Shown: one piece after another, positions 1 to 64,000 of the stretch | Layout of the letters: every line of letters begins with the position of its first letter | Numbering within the stretch: position 1 is the first letter of the stretch | Assembly (NCBI RefSeq): GCF_017874535.1 | Contig: NZ_JAGGLS010000001.1 | Coordinates: 1 to 64,000 of the forward strand | From: Anaerococcus nagyae | GTDB taxonomy: Bacteria; Bacillota; Clostridia; Tissierellales; Peptoniphilaceae | Reading direction: 5' to 3' | DNA: 64,000 nucleotides | Position numbers and translations under genes: made by a program | Notes under the pieces: model-generated | Databases searched by the model: none | What the model was told of the DNA's origin: nothing | Seen by the model: the letters and a program-made list of their open reading frames with translations, nothing else

Positions 1-2
1 AA

Positions 3-755
3 ATTGAAGCAAAAATCCTAGAAATCAGAAAAGAAAATCCAAACTATGGATACAGAAGAATAACAGCAATGTTAAGAAGATTAGGACTAAGCATACATAA
101 AAAGAAAGTACAAAGATTAGTCCAGAAGCTAAAAATACAAGTAAAGAACTTTTCTAGAAAAACAAGAAAATACTCATCATATAAGGGAACTGTTGGAAAA
201 ATTGCAGATAATAAAATAAAGAGAAACTTTAAAGTGGAAAAACCATACACCCAAATAACAACAGATACAACAGAATTTAAGTATTGTGAAAAAGATAAAT
301 CAGGCAATTATCAAATAAAGAAACTCTATCTAAATCCATACTTAGATATGTACAACAGTGAAATATTAAGCTATGAAATATCAAAACAACCAACACTAGA
401 ACCAATCCTAAAAGCCTTAGATAGAGCAATAAAAATAACAAACAAAAGCAAAGAAGAAAGAATATTTCACTCAGATCAAGGCTGGGCATACCAAATAAAA
501 CAATACACATCAAAACTAGAATCTAATGGCATAATCCAATCCATGTCTAGAAAAGGAAACTGCTTGGACAACTCACCAATGGAAAATTTCTTTGGAATAT
601 TAAAACAAGAAGTATACTACGGAAATAAATTCTACTCATATGAACACTTAAAACAAACAATTGAAGATTTCATAAGATATTACAACGAAGAAAGAATAAA
701 AGAAAAATTAGACTATTTAAGTCCAATAGAATTTAGAAAGAGAAATGCAGCATAA
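3..755 (+). CDS. IS3-family transposase OrfB (5' end outside window)
   Basis: DDE integrase-type transposase that catalyses strand transfer of the IS. The frame is open from the window's first bases, so the ATG at 69 is internal: the codons before it give YGYRRITAML, the conserved HTH_21 segment of IS150-like OrfB. The rve catalytic core is visible as TTDTTEF (first Asp), HSDQGWAYQ (second Asp) and NSPMENFFGILKQE (Glu), followed by the usual YYNEERI...LSPIEFR tail. The C-terminus is complete at the TAA. In IS3 elements OrfB is normally made as an OrfAB frameshift product; OrfA is not in the window. Confidence 0.93.
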   Translation: MEAKILEIRKENPNYGYRRITAMLRRLGLSIHKKKVQRLVQKLKIQVKNFSRKTRKYSSYKGTVGKIADNKIKRNFKVEKPYTQITTDTTEFKYCEKDKSGNYQIKKLYLNPYLDMYNSEILSYEISKQPTLEPILKALDRAIKITNKSKEERIFHSDQGWAYQIKQYTSKLESNGIIQSMSRKGNCLDNSPMENFFGILKQEVYYGNKFYSYEHLKQTIEDFIRYYNEERIKEKLDYLSPIEFRKRNAA

Positions 756-828
756 AAGTTTCCTACCCCTAGGGGTAGGAAAGAACAAAGAAATAGCAGA
801 GCTAGTATTAAAGCTTGCTCTGCTATTA

Positions 829-855
829 GGTCCAACTTTATGGGGTCACCTTACA
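829..855. repeat. Right terminal inverted repeat of the IS3-family element
   Basis: The outermost bases read TG on the minus strand, followed by a GTGACCCCATAAAGTTGGAC core, as expected for IS3-family ends. It lies 74 bp beyond the transposase stop. The matching left repeat is outside the window. Confidence 0.65.
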
Positions 856-890
856 TTCACTTAAGCTACTTTTTGTTGTACTATTTAATT

Positions 891-2648
891 TTACTTTGCA
901 TTGTTTGCTGCGTTTTCTCCAGCTATTCTACCAAATACTGTTATATCTGCTATAGCTGCTGATCCTAATCTATTTGAACCGTGAATTCCACCAGTTACTT
1001 CTCCAGCAGCATATAGACCTTCTATCCAATTTCCATCTTTATCTAATACTTCAGCATCTGTATTGATCTTAAGTCCGCCCATTGTATGGTGAACTGCTGG
1101 ACCTGCTTTTAACATATAGTAAGGACCTTCATCTATTGTCCATCCTAGCATTCTTAAGTTAAAGTCTGGGTCTTCTTCTTTTTTAGAGTTTTCGTTAAAT
1201 GTTTCTACAGTTTTTAATAATTCATCTTTGTTTATATCAAAGTGTTCTGCAAGTTCTTCTATTGTATCTGCTTTGTATAGATTTCCTTTGTCAAACTCTT
1301 CTTTGGCTTCTTCTGGATTAGATTCCATTGTTCCTGTTTCTTTATTTGATTTTTCATCCCAGATTAAGTATCCAACATGATCTGTTTGATCTTTAATTGC
1401 TAAAGAAATTTCACGACGTGTTGCAAGTTCTTCTACAAATCTATCGCCTTCTTTGTTTACTAGAAGCGCTCCACCTACAAGTCTTGTATCTCCAGTATAA
1501 AGAATTCTACCTGTATCTACATCACAGATAGGATAAAGTTGAATTTGATCCATGTCTACAGTGTCTGCATTAAGTTTTTCTGCCATCTTTATGCCATCAC
1601 CTGTTGCTCCAGGAGCGTTTGTTGACTTAACATGTTCATCTATTTCATGATCATACTCGTAAGTCATATCATCATTTGCACCAAAGCCACCTGTTGCAAG
1701 TACAACTGATTTTGCATTAACTGTTAATTCTCCATCAGGAGTTTCTGCTTTTACTCCTACTACCTTATCATCTTTAGTAAGAATTTCTTTTACGTCAGCT
1801 TCTGTGATTACATCTATACCAAGTTCATCACATTTTTTAGTATAATTCTTAATTAATTCATTACCAGAGTGTGCTTCTGGAATTAATGATCTTTTTACTG
1901 AGTGTCCACCAAAGAACATTAAACTATCTAACCAGTGAACTCCTATATCATCTCTTAACCAATAAGCATCTTCTGTCGCATGATCAGCTAATACATCTAT
2001 TAATTCTGGATCTCCTCCAGCTTCTTTAACATCTTTAGCAAATTGTTCTTTGCTATCCTCTATACCTTCTTCTTTTTGTAGCTCATTATCTGGAGCTGCC
2101 ATTTCTCCACCAGAGATTAATGTATTGCCTCCAACTTGTGGCATTTTTTCAAGTAATACTACATTTGCTCCGTCTTCTTTGGCAGTTACTGCAGCTGCAA
2201 ATCCAGCTCCACCACCACCTACAACTACGACATCAACATCTTTTGTTGAATCTGTTTTTTCTTTTGTATTTTTTGCAGCTACTTCATTTTGGAAGTTCTT
2301 AACATCTCTTCCAGAATCAGCTATTGCTGCTGTTACAGCTTCTAAGAAACCTACTGATGAATTAGTAGCTCCTGATACAGTATCTACTTTTACTGAATTG
2401 TTAGCTACGACTTCATCTGTAAGTTTTTCTATAGCTTGATCTCCGAGTCCTTCTGTCTCGCTATGTACTGTTTCTATTGATTTAATCTTATCTCCATCAA
2501 AATCAACTGTGGCTGTAATATCGCCTTTATTTCCTTTGCCTACTCCTTCTCCAGTAGTTTTTGCATCTGTTCCACTGTTAGAACCTCCGCAAGCTGAAAG
2601 TCCCATTGCTAGGGATAAAATTAAAGGTATGATTTTATTCTTTTTCAT
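891..2648 (-). CDS. Secreted FMN/FAD flavoprotein reductase (fumarate/urocanate reductase-like)
   Basis: A 585-residue lipoprotein reductase. Residues 1-20 form a signal peptide with lipobox LSAC (lipidated Cys20). An FMN_bind domain (about 43-115) carries D-T-V-S-G-A-T, where Thr95 matches the site flavinylated by ApbE in this family. From about residue 138 there is a FAD_binding_2 domain (VVVGGGGAGFAAA) that runs to the end. Conserved catalytic-type segments are GDRFVEELATRRE, HHTMGG and GSNRLGSAA, matching the Arg/His/Arg set of soluble fumarate reductases. It probably passes electrons from a membrane flavin carrier to an extracellular organic acceptor. The acceptor (fumarate, urocanate, acrylate or other) cannot be told from sequence. 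SD AGGAGG precedes the ATG; monocistronic. Confidence 0.85.
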   Translation of the reverse strand: MKKNKIIPLILSLAMGLSACGGSNSGTDAKTTGEGVGKGNKGDITATVDFDGDKIKSIETVHSETEGLGDQAIEKLTDEVVANNSVKVDTVSGATNSSVGFLEAVTAAIADSGRDVKNFQNEVAAKNTKEKTDSTKDVDVVVVGGGGAGFAAAVTAKEDGANVVLLEKMPQVGGNTLISGGEMAAPDNELQKEEGIEDSKEQFAKDVKEAGGDPELIDVLADHATEDAYWLRDDIGVHWLDSLMFFGGHSVKRSLIPEAHSGNELIKNYTKKCDELGIDVITEADVKEILTKDDKVVGVKAETPDGELTVNAKSVVLATGGFGANDDMTYEYDHEIDEHVKSTNAPGATGDGIKMAEKLNADTVDMDQIQLYPICDVDTGRILYTGDTRLVGGALLVNKEGDRFVEELATRREISLAIKDQTDHVGYLIWDEKSNKETGTMESNPEEAKEEFDKGNLYKADTIEELAEHFDINKDELLKTVETFNENSKKEEDPDFNLRMLGWTIDEGPYYMLKAGPAVHHTMGGLKINTDAEVLDKDGNWIEGLYAAGEVTGGIHGSNRLGSAAIADITVFGRIAGENAANNAK

Positions 2649-2679
2649 ACACCCCTCCTATGAATTTGTTACAGATATA

Positions 2680-2708
2680 ATTTTAACAAATAAAATAGTT
2701 TTATGCAA
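2680..2708 (-). promoter_or_regulatory. Sigma-A-type promoter of the flavoprotein gene
   Basis: On the minus strand: -35 TTGCAT, 17-bp spacer, -10 TAAAAT, about 30 bp upstream of the ATG. The rest of 2709-2895 is AT-rich and I see no gene in it. Confidence 0.55.
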
Positions 2709-2895
2709 GGGTTTACATCTATTTTATAATTATTTTGATTAATATGAAAATCACTCCCTTATATTATAGAGTATCTTGTAAGAAATTTAGCTAAATATAC
2801 CCTATATATAAAATACTTATAGTTAATAATTTAGACTAAAATTTCCCAAGACTTTATATAAGGAAGTGTCAAGCATTTGCAATAGGTGAGAAATT

Positions 2896-3483
2896 TTAAT
2901 TATTTATTATAACCTCTACCTGTTCATGGATTACGCCTAGGTTATGTTTATTTTCTGATGAGTATGCAAAAATCAAACCCTCATCTTCTATATTTAGTTT
3001 TTTCTTTATAGCATTAATGTGCTTATGAAGTTGATTCTTAGAAATTTTATCGTATTTTGTAGCTATTACAAAACCAGTAAATCCAGAATCAATTATCCAC
3101 TCATACATCTTGCAGTCAAGATCAGTTGGATCGTGTCTAATATCTACTAAAAGAAAAACTTCTTTTAAATTTTCTCTTTGGTGAAGATATTCATTGATTA
3201 ACTTATCCCATTTAGACTTTTCTACCTTAGATACCTTGGCATATCCATAGCCTGGCAAATCTACTAATCTAAATTTACTATCTATATTATAAAAATTAAT
3301 AGTCCTAGTTTTTCCAGGTTTAGATGATGTTCTTGCCAAATTCTTTCTTCCCAAAAATGCATTTATAAAAGAAGATTTACCTACATTGGATCTACCAACG
3401 AAAGCTATCTCTTCTATAGATCTATCTGGCCACTGTGATTTGAATCCTGCTACTTGTTCTAATTCTATTGACTTAAATTTCAT
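2896..3483 (-). CDS. engB: Ribosome biogenesis GTPase EngB (YsxC/YihA)
   Basis: Essential TRAFAC-class GTPase acting in large ribosomal subunit assembly. At 195 residues it has the family's usual length. Visible motifs are the P-loop GRSNVGKSS (residues 30-38), the switch II segment DLPGYGYAKVS and the base-recognition motif TKYDK. The start overlaps the end of lon by 4 bp, so the two are translationally coupled and engB is the last gene of the clpP-clpX-lon run. lon-engB adjacency is common in Firmicutes. No obvious U-tailed hairpin follows the stop. Confidence 0.96.
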   Translation of the reverse strand: MKFKSIELEQVAGFKSQWPDRSIEEIAFVGRSNVGKSSFINAFLGRKNLARTSSKPGKTRTINFYNIDSKFRLVDLPGYGYAKVSKVEKSKWDKLINEYLHQRENLKEVFLLVDIRHDPTDLDCKMYEWIIDSGFTGFVIATKYDKISKNQLHKHINAIKKKLNIEDEGLIFAYSSENKHNLGVIHEQVEVIINN

Positions 3484-5810
3484 ATCAGAGTCCTATCTAT
3501 AACTTCTGAAACATTTGAAACTTCTATAAAATTAATCTTATCTCTAATTTCCCTTGGTATATCTTCCGTATCTCTTTTATTTTTCTTAGGTATTATTACA
3601 TCTTTTATACCATAACTATAGGCCGCTAGGGCTTTTTCTTTTAATCCACCAATTGGTAATACATCTCCTGTTATAGTAACCTCACCTGTCATAGCTATAT
3701 TATTTCTAGCTTTTTTTCCAGTAAGGGCACTTACCATAGCTGTTGTCATAGTAATACCTGCTGACGGTCCATCTTTTGGGGTAGCTCCCTCTGGTACGTG
3801 GACATGGATATCTTTATCATCATAAAATTTGCCTTTAATGCCTAACTTATTAGCATTAGACCTTATATATGTCATAGCCGCTTGTCCACTTTCTTTCATA
3901 ACATCTCCAAGAGAGCCTGTAAATTCTACATTTCCCTTACCTTCCATGACATTTGCTTCTACAGTAAGCATAGTACCACCAACTGACGTCCAAGCCAATC
4001 CATTAACAACACCTACCTTATCTTCACGAGATATATGATCTTCTAGGAATCTCTCTCTACCAAGATACTTGTTATAATTAGCCATCGTAACTCTAACTTG
4101 CGCTTTACCTTCTAAGATTTCTTTTACTGCACGCCTACAAATTTTTGCTATAAGTCTTTCTAATTCACGAACGCCAGCCTCTCTAGTATAATTTTTTATA
4201 ATTGCCCCTAAGACGCTATCAGAGATTGTAAGCTCATTTTCTTTCAGACCATTTCTTTCTTTTTCTTTAGATACTAAGTATTTCTTTGCTATATTTAATT
4301 TTTCATTTAGAGTATAACCAGAAAGCTCAATAATTTCTAATCTATCATAAAGAGCATCAGGAATTTCATTTGCATCATTTGCTGTTGTAATGAAAAATAC
4401 GTCTGATAAATCAAATGGTATGTCCAAATATCTATCTATGAATTTATCATTCTGCTCAGGATCTAGAACTTCTAGCAATGCTGATGATGGGTCTCCTCTA
4501 AAATCTGATCCAAGCTTATCAATTTCATCTAATAAAAATACCGGATTCTTAACACCAGATCTATTGATATTTGCCATAAGCCTTCCAGCCATAGCACCTA
4601 CATATGTTCTTCTATGACCTCTAATCTCAGACTCATCAGTAACACCACCAAGTCTCATAGTTACAAACTCACGGTTTAAAGCACGTGCTATAGACTTAGC
4701 TATAGAAGTCTTCCCAACTCCAGGAGGTCCTACTAAACACAATACCGTACCCTGGGTATTTTTGTTTTTAATCTTTACTGCAATAGATTCTAGAATGCGT
4801 TCCTTAACCTCATCTAGTCCATAATGATCTTCATCAAGGATCTTTTGAGATCTTTTTATATCTAATTTATCTTTAGATTTTTTATTCCAAGGTAAATTAA
4901 CAACAAAGTCTAAGTAAGCACTGATAACACCATAATCTGGACTCATTTCAGGTATAGAAGCAAGTCTATTAGCATCCTTTAACAAAGATTTTTTGCTGTT
5001 CTCATCTAGCTTAAGTTTTTCAATCTTATTTATAAGTTCTATGGCTTCACTTTCATAATCACCAGTAGCTTCATTTAATTCTCTTTGAATTGCATCAATC
5101 TTTTCCCTAAGAAAATATTCTTTTTGAGATTGATTGATGTTTTCTTGAACTTCTTGATCTATTTCAAGGCTTAGGTTCTTAAGCTCTATTTCTCTAGTTA
5201 AAATCTCATGCAATAAAGTAAGACGGGCTTCTGTATCTAGTTCTTTAAGTAGTGCATAGTACTCTTCAGCTTTTAGATCTAGATGATAAATTATTACATC
5301 AGCAAGTCTATGAAGATTATGCACTTCCCCCATTGAAAATACTGATTCGTCATATACATTACCGTCAAGCTCTACATAATTTTTGAAATCTTCTACTAAG
5401 AGCTTTCTTAAAGCTTCTTTTTTAGCTGTTATTTCTTCATTATCTTCTATATAAGTATATTGCTCAACATTTGCTTTATAAAAACCTTCACCTATCTTTA
5501 TTTCATTGACTTTTGCAATTGATTTTGCTTCAACATAAACTCTCAAATCACCATTAGGAAGAGTAAATGATTCTTTTATCCCTACTACCATTCCATAATC
5601 ATAAAGAGCATCAGTGCGTGGATTTTCATCAAAAATATTTTTTTGGTTTACTAAAAATACATCTGTATTTCTAATATTAGCATCTTCAATTGCTTTTTTT
5701 GAGATAGCTCTAGCACAGTCAAAATTTATTATTGTATTAGGAAATGCCCAAAGTCCTCTAAGAGGTACTAAAGGATATTCATTTGTGCTTAGTTTATAAA
5801 CATCTGCCAT
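3480..5810 (-). CDS. lon: ATP-dependent protease Lon
   Basis: Cytosolic AAA+ serine protease that degrades misfolded and regulatory proteins. The open frame extends to 5846, but I place the start at 5810 (MADVYKLSTN): GGGAG lies 7 bases upstream of that ATG, while the upstream ATG has no spaced SD. From this start it has 776 residues. N-terminal substrate-binding LonN domain (PLVPLRGLWAFPN...), central coiled coil, AAA+ module with Walker A GPPGVGKTS and Walker B FLLDEIDK, and C-terminal S16 protease with catalytic Ser in PKDGPSAG and Lys in IGGLKEKAL. It follows clpX on the same strand, with a weak hairpin between. Confidence 0.97.
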   Translation of the reverse strand: MADVYKLSTNEYPLVPLRGLWAFPNTIINFDCARAISKKAIEDANIRNTDVFLVNQKNIFDENPRTDALYDYGMVVGIKESFTLPNGDLRVYVEAKSIAKVNEIKIGEGFYKANVEQYTYIEDNEEITAKKEALRKLLVEDFKNYVELDGNVYDESVFSMGEVHNLHRLADVIIYHLDLKAEEYYALLKELDTEARLTLLHEILTREIELKNLSLEIDQEVQENINQSQKEYFLREKIDAIQRELNEATGDYESEAIELINKIEKLKLDENSKKSLLKDANRLASIPEMSPDYGVISAYLDFVVNLPWNKKSKDKLDIKRSQKILDEDHYGLDEVKERILESIAVKIKNKNTQGTVLCLVGPPGVGKTSIAKSIARALNREFVTMRLGGVTDESEIRGHRRTYVGAMAGRLMANINRSGVKNPVFLLDEIDKLGSDFRGDPSSALLEVLDPEQNDKFIDRYLDIPFDLSDVFFITTANDANEIPDALYDRLEIIELSGYTLNEKLNIAKKYLVSKEKERNGLKENELTISDSVLGAIIKNYTREAGVRELERLIAKICRRAVKEILEGKAQVRVTMANYNKYLGRERFLEDHISREDKVGVVNGLAWTSVGGTMLTVEANVMEGKGNVEFTGSLGDVMKESGQAAMTYIRSNANKLGIKGKFYDDKDIHVHVPEGATPKDGPSAGITMTTAMVSALTGKKARNNIAMTGEVTITGDVLPIGGLKEKALAAYSYGIKDVIIPKKNKRDTEDIPREIRDKINFIEVSNVSEVIDRTLI

Positions 5811-5825
5811 CTTTAACTCCCTTTT

Positions 5826-5854
5826 AAAAAAGGGAATGACTAGCATCCCCTTTT
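5826..5854 (-). terminator. Weak intrinsic terminator between clpX and lon
   Basis: On the minus strand a 9-bp stem (AAAAGGGGA / TTCCCTTTT, one G-U pair) with a 9-nt loop is followed by further T residues. It sits in the 56-bp clpX-lon gap and could reduce read-through into lon rather than stop it. Confidence 0.4.
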
Positions 5855-5866
5855 ACTTATCTTTAC

Positions 5867-7096
5867 TTATTTTTTCTTATATTTTAATTTAGAGTGATCA
5901 TCAATCGACTCTTTTGTAACAACTACTTCTTTTATTTCAGTTTTTGATGGTATATCATACATAACATCTAAAAGCAAATCTTCAAGTATAGTTCTAAGCC
6001 CCCTTGCACCAGTTTTTTGGGCAATAGCCTTATCAGCTATTTCCTTAATTGCCTTATCTTCAAATGTTAGTTTAACATCATCTAAATCGAATAACTTTTT
6101 ATATTGCTTGATCAAAGAATTTTTAGGTTCCTTTAATATGCGTATTAAGGCATCTTGGTCAAGACTATCTAAAGTAACAATGATTGGAACTCTACCTATA
6201 AATTCTGGTATCAATCCAAATTTTAGCAAATCTTCAGTATTAACATCAGATAAGTTTGCAACATGGTCATTTGACTTTATTTCAGCACCAAAGCCTATAG
6301 TCTTTTGAGCTTGTCTGCGATTGATAATATCTTCAATGCCATCAAAAGCACCACCTAAAATAAATAGTATATTACTTGTATCTACCTGAATGTACTCTTG
6401 GCTAGGATGTTTTCTGCCACCTTGTGGAGGTACATTAGCTTCTGTGCCCTCTATTAATTTTAGAAGTGCTTGCTGAACACCTTCACCAGATACATCACGG
6501 GTTATAGATGGATTTTCGCTCTTACGAGTAATCTTATCAATCTCATCGACATAAATTATACCGTGTTCAGCAGCTTCGATGTCATAATCTGCTGCTTGGA
6601 TAAGTTTTAGGATAATATTTTCTACATCTTCTCCTACATATCCTGCCTCAGTAAGGCTTGTAGCATCTGCAATGGCAAATGGCACATTTAGCTTACGAGC
6701 TAAGGTTTGAGCAAGTAATGTTTTACCAGAACCAGTTGGTCCTAGCATTAAAATATTGGATTTTTGTAATTCTATTTCATCCATATTCTCATTATTTGCA
6801 TTTATTCTCTTGTAGTGATTATAAACCGCTACTGATAGAGTTTTTTTAGCCTCATTTTGACCAATAACATAATCGTTTAAAAATTCATTGATTTCCTTTG
6901 GTGTAGAAAGATTTACATTACCATCTTCATCAAAGTAATCATTTTTATATTTCACTTCTGCATTAATAATATCACTACATAAATCTACGCACTCATTGCA
7001 GATATAAGCATCTGCACCTGCGATTATACGATCTACTTGCGAACTATCCTTGCCACAGAAAGAACATTTTACATCTTCACCTTCGAAGTTTGCCAT
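5867..7096 (-). CDS. clpX: ATP-dependent Clp protease ATP-binding subunit ClpX
   Basis: AAA+ unfoldase that feeds substrates to ClpP. 409 residues, usual length. N-terminal zinc-binding domain with Cys11, Cys14, Cys33 and Cys36 (CSFC...CNEC), Walker A GPTGSGKT, Walker [10 protein letters not shown], the pore RKH loop (GGRKHPSQE), the ClpP-docking IGF loop (KTIGFGAEI) and sensor II GARGLR. It starts 6 bp after clpP, consistent with co-transcription and a matched protease pair. It has no partner gene duplication in the window. Confidence 0.98.
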
Positions 7097-7102
7097 CTTT
7101 GC

Positions 7103-7696
7103 CTACTTACTTTCAATTACTTGATCGATTAAGCCGTAATTAAGTGCTTCTTCAGCTGTCATGGCAAAATCACGATCTGTATCTTTTTCTATTTTTTCTA
7201 GGTCTTGACCTGTATTATTTGCAAGGATATGGTTTAATCTTTCCTTAATTTTTATTATTTGCTCAGCTTGGATAACTATATCAGAAGCTTGACCTTGTGC
7301 ACCACCACTTGGTTGGTGAATCATAATATTTGAGTTTGGTAAAGAAAATCTCTTGCCTTTAGCTCCTGAGGAAAGCAATACTGCTCCCATAGAAGCTGCC
7401 TGACCTATACAAATTGTAGATACATCTGGTTTGATGTAATTCATTGTATCATAAATTGCAAGACCACTTGTTACAACTCCTCCCGGGGAATTGATATAAA
7501 ATTGAATGTCCTTATCTGGATCCTCACTTTCTAGGAAAAGCAATTGGGCAATAATTATATCACTCATTTGATCATTTACTTCTCCTGATAGAAAAATAAT
7601 CCTATCTTTTAGTAATCTTGAATATATATCATAGGCTCTTTCGCCTTTATTTGTTGATTCTACTACAGTTGGTACTAAGTAATTTCTTGCTTGCAT
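7103..7696 (-). CDS. clpP: ATP-dependent Clp protease proteolytic subunit ClpP
   Basis: Serine peptidase that forms the tetradecameric chamber used by ClpX. 197 residues. Catalytic triad visible as Ser102 ([11 protein letters not shown]), His127 (MIHQPSGG) and Asp176 (DTDRDF). Glycine-rich SPGGVV oxyanion segment near residue 70. SD AAGGAG precedes the ATG. It lies between tig and clpX; the tig-clpP-clpX order is a widely conserved proteostasis operon. Confidence 0.98.
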
Positions 7697-7733
7697 AAAA
7701 TCTCCTTTTATTTATAAAATGGAGGATGATATC

Positions 7734-9098
7734 TTAGTTTTCTTCGCTTTCTTCTTTAGAATCTTCATTATCATGGTCATCACCAACTGCTTTGTGATAC
7801 TCTTCATGAGGTAGAGCTTTTGCATTATCAACTAATAATTCAACAGCTTTACGTCTTTTAATATTTTCTTTCATAGTATCTTCTGATACATTACTTCTAA
7901 AGATTTCTTTGAATTTTTCGATATCATCAACACCATACATTTTAGCTGATTCGTTGATTTCTTCTTCGATTTCTTCATCTGTTACATCAAAGGCTTCTTT
8001 TAGAGCTACTTCATCCATTACAAGATTAGCTTTTACTTTTTCTTCAGCTTGAGCTCTGTATTGGTCTCTGATTTGGTCCATATCCATTTGTGTCATTTCA
8101 ACATATTGGCTAAGACCAATTCCCATTTGTTGTAATCTTTGGTCAAGATTTTGCATTTCAACGTCAATTTCTTGGCTTACTAAAGATTCTGGAGCGCTTA
8201 CTTCACTTATTTTTACTAAGGCTTCTATGGCTTGATTTTGCATCATATTTGTAGCATAGTTAGCCTTTTCTTCTTTAAGACTTTCTTTAAGATCAGCTTT
8301 TAGCTCATCTAATGTTTCAAATTCAGAAATGTCCATAGCAAAATCATCATCTAATTCTGGTAGTTCTTTTTCTGTTATAGAATTGATTTCCACTTCAAAT
8401 TTTGCATCTTTACCTTGGAATTCTTTAGCTTGGTAGTCTTCTGGGAATGTTACATTAACATCAAATTTATCCCCAACTTTGTGTCCTGCAACTTGATCTT
8501 CGAATCCTTCTATAAAAGTATGTGAACCTAATACTAGATCATAATCACTTGCCTTACCGCCTTCAAATCTTTCACCATCAAGGTATCCATCAAAGTCAAT
8601 ATTTACAGTATCTCCCTCTTTAGCTTCTCTATCTTCTACAGGGATTAATCTAGCATTTTCTTCTTGTTGTCTTTTAAGTTCATTTTCTACATCTTCATCA
8701 GTTACTTCTGATGGAATCTCTTCGATTATTAATTCTGAATAATCACCTAAAGTTGGATGTGGTTTTGTTTCTACCTCAACTTTAAATGTGATATCTTTAT
8801 CTTTTTCTATATCATCTAAGTCTACGGATGGTTGGTCAATTGGTTCAAGCTCTAATTCTTCAATTGCTTTTTCATATGGTTCTGGAAAAACTATTTGAAT
8901 AGCTTCATCATAGAAAATTTCTGGACCATACATTTTTTCTAGAACTCTTCTTGGAACATGTCCTGCTCTAAATCCATCTACTCTATATCTTTTTTTATTT
9001 CTGTTATAAACTGTGTTTACAGCTTTTGCAAAATCATCATAAGCAACATCAAATTCAAATTTTGCAAGGTTATTATCATGAGATTTTAATTCTGTCAT
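7734..9098 (-). CDS. tig: Trigger factor (ribosome-associated chaperone and prolyl isomerase)
   Basis: Binds the ribosome near the exit tunnel through the signature loop, here GFRAGHVPRRVLEKMYG; the usual Lys after the second Gly is His. 454 residues: N-terminal ribosome-binding domain, FKBP-type PPIase domain (EGDTVNIDFDGYLDG ... FIEGFEDQVAGHKVGD) at about 155-240, and helical C-terminal chaperone domain. The extreme C-terminus is acidic (EDSKEESEEN). SD GGAGG. First gene of tig-clpP-clpX-lon-engB, just downstream of cca with a 55-bp gap and no terminator. Confidence 0.96.
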   Translation of the reverse strand: MTELKSHDNNLAKFEFDVAYDDFAKAVNTVYNRNKKRYRVDGFRAGHVPRRVLEKMYGPEIFYDEAIQIVFPEPYEKAIEELELEPIDQPSVDLDDIEKDKDITFKVEVETKPHPTLGDYSELIIEEIPSEVTDEDVENELKRQQEENARLIPVEDREAKEGDTVNIDFDGYLDGERFEGGKASDYDLVLGSHTFIEGFEDQVAGHKVGDKFDVNVTFPEDYQAKEFQGKDAKFEVEINSITEKELPELDDDFAMDISEFETLDELKADLKESLKEEKANYATNMMQNQAIEALVKISEVSAPESLVSQEIDVEMQNLDQRLQQMGIGLSQYVEMTQMDMDQIRDQYRAQAEEKVKANLVMDEVALKEAFDVTDEEIEEEINESAKMYGVDDIEKFKEIFRSNVSEDTMKENIKRRKAVELLVDNAKALPHEEYHKAVGDDHDNEDSKEESEEN

Positions 9099-9153
9099 TT
9101 CTTCCTCCTGCTTTATAGCTACTCATTTGTCTAATATACTACTTTTGTATTAT

Positions 9154-10470
9154 TCAATCAACATTTTTAAGTCTGGAATTAATGTAATTTATAATATCTT
9201 TCTTATTATTCTTAAGCTTTTCATCGTATATTAAATTTTCTATTTTTCTAATAGTATCCCCTAGTTCTTTACCTTCTTTAAAGCCCAATTGCTTTAAATC
9301 ATTGCCATTGATTTTTATCTCACTTCTAGTCTTAGGAATATCGTCATCTTTTATCTCTTCTAAAAGCTTTAGTCCCAAATCTATATTAGAATCATTACCA
9401 TATCTTGTAGCAAGAACATCGGCTCTTTGCAAGGCAAATAATCTCAATAAATTATCTTCTCCTATATTTCTTAAAAGCTTTCTTACAGATTTTTTAGTAT
9501 AGATATTTGTATTATCCATATGCCTTTTTACCAAAATTGAAGTTTCCTTAATAAACTTACTAGAGTATTTAAGCTCTTTAAGTCTATTTATTAAAATCTC
9601 TTCTGATAAATTTTGATGTCCAAAAAATCTTCCTTCTCCATTTTCATCCAAAAAGAAAGTATCAACCTTACCAACATCATGGTAAAGAGCTGCCATTCTA
9701 ACTTCAAGAATAGGAGGAGTTTTTGCTAGAACTGTTAAGCTATGATCATACACATCCTCAAAATGAAAAGTCGAATGTTGGTTAAAACCTTTTGTTCTAT
9801 AAACTTCTGGAAAAATATATTTTAATAATCCGACCTCATCCAGTAATTTTACTCCCCTTTTTGGATTATCTGCTAATAAAATCTTATTTACCTCTACTTG
9901 TATACGTTCTTTAGATATATCTGAAATTAATCTTGCATTATTTTTAATAGCTTTTTTTAAATTATCTTCGATTTTAAAATCAAGTGTTGTTGCAAATCTT
10001 ACTGCTCTTAAGGCTCTAAGCATATCCTCATTTATGCGATCATTAGCATTTCCTACAGCTCTAATGACTTTTAACTTTATATCTACTTTTCCATTAAAAG
10101 GATCTATAATTTCATTATTTCTCTTAGCCATAGCATTTATGGTAAAATCACGCCTTTTTAAATCTTCATATATATCATCTGAAAATTCTATTTTATCAGG
10201 ATGTCTCTTATCATTATATGAAGATTCTTTTCTCATAGTAGTTATTTCATATTCTTTATCATCTTTGAATACTTTTATAGTTCCAAACTTAGCTCCTATG
10301 TCAACAAGTTTATAGTCCTTAAAAATTTCCTTTATTTCATTAGGCTTAGCTTGGCTAGTAATATCTATATCATAATTTCTTCTTCCTAAAAGCTCATCTC
10401 TGACATAGCCGCCAACTAAATAAGTTTCATAACCACAAACTTCTAGTTTTTCTAAAATCTCATCATTCAT
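9154..10470 (-). CDS. cca: CCA-adding tRNA nucleotidyltransferase with HD domain
   Basis: Class II nucleotidyltransferase that adds or repairs the tRNA 3' CCA end. The open frame reaches 10530, but the extra 20 residues (lysine-rich) lie inside cdaR. MNDEILEKLE at 10470 gives the family start and an 8-bp overlap with cdaR. Motifs: LVGGYVRDELLGR, the metal-binding DIDI, RRDFTINAMA, and the RNA-binding RALRAVRFAT. An HD domain follows (HSTFHFEDVYDHS ... ALYHDVGK), typical of Firmicutes/Clostridia enzymes. 438 residues. Confidence 0.93.
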   Translation of the reverse strand: MNDEILEKLEVCGYETYLVGGYVRDELLGRRNYDIDITSQAKPNEIKEIFKDYKLVDIGAKFGTIKVFKDDKEYEITTMRKESSYNDKRHPDKIEFSDDIYEDLKRRDFTINAMAKRNNEIIDPFNGKVDIKLKVIRAVGNANDRINEDMLRALRAVRFATTLDFKIEDNLKKAIKNNARLISDISKERIQVEVNKILLADNPKRGVKLLDEVGLLKYIFPEVYRTKGFNQHSTFHFEDVYDHSLTVLAKTPPILEVRMAALYHDVGKVDTFFLDENGEGRFFGHQNLSEEILINRLKELKYSSKFIKETSILVKRHMDNTNIYTKKSVRKLLRNIGEDNLLRLFALQRADVLATRYGNDSNIDLGLKLLEEIKDDDIPKTRSEIKINGNDLKQLGFKEGKELGDTIRKIENLIYDEKLKNNKKDIINYINSRLKNVD

Positions 10471-11440
10471 CTTTTTTTTCTTCTTCTTTGCCATCATCTT
10501 TATCATTAGTAGACTTTTTCTGTACATCAATTCTATAATTTACTAGATTTTCACCATTATAGACCTCGACATATTCAGGTAAGTCTAATCTTACATCTCC
10601 ATAAGAAGAAGATTTTAAATTATTTATATTTATCGGCTTTGTATTTATCTGTTCAATATCTCTTATAATGGACTCCGGACCTTTTATAACTACCTTATTT
10701 GGAGATACTTCTCTAGAACTTTCCTCAAATCCTTGAGTAAGCTCTCCTGTTGTATTTAAATTCACTGGAACTTTTTTAGTTTCATAAACTAAAAATGACA
10801 CGTTTATATCATCATTTGAAATATCTAATCCAGAAATTTTATTCCCACTCCTATCAAGAATTGCGACAGGCAAGCTGTGAATCTTACCATCAAGTAGATC
10901 CATATCCTCAATTCTTACTTCTGCTCTATCAATCTTATTAATATATGAAGCAGGCCCCTTCACTTTTATATCTTCTGGTGAAAGTTCATTAACTTCTACA
11001 ATTCTACCATCTTTAATCTTATCACTAATTATCAAATTAACCGGCAATGTTTTTTCTATAACTTTTTGAATATTAAGGTTTATTTCTTCAGGTTCTAACT
11101 CATCTACTGTCACTCCTGTAGGTGTATCTACAACTATCTCGACTGATTGAATACCTTCCTTAACATCTGCGATATCAATATATGCATAGATATTAGAAGT
11201 CTTAAGTCCCACTAGTTTTTCGCGAGTACCCTTTAATTTAATATTAGTAGTTAAAGACTCATCATTTCCAACTATAGTATATCCAGATTTTTCTAAATTA
11301 TCCTGATTCTTAATAACTACTGGAATGTTCCTATATGTCTTATTTACTGTAGGATTAGTAGAATTTATTACAAAAGTCCACATAAAAATAGCTAGAAGAA
11401 CTGAAAGTATTTTAAGTTTTGTATCATTTTTATTGTTCAT
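10463..11440 (-). CDS. cdaR: CdaR, YbbR-domain regulator of diadenylate cyclase
   Basis: Membrane-anchored protein known to modulate CdaA in Firmicutes. 325 residues: one N-terminal transmembrane helix (about 10-27, ILSVLLAIFMWTFVI) followed by extracytoplasmic YbbR repeats (for example VVIKNQDNLEKSGYTIVG..., LPVNLIISD..., VPVNLNTTG...). The tail is highly charged (DKDDGKEEEKKDE). The start overlaps the end of cdaA by 11 bp, so the pair is translationally coupled. glmM, the common third gene of this cluster, is not here; cca follows instead. Confidence 0.93.
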   Translation of the reverse strand: MNNKNDTKLKILSVLLAIFMWTFVINSTNPTVNKTYRNIPVVIKNQDNLEKSGYTIVGNDESLTTNIKLKGTREKLVGLKTSNIYAYIDIADVKEGIQSVEIVVDTPTGVTVDELEPEEINLNIQKVIEKTLPVNLIISDKIKDGRIVEVNELSPEDIKVKGPASYINKIDRAEVRIEDMDLLDGKIHSLPVAILDRSGNKISGLDISNDDINVSFLVYETKKVPVNLNTTGELTQGFEESSREVSPNKVVIKGPESIIRDIEQINTKPININNLKSSSYGDVRLDLPEYVEVYNGENLVNYRIDVQKKSTNDKDDGKEEEKKDE

Positions 11441-12245
11441 CTGAAACTTCCTTTTCTTCTTTCATTACTTCTTTTACAACCAACTCATTATAAAGTCTTT
11501 GTTTAAAAGAGTCCTCATCCAAATATCTGTCTATTCTACCTGACTCTATTACTGAAATATTTCCTGTTTCTTCGGAAACCACTACAACTAAACAATCTGA
11601 TCTTTCAGAAATCCCAACTGCTGCCCTATGACGGGTTCCAAGTTCTTTGGAAATAGTATTTGAATTAGAAAGTGGTAAATAACAAGCTGCTGCTCTTATC
11701 TTATCACTGCTTATGATAACTGCTCCATCGTGTAAAGGGGTATTGGGTATAAAAATATTTATTAAAAGCTCACTTGAAACATCTGCTCCTAAAGTAGTAC
11801 CTGACTCAACTATATCATTCAGGCCCACTTCTCTTTCCAAAACTACTAGAGCACCAATTTTTTGCCTTGATAATGATGTCATAGCCCTAACAAGCTCATC
11901 TATAGTCTTTTCACTTTTTACAGCTCTTTCACCAGTAAAAATTGATCTACCTCGACCTATCCTCTCTAGAGCTGATCTAAGTTCTGGCTGAAATACTACT
12001 ATGATAAAAACAAGTGCAACTGTCAAAAACTGATTCATAACCCAACTTACTGTATTTAGATTTAAAATATCAGCAAGAGATGCGAATAATAATACAATTA
12101 TAAGCCCATATAAAACTTGCTCAGCCCTTGTATTTCTTAAAAGTGAAAATAGCTTATAAACAGCAAAAGCTATTATAGCTATATCAATAATATCTGTAAC
12201 TCTTATAAGTGCTAAAGAGTTAATAAAATCTGTTATATAATTCAT
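11430..12245 (-). CDS. cdaA: Diadenylate cyclase CdaA (c-di-AMP synthase)
   Basis: Makes the second messenger c-di-AMP from two ATP. 271 residues. Three N-terminal transmembrane helices (about 15-90) lead into a DisA_N domain with the signature DGAVII (near 174) and RHRAA (near 205) motifs needed for ATP binding. GRGRSIF between the membrane and catalytic parts is typical of CdaA. First gene of an apparent run cdaA-cdaR-cca-tig-clpP-clpX-lon-engB. An AGGGGG SD precedes the ATG. Confidence 0.96.
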   Translation of the reverse strand: MNYITDFINSLALIRVTDIIDIAIIAFAVYKLFSLLRNTRAEQVLYGLIIVLLFASLADILNLNTVSWVMNQFLTVALVFIIVVFQPELRSALERIGRGRSIFTGERAVKSEKTIDELVRAMTSLSRQKIGALVVLEREVGLNDIVESGTTLGADVSSELLINIFIPNTPLHDGAVIISSDKIRAAACYLPLSNSNTISKELGTRHRAAVGISERSDCLVVVVSEETGNISVIESGRIDRYLDEDSFKQRLYNELVVKEVMKEEKEVSDEQ

Positions 12246-12503
12246 AATACCCCCTATACTTTTCTAATAATATAGTACTATTTATTTAAATAAATGTGTA
12301 CTTTAAGGCAAAACAAAAAAATAGGTGACCACAAATATTTTGTGCAAACTCTTACTCATAAAATATTACACTATCCATATTTTAGTTGTAATTCACATTA
12401 GAAAATTAATTAAGTTTTATTAATCAACTATTTATTCTCATTCAAACAATTCTAGCTTTTAAGTAACTAGAACTTCAATTATTATATTAATCTTTTATAT
12501 AAA
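12246..12503. other. Non-coding gap upstream of cdaA
   Basis: About 260 bp of AT-rich DNA with no credible ORF. It should contain the cdaA promoter; I see only weak candidates (for example TACTAT near 12276 on the minus strand) and no repeat or riboswitch that I recognise. Confidence 0.5.
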
Positions 12504-12543
12504 AAAATACCCAGTTTACCAATACTAGTAAACTGGGTATTTT
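12504..12543 (-). terminator. Strong intrinsic terminator after the ZIP transporter gene
   Basis: A 16-bp perfect stem (arms 12504-12519 and 12528-12543, core TACCCAGTTTAC) with an 8-nt loop and A/T runs on both sides. It lies just beyond the stop of the minus-strand ZIP gene and probably ends the malQ-glgP-ZIP transcript; it could act in both directions. Confidence 0.88.
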
Positions 12544-12586
12544 ATTAATTACTTTGGCAAAGATAAACCAACAGAATTATTAAATT

Positions 12587-13378
12587 CTATCCCAACATAA
12601 CATCAAGTATCATCATTATTACAAAGCCTGCTGCAAATCCTAGAGTTCCTATATTTGTGTGCGCATCTCCTTCTCCTGTTGCTTCTGGAATAAGTTCTTC
12701 TACTACTACATAAAACATTGCCCCTGCCGCAAAGCTTAATAGATAAGGCAAGATTGGTATCATTATTTGAGATAAAAGAATTGTAATTATTCCTGCAACT
12801 GGCTCTACAGCTCCAGATCCTACGCCTGCCCAAAATGATTTATTTTTATTGACACCTACAGACTTTAATGGCATAGAAATTATTGCTCCTTCTGGAAAAT
12901 TTTGAATAGCAATCCCTATTGATAGAGCTAGAGCTTGAGTGTAGTTTATATTGCCTCCATAATGTGCTCCGGCATAGGCAACACCTACTGCCATTCCTTC
13001 TGGTATATTATGGATAACTACAGCCAACACCATCATTGTTGTTCTTCTTAAATTCTCACTATTTTTGCCTTCTGGCAAGTCAGAATCTATATGTTGGTGA
13101 GGAACTTTATTATCAAGCAATAGCAAAAATAAAATTCCTATAATAAATCCAACCACAGCAGGAATCCAGCTCATATTCCCCATTTTTTCTTCTACCATAT
13201 CCATAGATGGTATCAATAGAGACCATATACTTGCTGCGACCATCACACCAGCAGCAAAGCCAGATAAAAGTTTTTGTAATTTTATATTTAGCTCATTACG
13301 CATTATAAAAACCATGGCTGCACCCAGTGATGTCCCTAAAAATGGTATAAGCAAACCTAAGAGTATTTGTTTATTCAT
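12587..13378 (-). CDS. ZIP-family divalent metal transporter
   Basis: Membrane transporter of the ZIP/ZupT/GufA type, predicted to import Zn2+ or another divalent metal. 263 residues with about eight hydrophobic helices. The two diagnostic metal-site helices are present: HNIPEGMAVG and IQNFPEGAIISMP. EELIPEA lies further on. A His-containing cytoplasmic loop (VPHQHIDSDLP) is between helices 3 and 4. It begins 11 bp after glgP, so it seems co-transcribed with the glucan genes, though no functional link is obvious. Confidence 0.9.
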   Translation of the reverse strand: MNKQILLGLLIPFLGTSLGAAMVFIMRNELNIKLQKLLSGFAAGVMVAASIWSLLIPSMDMVEEKMGNMSWIPAVVGFIIGILFLLLLDNKVPHQHIDSDLPEGKNSENLRRTTMMVLAVVIHNIPEGMAVGVAYAGAHYGGNINYTQALALSIGIAIQNFPEGAIISMPLKSVGVNKNKSFWAGVGSGAVEPVAGIITILLSQIMIPILPYLLSFAAGAMFYVVVEELIPEATGEGDAHTNIGTLGFAAGFVIMMILDVMLG

Positions 13379-13389
13379 AATAATTCCTT

Positions 13390-15777
13390 TTAATAATTTG
13401 GAGAATCAATCTTCCATATATCATCTGCATAGTCAATTATAGTTCTATCTGATGAGAAATAACCAGCGTTTGCGATATTCATTAAACATTTTTTAGACCA
13501 AGCTAATTTATCCCTATAGTCTTTATTAATTTTTGCATGTGTTTTTCTATAATCTTCAAAATCTTTTAAGACATAGTATCTATCTGCACGAGATCCATCT
13601 TGTGGATTTATCAATTCATTATAAATATCAAGGAACATATATGAATTATTATCATCTAGCTCTCCATTTACAAGAGCATCAACTGCATCTCTAATATTCT
13701 TATCAGTTTGATAGAGTTTTACTGGATTATAGCTTGCTTGAATATTCTTTAAATCTTCAACAGTTGCACCAAATCTGTAGTTATTCTCTTCTCCAGCGTG
13801 ATCAAAAATCTCTATATTTGCTCCATCAAGGGTTCCAAGCGTTGGAGCACCATTTAGCATAAATTTCATATTCCCTGTGCCAGAAGCTTCTTTACCAGCT
13901 GTTGATATTTGTTCAGAAACATCTGCTGCAGGATAGATTTTTTCTCCGTATGATACTCTAAAGTTCTCTACAAATACTACTTTCAGTTTATCATTTACTT
14001 CTGAATCATTGTTTACTACTCTTGATACTTCGTTGGCAAGCTTTATAATACCCTTTGCTCTAAAGTATCCTGGAGCCGCCTTACCACCAAAGATAAATGT
14101 CGTTGGATAAAAGTCCATATCAGGATTCTTCTTAAGCTCATGATATAGATAAATGATGTGAAGTATATTTAAATGTTGACGTTTATATTCGTGAATTCTT
14201 TTTACTTGAATATCAAATATAGAATTTGGATCAATCTTAACTCCCTCATGTTCTAGAATATATTTTGCTAATCTTTCTTTATTAGCATGTTTGATATCCC
14301 AAAGTTCATTTAAAGTTTTTTCATCACGAGCAAACTTTTCAAGTCCTTTAAGCTCATCTAGATTATATTTCCAATTATCACTTCCAAGTTTTTCTGTTAT
14401 AAAACTTGATAATGGTCTATTAGCATAAAGTAACCATCTTCTAGGTGTTATACCATTAGTCTTGTTATTAAACTTTTCTGGAAATACCTCATACCAGTGC
14501 TTAAAAGTATCCACCTTTAATATCCCTGTGTGAAGCTCTGCTACACCATTTATAGAAAATCCTACATATATTGCAAGATTTGCCATATGAACTTGATCAT
14601 TTATTACTATTCTATAAGGATCTATTTCTGTTTCTGATAATCCTTTTTTCTTAAAATGATTTACTAAAACATCATTAATTTGATAGATTATCTCTAAACA
14701 CCTTGGACTTACTTCTTCTACTATATCTATTGGCCATTTTTCAATAGCTTCTTGCAAAACCGTATGATTTGTAAAGGCAAAGACCTTTCTTGCAACTTCA
14801 AGAGCTTCTTCAAAACTTAGACTATTCTCATCCACTAGTACTCTAATTAATTCTGCAATTGCTATATTCGGATGAGTATCGTTAAGTTGTATAACATGAT
14901 ATTTGTGGAAATTTTTAAATCTCATATCATCTGCAAAATACCTCTTATACTTAGCAACTATATCTTGGATAGATGCTGATACAAAGAAATATTGTTGTTT
15001 TAATCTAAGAACCCTACCAGCTCTTTGTATATCATTTGGATATAAAACTCTTGTTATGTCTTCCGCTCTATTTTTTTTAGCAACGGCAGCATCGTATTCA
15101 AAATTATTGAATTTATCAAATTCAAACTCTTCAAACGGTTCAGCTTGCCAAAGTCTTAGGGTATTTACTTTACCATTTTCAAGCCCTACAACTGGCATAT
15201 CAAATGGCACAGCTTTAACCTGTTGATCTTTAAAGTTTACTATTCTTGAATCAGAATCTACTCTTATAGACCAGCCATCTCCGTCTTTTATCCAGCTATC
15301 TCCTTGTTCCTTTTGGAATCCATTCTCAAATGATTGTTTAAATAAACCCTCACGATAACGTACACCATATCCATACATATTGATATCTTGAGTTGCAGCA
15401 GAATCCATAAAACAAGCTGCTAGTCGGCCTAATCCGCCATTTCCAAGGGCAGCATCATCTTCATAATCCTCTAAAGCCTCAAAATCAATACCTAGTTCAC
15501 ATAATAATTCCTTTACATCATCATAAATACCTAAATTAATGAGATTATTACCAAGTGATCTACCAATTAAAAATTCAGCAGAAAAATAATATGCTTTCCT
15601 TTCATGTCTTGATTTCTCTTTGCTCTCTCTCCATTCTTGATTGATTAGTTCCATAATGGTATCACAAAGTGCATCATATTTATCTTTCTCACTAGTTTCA
15701 TCAAAGTTTTTTAGAGTAATTCTCTGTAGGTTTTCGACATAGCTATCCGTAAACTTATCTTTTTCTAACTTATCCAT
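13390..15777 (-). CDS. glgP: Glycogen/maltodextrin phosphorylase (GT35)
   Basis: PLP-dependent enzyme releasing glucose-1-phosphate from alpha-1,4-glucans. 795 residues, as expected. Visible: GNGGLGRLAACFMDS, NDTHPNIAIAELIR, NGITPRRWLL, and the PLP-lysine segment EASGTGNMKFMLNGAPTLGTLDGAN. Overlaps malQ by 8 bp; malQ then glgP is the classic maltodextrin-degrading pair. No glycogen-synthesis gene lies in the window, so host-derived or environmental glucans may be the substrate. Confidence 0.97.
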   Translation of the reverse strand: MDKLEKDKFTDSYVENLQRITLKNFDETSEKDKYDALCDTIMELINQEWRESKEKSRHERKAYYFSAEFLIGRSLGNNLINLGIYDDVKELLCELGIDFEALEDYEDDAALGNGGLGRLAACFMDSAATQDINMYGYGVRYREGLFKQSFENGFQKEQGDSWIKDGDGWSIRVDSDSRIVNFKDQQVKAVPFDMPVVGLENGKVNTLRLWQAEPFEEFEFDKFNNFEYDAAVAKKNRAEDITRVLYPNDIQRAGRVLRLKQQYFFVSASIQDIVAKYKRYFADDMRFKNFHKYHVIQLNDTHPNIAIAELIRVLVDENSLSFEEALEVARKVFAFTNHTVLQEAIEKWPIDIVEEVSPRCLEIIYQINDVLVNHFKKKGLSETEIDPYRIVINDQVHMANLAIYVGFSINGVAELHTGILKVDTFKHWYEVFPEKFNNKTNGITPRRWLLYANRPLSSFITEKLGSDNWKYNLDELKGLEKFARDEKTLNELWDIKHANKERLAKYILEHEGVKIDPNSIFDIQVKRIHEYKRQHLNILHIIYLYHELKKNPDMDFYPTTFIFGGKAAPGYFRAKGIIKLANEVSRVVNNDSEVNDKLKVVFVENFRVSYGEKIYPAADVSEQISTAGKEASGTGNMKFMLNGAPTLGTLDGANIEIFDHAGEENNYRFGATVEDLKNIQASYNPVKLYQTDKNIRDAVDALVNGELDDNNSYMFLDIYNELINPQDGSRADRYYVLKDFEDYRKTHAKINKDYRDKLAWSKKCLMNIANAGYFSSDRTIIDYADDIWKIDSPNY

Positions 15778-17278
15778 TGTATCTCCCGTATAATCTTGAC
15801 ATTTCTTTAATCTTCTCTGCTAACTCATCTGTAAAATCTTCTTCTTTACTTCTCCACTTCCAATTAATTCCTAGAGTGGATGGGCTATTTATTTTTGATT
15901 CATCTCCCATTTCAAAGAAATCTTGGATTTGATACATAGCTACATCTGAAACTGAAGCCATCAAGGCTCTAATAATTTCCCAAAGGTAATCATCATCTTC
16001 TTCTAATCCAAAATATCTAGTTACAAAACTTAATTCTTCTTCATCTAGATTATCAAGCCACCCTTTAAGGGTAGATGAATCATGAGTTGATGCGTAGACT
16101 ACTGAGTTTCTCTCATAATTATGGGGCAAGTAATTGCTATCGAAGTTTTCGTTAAAAGCAAATTGTATAACATTCATGCCTGGGAAACCATAATAATCTT
16201 TTAGATCATCAACTTCTTTAGTGATATACCCCAAATCTTCAGCAATAAATTGTCTATCTGGATACTTTTTCATTATATGATCAAAAAATTCATAACCTCC
16301 ACCAATTTCCCAGCTACCAAACTTAGCATTTTCATCTGTCGCAGGAATTGCGTAGTATTTTTCAAATCCTCTAAAGTGGTCAAGTCTTAATAAATCATAA
16401 GTTCGTAAAGCCATACCAATTCTCTTTTCCCAAAAATCATAGGAAGTTTCTTTTACCTTATCCCAATTATATACTGGGTTACCCCATAATTGACCATCTT
16501 CAGAATAAGCATCTGGTGGTGCTCCTCCCACTATAAGGGCCTTTTTTGTAACTTCATCCATTGCTAGTATTTCAGAATTCACCCAAGCATCGCAACTATC
16601 AAATGCTACATATATTGGCAAATCACCAATTATATCTATATTTCTACGGTTTGCATAATCTTTTAGTTTTCCCCATTGGATAAAAAATTCATATTGAATA
16701 AATACATAAAAATCTATATCATCTTTGTGTTTTTTTCTAAATTCATCCAAGGCCTTAGTATCACGATCACGCAACTTATCATCCCATTCGACCCAACTTA
16801 TGTCTAAATTATCGTGTTTAATAGCCATAAACATAGCATAGTCTTCTATCCAATAAGCTTCTTTTTTTCTAAACTCTTTTATTTTATTATCAAGCTTTCC
16901 CTTAGAATTTTCATATGCTTTTTTTAGAATTCTATATCTTAAATTATATTGAATAGCATAATCTACATACCTATCATTATCTCCAAAGTTAAGATTATCC
17001 AAGTCATCTTCTTTTAAAAATCCATCTTCTATTAACATATCTAAGTCAACAAAATAAGGATTGCCAGCAAATGACGAAAAAGATTGATAGGGACTATCTC
17101 CATAGGAAGTTTGTCCTAATGGTAAAATTTGCCAATATTTAAGTGACGCATCTGATATAAAATCGACTACATCATAGGCTGCCTTACCAAAAGTTCCTAT
17201 ACCATATGGTGATGGGATAGAAAATATAGGCATTATTACACCATTAGATCTTTGTAATCTTTCTTGAGTCTTACTCAT
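15770..17278 (-). CDS. malQ: 4-alpha-glucanotransferase (amylomaltase, GH77)
   Basis: Disproportionates maltodextrins to supply chains for GlgP. 502 residues. GH77 features: SPYGIGTFG near the N-terminus, GDLPIYVAFDSCDAW, LRLDHFRGF (catalytic Asp nucleophile), IAEDLGYI (acid/base Glu) and STHDSSTLKGW. SD GGGGGAG. Followed directly by glgP with overlap; preceded by the CutA-like gene after a 9-bp gap. Confidence 0.97.
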   Translation of the reverse strand: MSKTQERLQRSNGVIMPIFSIPSPYGIGTFGKAAYDVVDFISDASLKYWQILPLGQTSYGDSPYQSFSSFAGNPYFVDLDMLIEDGFLKEDDLDNLNFGDNDRYVDYAIQYNLRYRILKKAYENSKGKLDNKIKEFRKKEAYWIEDYAMFMAIKHDNLDISWVEWDDKLRDRDTKALDEFRKKHKDDIDFYVFIQYEFFIQWGKLKDYANRRNIDIIGDLPIYVAFDSCDAWVNSEILAMDEVTKKALIVGGAPPDAYSEDGQLWGNPVYNWDKVKETSYDFWEKRIGMALRTYDLLRLDHFRGFEKYYAIPATDENAKFGSWEIGGGYEFFDHIMKKYPDRQFIAEDLGYITKEVDDLKDYYGFPGMNVIQFAFNENFDSNYLPHNYERNSVVYASTHDSSTLKGWLDNLDEEELSFVTRYFGLEEDDDYLWEIIRALMASVSDVAMYQIQDFFEMGDESKINSPSTLGINWKWRSKEEDFTDELAEKIKEMSRLYGRYNG

Positions 17279-17287
17279 TACTCCCCC

Positions 17288-17599
17288 TTATAATAAATCT
17301 ATGAAATTTATGACTGGAACTTCATAAGGATGATTTTTCTTAATTATGTCAAAAGCTAAATCTTTATCAGTCTCTTTTATCCTAAATTCAAGCTTTACTT
17401 CATTTACATCGCAAAGCTTACCTATTTCTCCCTTATCAGGATTAGATCCTTTTAGAGGAATAAAGTGACCAATGACCTTAGCTTCTGAAAATACGGAGTC
17501 GTATCCATTATCTTTTAAAATTTCTTTTTTATTAAGACCTTCTATAATTTTCCATTTGTCTTCTTCTGGTACAAATACTTCAACTTTGATATAATCCAT
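17288..17599 (-). CDS. Small CutA/PII-like domain protein (NIF3-insert type)
   Basis: A 103-residue protein starting at MDYIKVEVF. The frame extends five codons to a TTG, but the ATG at 17599 has AGGAAAG just upstream. The sequence resembles the standalone CutA/PII-like domain inserted in NIF3/YqfO proteins, including the terminal KKNHPYEVPVINFIDL (compare HPYEEP in YqfO). Such domains can form trimers and may bind metals or small ligands; no specific function is established here. It lies between the C39-like gene and malQ in one operon. Confidence 0.6.
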   Translation of the reverse strand: MDYIKVEVFVPEEDKWKIIEGLNKKEILKDNGYDSVFSEAKVIGHFIPLKGSNPDKGEIGKLCDVNEVKLEFRIKETDKDLAFDIIKKNHPYEVPVINFIDLL

Positions 17600-18209
17600 G
17601 ATCTTTCCTTTCAAAATATATAAGACCAGTATATGATCTTATCTGTCTATCAAAAATTTCAAAATTTATCTTATACCTTCTACCCCAACTTGAGATTACT
17701 AGTTCATGGTAGTCCCCCATATCATTACATTCTGTAATAGTTACTCCATGATGTTTCATAACATTTATAACATTACTCATCCAATTTATAAAAATAACTG
17801 GACAATTTTTCCTTAATCCATCATTTATAAAAGCAATCTTTTGCTCTGTAGAAACTTTCTTGAAATAATTCTCAGTTAATAAGTGAGCATCAAGCTTTAA
17901 TCCATGAATTCTCCTTATACGATTAACCCTATTATTTAAAGCCTTTACAGTTGGTACACCATTAATGTGAGGCCTAAGCCTTTTATAAAATTCATACTGA
18001 TACTTGTTATACTCATCTAAGCTAAATTCTTCGTCAGGGTGATACATATATAAATAAGTATTGGTAAACGCTGTTACAACACAAGATCTATCCCTATAAA
18101 ATTTATTTACTCCTAATTCCATCAAAGAGTTTTGATATCCACCATAATAAATACCTTCAGTGGTTTTTATAGGAACAAATTTTCCTACTTTGCTATTTTT
18201 AAGTTTCAT
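17580..18209 (-). CDS. Putative C39-like (papain-fold) protein of unknown function
   Basis: 209 residues from the ATG at 18209, chosen because GGGGAAG precedes it; the frame extends 11 codons further without a better SD. DRSCVVTAFTNTYLYM fits the Cys-containing helix of C39-like peptidases, and HHGVTITEC followed by HELVISSWGRRYKINFE resembles their His-bearing strands. There is no signal peptide and no transmembrane helix, so it is probably intracellular. This is a weak, pattern-based call; protease activity is not shown. It overlaps the CutA-like gene by 20 bp. Confidence 0.45.
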   Translation of the reverse strand: MKLKNSKVGKFVPIKTTEGIYYGGYQNSLMELGVNKFYRDRSCVVTAFTNTYLYMYHPDEEFSLDEYNKYQYEFYKRLRPHINGVPTVKALNNRVNRIRRIHGLKLDAHLLTENYFKKVSTEQKIAFINDGLRKNCPVIFINWMSNVINVMKHHGVTITECNDMGDYHELVISSWGRRYKINFEIFDRQIRSYTGLIYFERKDHGLYQS

Positions 18210-18271
18210 AATCTTCCCCTTTACATAAAGGTTAATATACAATATATTTTACCCGATTATAAAATTAAAAG

Positions 18272-18280
18272 TGTTATAAT
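18272..18280 (+). promoter_or_regulatory. Extended -10 promoter of thiN
   Basis: TGTTATAAT (TGn extended -10 plus perfect TATAAT), about 28 bp upstream of the thiN ATG. No good -35 is seen, as is usual for extended -10 promoters. SD GGGAGAAG follows. Confidence 0.6.
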
Positions 18281-18308
18281 GATATGTAATAAATAAAAGG
18301 GAGAAGAT

Positions 18309-18932
18309 ATGAAAAGGTGTTTTATAATTGCAGGTGGAGATTTTGATGGATTTTATGATCAAATCAGAGATGATGATTTGGTGATAGCTGCTGATAGAGG
18401 ATTTGATCATGCAAAAAAATCAGGAATTAATCCAGATATAATAATTGGAGATTTTGATTCAAGTGATAAACCAATAGATAATAATAAAGTAATTAAACTT
18501 AATCCTATAAAAGATTATACAGATACAAAAGCTGCAATGATGATAGCTAAAGATAAGGATTATGATAAAATTATAATATACGGAGGTCTTGGAGGGCGTG
18601 ATTCTCATACCTTTGCAAATATTAGAAGTAGCCTAGAATATAAAAAACTAGGTATAGATGTAATTATAAAGTCAAAATATAAAAAAATATTTATAATTAA
18701 TGATAGCTTTACTTATAAATTTAAAAATGAAGATGATTTTTATGTTTCAATATTTGCGCTCAGTGAAGTTGTTAAAGGAATTAGTATAAGCGGTTTATTT
18801 TATGAACTCAATGATTATGATTTAACCCTAGATAGCAGTTTGGGAGTATCCAATGAAACTTGTAAGAAAGATTTTTCAATAAATGTAAACGATGGATATC
18901 TTCTAATAATATTTGAAAATAAAAATGTATAA
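18309..18932 (+). CDS. thiN: Thiamine pyrophosphokinase
   Basis: Converts thiamine to thiamine pyrophosphate. 207 residues, usual length. Motifs: AADRGFDHAKKSGINPD, IIGDFDSSDKP (metal/ATP site), KDYTDTKAAMMIA and GGLGGRDSHTFANI. It is transcribed alone and opposite to the flanking operons, closed by a bidirectional terminator. In most Firmicutes thiN sits near rpe/rsgA; here it is separate. Confidence 0.94.
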   Translation: MKRCFIIAGGDFDGFYDQIRDDDLVIAADRGFDHAKKSGINPDIIIGDFDSSDKPIDNNKVIKLNPIKDYTDTKAAMMIAKDKDYDKIIIYGGLGGRDSHTFANIRSSLEYKKLGIDVIIKSKYKKIFIINDSFTYKFKNEDDFYVSIFALSEVVKGISISGLFYELNDYDLTLDSSLGVSNETCKKDFSINVNDGYLLIIFENKNV

Positions 18933-18935
18933 AAA

Positions 18936-18970
18936 AGCTGTTGATAAAAACTTTATCAACAGCTCTTTTA
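18936..18970. terminator. Bidirectional terminator between thiN and the AI-2E-family gene
   Basis: 13-bp perfect stem (18936-18948 / 18952-18964, core GCTGTTGATAAA) with a 3-nt loop, an A run on the left and TTTT on the right. It serves the convergent thiN transcript and the minus-strand exporter gene, whose stop codon overlaps it. Confidence 0.85.
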
Positions 18971-20191
18971 AAATTCTTTTCTCAATTTTTCTTCTCTCAT
19001 CTCATCATATGATTTTTTTGCCTTTTCTGCCACTGTTATCCTATCCATTTTTTTCTCTTTTAGTTTTTTATTTACATTATCTTGACTTAAAGTATAAAGT
19101 ACAGCTGCTATTGGCATAAATAAGATCATACCTGGTATACCAAATAATCTGCCTCCTAATATTACTGATACAAAAATCCATATTGCTGGAAGCCCAGAAT
19201 TTTTACCAATAAATAAAGGATAAATAATTTTTTCTTGTAATTGTTGTAAAATCACAAGAAATATTATAAACACCAAAGCTTTAAATGGTGAATGGATAAA
19301 TATCAAAATCACGCCTATTGCTGCAGCTATTATTGCTCCAAAGTATGGAATAATATCCAATGTACCAACCAAAACTGATATCATCCCTGCATAAGGCAAT
19401 CTAAGTATTTTCATTCCTATAAAGTTTAAAATACCTAATGTTATGCATGATAAGATTTTTGAGTTTAAAAATTTAGCAAAAGCATCATAGCTTAGCTTAA
19501 ATACATAATTAATTTGATCTGCAGTTTCTTCATTAAAATTAGCATAAAGCAACCTATTAGAGTTTAATTTCAATGATTTTTTGTTTATACTAACATATAT
19601 TGAAAAAATAAAACCAAGTCCAATTGCAGCCAATCCTGAGCTTACAGATGATATTATATTTTGTGCTCTACTTAATAAATTTGTGCTATCTCCACTTGCA
19701 TAATCAGTAATTTTTTGAGATATAGTGCTTAAATCAAGATTAGCAAAATTTTCTTTAAAATCAATAGCTGCTTGATTTATAGATGGCATTTTTTGTGTAT
19801 ATTTTATAACAGCATCCATAAAGGCTGGAAGGTTTTGTATAGTTGATTGAATTGCATTTATTAATTCTGGTATGACTACAACTAATATCAACGTAATTAT
19901 AGCAAAAAATATGATCCAGCTTATAAATAAGGAAAGCGCTAATACAAGATTTCTATGCTTTAATGGATCTATAAATTTACCAAATACCTTTTCTTGAAAA
20001 AAGCTCATAGGTAAATCTATCACAAATGCTATAGCAAATCCTATTATCATTGGTCTAACAACCCCATAGGTACTAAGTAAAAAATTTGATAGAGGTTCTA
20101 TATACCACAATGCAAAGAAAGTTAATATCAGGTACAAACCTACCTTGTAATTATTTTTAGATTTTTCATCTAACTTGTTTTTTTCTTTCAT
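18968..20191 (-). CDS. AI-2E/PerM-family membrane permease
   Basis: 407-residue integral membrane protein of the PF01594 family (YtvI/YdbI/PerM type), with about eight helices and the conserved C-terminal part SVLVGTLDIIPYFGAIIAA ... ILQQLQEKIIYPLFIGKNSGL ... FGIPGMILFMPIAAV. Members export diverse substrates (AI-2, Na+/H+); the substrate here is unknown. The start is set at the ATG at 20191, which has GAGGTG upstream. Last gene of the typA-rex-ABC-F run. Confidence 0.88.
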   Translation of the reverse strand: MKEKNKLDEKSKNNYKVGLYLILTFFALWYIEPLSNFLLSTYGVVRPMIIGFAIAFVIDLPMSFFQEKVFGKFIDPLKHRNLVLALSLFISWIIFFAIITLILVVVIPELINAIQSTIQNLPAFMDAVIKYTQKMPSINQAAIDFKENFANLDLSTISQKITDYASGDSTNLLSRAQNIISSVSSGLAAIGLGFIFSIYVSINKKSLKLNSNRLLYANFNEETADQINYVFKLSYDAFAKFLNSKILSCITLGILNFIGMKILRLPYAGMISVLVGTLDIIPYFGAIIAAAIGVILIFIHSPFKALVFIIFLVILQQLQEKIIYPLFIGKNSGLPAIWIFVSVILGGRLFGIPGMILFMPIAAVLYTLSQDNVNKKLKEKKMDRITVAEKAKKSYDEMREEKLRKEF

Positions 20192-20207
20192 CTTCACCTC
20201 TAAATAT

Positions 20208-22139
20208 CTATTCTTCTAAAGAAATATTAAGGTCAAACCACTGATCTGACAAAGATTCTTTTTTATTTTCTAAACTCTTTATTTCTTCAAATGTTTCTTT
20301 GACCTTATCTTGGTTACTATAAAAATTTTCCATTAAAGTAAGTTCAGTTAACTCATCAACCTTACTATCTATATCTTCCATTTCTTTTTCTATATTTTTA
20401 ATAGTTTGTTTAATTTTTTTTATTTCATTTTTTTTAAGGTTTTGCTTTTTCTTTTCTTTTGCAAGTTGAGTCTTACTTACTATCTGACTTTCTCTTTCTA
20501 TAGAAGATTCTTTTATTTCTTTTTGTTTATTTTCATAATAACTATAGTTACCCATATACTCATCCATACCATCTGATTTCATCTCTAAAATTTTTATTGC
20601 TATCTTATTTAAAAAATATCTATCATGGCTTATTATAAGCATGGTACCTTCATAATCTAGGATAGCATCTTCTAGGATTTCCTTACTATCTATGTCTAAA
20701 TGATTAGTAGGCTCATCCATTAATATAAAATTTGTATCAGAGATCATAAGCTTAAGTAAAGAGATACGAGCCCTCTCACCACCAGAAAGTTCAGAAATTT
20801 CTCTATCTACATCACTATCATAGAACATAAATTTAGCTAAATAAGATCTAATTTCAAAGTTGGTAAGCATAGGATAAGTTTCCCTTATTTCATCAAAAAT
20901 AGTGTTATTTAAGTTAAGTGATTTTTGCTCCTGATCAAAATATCCTACATTTACACTCTGTCCATGTTTAATTTTTCCACCACTCGGAAGTTCTTCTCCC
21001 ATAATGATTCTAAACAATGTGGTCTTACCAACGCCATTTTCTCCTATTATAGCTGTTCTTTCATTTCGGTATAAATCAAAGCTAATATTTTTGAAAACTT
21101 CTTTATCTAAAAAATTTTTCTCTAGCTTTTCTACCTTTAATACATCTTCACCGCTTTGTATTCTTGGAGTAAACTTTAGTTTCATTGAACTATTTACACT
21201 ATCAGGTTTTTCTATACGATCCATCTTATCTAAAAGTTTTTGACGGGATCTAGATTGTGATATGCCTCTCTTACGTTTGGACCCACCTTGATTTTTAAGA
21301 CGTTCTATTATCTCTTCTTGACGGTCAATTTCCTTTTGTTGAGCCTTATATTGGTGCATTCTAACTTCTAAATCTTTTTTTCTCTTATTCATAAAAGTAG
21401 TGTAGTCACCATTATAAGTATTTAGACTACCATTCTCTAGAAGAAATATTCTATTTACTGTATTATCCAAAAAGTACCTATCATGGGAGATGACTATTAC
21501 CGAACCTTGATAATTTTTTATGAAATTTTCAAGAAATCTTATAGCATTTATATCTAGATGATTGGTAGGTTCGTCTAGTAAGATTAGATCTGGCTTTTCT
21601 AATAGTAAATAAGCAAGCTCTACCCTAGCTTTTTGTCCACCTGATAGGTCATTGATATTTTTATCAAAGTCTTCTTCTAAAAAACCCATAGCTTTAAGAG
21701 TTCCTTCAAGCTCTGATTTTATAGAATATCCATTTTGTGCTTCAAACTTCTCAAATAACTTATTATGTTCTTCTAATAATGAATCCATCTTATCTGAATT
21801 CATGTTTGGATCAGCTAATTTTTTTTCTATATTTCTTAACTTTTTTTCTATATCTATGATTTTATCAAAAACTTTCATACAGTAATCATAGATCGAAATA
21901 CTATAATCTATTGCTAATTGCTGTTTTAAATACCCTACTTTAATATCATTTGGGATATATATATCTCCACTGTCTTTAGAATCTTCCCCCATTAAAATTT
22001 TAAAAAGGGTGGATTTGCCTGCCCCATTTATGCCAATGAGGCCGACCTTATCACCCTTTTCAATCTTAAAGCTTAAGCCTTTAAATATTTCCTTAGTAGG
22101 ATATGATTTACTTAAATTGCTTGCTGTAAGTATATTCAT
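20208..22139 (-). CDS. ABC-F family ATPase (translation factor type)
   Basis: 643-residue soluble protein with two ABC domains and no membrane part. Domain 1: GINGAGKST, LSGGQKARVELA, LLDEPTNHLD. Domain 2: GENGVGKTT, LSGGERARISLL, LMDEPTNHLD. The linker (about 240-300) is rich in Lys/Arg, and the C-terminal 100 residues form a charged coiled coil, as in Uup/YdiF-like ABC-F proteins. These act on the ribosome. A resistance role cannot be excluded but nothing favours it. It overlaps rex by 1 bp. Confidence 0.92.
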   Translation of the reverse strand: MNILTASNLSKSYPTKEIFKGLSFKIEKGDKVGLIGINGAGKSTLFKILMGEDSKDSGDIYIPNDIKVGYLKQQLAIDYSISIYDYCMKVFDKIIDIEKKLRNIEKKLADPNMNSDKMDSLLEEHNKLFEKFEAQNGYSIKSELEGTLKAMGFLEEDFDKNINDLSGGQKARVELAYLLLEKPDLILLDEPTNHLDINAIRFLENFIKNYQGSVIVISHDRYFLDNTVNRIFLLENGSLNTYNGDYTTFMNKRKKDLEVRMHQYKAQQKEIDRQEEIIERLKNQGGSKRKRGISQSRSRQKLLDKMDRIEKPDSVNSSMKLKFTPRIQSGEDVLKVEKLEKNFLDKEVFKNISFDLYRNERTAIIGENGVGKTTLFRIIMGEELPSGGKIKHGQSVNVGYFDQEQKSLNLNNTIFDEIRETYPMLTNFEIRSYLAKFMFYDSDVDREISELSGGERARISLLKLMISDTNFILMDEPTNHLDIDSKEILEDAILDYEGTMLIISHDRYFLNKIAIKILEMKSDGMDEYMGNYSYYENKQKEIKESSIERESQIVSKTQLAKEKKKQNLKKNEIKKIKQTIKNIEKEMEDIDSKVDELTELTLMENFYSNQDKVKETFEEIKSLENKKESLSDQWFDLNISLEE

Positions 22140-22768
22140 TAATAATTAAAATCCTCTGGAGAGTTTATAAAATATGTAAGCGTAAATAGTGACTCATCTA
22201 AGTGTACATTTTCTAAAACAACTCCATTTTTTGTTTTAAGATCTACTGGAGAAAAATTCCAAATACCCATAACTTCACCATCACAAAGTACGTCACAAAC
22301 ATCTTGACTTGCTTCTTTTGGCGTTGCAATTATTCCAATATCTACCTTGTTATTTTTCAGATAATCGCTAAGTTCATCTATATCTTTTACTTCAATCTCT
22401 TTATTAGATGTTTCTTTATCAAAAACTGCAGTAAAAGTATAGCCTAAATCTCTAAAAGTTTTATATTGGTATAGGGCATGGCCTATATTACCATATCCTA
22501 TCAAAACCATATTATATTGTTTATCTACACCTATGATTTTTGAAAGCTCATCCATAAGCTCTTTTACATTGTAACCATAGCCTTGTTGACCAAAACAACC
22601 ATAGTGATTTAAGTCTTGTCTAATTTGGCTTGCTGTAAGACCTGTAATTTCTGAAAGCTCCTTAGAAGAAACTCTTACAATCCCACGATCATTAATACTT
22701 TCTAGATACCTATAATACTTAGGCAATCTTTTTATTACTGATAATGATACTCCATTTTCCTTAGCCAT
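22139..22768 (-). CDS. rex: Redox-sensing transcriptional repressor Rex
   Basis: Senses NADH/NAD+ and represses fermentation and anaerobic respiration genes. 209 residues from the ATG at 22768 (SD GGTGAGG; the frame runs on to a GTG without better signals). N-terminal winged helix (VSLSVIKRLPKYYRYLESI ... SSKELSEITGLTASQIRQDLNHYG.FGQQGYGY) and C-terminal Rossmann domain (VLIGYGNIGHAL). Overlaps the upstream membrane-protein gene by 8 bp and the downstream ABC-F gene by 1 bp. Confidence 0.96.
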   Translation of the reverse strand: MAKENGVSLSVIKRLPKYYRYLESINDRGIVRVSSKELSEITGLTASQIRQDLNHYGCFGQQGYGYNVKELMDELSKIIGVDKQYNMVLIGYGNIGHALYQYKTFRDLGYTFTAVFDKETSNKEIEVKDIDELSDYLKNNKVDIGIIATPKEASQDVCDVLCDGEVMGIWNFSPVDLKTKNGVVLENVHLDESLFTLTYFINSPEDFNY

Positions 22769-23402
22769 TGTTATCCTCACCTTCCATAAGTTTTAAATCT
22801 TCATCTGTTAATTCTTCTACAAGATCAACTTTTTCTGTATTATACTCCACTTCTTCATTAATATCAGATTCAAATACAATTTTATCATCAGAATTCTTAG
22901 TTATTATATCATAATCTTCATCGTTTTCTTCCAAATCATTGTTAATTATAGAACTAATATCTTCATTATCACTACACTCTACATATTTTTCTGTCATATT
23001 TCTAAGCTTTAAAATATTTAAAATGTGAATAAAGTACACAACTATTAGAACTGTATAGAGAATCAATTGATTATTTAAATTAAGGAACTGATTATTTAAA
23101 TTAAGACCTACTGGTAATCCTGGTATAAATCTTGCCAATACTAAAATCGCAGGAACACTTAAAACTCCAAATCCAATAGCCGTTACAATAGCCGTAAATA
23201 TAGATAAGCCATAGGAATTTTTTTGAAATAATATGTATATTCCATAGACTAACATGAGGGCCCAAGCTATCAAAAAGCCCACCGCCCAAATATAATTTAT
23301 AGCAAAAATATTTGCACGAGACGATATTATAGTAATGATAAACAAAGTAAGAACCACTACGCTCAATATTTGGCTAAGGGTCTTTTCAAATCTTCTATCC
23401 AT
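22761..23402 (-). CDS. Four-helix membrane protein with acidic cytoplasmic tail
   Basis: 213 residues, not recognised. Four hydrophobic segments (about 12-30, 35-57, 66-90, 112-135), then a roughly 75-residue highly acidic tail (EDISSIINNDLEENDEDYD...). A 7-residue duplication, LNLNNQF-LNLNNQ, lies in the loop before helix 4 and matches a 21-bp tandem DNA repeat. It sits 8 bp after typA and overlaps rex, so it is firmly in that operon. It may be a family-specific membrane protein. Confidence 0.75.
   Translation of the reverse strand: MDRRFEKTLSQILSVVVLTLFIITIISSRANIFAINYIWAVGFLIAWALMLVYGIYILFQKNSYGLSIFTAIVTAIGFGVLSVPAILVLARFIPGLPVGLNLNNQFLNLNNQLILYTVLIVVYFIHILNILKLRNMTEKYVECSDNEDISSIINNDLEENDEDYDIITKNSDDKIVFESDINEEVEYNTEKVDLVEELTDEDLKLMEGEDNNG
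23068..23105. repeat. 21-bp tandem duplication inside a membrane-protein gene
   Basis: Unit TGATTATTTAAATTAAGGAAC (copy 1, 23068-23088) followed by a 17-bp exact partial copy (23089-23105). In frame, adding 7 residues to a loop. Confidence 0.85.
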
Positions 23403-23410
23403 ATAATCAC

Positions 23411-25231
23411 CTATTTGTTTTTCTTTGACTTATATCTTAGATTGCTATCTAGAATTCTCTTTCTTATTCTTAAATTATTTGGGGTAACTTCGATTAATTC
23501 ATCATCTTCTACAAATTCCATCATTTCTTCTACACTCATTTTTTTAGCAGGTGTTAGCATAATAGCATCATCAGATCCTGAGGCACGTGTATTTGTTAAC
23601 TTTTTAGTCTTACATACATTTACATCAATATCTAGACCTTTGGCATTCATACCTACTACCTCACCTTCATAAACTTCATCCCCTGCTTCGATAAACAATT
23701 GTCCACGAGATTGAGCAGCATTTAAACCATATGCTCTTGCTATACCTTGTTCACTAGCTATAAGAGATCCCACCTGACGTGTCTCCATATCGCCTTTATA
23801 TGGTGCATATTCTTCAAATTCTGAGTTAAGTATACCTGTGCCCTTAGTATCTGTTAAAAACTCTGTTCTATAGCCTATAAGACCACGAGCAGGAATTCTA
23901 AATATCATCCTTGTGTATCCAGATGAAGTTGGACTCATATCTACAAGTTCGCCTTTACGACGACCAAGTTTATCTATAACAGAGCCAGTATATTCTTGGT
24001 CAACATCTATTGTTGCTAGTTCTATTGGTTCATGTTTTTTTCCATCTATATCTTTAAACATAACTTCAGGTTTTGAAACTTGGAATTCATATCCTTCTCG
24101 TCTTAGATTTTCTATAAGTACTGATAAGTGAAGTTCTCCACGTCCTGAAACTCTAAAACTTTCTGTTGAATCTGTATTTTCCACTCTTAGAGAAACATCT
24201 GTTTCTTTTTCTTTAAACAATCTTTCTCTTAAATGTCTACTTGTAACATATTTCCCATCGCGTCCTGCAAATGGTGAATCATTTACTGAGAATGTCATAG
24301 AAAGAGTTGGTTCAGAAATCTTTGTAAATTCAATTGGCTCATGATCTTCTTCTGTACCAATAGTATCACCTATTGATATATCCTCCATACCTGATAAAGC
24401 TACAATAGATCCAAACTTAGCTTCTTCTACTTCTACTCTTTCTAGACCATCAAATTCATATATTGTTACAATTTTAGATTTTTCAAGCCTATCTTTTTCA
24501 TTATAGTTTGTAATTACAGCATTGGCATTTTTCTTAATAACACCTTGCTCTACCTTACCTATTGCGATAGAACCTAAAAAAGAACTATAGTCGGTTGTTG
24601 AAACTAACACCTTAAATGGAGCTTGTTCATCAGCTTCAAATGCTGGTGTATACTCTATAATTGTATCTAAAAGGTCAATCATATCATTTTTTACTGTATC
24701 TTTTTCAAGGCTTGCCCAACCATTTTTAGCAGAAGCATAGACAAATGGACTTTCTAGATAGGATTCATCCGCGTCTAGAGAAATAAATAAATCTAATATT
24801 TCATCTTCAACTTCATCAATTCTTTGATCTGGTCTATCTACTTTGTTTATACAAATAATTGCTGGTAGATTAAGCTCAATAGCCTTTCTTAATACAAACT
24901 TAGTTTGAGGCATAGGACCCTCATGGCTATCTACAACTAAAACAACTGACTCAGCCATATTAAGTACACGTTCTACTTCACCACCAAAATCCGCGTGGCC
25001 TGGTGTATCTATAATATTAATCTTTTTATCATTGTAATGGATAGCAGTATTCTTAGAAAGAATAGTAATCCCTCTTTCTTTTTCTATACTGTTAGAGTCC
25101 ATAACCCTTTCCTTGACTTCTTGGTTTTCTCTAAATGTTCCTGAACTTTTTAGTAAACCATCTACAAGTGTTGTTTTTCCGTGATCTACGTGGGCTATGA
25201 TTGCGACATTTCTTACATCTTCTCTTTTCAT
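23411..25231 (-). CDS. typA: Translational GTPase TypA/BipA
   Basis: Ribosome-binding GTPase involved in stress adaptation and 50S assembly. 606 residues from the ATG at 25231, which is preceded by GAAGG; the frame extends to an upstream ATG without SD. G1 AHVDHGKT, G3 [17 protein letters not shown]4 NKVDRPD, then EF-G-like domains and the TypA C-terminal domain ([33 protein letters not shown]). The C-terminus is basic. First gene of typA-membrane protein-rex-ABC-F-permease. Confidence 0.97.
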
Positions 25232-25304
25232 ATATCCTTCTTTCATAACTAACAAATTCTATCAATATATTATATCAATTGCGCAAATATTATCAATAAA
25301 AGCC

Positions 25305-25342
25305 ATAAAAAAACATCTAGGTACTTTATTAATCACTAGATG
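25305..25342 (-). terminator. Terminator of the RsbW-like gene
   Basis: Minus-strand stem CATCTAG/CTAGATG followed by seven T residues, placed directly after the stop at 25344. Confidence 0.7.
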
Positions 25343-25343
25343 C

Positions 25344-25736
25344 TTAACAAATTTTTTGATCATTTAGTTCTAAAAAAGCTACAGTAGTATTATCCTGCAC
25401 CAAAAAATTATCTGCAAGGGAATAGACTAATTGGATGCCTCTGCCATGATCTGATAGTATATCCCTATATTTAGCATAATCTATGCCATCTCCCTCGTCT
25501 TTAACTTTAATCATACAATAATCTTCATCAATCACAATAATAATATCAATTAATTTTTCATAAATTTTGTGGTTACCGTGTTTATAAGAATTTACGATTA
25601 ATTCGTCTAGAACGAGTCTAATTTTAAAGATAAAATCTTCATTATAGTTCTGTTCTTCTAATAAACTTATCGTATTATCCCTAAATTCTTTTATTAATGA
25701 AAGATCACTATGAATTAGATTTCTAATAATTTCCAT
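25344..25736 (-). CDS. RsbW/SpoIIAB-like anti-sigma or serine kinase-type ATPase
   Basis: 130-residue single-domain GHKL ATPase (HATPase_c_2). N box LDELIVNSYKHGN, G1 box VKDEGDGID, G2 box DHGRGIQLV. Related proteins are anti-sigma factors and serine kinases acting on anti-anti-sigma partners. No sigma factor or STAS-domain gene lies beside it, so its partner is elsewhere. SD AAGGAG; transcribed alone, with its own terminator. Whether it controls the 52.9-kb sigma factor is unknown. Confidence 0.82.
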   Translation of the reverse strand: MEIIRNLIHSDLSLIKEFRDNTISLLEEQNYNEDFIFKIRLVLDELIVNSYKHGNHKIYEKLIDIIIVIDEDYCMIKVKDEGDGIDYAKYRDILSDHGRGIQLVYSLADNFLVQDNTTVAFLELNDQKIC

Positions 25737-25844
25737 AGCATGCTCCTTAAACTATTATGTTTATACCCAAAATTAATAAAATTATAAACTTATGAAAATC
25801 CTATGCATTATTGTAAAAGTATGTAATAAATTTAGGAAATAGGG

Positions 25845-25850
25845 TATAAT
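25845..25850 (+). promoter_or_regulatory. -10 element of the rubredoxin promoter
   Basis: Perfect TATAAT, 34 bp upstream of the ATG. The -35 region (TGTAAT at 17 bp) is weak. Confidence 0.5.
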
Positions 25851-25884
25851 ATAAAATGTAATAACAATGAAAGGAGACATTGGT

Positions 25885-26043
25885 ATGAAATACGTATGTA
25901 CAGCATGTGGATACATTTATGATCCTGCTGAAGGAGATGTTGATAACGGAATCGAAGCAGGAACAGAATTTGACCAACTTCCAGAAGATTGGGTTTGCCC
26001 AGTTTGTGGAGTAGGCAAAGATATGTTTGAACCACAAGAATAA
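25885..26043 (+). CDS. Rubredoxin
   Basis: 52-residue iron-sulfur electron carrier, short enough to be missed by length cut-offs. The sequence begins [18 protein letters not shown] and ends with [18 protein letters not shown]. Fe is held by Cys5, Cys8, Cys38 and Cys41 (two CxxC pairs), and the conserved aromatic and Pro residues around them are present. SD AAAGGAG lies 8 bp upstream; its own -10 and a strong terminator make it monocistronic. In anaerobes it typically donates electrons to oxygen- or peroxide-reducing enzymes. Confidence 0.98.
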
Positions 26044-26053
26044 TAAAATTAAC

Positions 26054-26084
26054 AAGGAGGCTCTATGCCTCCTTTATTTTTTTT
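26054..26084 (+). terminator. Terminator of rubredoxin gene
   Basis: 8-bp perfect stem AAGGAGGC/GCCTCCTT with a 5-nt loop, then T-A-TTTTTTTT. Confidence 0.92.
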
Positions 26085-26087
26085 GCA

Positions 26088-26115
26088 AATAAAAAATAAG
26101 CCATAAGGCTTATTT
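26088..26115 (-). terminator. Terminator of the secreted lysine-rich protein gene
   Basis: 9-bp stem (AAATAAGCC/GGCTTATTT, arms 26094-26102 and 26107-26115) with a 4-nt loop and a T-rich tail on the minus strand, immediately after the stop at 26117. Confidence 0.75.
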
Positions 26116-26116
26116 G

Positions 26117-27190
26117 TTAACTATCTTCTCGTCTTTTTAATGTATAAATAAAAGCTAAAGAAAGTCCTACTATAAGTAATATTACCATAGCTATTTCCTT
26201 GGCTTTATAAGAATGATTTTCTTCTTTGTATACTTTAGGATCTTTTGATAATCCTTTTGGATTAGTATTATAATCCTCTTCAGAGTTATCTTCCTTACTA
26301 CCTACTTCATCTTCACCATCTATTTCTATAACTAGGGTCTCATTCTTTTGATCTAATATTGATGGTTCAACTTCATTTTTAGCATCATCATAGGCTAATT
26401 TTGACGTTTGCTCTAAGGTTTTGTTGATTTTCTCACTAGCTTCTTTAGCTAATTCCTTTTTTTCCTGTGAAGTTTTTGCAGCTTCAATTTTTTTGTTGTA
26501 CTCTTTTACTATATCTTTTGTATCAGTTTCAATTTTTTTCGATTCCTCTTTGTTAAGTTTTTTGGACGAAATAATATTATTTGCTAAATCAACTGATTCT
26601 TTATAACTTATACCATCACTGGAAGTTTTATTTATATTAGGTTTAGGTATAGATGTTTTTATTGGCTTATTTTTTCTATTGATTTTATTTTCTTTATATT
26701 CTATATCTGCTTCTTCTTCTCTTCTATTTTTAGGTTTATCTAATTTTTCAGTGTATTTATTTTCAGTAGACTTCTTTTTAGTTTCTTTTTTTATATCACT
26801 TTTCTTATTACCACCATCTCTAGTGGGACCTTCATTATGTTTTTGGGAATTCTTATTATCTGTCTCTTTATTTTTACCATAATTAGAATCTTTCTGATCT
26901 TCTTTTGGATAAATCCTATCTCCAGCATTTTTGCTATTCACTTTAACTGATATTACCTCTTGGGAACCAACATCTTTATTATCTTCTGATTTCTTATTAA
27001 TTTTTTCAGGAATATTAGTTGTTTCCTTTTTACCATCAGCTGGATCTTCTGTAATTACCAGTTCATCACCAGTTTTTATATCTGATTTTTGCTTAAATTC
27101 AACTCTTTGACTTTCCTCTTCAGTCGCATAAGATTTTGTGATAAAAGAAAAAGCAACTATGAAACAAAGAGATCTTCTTAATTTGTTCAT
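26117..27190 (-). CDS. Secreted, membrane-anchored, lysine/glutamate-rich low-complexity protein
   Basis: 357 residues, no recognised catalytic domain. Residues 1-22 form a signal peptide (MNKLRRSLCFIVAFSFITKSYA). The middle is disordered and very rich in Lys, Glu, Asn and Asp. A short helical region (about 195-275, LANNIISSKKLNKEESKKIE...) may be a coiled coil. A C-terminal transmembrane helix (IAMVILLIVGLSLAFIYTL, about 332-350) is followed by KRREDS, so the protein is anchored with most of it outside. No LPXTG motif. SD GGAGG. Confidence 0.75.
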   Translation of the reverse strand: MNKLRRSLCFIVAFSFITKSYATEEESQRVEFKQKSDIKTGDELVITEDPADGKKETTNIPEKINKKSEDNKDVGSQEVISVKVNSKNAGDRIYPKEDQKDSNYGKNKETDNKNSQKHNEGPTRDGGNKKSDIKKETKKKSTENKYTEKLDKPKNRREEEADIEYKENKINRKNKPIKTSIPKPNINKTSSDGISYKESVDLANNIISSKKLNKEESKKIETDTKDIVKEYNKKIEAAKTSQEKKELAKEASEKINKTLEQTSKLAYDDAKNEVEPSILDQKNETLVIEIDGEDEVGSKEDNSEEDYNTNPKGLSKDPKVYKEENHSYKAKEIAMVILLIVGLSLAFIYTLKRREDS

Positions 27191-27250
27191 ATTTCCTCCA
27201 GCATAACTTTACACTGATATTTTACACTTATTTACTACACAATTCAAAAA

Positions 27251-28081
27251 TTATTTATTATCTTTTACCACAGCTTGCTTCCACATAAATTGATATAAAG
27301 AATTAAACTTCCCTACATAATTACCTTTCCAAGGCTTTCTCTTGCCACAAAAATGTAATATTGCTGTATCCAGCATAACATCTTCTAGCTCATAACCATA
27401 TTTAACCTTATAGGTAGAATACCTTCTGGCATCATAATTGAATTTTAACTCTGAAATTTCTTTTATCTTATTTCTAAATACTACATTTAATAAGTCTTGG
27501 TCAGGCATCATGAGACCTGCTTTGGGTGAGTGTTCTATATAATTTATAATTTTATCATCATATGATTTTTCTCTTGCTTTTTTAAGATTTATCATAAGGA
27601 TTCCAGAATTATAGTAATTTACTATATCACTCTTTTCCGATGTTAGTATAAGCCTTGCTTTATTTGCCGATTGGACTGTTGGTATGGTATGGATAGCAGC
27701 CATATAATAATTTTCTTCAAAGTCTGACTCGTATAAATCCATAAGTGAATTTAATATAAGAGTATCAGGATCCAAGTATAGGATTCTATCAAGATCTTCT
27801 GGAAGATACTTGTATGCTATAAGCCTAAAGTACATTTCGCTTGTATAATAAAAAGTAGTATGAGCTTTTTTAAACTCGTCTACTACTTTTAAGTTAATAA
27901 GCCTTGCTTTGGCATTTGACTTATCTTTTATATAATTTTCTAGTTCTTTTATATTTTCATCACTAATTGATGAATGAAGAATATAAATATTAATATAATT
28001 ATCATTTGTTAAAAACAATGAATATAGCATTGTCTTTAATGGATTTAGATAATTGGTATCGCAACTTACTAATATATTCAA
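27251..28081 (-). CDS. Family 8 glycosyltransferase
   Basis: 276-residue GT8 enzyme. Features: MNILVSCDTNYL start region, metal-binding DxD in ILYLDPDTLI, YNSGILMINL, DQDLLN and ILHFCGKRKPWKG. It transfers a hexose or similar from a nucleotide sugar to a glycan or glycolipid; the acceptor is unknown. The start appears to be TTG at 28081 with AGGAG about 7 bp upstream, as no ATG fits. It follows the YitT gene after 9 bp. Confidence 0.88.
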   Translation of the reverse strand: MNILVSCDTNYLNPLKTMLYSLFLTNDNYINIYILHSSISDENIKELENYIKDKSNAKARLINLKVVDEFKKAHTTFYYTSEMYFRLIAYKYLPEDLDRILYLDPDTLILNSLMDLYESDFEENYYMAAIHTIPTVQSANKARLILTSEKSDIVNYYNSGILMINLKKAREKSYDDKIINYIEHSPKAGLMMPDQDLLNVVFRNKIKEISELKFNYDARRYSTYKVKYGYELEDVMLDTAILHFCGKRKPWKGNYVGKFNSLYQFMWKQAVVKDNK

Positions 28082-28090
28082 TTTCTTCTC

Positions 28091-29053
28091 CTAATCCTGG
28101 TCATTAGTTAGATAAAATCCCTTGCCAACAATCTTTGAGGTATTTATTATAGTAATAAATGAATATGGATCTACCCCTTTTATATAAGCCTTAAATCTAG
28201 GTGCTTCTTTGGGTGATAGGGCAGAAAGAAAAACCGATCTTTCAGCTCCCTTGTATATACCTACCCCATCTATAACTGTAGCAGATCTATTAAGTTCATT
28301 TCTTATATAACTCCCTACTTGATCAGGCTTTGTAGTTATTATTATAAAAAGTTTATCCGTATTCATCGACTGAATTATAATATCTACTATTATACCCTTT
28401 AGTAAAAGACCAAGTACAGACAACAAACCAATCTCAACATTAAAGACCCAGATAGATGCTATAGTAAAAATACTATCTACACATAATAAAGCCTTACCTA
28501 CTTCTATGGATGAATATTTTTTTATAATCATAGCTATAATATCTGTACCACCTGAGCTTGCTGCAAGATTAAATAAAATTGCAGATCCAAATGCTGATAT
28601 AAGTAGAGTGAAAATTAATTCTAATAACTTATTATCTGTTAAAGCTGCATTTAAAGGAGCTATATAATCAAGTGCTATAGCAGTCAGTGAGTTTAATATC
28701 GCAACAAAGCCTGTTCTTAAAGTGAAATGCTTACCTAATACAAAAAATCCTATTGTTAATAATATTAAGTTTATTATTAGAGTTAGCACAGCTCTTGTAA
28801 GGGGAATAAATGTTGAAGCTATAATACTGATACCTTCAACTCCACCTATTACAAAAGAGTTGGGATATTTAAAAAAATGGGTTCCAAAAGCCATAAGAAT
28901 AGCCGCAAAGGCCATCATAAGATACCTTTGTAGCTCATTCATAGGATCATGGTTATATTTGGCTTCTGCTCTTTTTTCAAAATAAGTATTTATATAAGAG
29001 TTAGCAAAAGCTTTATTATCTTTTTTTTGCTGGCCGCTTGATTTTGCCACCAT
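28091..29053 (-). CDS. YitT-family membrane protein (DUF161 plus DUF2179)
   Basis: 320 residues. An N-terminal charged segment is followed by five or six hydrophobic helices (about 45-235; note GGVEGISIIAS and AASSGGTDIIAMII). A C-terminal cytoplasmic DUF2179 domain (FIIITTKPDQVGSYIRNELNRSATVIDGVGIY...) ends it. Function is unknown in the family. SD AAGGAG; between the F420-ligase-like gene and the glycosyltransferase. Confidence 0.88.
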   Translation of the reverse strand: MVAKSSGQQKKDNKAFANSYINTYFEKRAEAKYNHDPMNELQRYLMMAFAAILMAFGTHFFKYPNSFVIGGVEGISIIASTFIPLTRAVLTLIINLILLTIGFFVLGKHFTLRTGFVAILNSLTAIALDYIAPLNAALTDNKLLELIFTLLISAFGSAILFNLAASSGGTDIIAMIIKKYSSIEVGKALLCVDSIFTIASIWVFNVEIGLLSVLGLLLKGIIVDIIIQSMNTDKLFIIITTKPDQVGSYIRNELNRSATVIDGVGIYKGAERSVFLSALSPKEAPRFKAYIKGVDPYSFITIINTSKIVGKGFYLTNDQD

Positions 29054-29067
29054 ATTCTCCTTAAAAA

Positions 29068-30249
29068 CTAATTATTAGAGTAGTTATCGAAATATCCTTG
29101 AACTAAAACTATAGGTGTTCCTTTATCACCAGATCCTGAAGTTAAATCAGCAAGTGATCCTAAAAGATCTGTGATTTGACGAGGAGTAGTTCCTAAAGTT
29201 TCATTTCTACCCACTAATTCTTTTTCCTTTTTTGAAATTCTATCTACCATAGCCGATGTTCTTTCTTCAAGAGATAAATCTGAAAACTCATTATCAGCTA
29301 TATATTTGATTTTAAGCTCACTAGGAGTACCTAAAAGTCCTTTTGTAAAAGCTGGGGATACAACTGGATCTGCAAGTTCCCAAATTTTGCCTGCCGGATC
29401 TTTGAAAGCTCCATCACCATAAATCATAACTTCTATTTCTTTTTCAAATTCATCTACCAATTTCTTTTGTAAACTAGCAACAAATTTTTGACCATCTCTA
29501 GGGAAAAGTTTGATTTCATTTTCCGTTGAAAGATTAGATCCTAATAAACCATAATCAGCATTAAAACCAGATCCATCAATAGATTCTGTTAATATTTCAT
29601 CTAGAGAAAGAATGTTTTTCCCGCCAGCTTCTTTAAGCTGTCTTTTTACAATATTTCTAGTATGAATTGATGAGACTAAAACTTCGTCAGAAAATTCTAA
29701 AGCATCTACTGGATTGTTTAGAAGATGAATTTCTGAATTTGGTGCGATTTGGCTATAAAGCTCAGGATAATCAATGCCTGTAAAAGTATGCTTATATTCT
29801 CCCGCTATTTTTCTAAATTCATTTAAATCTAAGACATCTTTATAAGGGTTTATATCACTGTTAAATAAATCCATCTCATCCATAAGATAGTTACCAACCT
29901 CATCTTGTGGATATGATAAACATATATGTAATTTCTTACCTGTTAAAGCTATGGCTTTTAGTATAATTGAAAATCTATTTCTTGACAAAATAGGGAATAA
30001 TACTACTAGTTCATCTCCTTTAAACTTATTGTTTAAATCCTTTGCTATTGTATCTATACTTACATAATTACCTTGAGCACGTGCTACTAGAGATTCTGTT
30101 ACACAAACCACATCCTTATCATTTAGTGTGATATTATGATTTGTAACCGCTCTTTTGACTGTATCAAAAACTATATCTTCTAAGCTATCTCCCTTTTCAA
30201 TAATTGGGGCACGTAGTCCCATTGATCTTGTTCCTATAATTCTTTCCAT
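29068..30249 (-). CDS. F420-0:gamma-glutamyl ligase-like protein
   Basis: 393 residues resembling PF01996 (CofE-type). The N-terminus GTRSMGLRAPIIEKGDSLEDIVFDTVKRA, then VVCVTESLVARAQGNYV and MIYGDGAFKDPAGKIWELADPVV, fit the amide ligase fold that adds glutamate to F420-0. Peptoniphilaceae are not known to make F420, and no other F420 genes appear here, so the real substrate is unknown. It heads the minus-strand run with YitT and GT8. SD AAGGGG. Confidence 0.75.
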   Translation of the reverse strand: MERIIGTRSMGLRAPIIEKGDSLEDIVFDTVKRAVTNHNITLNDKDVVCVTESLVARAQGNYVSIDTIAKDLNNKFKGDELVVLFPILSRNRFSIILKAIALTGKKLHICLSYPQDEVGNYLMDEMDLFNSDINPYKDVLDLNEFRKIAGEYKHTFTGIDYPELYSQIAPNSEIHLLNNPVDALEFSDEVLVSSIHTRNIVKRQLKEAGGKNILSLDEILTESIDGSGFNADYGLLGSNLSTENEIKLFPRDGQKFVASLQKKLVDEFEKEIEVMIYGDGAFKDPAGKIWELADPVVSPAFTKGLLGTPSELKIKYIADNEFSDLSLEERTSAMVDRISKKEKELVGRNETLGTTPRQITDLLGSLADLTSGSGDKGTPIVLVQGYFDNYSNN

Positions 30250-30284
30250 ATTATAATCCCCTTTCTAAAAAATTATACATCTTA

Positions 30285-30326
30285 TTAAAAAAAAATAAAA
30301 GATGCTAGAAGTTAACTTCTAGCATC
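30285..30326 (-). terminator. Terminator of the barstar/ABC/sirtuin operon
   Basis: A perfect 26-nt palindrome (GATGCTAGAAGTT and its complement, 30301-30326) followed on the minus strand by TTTTATTTTTTTTT. It overlaps the last codons of the zinc-ribbon gene. Confidence 0.88.
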
Positions 30327-30686
30327 GAACTTATTACCACACTTAGGGCATCTAACTTTTATTTTACCCTTTTTTTTGGGAATACGGAGCTTTTGATTGC
30401 AAGAAGGGCACTCTACATACTTAAAGTTTTTGTCCCCAACCGTGTTTTTTCTAAAGCCTTTAAATGACTTTTTTACTGGATTTAAAAAACTATTTTTAAA
30501 TTGTGCATTCTCCATAGATCTTTTTGTAGTATTTCTTGAAAAAAACCTATATATAGCATAAATCACTACGATTGCTGCTAGATAATTTAAAAATGAAGAT
30601 TTAGCAAAATAGGAAATAATACTTATAATTATCCCTGTCCAAACCAAAAAAATCCCATATTCATCTATATTAAATTTATTTTCCAT
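30312..30686 (-). CDS. Small membrane protein with C-terminal zinc ribbon
   Basis: 124 residues: two hydrophobic helices (about 12-28 and 33-47), a basic linker, then a zinc ribbon CPSCNQKLRIPKKKGKIKVRCPKCG with two CxxC pairs (residues about 93-118). This layout is common in small Firmicutes membrane proteins of unknown role. It overlaps the sirtuin gene by 11 bp and ends the operon. Confidence 0.78.
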   Translation of the reverse strand: MENKFNIDEYGIFLVWTGIIISIISYFAKSSFLNYLAAIVVIYAIYRFFSRNTTKRSMENAQFKNSFLNPVKKSFKGFRKNTVGDKNFKYVECPSCNQKLRIPKKKGKIKVRCPKCGNKFDARS

Positions 30687-31419
30687 CTAATTCCTCAACT
30701 ACTTCCTTCATCACTTTGCTTATGTCATCTGCAATAACATAATCTGCTGCTGATTCTCTGCCTGTAGCTTCCATATTAATTAAAATTAGCTTATTTCCTC
30801 TATAGAAATCTATAAGCCCTGCTGCAGGATAAACAGCTAAAGATGTGCCGCCTACTATTAATACATCAGCATTGCTAATTAAATTTATAGCATAAGATAA
30901 ATTATCTTGATTAAGTCCTTCTCCGTAAAGAACTATATCAGGCCTAACTATACCCTTGCACTCATCACAGTATGCTATATCATCAAACTTATTTACATAG
31001 TCTAAGTCAAATTTTTTGCCACAAGATGTGCAATAGTACTCAGCAAGACTACCGTGAAGCTCTATAACATTCTTACTTCCAGCAAGTTGATGGAGACCAT
31101 CAATATTTTGAGTAATGATTCCTTTAAGTTTTCCCATTTTTTCTAATTTTTCTAAGGCATAATGGCAATCATTAGGTTCTACTCCATCTATCATTAGATT
31201 TTCTTTTACATAAGTCATAAATTCATCAGGAGATTTAGAAAAAAATTCATGACTTAGCATATATTCAGGAGAGTAATTAGAGTTATTTTCCCTATTATAA
31301 AGACCTGTTGCAGACCTAAAATCTGGCAAACCACTTGCTGTGGATACTCCAGCTCCTCCGAAAAAAACAATATTATTAGAGTCTCTAATTAATTCACTTA
31401 CCTCTTTTATATTATCCAT
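30676..31419 (-). CDS. NAD-dependent protein deacylase (sirtuin)
   Basis: Removes acyl groups from lysines using NAD+. 247 residues. GAGVSTASGLPDFRS (NAD binding), TQNIDGLHQLAGS, catalytic His in ELHGSL, and zinc Cys pairs CTSCGKKF and CDECKG. The C-terminal GGTSLAVYPAAGL is typical. It lies 9 bp downstream of the ABC permease gene. Confidence 0.95.
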   Translation of the reverse strand: MDNIKEVSELIRDSNNIVFFGGAGVSTASGLPDFRSATGLYNRENNSNYSPEYMLSHEFFSKSPDEFMTYVKENLMIDGVEPNDCHYALEKLEKMGKLKGIITQNIDGLHQLAGSKNVIELHGSLAEYYCTSCGKKFDLDYVNKFDDIAYCDECKGIVRPDIVLYGEGLNQDNLSYAINLISNADVLIVGGTSLAVYPAAGLIDFYRGNKLILINMEATGRESAADYVIADDISKVMKEVVEELDGK

Positions 31420-31428
31420 AATAGCCTC

Positions 31429-32145
31429 CTATAAGTCTATATTATCTCTTAAATTAAGTTTATTTACAAAAATCACAAGAATAAGAACCAATATATAATA
31501 AAGTATCGGCGTTATATTTTTATAAAGACCATATTTTCCACTTGCAAATGGATATATAAAAGCATAGTTCATAGGATTTGCCTTTTGTAAAGATCCATTT
31601 ACTATCACTAATGAAAAGTACTTACATATAATATATCCAAACAATAAGATCAATACAAATAACCCAATTATATAAAAGTAAAACATTACTTCTAAGTCAA
31701 ACCTTTTTATCTGGATAATAAGGCTTATTATAGAAGTAAAGATTAAATCCCATATAAGTCCTAATAAAAAGTAATAACTTATAGATGAGTTTAGCTTAAA
31801 ATTTATTATCTTAAAAAATATAAAGAAAAATAAAAGGTTTAATAAATAAACTAAACCAATCTCTATTAATTTGGCTATTAGTATCTTTGCTGGATTTAGT
31901 GGCAATGAATATGTTAAAATTACACTATTTCTATAATAGTCTCTTTGGACAGAATAGATTAAATAAAACATATTAAATATTAGAAAAATAAATAGTCCTA
32001 ATAGCAGAACAGTCTTTGCTGAACCATTATTTGCAATAATACTACGTCCCATAGCTCCTAGCAAAATGAAAATAAATTGTATGATTACTATCTTTCCTAT
32101 AACGTTTTTATTACTTTTTAAATTATATTTTAATAAATTATTCAT
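31429..32145 (-). CDS. ABC transporter permease (ABC-2 type)
   Basis: 238-residue membrane protein with six predicted helices, starting MNNLLKYNLKSNKNVIGKIV. It lies 2 bp after the ATPase gene, so the two form an exporter-type ABC pair under the GntR-type regulator. The substrate is unknown; such YtrA-linked systems often respond to cell-wall stress, but this is inference. Confidence 0.8.
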   Translation of the reverse strand: MNNLLKYNLKSNKNVIGKIVIIQFIFILLGAMGRSIIANNGSAKTVLLLGLFIFLIFNMFYLIYSVQRDYYRNSVILTYSLPLNPAKILIAKLIEIGLVYLLNLLFFFIFFKIINFKLNSSISYYFLLGLIWDLIFTSIISLIIQIKRFDLEVMFYFYIIGLFVLILLFGYIICKYFSLVIVNGSLQKANPMNYAFIYPFASGKYGLYKNITPILYYILVLILVIFVNKLNLRDNIDL

Positions 32146-32147
32146 AA

Positions 32148-32846
32148 CTACCCTAAATAAATCTCATCGTAAAAATCATAAATATCAGACATATTTTCAT
32201 TTCTAATATTTTTAGCTTGATCAATATGGTGGATACTACCCCTATCTAAGAATATGACCTCCTCAAAAAGATTCTCCATAGATTCAATTTGATGTGTTGC
32301 CATTAGAAATGTTTTTTTTCCATCAAACTTTTCAATTAATAAATCTTGAACTTTAGCAAGACTTATAGGATCAAGACCATTAGTAGGCTCATCAAGTAGA
32401 TATAAGTCAGTATCTCTTGATAAAACTAAACAAATAGCAAGTTTTTTATAATCACCTTTAGAAAAATTTAAGGGTTTGTCTTTTAGATCCACACTAAAAT
32501 AATCCATTAGTCTTTCCGCTAATTCCTTATCAAAATCATCATAAAAATCAGCAAAAATATTAAGGTTATCCTTTGCTGTTAAATTATCAAATAAAAATCT
32601 CTTATCAGCAAGAAAAGATATATTGTTTTTACTCTTATAACTTAATTTTTCACCCGAAATAATAATTTCTCCATTATCAGGGCGAGCAAGTCCTGCGATA
32701 GATTTAAGTAAAGTAGTTTTACCTGAACCATTAGGACCTAGGAGCCCATAGACTTTTCCTTTCTCTAAATCTAAATTCAAATTATCCAAAGCTACAGTTT
32801 TTTTGTAAGTTTTTGTAAGATTTCTTACCTCTATATAATTATCCAT
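32148..32846 (-). CDS. ABC transporter ATP-binding protein
   Basis: 232 residues. Walker A GPNGSGKTT, degenerate signature FSKGDYKKLAIC (usual LSGGQ is replaced), Walker B LYLLDEPTNGLD, H-loop ATHQIES. The FSKG-type signature is common in YtrB-like exporters. Overlaps the GntR gene by 8 bp. Confidence 0.93.
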   Translation of the reverse strand: MDNYIEVRNLTKTYKKTVALDNLNLDLEKGKVYGLLGPNGSGKTTLLKSIAGLARPDNGEIIISGEKLSYKSKNNISFLADKRFLFDNLTAKDNLNIFADFYDDFDKELAERLMDYFSVDLKDKPLNFSKGDYKKLAICLVLSRDTDLYLLDEPTNGLDPISLAKVQDLLIEKFDGKKTFLMATHQIESMENLFEEVIFLDRGSIHHIDQAKNIRNENMSDIYDFYDEIYLG

Positions 32847-33189
32847 TAGCCATATTCCTTATATTCAACACTCTTATAGCTTCATCAATGCTAACATCGA
32901 TAGTATCTAGATTATCTATAAAATCATTTATATAATCATTCAGATACTCATCTCTTAAAATCATTATATGATGCTCGTCTGCTTTTATATAGTAAGACCC
33001 ATCTATATTTTCTATTAAGTTTTCATCTAGAAGCTCCATAAAAACCTCATCTACATAGGTGGGATTTACCTTAAAAAGACTAGTAAAAAATTTCCTATCA
33101 TGAAGTTTATCACCATAGTTAAGATTTCCTTTGAGTATATCTAAAATTATATATTCTTTAATTTTTTTTGTTTTACTTTTATAAGCCAT
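32839..33189 (-). CDS. GntR-family regulator (YtrA-type)
   Basis: 116 residues: winged helix (about 8-70, IKEYIILDILKGNLNYGDKLHDRKFFTSLFKVNPTYVDEVFMELLDENLIEN) plus a short helical tail and no large effector domain, which is the YtrA layout. It probably represses its own operon. Divergence from the family consensus is notable, so the call rests on fold pattern plus context. Confidence 0.75.
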   Translation of the reverse strand: MAYKSKTKKIKEYIILDILKGNLNYGDKLHDRKFFTSLFKVNPTYVDEVFMELLDENLIENIDGSYYIKADEHHIMILRDEYLNDYINDFIDNLDTIDVSIDEAIRVLNIRNMANG

Positions 33190-33190
33190 A

Positions 33191-33445
33191 TTAATACACC
33201 AAACTTATTTTAGAATCATAATCTTTGACAGCATCAATAAATACTCTCACTAGAATATTACCATAATCACCTAGATTTAAAAATATCTGTCTAAAATTAA
33301 TAATCTTTATTTCATTATCTTTAGTTACAAGTTGATCATAAAGGGCATCTAGATTTTGGACATAATATATAAAGTCGCATTTTTCATTTAAAATTTTATA
33401 CACAGTTTCTTTGTCTTTAAAATCATTTGCATCTATTTCTATCAT
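33191..33445 (-). CDS. Barstar-like protein
   Basis: 84 residues resembling the barstar (barnase inhibitor) fold: FKDKETVYKILNE, the conserved NLDALYDQL helix, then IKIINFRQIFLNLGDYGNILVRVF. Barstars neutralise secreted ribonucleases. No ribonuclease gene is adjacent. It is the first gene of the six-gene operon, 1 bp before the GntR gene. SD AAGGAAAG. Confidence 0.72.
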   Translation of the reverse strand: MIEIDANDFKDKETVYKILNEKCDFIYYVQNLDALYDQLVTKDNEIKIINFRQIFLNLGDYGNILVRVFIDAVKDYDSKISLVY

Positions 33446-33496
33446 AACTTTCCTTTTCAGATTTTTTATTTTGATTTTTTTCTTACTTATGGTATT

Positions 33497-33505
33497 ATTA
33501 TAACA
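33497..33505 (-). promoter_or_regulatory. Extended -10 promoter of the barstar/ABC operon
   Basis: On the minus strand, TGTTATAAT, about 52 bp upstream of the barstar ATG. No convincing -35. Confidence 0.5.
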
Positions 33506-33563
33506 GACTTTCTAAAAGCCATTAAATAAATATAGGTATTTTTTAGAAAAATCAAAAAAATAC

Positions 33564-33592
33564 TTGACAAAGCAATTTATATATCGTATACT
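33564..33592 (+). promoter_or_regulatory. Sigma-A promoter of tRNA-Pro
   Basis: Perfect -35 TTGACA, 17-bp spacer, -10 TATACT, 18 bp before the tRNA. Confidence 0.92.
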
Positions 33593-33610
33593 TAATTAGT
33601 AATCACTTAA

Positions 33611-33687
33611 CGGGGTGTGGCGCAGCTTGGTAGCGCGCGTGTTTTGGGAACATGAGGTCGAAGGTTCGAATCCTTTCACCCCGACCA
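33611..33687 (+). tRNA. tRNA-Pro (anticodon UGG)
   Basis: 77-nt cloverleaf with CCA encoded. Acceptor arms CGGGGTG/CACCCCG, D arm GCGCAGCTTGGTAGCGC, anticodon stem CGTGT/ACATG with loop TTTGGGA (anticodon TGG), T arm GAAGGTTCGAATCCTTT, discriminator A then CCA. Strong promoter upstream and terminator downstream, so a single-gene unit. Confidence 0.97.
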
Positions 33688-33696
33688 TAGAATTAT

Positions 33697-33732
33697 AGAA
33701 TCTAGGTTTTAGACTTAGATTCTTATTTTTTT
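33697..33732 (+). terminator. Terminator of tRNA-Pro
   Basis: 10-bp stem AGAATCTAGG/CTTAGATTCT (one G-U) with a 7-nt loop, then TATTTTTTT. Confidence 0.88.
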
Positions 33733-33804
33733 GTCTTATTTTGGAATTTAATCATATTTTGCTAGCACTGGCTTTGAGAAATTTAAATTATGCTATATCG
33801 CATA

Positions 33805-34262
33805 TCAACTAAAAGAGTAGAACGAACGCATTAAGAGATCTCACGAGATTTCTCCGCTCACTACGTTCGGTCGAAATGGTAATATATTTTATATTTTATT
33901 AATAATTTAAAATTTAAATTAAGCTAAAGCCAATCTTGATTAAATGAATGAAACGAATGTATGAAGAGATCTATTGGAATTTCTCCGCTTTCTGCCTTCA
34001 GTCGAAATAATCGCATTTTTTATATCTTATTAATAATTTAAAATCTTAACTAAGTAAGTATAAGGAACATATAAATAGAACCGTGAGATTTCTCCGCTAC
34101 GGTCGAAATGGGTAAGCTTTTTCACTCATATGTTTAATAAAATAATCATGAATACCAATATACCATCTCGACTAAATGAGCGGTAGCGAATGCACGGAGA
34201 GATCTCAATACCTTAGTATTACCAGAGATTTCTCCATTCCGCTCCGTTCCAATCGAAATGGG
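33805..34262. repeat. Palindromic REP/MITE-like repeat cluster 1 (about four degenerate units)
   Basis: Non-coding stretch with units of two inverted halves: CCATYTCGAC...GGAGARATCTC and its reverse complement GAGATTTCTCC...GTCGAAATGG. The clearest unit is about 34165-34262 (CCATCTCGACTAAATGAGC ... CAATCGAAATGGG). Other copies at 33805-33880, 33940-34013 and 34077-34110 are degenerate. Each unit could form a long imperfect hairpin. The same family recurs at 50.9, 53.4, 57 and 59 kb. Confidence 0.85.
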
Positions 34263-34271
34263 TAAATCCGC

Positions 34272-34309
34272 ATAAAAAATACTCTAACCTTTACTTGGTT
34301 AGAGTATTT
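34272..34309 (-). terminator. Terminator of the zinc-ribbon membrane protein gene
   Basis: 13-bp perfect stem (34277-34289 / 34297-34309, core ACTCTAACC) with a 7-nt loop and a T run on the minus strand, right after the stop. Confidence 0.88.
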
Positions 34310-34313
34310 ATAA

Positions 34314-36662
34314 TCAGAAGGACTTCATCTTATTAAAAGTTTGTCCTTGCATTTCACCTTGTTCTGAAACATCTAAAGCTCCATCTTCAAATTTCGCATT
34401 AATTGGTGTATCTACATTAACTCCTTGAATTGTAAGGGTTACATCTGATCCATCTTCTTTCCATATTCCTTGGTGTACCCTTTGATCTATTTTATATTTT
34501 AGTGTTCCATCGCTCTTAAGCGAAAGTCTAGTGTTATCGCCTTGATATTCACCAGCAACACCATCACTTTTTTCAAAATATTTTGAAACATCTTCTGCTA
34601 TTGAATCATCAATATCTAGCCCTGATAGAGCATTATTTACTCTTGTTATAACTTCTTCTAAAAAGGCAAATCCATAATATGGGATTTCATAATAAGTGTA
34701 ATCATCTTCCACAAAGAACTTATGAAAGATTTCATTGTCTGTAGTGATTGGCCCTTCTGTATAGAAAGATCCATCTTCACCTTTTTTATCTTTTACATTT
34801 TGATATTCTACAAAGCTATAGTAAGTGTAATCGTTAGTGTACTTGCCTTCATAATCTTCTTTAGCTTTTATCTCATAAACTAACATCACTCTATTTTTAA
34901 GTTCTTGTGCGTTAGCATCCGATCCTGTAATAGCTCCCAGGTAATTAATTTGATCTATTTGTGTAAAAGATCTATCCGCAAAAGTATTTTTAATAAGATC
35001 TCCAGCTTTTTCTTTCATAGTACCTAGTAAATTTTCATCAATATTATCAATGCTAGTAATGTATCCGTCTGCTGAATCCTTATTTGACTTTTTATCTTTA
35101 GCGTCCTCTTTATTAGCATCAGACTCATCGTTACTTTCACCTGGTGCTGTAAAGACCTTATCCTTAGGATCAAGTTTTATACCATAGCTTTTGTAAAGTT
35201 CATCTTCATCATAAATCAGGCTTACATTGACCTCTTCTCCACTAGATAAGTCTGTTGTCTTACTTGGAGCAATCTCTATATTTGCCATATACTCTGGTGC
35301 ATCTTCTTTTAAATTTGCTGTAAGGCTTATATTTGGACTTTCCCCACTAAATGATACATCTATATATTCAAATGGATCTTGGTGTTCACTAGTTATTAGA
35401 TTATCTACTATTGCAGATTTCATTGTATTTGTAAACATTACATTATAATCCTCCATTAATGAGGAATCTGTAATATTAGCAACTACCGTTATTTCTTCTC
35501 CATTTGATAGCCCATTATCTTTGCTATATTGGAAAGTAGTCCCATTTTCAAGTTCTGAAACAAATTGATTAGCAGCTGATGAAAATTCATCTTTTTTTCT
35601 ATCTTTATTCTTATAGGCTATTTGATTACCATAATCCGAAAGTAGTTTAGAAGTGTTTATACTAGCACTTGGGCTTGCAGCTCCGTCATCCCCATTGTAA
35701 GCTACATCTATATAGTCACTTAAGTCTACCTCAATCTGAGGAGCTTTTTTATGTGTGAAAAAATAAGCTGCTATAAGTCCTGCCAAAACTATAAGAATTG
35801 GAATAAGATAAATAGGTTTAAATTTAAACTTATGCTTTTTCTTTTTAGCTTCTTCTTCTACTACTGCAAGACTCGTAGTTTTAAACTTAGGATTTACTTC
35901 AAATGATTCCTCTTTAGGAGGCGGAGCTTCTTCATTAAAATTTTTCGTAGATACATGATAACTAGAATCATACCCTGTGTAAAAACTAGGCTTTTGATTA
36001 TTTCTTATAACCCCGCATATATTACCGCTCTTTATAGCCTTTTCGTTGTTATAACTAAGATCTCTAATACGATTTTTGCTTAAAATTTGTCGTGCGATTC
36101 TCGCTTCCACATACTCTTTTGGTATGTCATCGTATTTTATATCAAATACAGATTCAGCGTTATTATTAAATCCTTTTTCTTTACCAATCTTATTAGCAAT
36201 TCTCGCTTGAGCTGAAAGATTGTTCTCGCCTTTCTTATTTATCTCATCTTTTAGTGTATCAGAATCATATCTTACTTTATCACTTACTACTTTACTTTGA
36301 TTAATGATAGGGGAACTTTTTGAAATATTCTTGGAAGAATTAATTTTATTAGATAAGTCATCATTTTTATTTTCTAGATTATTATCTGAGCTATTAATAA
36401 TATTCTTATCTTCTTTGGAATTTTGATTATTCTTTTTAACTAGATTACTTATAAAGCTACTTACTTTATTATCTTTACTCTTTTTGTTTTGAGACTTCTC
36501 TTCTATTAAATTTTCATTATTTTTTACCGATTCGTAGGTAGACTTTTCTATAACATCATCATATTCTTTATGCATGTCCGTTGATTTTTCCATTTTATTA
36601 CCACAAACCGGGCAAAAAATAGATTTGTCATCTACCAGAGCACCGCAATTAGTACATTTCAT
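34314..36662 (-). CDS. Zinc-ribbon, single-pass membrane protein (TcaA/YvbJ-like architecture)
   Basis: 782 residues. N-terminal zinc ribbon CTNCGALVDDKSIFCPVCG (residues 3-21), a long low-complexity Lys/Asn/Ser-rich cytoplasmic segment to about 280, one transmembrane helix (about 284-306, IYLIPILIVLAGLIAAYFF), then a roughly 470-residue extracellular part. The last 70 residues (YFEKSDGVAGEYQGDNTRLSLKSDG...) look like a small beta-rich lipocalin-like or DUF domain. This zinc ribbon-TM-extracellular layout recalls TcaA/YvbJ proteins linked to wall-antibiotic sensitivity. The function here is not known. SD AAGGAG. Confidence 0.75.
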   Translation of the reverse strand: MKCTNCGALVDDKSIFCPVCGNKMEKSTDMHKEYDDVIEKSTYESVKNNENLIEEKSQNKKSKDNKVSSFISNLVKKNNQNSKEDKNIINSSDNNLENKNDDLSNKINSSKNISKSSPIINQSKVVSDKVRYDSDTLKDEINKKGENNLSAQARIANKIGKEKGFNNNAESVFDIKYDDIPKEYVEARIARQILSKNRIRDLSYNNEKAIKSGNICGVIRNNQKPSFYTGYDSSYHVSTKNFNEEAPPPKEESFEVNPKFKTTSLAVVEEEAKKKKHKFKFKPIYLIPILIVLAGLIAAYFFTHKKAPQIEVDLSDYIDVAYNGDDGAASPSASINTSKLLSDYGNQIAYKNKDRKKDEFSSAANQFVSELENGTTFQYSKDNGLSNGEEITVVANITDSSLMEDYNVMFTNTMKSAIVDNLITSEHQDPFEYIDVSFSGESPNISLTANLKEDAPEYMANIEIAPSKTTDLSSGEEVNVSLIYDEDELYKSYGIKLDPKDKVFTAPGESNDESDANKEDAKDKKSNKDSADGYITSIDNIDENLLGTMKEKAGDLIKNTFADRSFTQIDQINYLGAITGSDANAQELKNRVMLVYEIKAKEDYEGKYTNDYTYYSFVEYQNVKDKKGEDGSFYTEGPITTDNEIFHKFFVEDDYTYYEIPYYGFAFLEEVITRVNNALSGLDIDDSIAEDVSKYFEKSDGVAGEYQGDNTRLSLKSDGTLKYKIDQRVHQGIWKEDGSDVTLTIQGVNVDTPINAKFEDGALDVSEQGEMQGQTFNKMKSF

Positions 36663-36704
36663 TTGTACTCCTTATAAAGTTATATATATTATAATACAAC
36701 AAAA

Positions 36705-36739
36705 CAACAAAAATATAAACCCTATATAGGGTTTATATT
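36705..36739 (-). terminator. Terminator of the BMP-type ABC operon
   Basis: 28-nt perfect palindrome 36712-36739 (AATATAAACCCTAT and its complement), just after the permease stop, with a T-rich but interrupted tail on the minus strand. Confidence 0.65.
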
Positions 36740-36747
36740 AATTAACG

Positions 36748-37680
36748 TTATAAATTATCGACTGTTAAATAAGCTTTACCAGAAGCTTTTGGAGCTTTTG
36801 ACTTTCTTTGGAATATTATTAGTATTAATAATGTAGCTATATATGGAATCATAGAAATAAATTCTATTGGTACATTTATAGATGATCCACCTAAATATGT
36901 TGCTATCGATTGTGCAAGCCCAAAAAATAATGATCCTATTAATACACCTTGCGGTCTCCAATTGCCAAATATAACAGTAACTAAGGCTATATATCCTTGC
37001 CCAGCTATCAATGATTGAGAGAAACTTGAAACAACTGCAAGTGACATACTAGCTCCACCTAAGCCTGCCATAAACCCTGAAAATATCACTGACCAATAAC
37101 GTGTTTTTGTCACAGAAATATTAAGTGTCTCAGCAGCTTTTGGATGCTCTCCTACTGCTATTACCCTAAGACCCCATTTTGTTTTATAAAGAAATAAGTA
37201 TAAAACCAATACCATTATAAGAGCTATATAAACTGTTGCATATTGACCAAATAAGTTTTGCATAACTTGATTTTCAGATCCTCTAAATAATCTTGGAATC
37301 TTATTTTTAAGATCAATAGATGGCGTTTGAGTTGCTCCATCAAAAAACATCCTAGCTAAAAATAGAGCAAGACCTGGTCCTAGAGTATTAATAGCAATAC
37401 CTGAAATAGTTTGATCTCCTCCAAGACTTACAGAAATAATTGCATGAATTAACCCAAAGAAAGCTCCAGCAAGACCACCACATAAAAATGCAAGCCATGG
37501 CTTTCCAAGATAATAGCCAACTACAGCCCCTACCAGAGCTCCAATGGTCATCATGCCTTCAAGGCCGATGTTTATAACACCAGATTTTTCACTCATCATA
37601 CCACCAAGACCTGCCATTAATACAGGAGCAGCATTTGACAAAGTATTCCCTAATATTAACGATAGCATTACCCAGTTCAT
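36748..37680 (-). CDS. BMP-type ABC importer permease 2 (NupQ/YufQ-like)
   Basis: 310-residue membrane permease of the BPD_transp_2 family, with about eight to ten helices. Conserved GLGGMMSEKSGVINIGLEGMMTIGA near the N-terminus and VFGNWRPQGVLIGSLFFGL near the C-terminus. Pairs with the upstream permease for nucleoside or purine uptake. The start overlaps the preceding gene by 1 bp. Confidence 0.92.
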   Translation of the reverse strand: MNWVMLSLILGNTLSNAAPVLMAGLGGMMSEKSGVINIGLEGMMTIGALVGAVVGYYLGKPWLAFLCGGLAGAFFGLIHAIISVSLGGDQTISGIAINTLGPGLALFLARMFFDGATQTPSIDLKNKIPRLFRGSENQVMQNLFGQYATVYIALIMVLVLYLFLYKTKWGLRVIAVGEHPKAAETLNISVTKTRYWSVIFSGFMAGLGGASMSLAVVSSFSQSLIAGQGYIALVTVIFGNWRPQGVLIGSLFFGLAQSIATYLGGSSINVPIEFISMIPYIATLLILIIFQRKSKAPKASGKAYLTVDNL

Positions 37681-38996
37681 TACTCCTCCTCACTTTCTAT
37701 TGTTCTTACAATTATGTCTTCTCCAGTTTCATTTATAATATTAGAAGATGACTTATTATTTGATACAATTTTCTTTTCTTCTACATTATCACTTGTAACC
37801 GAATCATTTTGAACGTTTTCTTTTCTAATCCTTGTTGGATTAACTTTTTCTTTAGGATTCTTTTCTCCTATATCTTTAACTTCGGTATTTTTTAGTTTTC
37901 TATTTCTTCTCTTTGCTCTAATTATTCTAAATATTAGAGGAACTGATGTAAAGAGTATTATTGTACCTATTATAATATTGATTAATTCAGATGGTACTCC
38001 TAAAACCCTTTGTAAATTGCTACCTGCATATTTGAGAGACCCAAAAAATAATCCAGAAAAAATCACACCTATTGGATTATTAGATGCCAAAAGTGATACT
38101 GCTAGACCATCAAAACCATAGTTATCCATAGCACTTGTAACTGATATTGCATATGTAAATCCTAGAATCTGTGTTGCTCCAGCAAGGCCACATATAGCAC
38201 CTGATATAGCCATTGATTGAACAATTTTTTTACCAGCATTTATTCCACCGTATTCACTTGCTTCACGATTAAGTCCTACCGCTTTAAGCTCATAACCTAA
38301 AACTGTTTTATTTAGAATATACCAAACGATTATAACTGCAACTATGGCTAAAATTATTCCCCAATGAATAGGCGCCTTGAAAAACTTTGAGAAGAATGGT
38401 CCCATAGTCTTTGCTGTCTTTTTACTGACCAAGGTAATCTTTGCAGTATCAATGACATCAAAAGTCGCCATAGAATTTGGTTTTAAATATTTATAAGCCA
38501 CAAAATTAGAAAAATAGAAGGCAACCCAATTAAGCATTATTGTAGAAATTACTTCATGTATACCAAATTTCGACTTGATCCAACCAGCCAAAGCTCCATA
38601 TAAAGCTCCTGCAAGCATAGCAAGTAATATAGCTACTATTGGATGAAGGATCGGAGGAAGAGGCAAGGCATAAGCTATTAAATATCCTACAACCGAACCT
38701 ATTATAAATTGACCTTCAGCTCCCATATTAAATAAACCCGTTTTAAAGGCAAAACATACACCTAGACCTGTAAGTATAATTGGAGTGGAGTTTACTATAG
38801 CCCAACCTATATTACGAGGACTTTTACTGATCCCTTCAATAAGCGCTTTGTAAGCTTCTAGAGGATTGTATCCTGATACAAGCAAAACTACAGCTCCTAC
38901 TATGAGTCCTAATAATATAGATATTATAGTAAATAAGATCTTATTATTGCCACGAGAAATACTTCTTTGCGCTTTAATTTCTTTTGAATTTTCCAT
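37680..38996 (-). CDS. BMP-type ABC importer permease 1 (NupP/YufP-like)
   Basis: 438 residues. Helices about 18-350 with GLFNMGAEGQFIIG, GLNREASEYGGINAGK and SNNPIGVIFSGLFFGSL, all typical of the family. The extra C-terminal cytoplasmic tail (about 360-438) is charged and repetitive in Lys, Asn and Glu, longer than usual. Overlaps both neighbours by 1 bp. Confidence 0.92.
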   Translation of the reverse strand: MENSKEIKAQRSISRGNNKILFTIISILLGLIVGAVVLLVSGYNPLEAYKALIEGISKSPRNIGWAIVNSTPIILTGLGVCFAFKTGLFNMGAEGQFIIGSVVGYLIAYALPLPPILHPIVAILLAMLAGALYGALAGWIKSKFGIHEVISTIMLNWVAFYFSNFVAYKYLKPNSMATFDVIDTAKITLVSKKTAKTMGPFFSKFFKAPIHWGIILAIVAVIIVWYILNKTVLGYELKAVGLNREASEYGGINAGKKIVQSMAISGAICGLAGATQILGFTYAISVTSAMDNYGFDGLAVSLLASNNPIGVIFSGLFFGSLKYAGSNLQRVLGVPSELINIIIGTIILFTSVPLIFRIIRAKRRNRKLKNTEVKDIGEKNPKEKVNPTRIRKENVQNDSVTSDNVEEKKIVSNNKSSSNIINETGEDIIVRTIESEEE

Positions 38997-40519
38997 TATT
39001 TACCACCTGCCATTAATCTACCTAGCTCAAACTCATCTGTATCTTTTGGGTATCTCTCGCCTACAATTTTTCCATCATAGATAACAAGAATCCTATCAGA
39101 TAAATCCATAACTTCATCTAGCTCAAATGATATTAATAAAACAGCTTTGTTAGAATTTCTAAGCTCGACTAGATATTGGTGAATAAACTCTATAGCTCCT
39201 ACATCAAGCCCACGCGTTGGCTGAGCTGCAATTAATACCTCTGGATTATTTGATATCTCACGAGCTATAATGACCTTTTGTTGGTTACCTCCTGATAGAC
39301 TTGCTGCTTTTTCATTAATATCATCAGGCCTTATATCAAACTTTTCTACCAGGTTTTTTGCATTATCTTCAATATTTTTAAAATTTAACTTACCTTTACT
39401 CGAAAAAGGCTCGTGCTCCACATTTTCCAAAATCAGATTATCTTTTATAGGATATTCCAGAATAAGTCCTCTTTTTTGCCTATCTTCTGGTATTGAGTTT
39501 ATGCCAGTATCTATAATACTACGAGGATTGGCGTTAGTTATATCTTTACCATTCAATATAACTGTCCCTCTATTAGCCTTAGCCATACCAGTTATTGCAT
39601 CTATAAGCTCTGTTTGACCATTGCCATCAACACCTGCTATGCCAAGAATTTCTCCAGCACGCAGTTCTAGATCAAGACCTTTAAGTACATCTATTCCTCG
39701 ATTGTCCTTAACCCACAAATCATCGATTTTTAGTACTACTCCTCCAGTTTCTTGAGCTTTCTTATCAACATTAAAGCTTACATTTCGTCCTACCATCTTT
39801 TCAGCTAAGATATTTTCATCAATATCAGCAACTTTAAGCTTATCTATATATTTACCACGCCTAATAATAGTACAATAATCAGCCATAGCCTTGATTTCAG
39901 AAAGTTTATGAGTAATTATAATTATAGATTTATCCATTGTTGTAAGCTTATTTACTATATCTATAAACTCCTTAATCTCTTGAGGAGTAAGAACTGCTGT
40001 AGGCTCATCAAATATGAGTACATCAGCTCCCCTATATAAGGCCTTTAGTATCTCTACTCTTTGTTGTTGACCTACAGATATATCCTCAACTTTTGCATCT
40101 GGACTAATATGTAAGCTATATTCGTCAGAGAGATTTTGAATTTTCTCACGAGCTTTTTTCCTATCCAAAAACAGCCCTGTATCTTCTTCATAACCTAGGA
40201 TTATATTTTCTGTAACCGTAAGAGGCTCTATTAACATAAAATGTTGGTGAACCATACCAATTCCTGCATCTATGGCCTCTTTTGGTGTCATATTAGCACA
40301 TGTCTTGCCATTAATAGTAATCGCTCCATCCGTCGGAGCAAACATTCCATAAAGGATATTCATAAGTGTGGTTTTACCAGCACCATTTTCGCCCAAAAGA
40401 GCGTGTACCTCACATTTATGGAGATCAAAGTCTATATTTGATAAAACTTCCTTATCCCCAAAACGCTTGGTAATATTTCTCATAGATACAACAGGAGTTT
40501 CGTTGTAATACTTATCCAT
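38996..40519 (-). CDS. BMP-type ABC importer ATPase with two ABC domains (NupO/YufO-like)
   Basis: 507 residues, two nucleotide-binding domains as in sugar/nucleoside importers. Domain 1: GENGAGKTT, ISVGQQQRVEILKAL, LIFDEPTAVL. Domain 2: degenerate GVDGNGQTE Walker A, LSGGNQQKVIIARE, signature QPTRGLDVGA. The second domain's QPTRGLD is the usual family hallmark. Separated from the binding-protein gene by 233 bp containing a large hairpin. Confidence 0.95.
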   Translation of the reverse strand: MDKYYNETPVVSMRNITKRFGDKEVLSNIDFDLHKCEVHALLGENGAGKTTLMNILYGMFAPTDGAITINGKTCANMTPKEAIDAGIGMVHQHFMLIEPLTVTENIILGYEEDTGLFLDRKKAREKIQNLSDEYSLHISPDAKVEDISVGQQQRVEILKALYRGADVLIFDEPTAVLTPQEIKEFIDIVNKLTTMDKSIIIITHKLSEIKAMADYCTIIRRGKYIDKLKVADIDENILAEKMVGRNVSFNVDKKAQETGGVVLKIDDLWVKDNRGIDVLKGLDLELRAGEILGIAGVDGNGQTELIDAITGMAKANRGTVILNGKDITNANPRSIIDTGINSIPEDRQKRGLILEYPIKDNLILENVEHEPFSSKGKLNFKNIEDNAKNLVEKFDIRPDDINEKAASLSGGNQQKVIIAREISNNPEVLIAAQPTRGLDVGAIEFIHQYLVELRNSNKAVLLISFELDEVMDLSDRILVIYDGKIVGERYPKDTDEFELGRLMAGGK

Positions 40520-40601
40520 AATACCCTCGCTTTTCTAATAGTTTCTACATATAATAATATCATAAATCCACTAATTAGGGGAATATTTTTGAAAATAAAT
40601 T

Positions 40602-40703
40602 GCAAAGAAAAAGGATCTTTCAAGATACTAAATAATCAGCCTTAGTCTATCTTTATTAGAGATTTCCAATAAGTTATAACGATTATTTATCTTAAAAGAT
40701 CCT
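40602..40703 (-). terminator. Large hairpin/attenuator between bmp binding protein and ABC ATPase genes
   Basis: On the minus strand, two long arms pair: AGGATCTTTTAAGATA with TATCTTGAAAGATCCT (16 bp, one G-U), extended by AATAATC/GATTATT after a 3-nt bulge. An inner hairpin TTATTGGA/TCTAATAA lies in the loop, and TTTTTCTTT follows. About 92 nt overall. It could be a partial terminator that gives more binding protein than ATPase, or a ligand-responsive element. It does not match a riboswitch class I recognise. Confidence 0.7.
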
Positions 40704-40752
40704 ATATTTCGAGTTAATAATATATACCAACCATTATATTAAGAAGTAAAAA

Positions 40753-41943
40753 TTATTTATTTTCTTTAATCCATCCTTGTTCGATAGCTTCTTCTTCATT
40801 CTCTGGAACTTCGATTTTACCATCTACGATATCTTTTCTGATTTCTTCGACTTTATCTTTTGTTTCTTTACTTACTAAATCATTTGTAGTTGGATAAGCA
40901 ATTGTTACAGCATCTCCATCAGCTAAAGTAAATTCTTGGTCTCCTGCTTTGAAGTTTCCTTTAGCATATTCATCTATTACACTATTAACAGCTTCACCTA
41001 CGCCTTTGATTGTAGAAACTAGCATATTATCAGGAGCTTCATCAGATTGGTCACGGTCTACACCGATTACCCATTTATCATTTTCTTTTGCTGCTTCGAT
41101 AACACCTATTCCTACACCACCAGCTGCATGGAATATTACATCAGCTCCATCTTGGTACATTTTATTAGCGATATTTTTACCAGCTGATTGGTCACTATAA
41201 CTATTCGCATACTGAACGATTACATCAATGTCTTCGCCTTTATCCTTAGATGCTTGAGCTACACCAGCTCTATAGCCATATTCGAATCTATCTATAACTT
41301 CACTTTTTTGTCCACCAACGAATCCAACTTTATTAGTTTCACTAGTCATACCAGCTATATATCCTACAAGGAATGAGTTTTGATGATCTGCAAATGTTAC
41401 TCCAAGAAGGTTGTCTCTGTCGTTAAGATTTTTGTTATCAATAATAACGTAGTTTTGTTCTGGATTTTCTTCCGCTGCTTCATCTGTAGCTGGAAATAAA
41501 GCATATCCTACTGTAAGGATGATATCTGATTCTGAATCCAAAGCAGATTCTAGATTTGGCACATAATCATCTTCTTTGTGAGATTCTATATAATCAAATG
41601 TAGCTGTGCCATCCTTATCAGCTTTTTGTAATCCTTCATATGTTGATTGGTTAAATGATTTGTCATTTATACCACCAAAGTCTGTTACCATTGTTACTGA
41701 AACAGCATCTTCAGATGGAGTCTTATCACCCTCTTCAGTATCTTTATCTTCTTCGGCTTCATCGGCTGTATCATCTACTTTTGTATCTTCATCTTTCTTT
41801 TCAGTTTCATCTACTTTTTCTTCAACAGCTGCTTTGTTATCATTCGTTTTTGTTTCTTTATTAGCTGTATCATTACCGCAAGATGCAAGTACTACTGATA
41901 ATGATAGTGCTGCTGCTAATGACATAAAGTTTTTAATTTTCAT
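40753..41943 (-). CDS. BMP-family (PnrA/NupN-like) substrate-binding lipoprotein
   Basis: 396 residues from the ATG at 41943 (SD GGAGGAAGAG). Signal peptide with lipobox VVLASC, a roughly 55-residue acidic linker (EEKVDETEKKDEDTK...), then the BMP domain (VTMVTDFGGINDKSFNQSTYEGLQKA ... VGFVGGQKSEVIDRFEYGYRAGV ... IFHAAGGVGIGVIEAA). Related proteins bind purine nucleosides. First gene of the importer operon. Confidence 0.94.
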   Translation of the reverse strand: MKIKNFMSLAAALSLSVVLASCGNDTANKETKTNDNKAAVEEKVDETEKKDEDTKVDDTADEAEEDKDTEEGDKTPSEDAVSVTMVTDFGGINDKSFNQSTYEGLQKADKDGTATFDYIESHKEDDYVPNLESALDSESDIILTVGYALFPATDEAAEENPEQNYVIIDNKNLNDRDNLLGVTFADHQNSFLVGYIAGMTSETNKVGFVGGQKSEVIDRFEYGYRAGVAQASKDKGEDIDVIVQYANSYSDQSAGKNIANKMYQDGADVIFHAAGGVGIGVIEAAKENDKWVIGVDRDQSDEAPDNMLVSTIKGVGEAVNSVIDEYAKGNFKAGDQEFTLADGDAVTIAYPTTNDLVSKETKDKVEEIRKDIVDGKIEVPENEEEAIEQGWIKENK

Positions 41944-41976
41944 CTCTTCCTCCAAAAATTATTTACTTATAATTAT

Positions 41977-42005
41977 ATTTTATTATAAATGTTAACCTTT
42001 GTCTA
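41977..42005 (-). promoter_or_regulatory. Promoter of the BMP-type importer operon
   Basis: On the minus strand: TAGACA, 17-bp spacer, TAAAAT, about 33 bp before the ATG. Confidence 0.5.
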
Positions 42006-42026
42006 TAAATAACATTTTTTAACTAA

Positions 42027-43325
42027 TTATATAAGCCCCATAATTTCAGGAAGGAACATAATAATTTGAGGTATAAAAGTTATTAATAATAGTACTACTA
42101 AGTTTGCTAGTAAAAACGGCAGCAAAACTTTAGCTAAATTTTCTATCTTTACTTTAGTAATTCCACTTGCCACAAATAACACAGATCCAACTGGCGGTGT
42201 CATGGTACCTATGCACATGTTATAGATCAATACTATACCAAATTGTATAGCATTCATACCTAGTGACTCTGCAATAGGTAAAAATATTGGTGTAAATATT
42301 AATATAGCAGGTGTTATATCCATAAACATACCTACAAGTAATAAGATTATATTCATAAGCAATAGAATAACATATTTATTATTTGTTAGACCTAAGATAC
42401 CATCGGATATTGCTTGAGGGATACCAGTATAAGCCATTACCCAACTCATCACTGTAGATGCAGAAATCAAAAACAAAACTACTCCAGAAGTTTCTGCAGT
42501 CTTTAGAAGGATTTGTCGAAGAGTTTTTAAATTAATAGACTTATATAGTATAGAAAGTATCAACGAATATAGAACTGATATACCAGCTCCTTCAGTTGCT
42601 GTAAAAATGCCTCCTACAATTCCTCCTATAACTATTAATATCATTAGCAAAGATGGTAGAGCATCAAGTATAACTTTTCCTGGTTTTTTTGGTCGACCAC
42701 TTACTGGATAATTATGCTCTCTTGCATATCTATATCCAAAGTAAATGGCAATCAAACCCATTATTGTTCCAGGTATATATCCTCCCATAAACATAGCAGA
42801 GATTGAAACTCCACCTGCAACTGTTGAATACACAATAGGTGCAGAAGTTGGTGGAATCAATAAGCCTGCCGGAGCTGAAGCAATATTAACAGCTGTGGCT
42901 ATTTCTTTATCATAGCTTTGTTCTTTTTGTACTGGGTATATAGTTCCTCCCATAGCTGATGCCGCTGCAACTGCTGATCCTGATAATGCTCCAAAAAATA
43001 TATTTCCTAATGCATTTGCATGAGCTAATGATCCTCTAATATTACCAACAAATAACTCTGAGAATTTTATAAGCCTACGAGCTATACCTCCATTATTCAT
43101 TATATTTCCAGCTAATATAAATAAAGGTACAGCCAAAAGTGAAAATGATTCTATTCCCGAATTCATTTTTTGCATAGCTATAAATTGGATATGATTCCAA
43201 GTTAATCCAGATAAAATAGCTGTAGCTATAGATGACAGGAGTATAGAAACTGATATTGGTACTCCAATAAATAAAAATATAAAAAATATCAAAAATAGTG
43301 CTAGTGCTGTCATTCCTATTGACAT
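42027..43325 (-). CDS. dctM: TRAP transporter large permease DctM
   Basis: 432 residues, about twelve helices. Family features: LFLIFFIFLFIGVPISVSILL, AVPLFILAGNIMNNGGIARRLI, NALGNIFFGALSGSAVAAASAMGG, PPTSAPIVYSTVAGGVSISAMFMGGYIPG. It carries the Na+-driven transport pathway of the TRAP system. It ends the GH31-dctP-dctQ-dctM operon. Confidence 0.95.
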   Translation of the reverse strand: MSIGMTALALFLIFFIFLFIGVPISVSILLSSIATAILSGLTWNHIQFIAMQKMNSGIESFSLLAVPLFILAGNIMNNGGIARRLIKFSELFVGNIRGSLAHANALGNIFFGALSGSAVAAASAMGGTIYPVQKEQSYDKEIATAVNIASAPAGLLIPPTSAPIVYSTVAGGVSISAMFMGGYIPGTIMGLIAIYFGYRYAREHNYPVSGRPKKPGKVILDALPSLLMILIVIGGIVGGIFTATEGAGISVLYSLILSILYKSINLKTLRQILLKTAETSGVVLFLISASTVMSWVMAYTGIPQAISDGILGLTNNKYVILLLMNIILLLVGMFMDITPAILIFTPIFLPIAESLGMNAIQFGIVLIYNMCIGTMTPPVGSVLFVASGITKVKIENLAKVLLPFLLANLVVLLLITFIPQIIMFLPEIMGLI

Positions 43326-43333
43326 AATCCCCC

Positions 43334-43936
43334 CTAATCTAAGTTGCCTTCGTATGAAGTTCTATTTTTATCTAAATTTGTTGTCTTATCTACTTTTTGA
43401 AACGAAAAATCTTCACTTCTTTTCTCTTGATTAGCTTCATAATACTTAGAAGCAACTTTCTTTCCAGTCCACGATTCCCATAAATTTATTATCTGAGCTA
43501 AAACTATAAAAATACCACTGATCGGGGCAACAATATAAACTAAAGATCTAGGAATACCTAATAAGGCTGATCTCTGTGATCTAGCAGAATGTACTAATTT
43601 AAATCCTCCTATAACTATTATAAAAAGAGCTACAAGTAGGATTGATAAATCTATAAGAACTCTTATTCTTTTTTGAGACTTTGAATTAACCCTATCAGGT
43701 ATTAATGTTAAAGACATATGTTCACGAGTTAAAAATCCATAAGCTGCCCCTATAAACCCTATCCATATCAACATATATCTTATAATCTCCTCAGTAAAAT
43801 CTGCAGGATTATTTAAAATATATCTTGTAAAAACCTGGTATATGATTAATATAGTCATAACAGAAAGCAATATAGCAGAAAGTCTTGAAAGTAACCATAT
43901 AAGCCCTCTTTTTAGATTGTAAAAGGTTTTATCCAT
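43334..43936 (-). CDS. dctQ: TRAP transporter small permease DctQ
   Basis: 200 residues, four helices, with the usual RYILNNPADFTEEIIRYMLIWIGFIGAAYG and EHMSL segments. The C-terminal 40 residues are charged and non-conserved. It overlaps dctP by 1 bp and precedes dctM by 8 bp. Confidence 0.92.
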   Translation of the reverse strand: MDKTFYNLKRGLIWLLSRLSAILLSVMTILIIYQVFTRYILNNPADFTEEIIRYMLIWIGFIGAAYGFLTREHMSLTLIPDRVNSKSQKRIRVLIDLSILLVALFIIVIGGFKLVHSARSQRSALLGIPRSLVYIVAPISGIFIVLAQIINLWESWTGKKVASKYYEANQEKRSEDFSFQKVDKTTNLDKNRTSYEGNLD

Positions 43937-44940
43937 TATTTACTCCTTACTTTTTCAATAGTAGTTAACAATTCATCAACTTCTTTGTAATCTTTTCTAT
44001 ATTGCTCTACTAATGGTTTGGTTTTTTCTATAAATGGTGTCTTATCTATATCATCTATAAATTCAACATCCATATCCTTTTCAGCTGTTTCTCTAGCTTC
44101 TTTTATTGACTCAGCCCATAATTTTTTGTGAAGTTCTGTTGAATTTCTTGCAGCTTCTAATATAACTTCTTGATCCTTAGCATCTATTTTTTCCCAAATC
44201 TCAGAAGATATTACTAGTGCATCTGGTATCATAGCGTGTTCATCTTTTGAGTAAACTTTTGCTATTTCACCATGCCCTCCAATAGTTAAAGCGGTTTCAT
44301 TGTTTTCTGTTCCATCTATAATTCCAGTTTGAAGGGATGTATAAACATCACCATAACCCATGGCTACTGGTGTTCCGCCTAAAAGATTAACCATTTCTGT
44401 TTGACTTTTCATATCTTGCACCCTTATCTTGAGTCCCTTTAAATCATCAGGAGTTCTAATAGCTTTATTTTTTGTATAAAAACTACGAGCTCCTGAATCA
44501 TAATATGTTAAAGTTAAAAATCCTTTATCCTCACTTGACATAAAAAAATCTCTTATTTCATCAGAGTCCATTATATTATAATAGTCTTGTGTATCATTAA
44601 AAATATAAGGGAGACCAAAAGTATCATACCCCCTTTCATAAGTTGCAAGACTAGGGGATGCAACTCTTGCCATAGAAAGTACACCCGCTAATATTTGTTC
44701 CATAGATTCATTTTCACTTCCTAACTGTCCATTAGGGAATATTTTCACTTTATAACGTCCATCAGTCTTTTCTTCCACTTCTTTAGCGAATTCCTCAAGG
44801 GCTATATGTACAGGATGATCCTGGCTTAAAGAATGAGCTAATGTAAGTGTAGTAGTTTCATTTCCATCATCTTCCTGATTACAAGAACTTAACCCCACTA
44901 CTAAAAATAAGCTTAAAATAAAATATAAAATCCTTTTCAT
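43936..44940 (-). CDS. dctP: TRAP transporter substrate-binding lipoprotein DctP
   Basis: 334 residues. Lipobox LSSC (Cys19), then the DctP domain: LTLAHSLSQDHPVHIALEEFAKEV, VKIFPNGQLGSENE, and the ligand-anchoring region GLKIRVQDMKSQTEMVNLLGGTPVAMGYGDVYTSLQTGIIDGTENN. The Arg in KIRV typically salt-bridges the ligand carboxylate, so an acidic ligand such as a uronate or other sugar acid is likely. Overlaps the GH31 gene by 1 bp. Confidence 0.94.
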   Translation of the reverse strand: MKRILYFILSLFLVVGLSSCNQEDDGNETTTLTLAHSLSQDHPVHIALEEFAKEVEEKTDGRYKVKIFPNGQLGSENESMEQILAGVLSMARVASPSLATYERGYDTFGLPYIFNDTQDYYNIMDSDEIRDFFMSSEDKGFLTLTYYDSGARSFYTKNKAIRTPDDLKGLKIRVQDMKSQTEMVNLLGGTPVAMGYGDVYTSLQTGIIDGTENNETALTIGGHGEIAKVYSKDEHAMIPDALVISSEIWEKIDAKDQEVILEAARNSTELHKKLWAESIKEARETAEKDMDVEFIDDIDKTPFIEKTKPLVEQYRKDYKEVDELLTTIEKVRSK

Positions 44941-47444
44941 TACATACCTACCAAATCAAATTCTTCAAATGATATTAAAACTTCATAATCTTTATCTAAA
45001 TTTGCATATTTTATTAAAACCGAACGAGATGAGTTGTTATAATACCAACCTTCATTTGCTTTATCAAATAATCTCTTGTTTAAATAATGTTCTATTTCTT
45101 TTCCATCAATATTAACAAAATATGGAGATTTTTCTTTATTAATAATTTCTAAATCTATATTTTCTATAGATGATTTGTACTTACCTTCTTTTTTGAAATT
45201 TATATATGTTTTTTTACCAGCATCTAAACTAATCAATGTTTTTAGGTAGTCTCCATTTCTATAGTTATAGGTCTTACCATCATCTTCATACATTATAAAT
45301 TCATTGTTTTTACCATTTGCAATTAGTATATATAAATCCTTAACTTCATCATTCCCTAAGTTTCTTAGTTTAGTTTTAGATATAGGTAAAATAGAGCCTT
45401 TTTTTACAAATATAGGTATAGATTCTAAGTTCACATCAAAGTCATAACTTTGACCGCCCCTATACACTTCTTTAGTATAAAAATCATAATACTCTTCATC
45501 TTCTCCAGGAAAATAAACCCTATGCTTATTTTGACCTTCCTCTAAAATATTTGATACAAATAAGCTATCACCTACAAAAAAATCCATTCCATTATTGTAA
45601 GTATTTGGATCTTCTTGATAAAGAGAAAAAGTTGCTTGCATTATTGGCAGACCACACTCACTAGCTCTATACATAAGAGAGTATAGGTATGGAGACAGTG
45701 CATATCGTAAATTCATAGCGTCCCTTACGATATCCTTAATTTCATCAAACATCCAAGGTTCTGTGACTGTATTATCATTACTTGCAGAATGTATAGAAAA
45801 ACGTGGTTGAAAAATACCATTTTGAACCCACCTTACAAATAGTTCTTCGCTAGGAGCAGAGCCAGAAAATCCTCCGATATCACATCCTTGGTTAGATACA
45901 CCAGATAAGCCCATAGATAAAATTGTCGCAACATTGTACTTTAGACTATCCCAACTAGTAAAATTATCCCCAGCCCAAGTTTGAGCATATCTTTGTATAC
46001 CAGCATGGCCAGACCTGCATACAACAAATGGTCGAGTGTTTTGATAGACTTCTTTTATAGCGTCGTTTGTAATCTTGCACATAATATTACTCATAACAAC
46101 TCTATTTCTTGTAATAGGAACTTCTTCTCCTTCGTAATCACACATTACATCATCATCAAATACAGAGTCATATTCACAATTGTCATTCCAAACAGATGCT
46201 GTGCCCATTTCTATAAGATTTGCTTTGAGCATACTTTTCCATTTATCGCGAGTTTTTTCATTAGTAAAGTCTATGAAAGCTCCGTACCCTCCCCACCAAT
46301 TGCCTATATATTCCTCCTTTTTATAAGGATCATAAAGAAACATATTATTATCTTTAAACCTCTTATAATCGGGATGTAGAGTAAGAATACCTGGCTTTAC
46401 ATTTGGACTTACTACTATGCCTTTCTCATCCATTGACTTAAAAAAATTATCTGGAGCAGGAAATCTTCGCTTATCCCAAGTTAAAACACATCTCCTAGGT
46501 CCTTGACTAGTATTATAATTTGTATAGCCGCTAGACAATTGGAATCCATCTATAGGAAAGTCTTCCTTTTTTGCTATGTCTACAAACTTTTCTATAGCCT
46601 TATCACAATCCTTATCTAGTTCCGAATAATACATAGAGCTTGCTAAATATCCCAAAGATTTTTTTGGCAACAATGCACTCCTACCTGTCAAAAACGTATA
46701 TCTTTCTATTACATCATTAATCATTGGTCCATTTATAATAAATAAATCTATATCCCCACCATCGGCTTTAAATGATCCATATCTATGCCAATAATTACTT
46801 TTTTCCTTGCCCATATTAAATTCACTTATAAATGAATTATGATAGAAAAATCCACTAGCCTTTTTGCTGTCACTATCTAGTTTTATATAAAAAGGTATAT
46901 GTTTATAGAGAGAATCAGTATGCTTAGGGTCATATCCCATAGAATCCATAGGATTGTTGATCATTCTAGTCATTATCTTGTTTATGTCACCACTTTTTTC
47001 GCCAAAACCATAGAAATTATCATTGTCTTTTATTTCAAATTTATTAATGATTCTTCCATTAGAATCCTCATAAAATCCCACATCATTAATTGACTTATAA
47101 ATCTTATCACCATAACTATCATAAACACCTATAGTCATAGGACTTTCTGTAATCTCTATTTTTAAGTTTCCACCAGAAATTACATATCTATCATTTGTCT
47201 TATAAAAATCATACTTAAGTGGAACAAATCGATTCCTTTCATTCCCAAAAAATTCGTCTAATTCATCTTCATAGAATGTGGATACTAAGGAATAACTTTT
47301 CTCCTTAAAATCGTCATTAAAGTTTGCTCGAATTCTTACTATATCATCAGTTAGATAATAAATTCTAATTTCATTGTCTTCCGATATTAAAGATACATAG
47401 GAACTTTTATCTGTAATCTTATCAAGATTTCTAGTCAGTTTCAT
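44940..47444 (-). CDS. Family 31 glycoside hydrolase (alpha-glycosidase)
   Basis: 834 residues with no signal peptide, so intracellular. N-terminal GH31 beta-sandwich (GFGEKSGDINK), catalytic barrel with nucleophile Asp in SVWNDNCEYDS (Trp-Asn-Asp) and acid/base Asp in QTWAGDNFTSWDSL, RSGHAGIQRYA before it, then C-terminal beta domains ending with YEDDGKTYNYRNGDYLK. The WNDN rather than WxDMNE form marks a subgroup; the substrate is not assignable. It heads the TRAP operon and faces the AraC gene, so it probably cleaves a sugar brought in by that transporter. Confidence 0.92.
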   Translation of the reverse strand: MKLTRNLDKITDKSSYVSLISEDNEIRIYYLTDDIVRIRANFNDDFKEKSYSLVSTFYEDELDEFFGNERNRFVPLKYDFYKTNDRYVISGGNLKIEITESPMTIGVYDSYGDKIYKSINDVGFYEDSNGRIINKFEIKDNDNFYGFGEKSGDINKIMTRMINNPMDSMGYDPKHTDSLYKHIPFYIKLDSDSKKASGFFYHNSFISEFNMGKEKSNYWHRYGSFKADGGDIDLFIINGPMINDVIERYTFLTGRSALLPKKSLGYLASSMYYSELDKDCDKAIEKFVDIAKKEDFPIDGFQLSSGYTNYNTSQGPRRCVLTWDKRRFPAPDNFFKSMDEKGIVVSPNVKPGILTLHPDYKRFKDNNMFLYDPYKKEEYIGNWWGGYGAFIDFTNEKTRDKWKSMLKANLIEMGTASVWNDNCEYDSVFDDDVMCDYEGEEVPITRNRVVMSNIMCKITNDAIKEVYQNTRPFVVCRSGHAGIQRYAQTWAGDNFTSWDSLKYNVATILSMGLSGVSNQGCDIGGFSGSAPSEELFVRWVQNGIFQPRFSIHSASNDNTVTEPWMFDEIKDIVRDAMNLRYALSPYLYSLMYRASECGLPIMQATFSLYQEDPNTYNNGMDFFVGDSLFVSNILEEGQNKHRVYFPGEDEEYYDFYTKEVYRGGQSYDFDVNLESIPIFVKKGSILPISKTKLRNLGNDEVKDLYILIANGKNNEFIMYEDDGKTYNYRNGDYLKTLISLDAGKKTYINFKKEGKYKSSIENIDLEIINKEKSPYFVNIDGKEIEHYLNKRLFDKANEGWYYNNSSRSVLIKYANLDKDYEVLISFEEFDLVGM

Positions 47445-47568
47445 TTTAACCTCCTAAATAAATGATATATATAAATATTGGTTAATTCTATTCTGATGTT
47501 GTATGAAAACGATTAATATTTTACATATATTGTCTTTTGATTTATACTTAGATTAAAGGAGATTGCAT

Positions 47569-48387
47569 ATGTTTGATAAAGCAGCCGTCTATATGAATAT
47601 AGGAGACTCCTTTTCCTTAGAAAGATTAGCAGATGTAAATACAAATATGACTAAGGCTCACTCTCACCCATATTATGAAATCTATTATCTTTTAGATGGA
47701 GAAAGGATTCAAGTAATAAATAACAATATACTTAAGATTAAAAAGAATGAATTCGTCATTATCGCCCCTAATATAAAACACTATTCGTATGGAGAGGAAA
47801 ACGTAAGTTTTGATCGTGTACTAATTTATTTCACAGATGATTTTTTTATATCTAAAGATATCAAAGAAAGATTTTATCTTCTTGGGAATAATGGCTACAG
47901 TGCTAAAGAATCCACTAATACTAGAGCTTGTATATTCGACTTATTAAACTCCACTCCAGTAAGTAAGAATAAAATTGAGTACGAAAAAATCAAACTTATA
48001 TTTAACTTACTATTAATAAGTATAATAGAGCATAAGGAAAATATTATTAATAAAAATATGGACATGAGTGTTCTAAAAATCATGAACTACATAAATGATA
48101 ACTTCAGTAAAGATATCTGCTTAGATGATATAGCTAGAGAGGTCTATCTCAACAAGTATTATATGTGTAAGAAATTTAAAAAGTATACATCTCATACTAT
48201 CTATGATTATTTGAATACAACAAGGCTAACTGTAGCCGAAAAGCAACTAATGGAGACTAATAAAAGTATCACACAAATAAGTTCAGAAGTTGGTTTTAAC
48301 AATATTGTAAGCTTTAATCGTGCTTTCAAAGCAAAAAATAACATATCTCCTTCAAAGTTCAGAAGAACTTATAATGAAATCTATTAA
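47569..48387 (+). CDS. AraC-family regulator with cupin sensor
   Basis: 272 residues from the ATG at 47569 (SD AAAGGAG, 7 bp). The frame also extends two codons to a TTG. N-terminal cupin (about 20-100, KAHSHPYYEIYYLLDGERI ... FVIIAPNIKHYSY) and C-terminal double helix-turn-helix (about 165-270, NDNFSKDICLDDIAREVYLNKYYMCKKFKKYTSHTIYDYL ... SEVGFNNIVSFNRAFKAKNNISPSKFR). It probably activates the divergent GH31-TRAP operon in response to its sugar. Confidence 0.92.
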   Translation: MFDKAAVYMNIGDSFSLERLADVNTNMTKAHSHPYYEIYYLLDGERIQVINNNILKIKKNEFVIIAPNIKHYSYGEENVSFDRVLIYFTDDFFISKDIKERFYLLGNNGYSAKESTNTRACIFDLLNSTPVSKNKIEYEKIKLIFNLLLISIIEHKENIINKNMDMSVLKIMNYINDNFSKDICLDDIAREVYLNKYYMCKKFKKYTSHTIYDYLNTTRLTVAEKQLMETNKSITQISSEVGFNNIVSFNRAFKAKNNISPSKFRRTYNEIY

Positions 48388-48403
48388 AAATATATATTTA
48401 CTA

Positions 48404-48431
48404 TTGCCTTTATTTATTTTTATGTTATAAT
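48404..48431 (+). promoter_or_regulatory. Promoter of glpF
   Basis: -35 TTGCCT, 16-bp spacer, -10 TATAAT preceded by TGt (extended -10). It is about 100 bp upstream of the ATG, leaving room for a leader RNA. Confidence 0.75.
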
Positions 48432-48475
48432 TAGTGTAGAACTGAAAAGGTTTCCACAAATATATATTAGGATGA

Positions 48476-48508
48476 GGGCGAGTTGGATTATTTTTACACT
48501 CGCTTTTT
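48476..48508 (+). terminator. Leader terminator upstream of glpF
   Basis: Stem GGGCGAGT/ACTCGCTT (6 Watson-Crick plus G-U pairs) with a 14-nt loop and TTTTT, placed between the promoter and the glpF SD. It is likely an attenuator, probably controlled by an antiterminator of the GlpP type. That gene is not in the window. Confidence 0.65.
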
Positions 48509-48532
48509 GCGTTCTAGAGCAAGGAGGATATT

Positions 48533-49252
48533 ATGAGAGATATTTTTGTGGCAGAATTCGTTGGTACTTTTTTATTGATTTTATTAGGTGATGGTGTTGT
48601 TGCTAACGTACTTACACGTAAATCTGGAATGTTTCAAGGTGGCCCTGTTCAAATTACTTTAGCTTGGGGTCTTGCAGTAATGATTCCTGCAACCATTTTT
48701 GGTGCAATGAGTGGATCTCACTTTAACCCTGCTTTAACTATTGCACTTGCATTTAAAGGTGATATTGCTTGGAACACAGTCTTCTATTACATACTTGGAC
48801 AAATGCTAGGCGCTATGCTTGGTGCATTGATGGTCTATCTATTATTCAAAGATCACTTTAACGATGCTTGCCAAGAAGACCCAGCAATAGTACGCGGATG
48901 CTTCTGTACAGCTCCTTCTATCAAAAATACTGGAAGAAACTTCCTTTCAGAAATGGTAGGAACATTTGTGCTTGTATTTGCAATCTTAGGTTTTGGCAAT
49001 GTAGCAGGTGCTAGCGATGTTGGAATGAACTTCTTATATGTAAACGGTCTTATAGTATCTGTTGGTATGAGTTTAGGTGGATTAACAGGTTATGCTATTA
49101 ACCCAGCTCGTGATCTTGGACCTAGAATTATGTATCAAATACTTCCATTTGATAAAAAAGCAGATGTTATGTGGGACTATTCATGGATTCCTGTCATAGC
49201 ACCAATAGTTGGTGGATTAATAGCAGTACTTTGCTATAACTGGATATTTTAA
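48533..49252 (+). CDS. glpF: Glycerol facilitator / aquaglyceroporin
   Basis: 239-residue MIP-family channel. The two NPA boxes are HFNPALTIALAF and YAINPARDLGPR; the Asp after the second NPAR is typical of glycerol-conducting members. Six helices. SD AAGGAGG. Followed by a separate promoter and attenuator for the dehydrogenase. Confidence 0.95.
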   Translation: MRDIFVAEFVGTFLLILLGDGVVANVLTRKSGMFQGGPVQITLAWGLAVMIPATIFGAMSGSHFNPALTIALAFKGDIAWNTVFYYILGQMLGAMLGALMVYLLFKDHFNDACQEDPAIVRGCFCTAPSIKNTGRNFLSEMVGTFVLVFAILGFGNVAGASDVGMNFLYVNGLIVSVGMSLGGLTGYAINPARDLGPRIMYQILPFDKKADVMWDYSWIPVIAPIVGGLIAVLCYNWIF

Positions 49253-49259
49253 TTAATTA

Positions 49260-49287
49260 TTGATAGCTTTTCTTCTTATTGTATAAT
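49260..49287 (+). promoter_or_regulatory. Promoter of the GlpA-like dehydrogenase gene
   Basis: -35 TTGATA, 16-bp spacer, perfect -10 TATAAT, about 92 bp before the ATG. Confidence 0.7.
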
Positions 49288-49312
49288 TATTATATAAGAA
49301 ATATAGCTAAAG

Positions 49313-49345
49313 AGGGTAAGTATTATAATATACTTGCCCTTTTAT
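49313..49345 (+). terminator. Leader terminator upstream of the GlpA-like gene
   Basis: 10-bp stem AGGGTAAGTA/TACTTGCCCT (one G-U) with a short loop and TTTT. It has the same position relative to promoter and gene as the glpF attenuator. Confidence 0.72.
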
Positions 49346-49379
49346 TATTATAAATTATTTAGAGAAAGAAGGAATATAT

Positions 49380-50888
49380 ATGTATGATGTTTTAATTATA
49401 GGCGCTGGTGTATCTGGAGCTTCAATAGCTCGTCGTCTATCAAGATATAAGCTAGATATAGCAATAGTAGAAAAAGATGTTGATGTTTCTATGGGTGCCA
49501 GTAAGGCTAATTCAGCTATAGTGCACGGTGGTTATGCAGAACCACATGAGGAGCTCCGCGGTAGAATTTGCTATCCAGGCAGAACACAATTTGAAGAATT
49601 AAACAAGGAGTTAAACTTTGGTTTTGTTGCAAATGGTTCACTAGTATTAGCCTTTGAAGAAGAAGACAAAGATGCCCTACAAAAGCTCTATGATATGGGT
49701 ATAGAAAATGGTTTACCAGATATGGAAATCATCGATCAAGAAAAACTTAGAGAAATAGAACCAAATGTTTCCGACGATGCTATTGCAGCCTTATGGTGCA
49801 AGGGTGCAGGTGTATGTTCACCATATGAGTATGTAATAGCTTTAGTAGAAAATGCTGTAGCAAATGGGGCAGAACTTTTCCTAAACTCTAGAGTGTGTGA
49901 CATAAAAAAAGATGATGATCATTTTGTTGTAAAAACAGAAAACGATAAAGAATTAGAAGCAAAATATGTCATAAATGCTTCAGGCCTTGAAGGTGCTATA
50001 GTTTCAAAAATGATAGCAGAAACAGACTTTGATATCCACCCAAGAAGTGGTGAATACTTAATTTTCCAAAAAGGAACAGGCAAAAAAATAAACAACGTGT
50101 TATTTCAAGTACCAACAGAAAAATCAAAAGGTATACTTGCCACAAGAACTTTCCACCAAAACCTACTTCTAGGACCAGATGCTATAGACGAAGAAGAAAT
50201 AGACTTATCAACCCATGAAGATAGACTAATGTATATATATGAAGAAGCTCAAAAATCTGTAAAAGATGATGTAATAAATCTAAGAGAATTCATCAGATCT
50301 TTCACTGGCTTGCGTCCAGCAAGCTCAACCCATGACTTTATCATAGAAGAAAGCAATGTTCCAGGGTTTATAAATGTTGTTGGCATCCAGTCACCAGGAA
50401 TCACATCAAGTCCAGAAATCGCTAAAATTGTAGAGAGCATACTAAAAGATAGTGGCCTAAATCTAGAAGAGGATCCAAATTATGATCCACATAGAGATCC
50501 AATTATAGAATACAAAGAACTTGAAGATATGAACAAGATTAAAGACAAAGTCAACCTACCATTAGGGGATCCAGAAAGAATTGTCTGCCGTTGCGAACAA
50601 GTAACAGAAAAAACAATTAGAGATGCAATGAATAGAGGCATACCAGTAGAAACTCTAGATGCAGTAAAGAGAAGAACACGTGCAGGAATGGGATTCTGCC
50701 AAGGTCAATTCTGTAAACCAAGAGTTTTAGAAGTTATGGAAGATGAAATGGGCAAAAAGCCATATGACGAAAAGTTCGATAGCGAAAGAAGCGGTCTATC
50801 AAGGCTAAACAAAAAGCGTATAAACGAACTAATTAAAGAAATGCAAGATACAAATAGAAAAGAAATAGAAAAAAAGGAAGAAAAATAA
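49380..50888 (+). CDS. FAD-dependent glycerol-3-phosphate dehydrogenase (GlpA-like) with [2Fe-2S] domain
   Basis: 502 residues. N-terminal FAD domain (VLIIGAGVSGASIARRLSRY ... KANSAIVHGGYAEPHEELRG), substrate domain, and a C-terminal BFD-type [2Fe-2S] domain with CRCE near residue 402 and GFCQGQFCKPR near 440. It oxidises glycerol-3-phosphate to dihydroxyacetone phosphate. In clostridia it is usually followed by a pyridine-nucleotide oxidoreductase and a DUF1667 protein; here only repeats follow. Confidence 0.9.
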   Translation: MYDVLIIGAGVSGASIARRLSRYKLDIAIVEKDVDVSMGASKANSAIVHGGYAEPHEELRGRICYPGRTQFEELNKELNFGFVANGSLVLAFEEEDKDALQKLYDMGIENGLPDMEIIDQEKLREIEPNVSDDAIAALWCKGAGVCSPYEYVIALVENAVANGAELFLNSRVCDIKKDDDHFVVKTENDKELEAKYVINASGLEGAIVSKMIAETDFDIHPRSGEYLIFQKGTGKKINNVLFQVPTEKSKGILATRTFHQNLLLGPDAIDEEEIDLSTHEDRLMYIYEEAQKSVKDDVINLREFIRSFTGLRPASSTHDFIIEESNVPGFINVVGIQSPGITSSPEIAKIVESILKDSGLNLEEDPNYDPHRDPIIEYKELEDMNKIKDKVNLPLGDPERIVCRCEQVTEKTIRDAMNRGIPVETLDAVKRRTRAGMGFCQGQFCKPRVLEVMEDEMGKKPYDEKFDSERSGLSRLNKKRINELIKEMQDTNRKEIEKKEEK

Positions 50889-50901
50889 ACAAGATTTTAT
50901 A

Positions 50902-51645
50902 ATCCATTTCGACTAAAAAGATATAAAAAAGAGAGATCTCTCCATGCATTCGCTATCGCTCATTTAGTCGAGATGGTTTTTTTATTTTAAAATTAAAGCA
51001 TTATCCATTTCGACCAGAGCGAAGCGGAGTGGAGAAATCTAGCATAATCACTCTAATAACAAGATCTCTCCGCTCACTTCGTTCGGTCGAGATGGAATAT
51101 TTTTTACATTAATATCTTAGCGTAATACCTCCATTTCGACTGAAGCGAAACGGAGAAATCTCAGACCAAATACTGAGAGCTCTCCATGCATTCGCTATCG
51201 CTCATTTAGTCGAGATGGTTTTTTTATTTTAAAATTAAAGCACTATCCATTTCGACCAGAGCGAAGCGGAGTGGAGAAATCTAGCATAATCACTCTAATA
51301 ACAAGATCTCTCCGCTCACTTCGTTCGGTCGAGATGGGATATTTTTTACATTAATATCTTAGCGTAATACCTCCATTTCGGCTGAAGCGAAACGGAGAAA
51401 TCTCAGACCAAATACTGAGAGCTCTCCATGCATTCGCTATCGCTCATTTAGTCGAGATGGTTTTTTTATTTTAAAATTAAAGCACTATCCATTTCGACCA
51501 GAGCGAAGCGGAGTGGAGAAATCTAGCATAATCACTCTAATAACAAGATCTCTCCGCTCACTTCGTTCGGTCGAGATGGGATATTTTTTACATTAATATC
51601 TTAGCGTAATACCTCCATTTCGGCTGAAGTGAAATGGAGAAATCT
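50902..51645. repeat. Repeat array 2: about three tandem copies of a 242-bp unit
   Basis: Non-coding tandem array. The segment TCCATGCATTCGCTATCGCT recurs at 50941, 51183 and 51425, giving a 242-bp period with almost identical copies. Each unit holds several palindromic elements (CCATTTCGACCAGAGCGAAG ... and inverted TTCGTTCGGTCGAGATGG) of the same family as cluster 1. It separates glpA-like from the endolysin gene. Confidence 0.95.
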
Positions 51646-51659
51646 CTTTTATATTCACA

Positions 51660-52346
51660 TTACAAATCCATCCAAGAAAATCCCCTATAATTCTTATAAG
51701 CTACATATCTCCTCTTCCCGCTCTCTTGTCCTATATATGATAGCCAATAATAGCCATTTGCCTTAACAATACTATCATAATATATAACTTGACCAGGATG
51801 ATAACTTGATACTGCATGGGCATTTGTACTTGGAGCAGATCTAACATAGGTTGCCGCTTTTACCCTTGCCATTTTTATATGTGACTTATTTTTTAATTCT
51901 TTCTGATTTATAATTGGTCTAAAATATCTTTCATTTTCACTTCTTTTACAATCCAAAAAATACCTTATAAAACTCGATTCATTGTTTATGCTGACCGTTC
52001 CATTAAAGGCATTGCAATGTATTATCTCACCCTTTTTTAAGAAAATCCCAGTATGACCGGCTGCACCTAAGCTTCTCCCTTCTTTTCCCCTTATAAATAT
52101 ATCTCCAGACTTAATACTTTCATATGAATAAACTTCATCTAGAACTGTTCCTTTCAATTTATATAGAGTTTCAGTATTTCCTATAGGATGGTTGGTTGAT
52201 AAAAATCCTCCAGCTTTTAAGCTATAATATACAAAAGATGAACAATCCAGATATTCTGGGCCTAACCTTTGAGGATAAGCCATAGAATAACGGACTCTTC
52301 TGTGTTTACTTTTTGCATAATCTAACATGTTTTCAATTGATGACAT
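51660..52346 (-). CDS. Phage-type peptidoglycan amidase (Amidase_5/NlpC-like) with SH3 domain
   Basis: 228 residues from the ATG at 52346, which has AGGAG 5 bp upstream; the frame's GTG two codons earlier is too close to it. The N-terminal catalytic domain (IENMLDYAKSKHRRVRYSMAY ... YLDCSSFVYYSL, Cys nucleophile in DCSSF, His in AAGHTGIF) fits the bacteriophage peptidoglycan hydrolase family. A C-terminal SH3-type wall-binding domain (about 165-228, KAATYVRSAPSTNAHAVSSYHPGQVIYYDS) follows. No signal peptide, as for endolysins that need a holin. The YvrJ gene is 10 bp upstream. Confidence 0.88.
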   Translation of the reverse strand: MSSIENMLDYAKSKHRRVRYSMAYPQRLGPEYLDCSSFVYYSLKAGGFLSTNHPIGNTETLYKLKGTVLDEVYSYESIKSGDIFIRGKEGRSLGAAGHTGIFLKKGEIIHCNAFNGTVSINNESSFIRYFLDCKRSENERYFRPIINQKELKNKSHIKMARVKAATYVRSAPSTNAHAVSSYHPGQVIYYDSIVKANGYYWLSYIGQESGKRRYVAYKNYRGFSWMDL

Positions 52347-52356
52347 ATACACTCCT

Positions 52357-52488
52357 TTATTCCTTATTATTTTTAAGTTCTCTAATTTCCTTTAATATTT
52401 CATCAAGTTTTACATCTACTTTGTAAATCATGATGAGAGTTACTACTATCGGAAATCCTAAATCACCTATTAATTTTGTTATATCCAT
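52357..52488 (-). CDS. YvrJ-family small membrane protein
   Basis: 43 residues, starting MDITKLIGDLGFPIVVTLIM and ending with a charged helix (VDVKLDEILKEIRELKNNKE). One transmembrane helix (about 9-23) then an amphipathic C-terminal helix. The GFPIVV motif is diagnostic of YvrJ proteins, often found with small sigma factors and DUF1659/DUF2922 genes. Its size and topology resemble small holins. The SD is weak. It sits just before the endolysin. Confidence 0.85.
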   Translation of the reverse strand: MDITKLIGDLGFPIVVTLIMIYKVDVKLDEILKEIRELKNNKE

Positions 52489-52599
52489 TTAATATTTCGG
52501 CTAATTTCTAAAAAGCTTATTATCTTAATAGAAAAGACTATTTGTCAGTTTCTCTTTCAAAACTCCTTAAGATAGGTGCGCCACTCCTTTCTTTATAAT

Positions 52600-52668
52600 T
52601 TAGTCTTCTTTTTTTATTTCTTGATCGTCATTTTCTTCATTTTCTGAATATATTAAAATAACTGCCAT
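52600..52668 (-). CDS. Possible 22-residue peptide ORF
   Basis: MAVILIYSENEENDDQEIKK then ED and stop: a short hydrophobic start and acidic tail. It has a very good SD (AGGGGGTGAT) close to the ATG, but the promoter-like motif lies directly upstream, and the SD would sit at or before the expected transcription start. Not certain to be translated. Confidence 0.35.
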   Translation of the reverse strand: MAVILIYSENEENDDQEIKKED

Positions 52669-52681
52669 ATCATCACCCCCT

Positions 52682-52714
52682 ATATGTATATAGAAAAATA
52701 GTAAAATTTTTCCC
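52682..52714 (-). promoter_or_regulatory. Bipartite promoter-like motif upstream of the YvrJ/endolysin operon
   Basis: On the minus strand, GGGAAAAATT (52705-52714), 9-bp gap, TTCTATATACATAT (52682-52695). The identical pair with the identical gap precedes the DUF1659 gene at 54158-54190. It does not look like a sigma-A promoter (no TTGACA), so a special sigma factor is likely. Confidence 0.75.
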
Positions 52715-52852
52715 TTTAGCCTATATAGATCTTAGAAGCTTATTATGTTTACCTATTATCCATATAGACTTATTTTCTAAGCTTTATCTCTACTTATCCA
52801 ATTAAACTTTTCTGATAATTTGATATACCATACAAGTGTCGACAAATAAAAT

Positions 52853-52864
52853 AAGCGCGCGCTT
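52853..52864. promoter_or_regulatory. GC-rich palindrome before the sigma-factor start
   Basis: AAGCGCGCGCTT, a perfect 12-nt palindrome in very AT-rich DNA, 13 bp upstream of the sigma-factor ATG. It may be an operator or RNA hairpin near the SD. Function unknown. Confidence 0.35.
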
Positions 52865-52877
52865 TGAAAGGTTTAAT

Positions 52878-53390
52878 ATGCAAATAAATATAGACAATTC
52901 AGAGCAAATTATTGATGCTTATATGCCACTAATCAAGGCAAATGCCAGAAAATTTTCTAGATTTGAATACGATGAAATGATAGATGAATCAAAAATGTTA
53001 GCTATTGAAGCAATTTGTGAATACGATGAAAGTAAAGGGAGTTTTGGTAATTTCTTAAAGCTTAAGCTTTTGTATCATTATCTAGATAAATCAAAGATTG
53101 ATCCAGTAAATTCCTTGGATGATTTGGATAGCAATGGTCAAGCTATAATAGATACTTTAATAGATGACTTTGATTTTGAAGAAATGCTATTTAACAAAGA
53201 AGAATATAAATCTTTGTATAAGGCTATAAATAACTTAGATATGAAAGATAGAAAAATTATTATGTACAAGTTTTTTTATGATATGAACTTAGCCGAAATT
53301 GCTAAAGTGATGAATATTTCTTATAAAACGGTTGCTAATAGATCTAGTTTAGCTATAAAAAATTTGAGAAATTTTTATAAATTATCATAA
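52878..53390 (+). CDS. Small sigma-70-family sigma factor
   Basis: 170 residues from the ATG at 52878, preceded by AAAGG at 6 bp. The frame runs back to a GTG at 52836 without SD. Region 2 (about 8-75, IIDAYMPLIKANARKFSRFEYDEMIDESKMLAIEAICEYDESKGSFGNFLK) and region 4 (about 115-165, LYKAINNLDMKDRKIIMYKFFYDMNLAEIAKVMNISYKTVANRSSLAIKNL) are both present, with no region 1.1 or 3. It is the likely reader of the shared motif found on both flanking operons. Confidence 0.9.
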   Translation: MQINIDNSEQIIDAYMPLIKANARKFSRFEYDEMIDESKMLAIEAICEYDESKGSFGNFLKLKLLYHYLDKSKIDPVNSLDDLDSNGQAIIDTLIDDFDFEEMLFNKEEYKSLYKAINNLDMKDRKIIMYKFFYDMNLAEIAKVMNISYKTVANRSSLAIKNLRNFYKLS

Positions 53391-53429
53391 ATAAAGCAGA
53401 CTAAATAGCTTTATTATATTATCAATAAA

Positions 53430-53650
53430 TGAGATCTCTCCGCTCACTTCGTTCAGTCGAGTTGGGATATTTTTTACAATAACATTCTAGCACAAATACC
53501 ACCACACATTTCGACTGGAGCGAAGCGAAATGGAGAAATCTCTTGTAAGATTAAGAATTGGGATCTCTCCATGCATTCGCTACCACTCATTTAGTCGAGA
53601 CGGTTTTTTATTTTAAAATTAAAGCACTATCTATTTCGACCAGAGTGAGG
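53430..53650. repeat. Palindromic repeat cluster 3
   Basis: Two to three units of the REP/MITE-like family: GAGATCTCTCCGCTCACTTC (about 53430), CATTTCGACTGGAGCGAAGC (about 53510), CTCTCCATGCATTCGCTACC (about 53564). The last one ends near 53650, immediately before the DUF2922 operon terminator. Confidence 0.85.
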
Positions 53651-53651
53651 C

Positions 53652-53686
53652 AAAATAAAAATACGGAGATATTTATATACCTCCGC
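53652..53686 (-). terminator. Terminator of the DUF1659-DUF2922 operon
   Basis: Minus-strand stem GCGGAGGTAT/ATATCTCCGT (10 bp with two G-U pairs), 4-nt loop, then ATTTTTATTTT. Confidence 0.75.
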
Positions 53687-53699
53687 ATCTTTTCACATA

Positions 53700-53921
53700 T
53701 TAAGCTATTGTAAGTTCTTCTCTATCTATTGTTTCTATTTCAGCTTTAGCCTTATTTGCTAATGGTCCATTTTTGGTTAATAGTACTCCTGATTTAATCA
53801 TAGAATCCATAGCTAGTTTTATATCTTCTGATGTATAGCTTCCTTTAGGATAATCTACTGTAACTGATTTTGAATTATTTGCTTGATCTTTAAAATATAA
53901 TTTTAATTTTCTGCTTGCCAT
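53700..53921 (-). CDS. DUF2922 small protein
   Basis: 73 residues, MASRKLKLYFKDQANNSKSVTVDYPKGS... with the family's conserved LTKNGPLANKAKAEIE-like C-terminal half. Predicted small beta-alpha protein without signal or TM. It lies 14 bp after the DUF1659 gene; the two are nearly always partners. Function unknown. Confidence 0.88.
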   Translation of the reverse strand: MASRKLKLYFKDQANNSKSVTVDYPKGSYTSEDIKLAMDSMIKSGVLLTKNGPLANKAKAEIETIDREELTIA

Positions 53922-53935
53922 TTATATATCCTCCC

Positions 53936-54121
53936 TTATATTTCCTTAACATCTATTAAATATACTTCGACTTCTGTAGCATCTACTAAAGCAGTATATG
54001 CTAGAGCAAAGTTTTTGAAGTTTTCTGCACCTGCATTTTCATCTATTTGAGAAAATGTCTTGCTTACTTTTTTTAATGATCCTTCTTCTGATTCAACTTT
54101 AAATTTGATTTGTAATTTCAT
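53936..54121 (-). CDS. DUF1659 small protein
   Basis: 61 residues: MKLQIKFKVESEEGSLKKVS then KTFSQIDENAGAENFKNFALAYTALVDATEVEVYLIDVKEI. DUF1659 features: KTFSxI...A...F..A...L...EVYLIDVKEI. SD GGAGG. First gene of the two-gene operon, 37 bp downstream of the bipartite motif. Confidence 0.88.
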   Translation of the reverse strand: MKLQIKFKVESEEGSLKKVSKTFSQIDENAGAENFKNFALAYTALVDATEVEVYLIDVKEI

Positions 54122-54157
54122 ATTTTCCTCCGTTTTTTGTTTTTGTAGTGGCCCTAC

Positions 54158-54190
54158 ATATGTATATAGAAATCAAGAGGAATTTTTCCC
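54158..54190 (-). promoter_or_regulatory. Bipartite promoter-like motif upstream of DUF1659-DUF2922
   Basis: Minus strand: GGGAAAAATT (54181-54190), 9-bp gap, TTCTATATACATAT (54158-54171), identical to the copy at 52682-52714. The intervening 9 bp differ (CCTCTTGAT versus TTACTATTT), which argues the blocks themselves are what is conserved. Confidence 0.78.
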
Positions 54191-54284
54191 GAAATTTTTT
54201 AAAAAAGTTATTAGTAGATGATTTAAGTAAAAAAAAGAAATATCTTGCTTAATATACAAAGTATTAGTAAACGTCAATAATATA

Positions 54285-54332
54285 TTTGCGCTCACCAAGA
54301 CAGTTAAGTCGAGATAGCGAAAGCGAAATAGT
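54285..54332. repeat. Degenerate fragment of the palindromic repeat family
   Basis: GCTCACCAAGACAGTTAAGT followed by CGAGATAGCGAAAGCGAAAT recalls the core of the family but lacks clean inverted halves. Confidence 0.35.
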
Positions 54333-54346
54333 TTATATAATAAGCA

Positions 54347-54377
54347 CAAAAAAATCTTCCACCTTTTGGTGGAAGAT
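54347..54377 (-). terminator. Terminator of the coiled-coil surface protein gene
   Basis: 10-bp stem AGATCTTCCACC-type (core TCTTCCACC/GGTGGAAGA, loop TTTT) with a T run on the minus strand, about 105 bp after the stop. Confidence 0.7.
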
Positions 54378-54389
54378 CTTTCAAGTGAG

Positions 54390-54450
54390 TACCGCGGTAT
54401 CTAATATTTATCTATAGAGCCCCTAGCGAGTGCACTCTTTTTTGGCTCTA
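54390..54450. other. Nested palindromes of unknown function between surface gene and its terminator
   Basis: Contains TACCGCGGTA (54390-54399), TAGAGCC (54415-54421) pairing with GGCTCTA (54444-54450), and inside it GAGTGCACTC (54428-54437). Likely structured RNA 3' of the surface protein gene. I do not recognise it. The ACCGCGG recalls a T-box core, but the context does not fit. Confidence 0.4.
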
Positions 54451-54480
54451 TTAATATTTTTTAGTAAATCTAACTATTAA

Positions 54481-55938
54481 TTAGTTATTTTTTTTGCTTG
54501 CTGCGTAAGCAACTGAAGCTGCTGCTAATACACCTGCAACACCAGCAACACCAGCAATACCTGTTTTAGCATTACGTCCAGCTGTTCTGTTTGAAGAAGC
54601 TTTTTTAGATGGTGTAACAACATTTGTTACTTTTTCATCTTTTTTATCTTCTTTTTTGTCTTCTTTTTTGTCTTCTTCTTTGTTGTCTTTTTTATCTTCT
54701 TTTTTGTCTTCTTCTTTGTTGTCTTTTTTATCTTCTTTTTTGTCTTCTTCTTTATTGTCTTTTTTATCTTCTTTTTTATCTTCGATTTCTTCTTCTTTGT
54801 CGATTGCTTCTATAGCATCTTGTAATTCAGCATCTTTGTCTCTGATCTTGTTTGTAAGATCCTTAACATCATATTCTTCTTCAACTGCTTCTTCTTCAGC
54901 AGCATATGCTGTTGAGAATACAGAGAAAGCTACTTTTTTGTAGTTGTAATCTTTAAGTGCAGCTTCACCTTTTTTGATTAGTTCGTTAGCTTCTTTTACT
55001 AATTTGTTAAGGTAAGCTTCATTTTTATCTGAAATGTGTTCAGCTTTCTTTTTAAGAATATCAACAGCTTTAAGTGTTGCTTTAGCATCTTGGATAGCTG
55101 CATCGAGTTCAGCTAATTCTTCTTTTGTTGGAGCTTTTTTAGATGGTTTTTCTTCTTTATCTGCATCAATAACGATATTGATGTCACCTGCTTTTTCAGC
55201 TTTGTTTATTGTATCGACAGAAAGACCTTCTGAGATTAATTCTGCTTTAGCTTTATCATATGTGCCTGTCTTAGCATTGTTTGTTAATTTTGCTAATACA
55301 TTTTTAGCTTCTTGTGTTTTATTCTTAGCTTCGTTGTAATCCCCAAGTCTTCTAGAAACTTCTGATTGAAGTTCTGATCTTTTATTTTCTACTTCTTTAT
55401 ATTCATCTTTAAGAGCTTTTTTTCTTTCATTTAATGAAATGATGTCTTTGATAGCTTCAGCTTGAGCTTCTTGAGATGGTTGATCTACAGATTGATCAAT
55501 ATATTGTGAGAAATTATTTAAATATTTCTCAGTTAAATAATCATAGTTAGGTTTTCCTGTAAATCCTGAAGAAATGTTTCCTTCATATTTTTGTATAGCT
55601 GCTTGTCTTTCAGAATCAACTCTATCAACATCTTCTTGATATTTAGAATCTGGATCATTTGCAACTTTTCCGTATCTAGCTTCAAGTTCAGCTAATTTTT
55701 GAAGAGCTTTTTCGTAATTAGCTTCTGCTGTAGCTTCTGAAGCTTTTGCAGATTCTAAATTTTTCTCAGCATTTCTAACCTTGTTCCATTCTTTTACGAA
55801 TTCTTCTTTTGCTTTTTTATAATCATATGTGTATTCAGATGGTTTTGTATCTTTTCCCTCAGCAGCAAATGATGGAGCTACTGCACTTAAACCCATTGCT
55901 AATGCTAATGCACCAGCAGCAATTTTATTTCTTTTCAT
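54481..55938 (-). CDS. Surface coiled-coil protein with KKEDKKDNKEED repeats and sorting-like C-terminus
   Basis: 485 residues. Signal peptide to about residue 25 (AVAPSFA). Long helical, coiled-coil region (about 40-330, with EKNLESAKASEATAEANYEK and similar). A repeat block of 12-residue units KKEDKKDNKEED (about 385-435) follows, likely a wall-spanning spacer. The C-terminus is NAKTG, a hydrophobic run (IAGVAGVAGVLAAASVAYA) and SKKNN, which is like an LPXTG-type signal with a variant motif. SD AAGGAG. A promoter precedes it. Function unknown; possibly adhesin or wall-binding. Confidence 0.8.
   Translation of the reverse strand: MKRNKIAAGALALAMGLSAVAPSFAAEGKDTKPSEYTYDYKKAKEEFVKEWNKVRNAEKNLESAKASEATAEANYEKALQKLAELEARYGKVANDPDSKYQEDVDRVDSERQAAIQKYEGNISSGFTGKPNYDYLTEKYLNNFSQYIDQSVDQPSQEAQAEAIKDIISLNERKKALKDEYKEVENKRSELQSEVSRRLGDYNEAKNKTQEAKNVLAKLTNNAKTGTYDKAKAELISEGLSVDTINKAEKAGDINIVIDADKEEKPSKKAPTKEELAELDAAIQDAKATLKAVDILKKKAEHISDKNEAYLNKLVKEANELIKKGEAALKDYNYKKVAFSVFSTAYAAEEEAVEEEYDVKDLTNKIRDKDAELQDAIEAIDKEEEIEDKKEDKKDNKEEDKKEDKKDNKEEDKKEDKKDNKEEDKKEDKKEDKKDEKVTNVVTPSKKASSNRTAGRNAKTGIAGVAGVAGVLAAASVAYAASKKNN
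54645..54786. repeat. 36-bp tandem repeat encoding KKEDKKDNKEED
   Basis: The DNA repeats with a 36-bp period: TGTTGTC at 54681 and 54717, TATTGTC at 54753. It gives just over three in-frame 12-residue units and can vary in copy number. Confidence 0.9.
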
Positions 55939-56380
55939 TATAAGTTATCTCCTTATTTTTTTAATTACTATTTGTATCTTAAATAGTACTCACTTTACAC
56001 TATCTATAGTACACTAGATTCTACATTTTTGCAACACATTTATTGCATTTTCTCAATTTTTCTAAAAAATATAGTTTAACTAATGCTCACAATATCTTCA
56101 ATATTGTAACTAATGTGTAATTTATAATCTTTGTGATTATAGATGGCAATAGAATGCATATCCTCTATTTTTCAATAAACATAAAAGATATTTGTATTTA
56201 TTTAAATTGATATAAAGTTACTACAATCTATTTGAAACTACCGTTTACTTATGCACTCATAATTAAGATTTTACCTATTGGTATTAATCTTTGTTTAATA
56301 AAACGTATAGTTCTTTATTATTTTAGCACTATTAACCTTTTAGTCAAGCTTTTACTTGTTTACTTTTTCTTACTAATTTA
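55939..56380. other. Non-coding gap between the ComK-like and surface-protein genes
   Basis: About 440 bp of AT-rich DNA. It contains the surface-protein promoter at 56006-56034; beyond that I see no ORF, repeat unit or clear hairpin with a U tail. Confidence 0.5.
56006..56034 (-). promoter_or_regulatory. Sigma-A-type promoter of the surface-protein gene
   Basis: On the minus strand: TTGCAA, 17-bp spacer, TACTAT, about 68 bp upstream of the ATG. Confidence 0.65.
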
Positions 56381-56872
56381 CTATACATAATCATCTAGAA
56401 TACGAGCAGTTATATATCTAATGTTTGCATCTGATTCTATTAACGACTTATTAATTTCTTTATACAACATTAGCTTAGCATTATTTAAGTTAGTTATTAG
56501 GGTTTGTCTTGTAGCAAGAGTTGCTACCGATTCTCCTGTTATTAGAATAATCTCGGGACCTACTATCTTTTTTACATATTTTACATTTACAAATCCACGT
56601 GACTGTTTGTCATATATAGCTTTCCTATATTTGAAGGCAAAAAATACGTGACTAGTGTCTATAACATATGGTAGGTTTTTACTTATTTGGAGTTCTCTGC
56701 TAATTTGTTTATTTACCAACTTTTTGTTTTTGCCCTTATCCTTATACATAGTATCTAGGTAAAGGCTTGGAGTTTTGAGACTAAGTTTGACTTCTGTTTG
56801 GCTATAAATGCGAGCGCATATACCAGTTCCTTTTACTTCTTCTGGAAGTACTGCAATAATGTCACCTGCCAT
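56381..56872 (-). CDS. ComK-like protein
   Basis: 163 residues. IIAVLPEEVKGTGICARIYS at the N-terminus matches ComK's IAVLPEE opening; then KNLPYVIDTSHVFFAFKYRKA aligns with its PPIMVDPSNQIFLFPT segment, followed by RGFVNVKYVKKI. ComK activates competence genes in Bacillus. It is shorter than B. subtilis ComK (192) and is an isolated gene here, with no competence genes beside it. Pattern-based call. SD AAAGGAGGT. Confidence 0.62.
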   Translation of the reverse strand: MAGDIIAVLPEEVKGTGICARIYSQTEVKLSLKTPSLYLDTMYKDKGKNKKLVNKQISRELQISKNLPYVIDTSHVFFAFKYRKAIYDKQSRGFVNVKYVKKIVGPEIILITGESVATLATRQTLITNLNNAKLMLYKEINKSLIESDANIRYITARILDDYV

Positions 56873-56959
56873 TTATACCTCCTTTCGCGATACTAGACAT
56901 TTATTGTCTATATCTGTCTTTAAGTGTACCACGTTTGGAGTTTGATGTCTATTGAGTCT

Positions 56960-57613
56960 TAGTTGGAATGGTATAATTTATAACGATCTGCATCGAGTGC
57001 ATGGAGTGGAGATCTCAGGTCTTGCGATTTACTGGAGATTTCTCCATTCCGCTTCGCTTCAGTCGAAATGGGTAATACTTTTAACCCATATGATTAATAT
57101 AATAACAAGAATACCTATAAACCATCTCGACTAAATGAGCTATAGCGAATGCACGGAGAGATCTCTTTATTTGCACTATACACTTGAGATTTCTCCGTTC
57201 CGCTTCGCTTCGGTCGAAATGGGTTGTCGTATCTTCTCTTTGTCATTAATGTGAAACATATTCCATCTCGACCGAACACAGTGAGCGGAGAGATCTCAGG
57301 TCTTGCGATTTACTGAAGATTTCTCCGCTACGCTTCGCTTCGGTCGAAATGGGTTGTCGTATCTTCTCTTTGTCATTAATGTGAAATATATTCCATCTCG
57401 ACCGAACACAGTGAGCGAAGAGATCTCAGGTCTTGCGATTTACTGAAGATTTCTCCGCTACGCTTCGCTTCAGTCGAAATGGGTTGTCGTATCTTCTCTT
57501 TGTCATTAATGTGAAATGTATTCCATCTCGACCGAACACAGTGAGCGGAGAGATCTCAGGTCTTGCGATTTACTGAAGATTTCTCCGCTACGCTTCGCTT
57601 CGGTCGAAATGGA
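56960..57613. repeat. Palindromic repeat array 4 (130-bp period)
   Basis: At 57263, 57393 and 57523 a unit starting CCATCTCGACCGAACACAGT repeats with an exact 130-bp period. Each has inverted halves (...GGAGAGATCTC / GATTTCTCCGCTACGC...TCGAAATGG) and a shared spacer with GTCGTATCTTCTCTTTGTCA. Two more divergent units (about 56970-57070 and 57122-57225) precede, so five hairpin units in all. Confidence 0.95.
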
Positions 57614-57619
57614 TATGGA

Positions 57620-57745
57620 TTTTCCACCCTCTAGCTCTTTGTCCTCTCAGAACTCTTGCGATTTCTTCGCTTAGTTCTGCGGATTCGCCTTCGGCTTATC
57701 TCGCAGATGAAAAATCCTTTGGATTTTCCACCCAAAAGCTCGGGA
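57620..57745. other. GC-richer non-coding segment downstream of rlmH
   Basis: Contains GGATTTTCCACCC twice (about 57627 and 57720) and short inverted pairs (CAGAAC/GTTCTG). No ORF. It may be remnants of another repeat family. Confidence 0.4.
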
Positions 57746-58228
57746 CTACTTATGATAAGGATGTCCATTTATAATTCTAAATGCTCTGTAGATTTGCTCT
57801 ATTAGTATTACTCTCATTAGTTGGTGAGGGTAGGTCATTTTTGAGAAGGATTGTTTTTTGTTTGCTCTTTGGCTTACATTTTTTGATAGTCCGTTGCTAC
57901 CTCCTATTATAAATACTAGGTTTCTTCCAAAGCCTTCTGCCATTTCTGTTTCTATGAATTTAGCGAATGATTCGCTTGTTTCTTGTTTTCCTAAGATTTC
58001 TAGGCTCACTACGTAATCATCGTCTTTTACTTTATTCAGAATTTTTTCTCCTTCTTTGTCTTTTACTTGTTCTATCTCTTTTTCCGAAAGATTTTCTCCT
58101 GCTGGTTCGTCTGCCACTTCTATTATTTCTATATTATTGTATGTTTGCATACGTTTAAGATATTCTTCTATGGCTTGTTTATAGAATTTTTCTTTTATTT
58201 TACCTACCGCTATGATTTTGATGTCCAT
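57746..58228 (-). CDS. rlmH: 23S rRNA (pseudouridine1915-N3)-methyltransferase RlmH
   Basis: SPOUT methyltransferase acting on helix 69 of the 50S subunit. 160 residues, normal length. LVFIIGGSNGLSKNV (SAM binding) and SFSKMTYPHQLMRVILIEQIYRAFRIINGHPYHK at the C-terminus are diagnostic. SD AGGAGG. It lies 40 bp after the ATP-cone gene but behind that gene's terminator. Confidence 0.97.
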   Translation of the reverse strand: MDIKIIAVGKIKEKFYKQAIEEYLKRMQTYNNIEIIEVADEPAGENLSEKEIEQVKDKEGEKILNKVKDDDYVVSLEILGKQETSESFAKFIETEMAEGFGRNLVFIIGGSNGLSKNVSQRANKKQSFSKMTYPHQLMRVILIEQIYRAFRIINGHPYHK

Positions 58229-58238
58229 TATTCCTCCT

Positions 58239-58270
58239 AAAAAATAAACTCAATCTTTTGATTGAGTTTA
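58239..58270 (-). terminator. Terminator of the DUF2188/ATP-cone pair
   Basis: 11-bp perfect stem TAAACTCAATC/GATTGAGTTTA with a TTTT loop (AAAA on minus), followed by TTTTTT on the minus strand. It overlaps the stop of the ATP-cone gene. Confidence 0.85.
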
Positions 58271-58669
58271 GACTTGTATATATGAAACATATGAGTCGTA
58301 AATTTTACCATATCCTTCATCTTTTAATGATTGTTTCACGAATTCCTTGATTTCAGAAGTTTTAAATACTTTTCTATTTAGATCTTTCATATGATTTGAT
58401 ACATCTTCCATAAGTATCTCCACATCTGATCTATTTAGGTATTGACCATTGCTATCTGCTGCGTTTTTTATTGATCTTGCTATTTTATCTCTTGAATATT
58501 GCTCTAGATTACCACTTCTTTTTATAACATATAGACTCTCATCTGGACTATTATCTAGGTAATCTTTTACTACATCTATTTTAAGCTTATCTATTTCATT
58601 AACTATTTTATTTATATCGTATTCTTTGTTTTTGTAGTAATCTAATACCATTTGACTTAGTTCACTCAT
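58268..58669 (-). CDS. Stand-alone ATP-cone domain protein
   Basis: 133 residues. After a roughly 45-residue helical start, an ATP-cone domain spans about 47-133 (YVIKRSGNLEQYSRDKIARSIKNAADSNGQYL ... DLNRKVFKTSEIKEFVKQSLKDEGYGKIYDSYVSYI). ATP-cones regulate ribonucleotide reductase and NrdR; here there is neither catalytic nor DNA-binding part. Overlaps the DUF2188 gene by 4 bp, so translated with it. Confidence 0.8.
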   Translation of the reverse strand: MSELSQMVLDYYKNKEYDINKIVNEIDKLKIDVVKDYLDNSPDESLYVIKRSGNLEQYSRDKIARSIKNAADSNGQYLNRSDVEILMEDVSNHMKDLNRKVFKTSEIKEFVKQSLKDEGYGKIYDSYVSYIQV

Positions 58670-59094
58670 TTAGATTCCTCCTTGGTCCTTGTTATTACCT
58701 TGCTTTGTTTATTATCCGCGATTTCTTTTGCCCTATGAGTAGCTTCTTTTTTGCTATCATAATAGCCTTCTACTTGGCTAGCTCCCTTGGATTCTACTTG
58801 CCACATTTTTTTATCATAGTTATAGGAAACTATGACGTCGGAATCTTGGAGTCTGGCTGCTGATTTTCCATATGGCTTATCATGATCTTTTAAATCTTTT
58901 TTTCTAATCTTTTTAAGTTCACTAATACTGGCATCAGCCGCCCAATCCTTGGCTTGAGATATAGCTATAGGAATAGCATTATCATCGTCATATCCTTCCT
59001 CTATCATGGCGTTTGCTATGTCGATAGCTTTATCGCGAACTTCTTTGTCTAGATTTTTCATAGACACTGGGTAGTCTCTTCTATCAAAAGGCAT
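58666..59094 (-). CDS. DUF2188-type protein with N-terminal ChaB-like helical part
   Basis: 142 residues. N-terminus MPFDRRDYPVSMKNLDKEV followed by DKAIDIANAMIEEGYDDDNAIPIAISQAKDW is a compact helical module like those in ChaB-type/uncharacterised proteins. The C-terminal part (about 78-135, ARLQDSDVIVSYNYDKKMWQVESKGASQVEGYYDSKKEATHRAKEIADN) is DUF2188, a small alpha/beta domain. No signal or TM. SD AAGGAG. Function unknown. Confidence 0.78.
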   Translation of the reverse strand: MPFDRRDYPVSMKNLDKEVRDKAIDIANAMIEEGYDDDNAIPIAISQAKDWAADASISELKKIRKKDLKDHDKPYGKSAARLQDSDVIVSYNYDKKMWQVESKGASQVEGYYDSKKEATHRAKEIADNKQSKVITRTKEESK

Positions 59095-59186
59095 AATGCA
59101 TCTCCTTTTTTACTTCTTTTGTATTATTTACCCATTTATAATTTATAATTATCCTGTAAAAATTCTTTACATCATTAGTTTTTATG

Positions 59187-59834
59187 CCATCTCGATTAGA
59201 GGATCTTAGAAAATGCATATGTTAAACTCATACTGGGGATTTCTCCATTTCGCTTCGCTTCAGTCGAAATGGGTTGGTTTTTTATCTTATATATTAAGAA
59301 TAATCATCAATAAAATACAACCATCTCGACCGAACAAAGTGAGCGGAGAGATCTCTTATTTAAACTACATACTGGAGATTTCTACATTCCGCTTTGCTTC
59401 AGTCGAAATGGGTAGGTTTTTTTATCTTATATATTAAGAGTAATCATCAATAAAATACAACCATCTCGACCGAACAAAGTGAGCGGAGAGATCTCTTATT
59501 TAAACTACATACTGGATATTTCTCCATTTCGCTTTGCTTCAGTCGAAATGGGTTGGTTTTTTTATCTTATATATTAAGAGTAATCATCAATAAAATACAA
59601 CCATCTCGACCGAGCGTAGTGAGCAGAGAGATCTCTTTGTTTGAACTACATACTGGATATTTCTTCATTTCGCTTTGCTTCAGTCGAAATGGGTTGGTTT
59701 TTTTATCTTATATATTAAGAGTAATCATCAATAAAATACAACCATCTCGACCGAACAAAGTGAGCGGAGAGATCTCTTTGTTTGAACTACATACTGGAGA
59801 TTTCTACATTCCGCTTCGCTTCAGTCGAAATGGA
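59187..59834. repeat. Palindromic repeat array 5 (140-bp period)
   Basis: Units starting CCATCTCGACCG at 59321, 59461, 59601 and 59742 (period 140-141 bp), after a divergent first unit at 59187. Each unit contains the inverted halves plus a conserved spacer (TATATTAAGAGTAATCATCA). Five units in all. Non-coding; open frames crossing it are artefacts of the repeat. Confidence 0.96.
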
Positions 59835-59845
59835 GATAATTTGCA

Positions 59846-59886
59846 CATCAAAAAACAGAGTCTTTTTTTCTCTAGACTCTGTTTTT
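59846..59886 (-). terminator. Terminator of the amino-acid permease gene
   Basis: 13-bp perfect stem (59851-59863 / 59874-59886, core ACAGAGTCT) with a T run on both ends. Confidence 0.88.
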
Positions 59887-59890
59887 TTAG

Positions 59891-61342
59891 TTAAGCTCGT
59901 TGAGCTTCTTTATCTTCTTTTGCCCTTATAGCTGGAAAAATCAAACCTAAACCTATTAGTACTAGTGGTGTAAGTATGTTTAATATCATTGTTGTTTTAT
60001 TTGGTGAATATATTCCTAATACACATGATATAAGAGTAATTATAAAGCACCATAGTCCCCAGAATTTACCTGCTCCTTGTGATTTTGTAAATTTGTATTC
60101 TCCATTATCCATGCCCTTTTTCTTTAGCAAGTAATAGGCTAAAAATACCCAAAGATATCTAAGTGGCATGGTTACTGCATTAAGCTTAGTTAAGGTTTGT
60201 AATACGGAAGCAGCTCCTGGTAAGAATATTTGGAAAAGTACTATAGCTCCTGATAGAACAAATACCAATTTTATACCATTGATGTAAGCTCCATATTTAT
60301 TTTTCTTAAGTAGCTTTGTTGGTACATAGATACTAGTCTTTGGATCAGCTAATAATATTCTAAGTGGTGCATCTATACTAAGTAATAATACTGATAATTG
60401 ACCAATAAGATTTGCTAGAGCATATATAATCAAAAAGAAATTACCTAGACCGTAGTATTCTCCAAGTTTTTGGAATGCCCAATAAGCACCATTTGCCACA
60501 TAGGAATCAAGACTTTCTTGGCTAGCATTTATAACTGCAGGGTCAAACATTCTTCCCATGGCAATCGTTCCAAATAAGGCAGAAATAACTACCATAATAG
60601 CCGTTACTATCATAGCCTTAGGGAACTCTTTGGATGGATTCCCTTCCATCTTGTTAATATAAGGTGAGATTTTTTCTACACCACCTACGGCAAATACCAA
60701 TATAGAAAGTGATGTAAAATATCCTACATTGAAAGTTGGTATTATTGATTTTAATGAGAGATTTATATCATTATAATTTCCGCTTGGATTAACAGCTGGA
60801 GCAAATAATCCTAGAATAATATATAAAATACCTAATACAAACATAGAGCTTCCAGCTATTCTTGTAAGATTTTTAAGTGGATTAAGTCCGCGACTTGCTA
60901 TAAATGTAAATATCAAAAGTAGAATAAAAGTTACTATTTGTATCTTTACTACAGGAATTGCATCATATTTTTCGGCATTATGGAATATCAACCAACTTAA
61001 AGCCTTAAGAGCTCCTGATCCTTTTGAAGCTATATATGGAACGTGTACTGCCCAGTAGGTCCATCCTGCATAGTAGGCAAGTTTAGTTGTTGAGGTTTGC
61101 TCAACCCATGATGAAACTCCTCCACCTAAATTTTTGAAAGTAGAGCCTAGTTCCCCCACCATAAGTGCATATGGTACAAAATATAGGGCAAACATCAATA
61201 TCCAAGAAAATATTACTTGGGTTCCATTAAAGTACATGAAGCCGTTGGCAACATTACCAAAGCCCCACAACCCAGCAAAAGCCATAAATGTCAAGCTCTG
61301 CCAGCTAATTTTCGTCTTATCTTTTACTCGTTTCGTATTCAT
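59891..61342 (-). CDS. APC-family amino acid permease/antiporter
   Basis: 483 residues from the ATG at 61342 (GGAGGAAACG upstream); the frame extends to a TTG at 61354. About twelve helices; family features include FAGLWGFGNVANGFMYFNG and LGGGVSSWVEQTSTTKLAYYAGWTYW. It resembles the glutamate:GABA-antiporter-like subgroup of APC transporters. The substrate cannot be stated. Monocistronic. Confidence 0.88.
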   Translation of the reverse strand: MNTKRVKDKTKISWQSLTFMAFAGLWGFGNVANGFMYFNGTQVIFSWILMFALYFVPYALMVGELGSTFKNLGGGVSSWVEQTSTTKLAYYAGWTYWAVHVPYIASKGSGALKALSWLIFHNAEKYDAIPVVKIQIVTFILLLIFTFIASRGLNPLKNLTRIAGSSMFVLGILYIILGLFAPAVNPSGNYNDINLSLKSIIPTFNVGYFTSLSILVFAVGGVEKISPYINKMEGNPSKEFPKAMIVTAIMVVISALFGTIAMGRMFDPAVINASQESLDSYVANGAYWAFQKLGEYYGLGNFFLIIYALANLIGQLSVLLLSIDAPLRILLADPKTSIYVPTKLLKKNKYGAYINGIKLVFVLSGAIVLFQIFLPGAASVLQTLTKLNAVTMPLRYLWVFLAYYLLKKKGMDNGEYKFTKSQGAGKFWGLWCFIITLISCVLGIYSPNKTTMILNILTPLVLIGLGLIFPAIRAKEDKEAQRA

Positions 61343-61535
61343 CGTTTCCTCCAATTACTTATAAAATTATCATTTTAGTTAATATTTGTCAATAAAAGAT
61401 TACAAGTAATTGTGCTGTAGATTTTTGTTTATTTTAAATTTATAGAATTTATAATATCCTTTTCTTGGCTATAACTAGTTTAATAAACATAAAAACAAGA
61501 AGAGTTCATACAATCTCTATACTAAATTTACGCAA

Positions 61536-61568
61536 TAAAAAATCAGATATAATTTCACTTATATCTGA
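61536..61568 (-). terminator. Terminator of uppP
   Basis: 9-bp stem TCAGATATA/TATATCTGA with an 8-nt loop, followed by TTTTTTATTG on the minus strand, 20 bp after the uppP stop. Confidence 0.8.
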
Positions 61569-61588
61569 CCTATTTATCTTATATGTTT

Positions 61589-62470
61589 TTATGCAAAAAT
61601 TCCAAAATATAGGAATACTATTACTGAAAGGATTATTCTATATACGCCAAATGGTATAAAGTCGTGTTTTTTAATATATGCCATAAATTTCTTTATTACC
61701 ACATATGCTACTATAAAGCTTAATACCATTCCTACAAGTATTAATAACCATTGGTATCCTGAAAAACCATGAACATTTTTCACAACCTTTAGAAGTGTTG
61801 CACCAAGCATAGTTGGAATAGCTAGGAAAAATGAGAATTCTGCTGCAGCTTCTCTTGTAAGCCCCAAAATCATTGCACCCATTATTGTTGCTGCTGATCT
61901 ACTTGTTCCTGGTATCATTGCTAGCGATTGAAAAAGACCTATTAGTAATACTGTCTTATATGATATATTTGCTATATTATCATGAGCAAATCCTGTATTG
62001 GTCTTATTTCTTTTTTCTACTAGAATAATTATTACACCCCAAAGCGCAAGCATAGTTGCTACAACTATAGGATTAAATAAATGCTCATCTATATAGTCAT
62101 CAAATAAGAGTCCAAGTATACCTGCTGGAAGTACACCTACTATTACTCTCTTCCAGATTTCCATAGTCTTTTGGTCTGGGTGAGTAAGTCTATAATAAAA
62201 TCTAGATTGTCCGTTTAATCTTTCGTAATTTTTCGGAAAATATTTTGCTGTTTTATCATGATCCCAAGGATTAAGTCTCTTAAAATAAAGGACAACAACT
62301 GAAAGTATGGCACCAAGCTGAATAATTACATTAAATGCATTTGAAAAATCTGCTGGCTCTAGCTTTACAAATTCATTTACTAATATTAGATGTCCAGTAG
62401 ATGATACTGGTAAAAACTCTGTAATGCCCTCTACTATAGAAAGTATTAGGACTTTTAAAAAATCAATCAT
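61589..62470 (-). CDS. uppP: Undecaprenyl-diphosphatase UppP (BacA)
   Basis: Recycles the lipid carrier for peptidoglycan synthesis; extra copies can give bacitracin resistance. 293 residues, about eight helices. Catalytic motifs EGITEFLPVSSTGH near the N-terminus and PGTSRSAATIMGAM (residues about 185-200). Slightly longer than average because of a charged loop (FKRLNPWDHDKTAKYFPKNY). Overlaps the TtcA-like gene by 8 bp. Confidence 0.96.
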   Translation of the reverse strand: MIDFLKVLILSIVEGITEFLPVSSTGHLILVNEFVKLEPADFSNAFNVIIQLGAILSVVVLYFKRLNPWDHDKTAKYFPKNYERLNGQSRFYYRLTHPDQKTMEIWKRVIVGVLPAGILGLLFDDYIDEHLFNPIVVATMLALWGVIIILVEKRNKTNTGFAHDNIANISYKTVLLIGLFQSLAMIPGTSRSAATIMGAMILGLTREAAAEFSFFLAIPTMLGATLLKVVKNVHGFSGYQWLLILVGMVLSFIVAYVVIKKFMAYIKKHDFIPFGVYRIILSVIVFLYFGIFA

Positions 62471-63275
62471 TAAATTCCTCCAAGAACGAGTGCTTAACTC
62501 CCTTTAGTTGATAGCCTATTACCATATCACAATTGACGTTTTCTGCAGATTTAAGTATTGACTTTTCTACATCAGGATTTTCTTTTTTCATATCAGCTAT
62601 CATATATTTTATCATCTTCCTAGTGTAGGCTTCCTGTGATTTTGTTACTGTGCAAGCACAGTTAAGGGCATGAAGACCTACATAATCACGCCACTTTATA
62701 ATGTCTTCTTCTTTTATATAGTAGAATGGACGTATAAGCTCCATATTATCAAAATTTTGTGCCTTTAATCTCGGCTTCATAGTTTTGAAATTTCCTGCGT
62801 ATAGGACATTCATCATGATAGTTTCTATTACATCATTCATATGATGACCAAGAGCAATTTTATTACATCCTAATTCTTGAGCCTTTGCATAAAGATTACC
62901 CCTTCTCATTCTAGCACACATATAACAAGGATACTCTCCCTTGGAAACTTCTTCTGCTATTTCAAATACATGGGTATCAAAGATTTGTCCATCTATACCT
63001 AAATAGTCTAAGTTTTTTTCTAATTGCTCGCGATTTATCTTATCGTAGCCTGGATCCATTGATATATATACTACATCAAAATCTACTTTACTATGCTTAT
63101 GTAATTCTTCTATAACTTTGGCTAATAATAGTGAATCTTTACCGCCTGACATAGCAACTGCCACCTTATCTCCATCATTTATAAGCTTAAATTCTTTTAT
63201 CGCTTTTATAAATGGAGACCAAATTTCTTTTCTATATTTTTTTATAATTGATCTTTCTATTTCTTGAATTTCCAT
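62463..63275 (-). CDS. TtcA-like tRNA-thiolation PP-loop ATPase
   Basis: 270 residues. PP-loop VAVAMSGGKDSLLL, CYMCARMRRG (two Cys), GHHMNDVIETIMMN and a later Cys pair (LNCACTV). These fit TtcA/TtuA-type proteins that thiolate tRNA using a 4Fe-4S cluster. The later Cys pair is CxC rather than TtcA's CxxC, so an exact assignment (TtcA or a related family) is uncertain. Overlaps uppP. Confidence 0.82.
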   Translation of the reverse strand: MEIQEIERSIIKKYRKEIWSPFIKAIKEFKLINDGDKVAVAMSGGKDSLLLAKVIEELHKHSKVDFDVVYISMDPGYDKINREQLEKNLDYLGIDGQIFDTHVFEIAEEVSKGEYPCYMCARMRRGNLYAKAQELGCNKIALGHHMNDVIETIMMNVLYAGNFKTMKPRLKAQNFDNMELIRPFYYIKEEDIIKWRDYVGLHALNCACTVTKSQEAYTRKMIKYMIADMKKENPDVEKSILKSAENVNCDMVIGYQLKGVKHSFLEEFND

Positions 63276-63284
63276 TAATTTTCC

Positions 63285-64000
63285 TTATAATTCTACAATA
63301 CCAGATGGATTATGTCTATCTGCTACATCTAAAAGTATATCATTTTTTGTATCTAATCCAAGACTTGTTAGATAGTTATCTACTGTTAGCCTTGATAACT
63401 CTGGTGTATTGTTAGTTTCTGATAAGTGACCCAAAAAAACTTTCTCTTCTTTACCCTCTAGTGCATCTGATAGGACTTCTGCTGTTTGGTCATTTGATAA
63501 GTGTCCCATATTGCTCATAACACGAATCTTAAGTGAATATGGATAAGGACCACGTTTAAGTGCTTCAAGATCGTGATTGGCTTCTAGATAATAGATATCA
63601 GATCCTTTTAGCTCGTAAGCCATCTTATCATCTACTATTCCAGTATCAGTTATAAGGCTAATCTTTCTGTTTCCAATATATATTATAAATCCAACTGGTT
63701 CATTAGCATCATGGTGTACTTTTATTGGAAGTATATCCATTGATCCAAAGCTTAAGAATTTATCGGAGTCAAATACTTTTATATTTTCTTCTTTTATTTT
63801 TCCACAAGATTTCTCTAAGCCTTTCCAAGTACCCCCGTTGGCATATATTGGCAGATTAAATCTTCTTGATAGAGTACCTGCACCTTTTGAATGATCGGCA
63901 TGCTCGTGAGTTATAAATATTCCATCAAGATCACTTGCAGTTTTGCCTATTTGATTTAATAAAGATTCAATTCTTTTTGCTGAAAAACCAGCATCTATCA
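63285..64000 (-). CDS. MBL-fold hydrolase, WalJ/YycJ-like (5' end outside window)
   Basis: The frame is open to the right edge; the ATG at 63740 is internal. Upstream codons give IDAGFSAKRIESLLNQIG and THEHADHSKGAG, the HxHxDH metal site. C-terminal part: DTGIVDDKMAYELKGSDIYYLEANHD, MGHLSNDQTAEVL, LGHLSETNNTPE. These are typical of WalJ/YycJ, a metallo-beta-lactamase-fold exonuclease-like protein. At least 238 residues are visible; the start is missing. It ends 9 bp before the TtcA-like gene. Confidence 0.9.
   Translation of the reverse strand, partial: IDAGFSAKRIESLLNQIGKTASDLDGIFITHEHADHSKGAGTLSRRFNLPIYANGGTWKGLEKSCGKIKEENIKVFDSDKFLSFGSMDILPIKVHHDANEPVGFIIYIGNRKISLITDTGIVDDKMAYELKGSDIYYLEANHDLEALKRGPYPYSLKIRVMSNMGHLSNDQTAEVLSDALEGKEEKVFLGHLSETNNTPELSRLTVDNYLTSLGLDTKNDILLDVADRHNPSGIVEL

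Follow-up and report, generated by a model that had tools for sequence, protein, structure and literature searches.

A small sigma factor and a ComK-like gene accompany a candidate holin-amidase module in Anaerococcus nagyae and related Clostridia

The window analysed here, a stretch of 64,000 nucleotides from Anaerococcus nagyae (NZ_JAGGLS010000001.1, positions 1 to 64,000), carries a small sigma factor gene flanked by two minus-strand operons, with YvrJ and a peptidoglycan amidase on one side and DUF1659 and DUF2922 on the other, as read from its open reading frames and Pfam (Table 1). A sequence-only reading had proposed this layout, and a check of the sequence together with Pfam found all five genes in place. 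It had also described the endolysin as lacking a signal peptide and the surroundings as free of phage structural genes; by eye, we likewise recognise neither a signal peptide in the N-terminal part of the amidase, for which the sequence favours the ATG at 52346 as the true start, nor a phage structural gene among the window ORFs of at least 100 aa. Three features are absent from that reading, namely a shared promoter element, a micro-ORF and a ComK-like gene about 2.3 kb past DUF1659. Both sigma-type promoters fall within a repeat, D6.

Table 1. Genes and putative promoters of the sigma factor locus (window positions)
Feature	Position	Strand	Basis
Peptidoglycan amidase, signal-less, Amidase_5 (NlpC/P60-like) + SH3b	51660..52352	-	Pfam 1.4e-31 + SH3_5; PHROG_998 endolysin 2.3e-25
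YvrJ, 43 aa, holin-like, single hydrophobic segment by eye	52357..52488	-	PF12841 3.7e-9; PHROG_4898 holin 1.7e-6
Micro-ORF, 22 aa, MAVILIYSENEENDDQEIKKED, small gene immediately after the promoter	52600..52668	-	read from sequence
Sigma-type promoter of the micro-ORF/YvrJ/amidase operon, GGGAAAAATTTTACTATTTTTCTATATA	52687..52714	-	0 mismatches; leave-one-out 26.7 bits
Small alternative sigma factor, open frame from 52836	52878..53390	+	Sigma70_r4_2 2.3e-9; TIGR02937 4.7e-16
DUF2922, 73 aa, predicted beta-beta-alpha-beta fold	53700..53921	-	PF11148 1e-16; model mean pLDDT 77.1
DUF1659, 61 aa, predicted beta-beta-alpha-beta fold	53936..54121	-	PF07872 5.2e-9; model mean pLDDT 91.8
Sigma-type promoter of the DUF1659-DUF2922 operon, GGGAAAAATTCCTCTTGATTTCTATATA	54163..54190	-	0 mismatches; leave-one-out 32.2 bits
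ComK-like transcription factor, 163 aa	56381..56872	-	member of family A1

The sigma frame comprises 184 aa, of which residues 23-179 are covered by TIGR02937 (sigma-70 family), and, as read from the sequence, its start at 52878 agrees better with an AAAGG site than does the GTG at 52836. The protein matches TIGR02937 and the Pfam region 4 model, with no match to a region-3 model, and is thus of the small two-region sigma-70 type; the Pfam region-2 model does not match it. Since this single frame spans nearly the whole TIGR02937 model (positions 4-163 of 165), it is not a split sigma factor of the SigO-RsoA type. Relatives of this protein within sigma-70, of any subfamily (E<=0.001), were found in 114 of the 130 genomes of the family.

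YvrJ had been described as a holin-like protein paired with an endolysin. This view is reinforced by its match to a PHROG holin family, by its endolysin-type neighbour and by viral contigs, of which 2 among the 8 inspected carry YvrJ ahead of an endolysin gene. BhlA matched none of 14 YvrJ members and XhlA matched one, weakly. An Amidase_5-type gene adjoins YvrJ in all 23 genus loci examined and is replaced by an unrelated Amidase_2 in other genera of the family; each of the two types has matches among the phage families of PHROG. An ORF of 21-25 aa stands immediately after the YvrJ promoter in 10/23 genomes, the window genome included, and was not found in the other 13.

The two operons have in common a promoter-like element, GGGAAA - 12 nt - TTTCTATATA. 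Only three sites with 0-1 mismatch occur in the window genome; two are those upstream of the YvrJ and DUF1659 operons, and the gene at the third is DUF7916 by Pfam. Across the genus, strict matches number 38, against 8 for a reversed control pattern, and 26 of the 38 sit immediately upstream of the two operons (positions compared by hand). We then scored the element with a weight matrix whose training sites were pattern-picked from the same upstream regions, omitting the scored genome each round. For each operon, an element of at least 12 bits is found upstream in 22/23 congeners, the 23 being the genomes in which YvrJ, DUF1659 and sigma were all found, and none reaches 12 bits in 258,290 strand-bases of background (129 kb, both strands), which consists of T2SSE loci and two others rather than random genome. 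In 14/23 genomes the units lie scattered (positions compiled by hand).

The promoter scoring left aside eight genus genomes, seven without a detected YvrJ and one (G025) with neither YvrJ nor DUF1659. In the seven, a related sequence, (G)GGACA...CTATATA, lies upstream of DUF1659 with a different spacing; the DUF1659 upstream regions inspected were those of the seven genomes plus G021 and G026. A variant of the same length (28 nt) precedes DUF1659 in 14/17 loci titled Peptoniphilus, Anaerosphaera or Peptoniphilaceae. A looser, family-wide motif gave 48 matches outside the genus and 31 in the reversed control; as this is little excess, beyond the genus we rely on the DUF1659 promoters read directly.

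We found that the fifth base of the -35 element (base calls compiled by hand) changes in concert with a single residue in the recognition helix of sigma, Arg or Thr pairing with C and Ala, Phe or Ser with another base. Counting genomes rather than independent events, C occupies this position ahead of the DUF1659 operon in 7/7 Arg/Thr genomes versus 0/16 others, and ahead of the YvrJ operon in 7/7 versus 1/16. The Arg-type helix arises at at least two places on the sigma tree. That one promoter class controls both operons is therefore well supported at the level of sequence, and the earlier proposal that both operons answer to this sigma factor gains from the common promoter class as well as from the co-varying base. 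The sigma-promoter pair also offers a specificity shift that can be read in sequence.

Our survey of 130 genomes of the family, the window genome included, recovered DUF1659 in 94, DUF2922 in 101 and YvrJ in 86. Among 80 named YvrJ loci (the best 80 of 314 found), DUF1659 lies within 5 kb of YvrJ in 70 and DUF2922 in 72; the genes are grouped far beyond chance. A failure of these families to occur together elsewhere had been set beforehand as the outcome that would overturn the sequence-only reading, and both the 130 genomes and the best 80 loci show the opposite.

Neither DUF1659 nor DUF2922 has a PHROG match, and a tblastn search with the window DUF2922 gave no hit among phage or plasmid records. 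Foldseek gave no significant match for either model, and the best VIA-align scores (Z 5.3 and 4.4) are too weak to use; at these weak scores, phi29 p6 came first or joint first for both, with p56, T7 gp2 and Dmd also listed. Compared with each other, the two profiles reach 32% probability, although the predicted topologies agree. Seven genus genomes retain DUF1659, DUF2922, the sigma factor and the ComK-like gene with no detected YvrJ and with no amidase marker in their fetched loci. This argues that the two proteins are not mere helpers of lysis. In this way, two widespread uncharacterised families gain a regulatory context.

ComK is the master switch of DNA uptake in Bacillus. The ComK-like gene of the window belongs to family A1, present in 49/130 genomes, 40 of which have it no more than 12 kb away from the module. 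PF06338 (ComK) scores above its gathering cut-off in 2/130 genomes, both times adjoining the module, and also in locus L315; most matches in the 130 genomes fall below the cut-off. At permissive thresholds the profile matches 10/17 A1 members and 13/22 of a second member set, and the window protein itself has no match even then. The two member sets align at 99.9% probability; among the 22, three also match LytTR and three FlbD. A ComK-like gene was thus recognised in 49/130 genomes versus 101/130 for DUF2922, and none was recognised in Peptoniphilus.

In some distant Clostridia, the ComK-like gene stands in the module's own gene run, partly next to recD2-comFC. Of the 10 named loci in which recD2 lies close by (among the best 80 of 314), 7 also contain a ComK-like gene. 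On the other hand, we did not find any T2SSE or ComEC gene under the sigma promoter, where a competence regulon would be expected to place uptake or pilus genes. All 38 strict matches lie more than 5 kb from the T2SSE and ComEC genes of their own genomes (compared by hand, for ComEC by position only). In 28 intact loci, the element is likewise absent from the stretch of about 1.4 kb that precedes T2SSE; in many of them a yifB-like gene comes before T2SSE and has its upstream region mostly outside the search. Two further loci, L245 and L246, contain only a truncated gene. Three intact loci that we read have no obvious comGB or comGC next to T2SSE. ComEC occurs in 124/130 genomes independently of the module, and for this reason it offers no presence/absence contrast. 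One family member, Parvimonas micra, is reported to be naturally competent, and a genetic system has been published for its strain ATCC 33270 (both PMC9045310); a term search of that text found neither "comK" nor "comX". Among the titles and abstract openings that the literature searches listed, none describes a ComK gene alongside a sigma factor, a holin and an amidase.

Considering all the above results, we favour, with a probability of roughly one half, a holin-amidase module regulated by ComK and sigma, which probably opens walls or lyses a subpopulation within a competence-type programme. The switch would consist of the ComK-family activator and the dedicated small sigma factor, the former presumably acting on or with the latter. 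Sigma would steer RNA polymerase to GGGA[AC]A - 12 nt - TTTCTATATA before the two operons, and physical linkage would not be required. In the window genome, the first operon would supply an acidic micropeptide, the holin-like YvrJ and the signal-less amidase, and the second two small proteins of predicted beta-beta-alpha-beta fold, DUF1659 and DUF2922. By analogy with phage and UviB-type holins, YvrJ may give the amidase access to the wall. As a result, an induced subpopulation would open its walls or lyse, whereby DNA may be released or the way cleared for its uptake. Both the lysis function and the competence role of the module are what we infer; a competence-type programme seems most likely to us given that the regulator is of the ComK family, that recD2-comFC occurs in the neighbourhood and that LytA and CbpD set a precedent in pneumococcal competence.

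A broader version of this model is tentative, and we would sooner bet against it than for it. It holds that many Clostridia possess an unrecognised competence control locus, composed of a ComK-family activator and a dedicated sigma factor that would jointly run a programme of DNA exchange, with the holin-amidase pair, DUF1659 and DUF2922 (as DNA-handling or exported proteins) and the micropeptide as effectors, joined in some species by a SAM hydrolase and DNA methyltransferases that share this promoter.

Other explanations may be proposed. The sequence-only reading is supported on co-occurrence, on sigma control of both operons and on the holin-endolysin pairing, and its suggestion of a toxin or bacteriocin release module is not: no such cargo gene was seen in the loci read, the DUF proteins have no PHROG match and the window DUF2922 gave no tblastn hit in phage or plasmid records. 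We rejected it on these grounds. The linkage to a ComK-like regulator, and in some taxa to recD2-comFC, points instead to competence. A related idea is holin export of the UviA-UviB/TcdR-TcdE kind, with the sigma factor co-expressing cargo, holin and amidase, the signal-less DUF1659 and DUF2922 proteins as the cargo, and little or no lysis; for a type 10 (holin/endolysin) secretion system, these two would be no more than candidate cargo. The DUF genes do share YvrJ's promoter class and, in most of the 80 named loci (the best 80 of 314), are found upstream of YvrJ; however, the seven genus genomes that keep them with no detected YvrJ or amidase marker, and their wide distribution in Clostridia, unlike that of most toxin or bacteriocin cargo, make this rather improbable, as does the lack of toxin or bacteriocin genes in the loci read.

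An envelope or acid stress regulon of the SigO type, with YvrJ and the amidase as agents of wall remodelling and no role for DNA exchange, is unlikely in our view. In B. subtilis, the two-part SigO-RsoA transcribes yvrJ and oxdC-yvrL (PMC8103513), and four Paenibacillus loci show a sigma-YvrJ-sigma order, yet the ComK-like linkage and the recD2-comFC neighbourhood would be unexpected for acid stress, and no oxdC was noticed. Far less credible still is the idea that a phage lysis cassette has persisted here without function. In its favour, YvrJ has matches among phage families, as do the Amidase_5 and Amidase_2 types, and YvrJ relatives occur in 31 viral-contig loci, but DUF1659, DUF2922, sigma and ComK-like genes were found in 0/31 of them by the profiles used. 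Moreover, conservation of the genes and of their promoters throughout the genus, along with the co-variation of promoter and sigma factor, points to selection rather than decay; on this conservation, we rejected a prophage remnant.

Altogether, these findings suggest that, in anaerobic bacteria, gene exchange is coupled to a step in which walls are opened or cells lysed under control. The ComK-like gene, the dedicated sigma factor, its promoter and the holin-amidase pair represent a concrete candidate set of regulator and effectors for anaerobes. By title or abstract opening, we found no description of a sigma-YvrJ-amidase-DUF1659-DUF2922 module in a literature search that covered few subscription papers, and by title no paper centred on DUF1659 or DUF2922.

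Several known systems are alike in part. In UviA-UviB-amidase-Bcn5 of C. perfringens and TcdR-TcdE of C. difficile, a small sigma factor, a small holin, an amidase and signal-less proteins are co-regulated (PMC9527704). Here, instead, the holin is YvrJ and not BhlA, no toxin or bacteriocin was seen, the promoter class is the module's own, and DUF1659, DUF2922, the micropeptide and the ComK-like regulator are added. In Bacillus subtilis, a non-standard sigma factor likewise transcribes yvrJ (PMC8103513); there, SigO-RsoA consists of two separate proteins and has oxdC among its targets, whereas here a single protein goes with the amidase, DUF1659, DUF2922 and the ComK-like gene. The S. pneumoniae ComX-LytA/CbpD system resembles the module in its competence sigma factor, its signal-less amidase and a lysis that feeds DNA exchange, following the sections seen of PMC12029793. 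Those sections name no holin in the lytA operon and give a different promoter, the Cin box TACGAATA, while the present module has the holin-like YvrJ and is linked to competence by neighbourhood only, with no com gene found under the sigma promoter. Finally, the likeness to Bacillus ComK lies in the Pfam ComK profile, which at permissive thresholds matches more than half of the ComK-like members in both sets (13/22 and 10/17).

We found that Pfam bore out all five genes of the module, and the arrangement proposed in the sequence-only reading, with a sigma gene between a YvrJ-amidase and a DUF1659-DUF2922 operon, was right. The host genome measures 1.75 Mb and belongs to Peptoniphilaceae, the family that takes in Peptoniphilus.

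Module genes, promoter elements and micro-ORF in the window
Feature	Position	Strand	Basis
Amidase (Amidase_5 + SH3b, signal-less), behind YvrJ	within 51660-52488	minus	Pfam
YvrJ, 43 aa, ahead of the amidase	within 51660-52488	minus	Pfam
DUF1659, then DUF2922	53700-54121	minus	Pfam
Small sigma factor, between the two minus-strand operons	52878-53390	plus	Pfam
Promoter element, YvrJ-amidase operon	52687-52714	minus	
Promoter element, DUF1659-DUF2922 operon	54163-54190	minus	
Micro-ORF, 22 aa, MAVILIYSENEENDDQEIKKED, directly behind the YvrJ-operon promoter	52600-52668		

Downstream of the amidase gene (50926-51651) lies a 242-nt repeat in three near-identical tandem copies (94-97%), and partial copies that have diverged occupy 53432-53666, between the sigma gene and DUF2922. 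The minus strand also encodes, at 54481-55938 between DUF1659-DUF2922 and the ComK-like gene, a 485-aa protein with KKEDKKDNKEED repeats; by eye, its N-terminus resembles a signal peptide and its C-terminus is hydrophobic, and a Pfam search gave no match.

Both operons begin with a common minus-strand element, GGGAAAAATT-N8-TTTCTATATA, and a mechanical repeat search placed both copies within one 33-nt repeat pair (D6). Across the 31 genomes of the genus, the strict pattern gave 38 matches versus 8 for a reversed control; 26 of the 38 stand directly upstream of a DUF1659 or YvrJ operon (positions compared by hand) and 12 elsewhere, some within coding sequence. When a leave-one-out weight matrix was applied to the 23 genus genomes carrying YvrJ, DUF1659 and the sigma factor, 22 scored at least 12 bits ahead of DUF1659 and 22 did so ahead of the YvrJ operon; in the remaining genome (G038) both elements are present with the spacer one base shorter, and 258,290 strand-bases of background (129 kb of DNA) held no match at this cut-off. 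Since in 14 of these 23 genomes the three units are spaced by over 20 kb or fall on separate contigs, the common element is not a by-product of a shared neighbourhood. Of 17 loci whose titles name Peptoniphilus, Anaerosphaera or Peptoniphilaceae, 14 carry before DUF1659 a variant of the same 28-nt length, AG[CT]AACTT...T[TA][CT]TAT; by eye, the sigma gene of several Peptoniphilus loci instead follows a housekeeping-type TTGACA-TATAAT promoter. At G001:C20:6415-6773 (locus L086), five promoter-like copies stand in a row ahead of DUF1659, about 83 nt apart.

The residue following KT[VI] in sigma region 4.2 varies together with the fifth base of the -35 element. It is Arg in six genomes (G009, G013, G014, G017, G018, G028) and Thr in G021, and the base is C in all seven; the other 16 genomes have Ala, Phe or Ser, with C in none for the DUF1659 operon and in one (G030) for the YvrJ operon, while two YvrJ sites (G020, G027) have T. 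The association gave Fisher values of 4e-6 and 3e-5, which are not independent-event probabilities because the genomes are related; in the sigma tree, G028 stands apart from the other five Arg genomes. Such co-variation is the pattern that a base-contacting sigma residue would give. The proposal that this sigma factor controls both operons is strongly supported by comparative genomics, through the shared promoter and the co-variation.

In its own genome the element has only three sites with 0-1 mismatch, namely the two operons and C1:366108-366135(-) (L097 8109-8136), and two further sites with 3 mismatches. The third strong site lies right behind a MatE gene and runs antisense into a DUF7916 gene with an interrupted frame. 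The equivalent position in G016 (L127) carries the site ahead of a gene for a Dam-type DNA methyltransferase, which is followed by a DUF6996/6997/7226 gene, perhaps its restriction partner. Relatives have further sites (L126, L129, L137, L138, L133, L134), located ahead of an HsdM-type methylase gene, a peptidase S51 gene, a SAM hydrolase gene (two species, G016 and G031) and a gene starting MIV.RVKK (G033 and G025, with HTH_36 in the latter).

The ribosome site of the micro-ORF adjoins the -10 element. In 10 of 23 genus genomes, including the window's, this place is taken by an ORF of 21-25 aa that opens with a short hydrophobic stretch and ends in an acidic tail; the search pattern detected none in the other 13.

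An Amidase_5-type gene adjoins YvrJ in all 23 genus YvrJ loci (by Pfam in the window, by a sequence marker in 22 fetched loci), and in one locus of another genus (L023). The operons of Peptoniphilus and others run from sigma through a short endolysin gene of the Amidase_2 family (Pfam, 1.7e-25 for both L011 and L154) to DUF1659, DUF2922 and YvrJ. That two unrelated wall amidases keep the same partners suggests that wall cutting is the point of the module. The adjacency does not extend to every branch: of the 80 named YvrJ loci compared (the best 80 of 314), 29 have an Amidase_2 relative no more than 5 kb from YvrJ. Seven genus genomes (G010-G012, G024, G035-G037) keep DUF1659, DUF2922, sigma and the ComK-like gene, YvrJ was not detected, and no amidase marker was found in their fetched loci. 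YvrJ, a putative holin, matches PHROG_4898, annotated holin. In 31 viral loci retrieved through the YvrJ alignment, the profiles used detected no DUF1659, DUF2922, sigma or ComK-like gene; of the eight whose neighbours we inspected, L328 has YvrJ then a glucosaminidase endolysin, L353 has YvrJ separated by a small ORF from the M15-type endolysin that follows, and six have no clear endolysin next to YvrJ. The earlier idea of a lysis module holds in part. The predicted models of DUF1659 and DUF2922 (mean pLDDT 91.8 and 77.1) share the element order E-E-H-E and matched nothing significant among solved structures; possible roles include exported cargo, DNA-handling proteins or regulators.

The neighbouring gene 56381-56872 belongs to a ComK-like family (alignment A1), of which 10 of 17 members match Pfam ComK with E values no higher than 5 (the lowest being 3.4e-7), the window's own member not among them; each other Pfam family matches one member only. 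Above cut-off, PF06338 (Pfam ComK) occurs in 2 of 130 genomes, both times next to the module. The A1 family was detected in 49 of the 130, 48 of which have DUF2922. The distance from its gene to a module gene is at most 12 kb in 40 genomes, 23 of which have it within 1.5 kb; in 8 genomes the two are on different contigs, and in the last one 278 kb separate them. At the search threshold, no ComK-like gene appeared in the Peptoniphilus species. Among the best 80 of 314 named loci, 22 have a ComK-like gene within 5 kb of YvrJ, and Tepidanaerobacter, Thermosediminibacter, Thermovorax and Fervidicola loci show the order DUF1659-DUF2922-YvrJ-amidase-ComK. With E allowed up to 1, Pfam ComK matches thirteen of these 22 genes (lowest value 1.5e-6), LytTR and FlbD match three each, and the set aligns with A1 at 99.9% probability.

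Does the module serve competence? Within 5 kb of YvrJ, the same best 80 loci have recD2 in 10 (7 of them with a ComK-like gene), comFC in 9 and metK in 9, in the order metK-(sigma)-DUF1659-DUF2922-YvrJ-(ComK)-recD2-comFC; the metK-recD2-comFC order may predate the insertion at these loci. Several results argue against a competence role. Not one of the 38 strict promoter matches comes within 5 kb of its own genome's T2SSE (ComGA/PilB-like) or ComEC gene, and in 28 intact T2SSE loci the ~1.4 kb preceding that gene lack the element. In the three intact loci inspected T2SSE stands isolated, and ComEC is nearly universal across the family. In G023 and G019 (L245, L246), T2SSE is broken into two distant pieces, and a gene of serine-recombinase type lies where the two part; in G031 (L230), which has T2SSE intact, it adjoins a YifB-like gene.

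Genome comparison documents the gene identities, their co-occurrence, the shared promoter, the co-variation and the ComK linkage. The most fitting functional reading is a holin-amidase module under ComK/sigma control, with a probable link to competence. The ComK-like protein would act on the sigma factor or together with it, the holoenzyme would fire both operons and YvrJ would pass the amidase to the wall, and the outcome may be that the wall is opened, or the cell lysed, in a controlled way that serves DNA exchange. The closest working analogues are UviA-UviB-amidase-Bcn5 and TcdR-TcdE (PMC9527704) and ComX with LytA and CbpD (PMC12029793).
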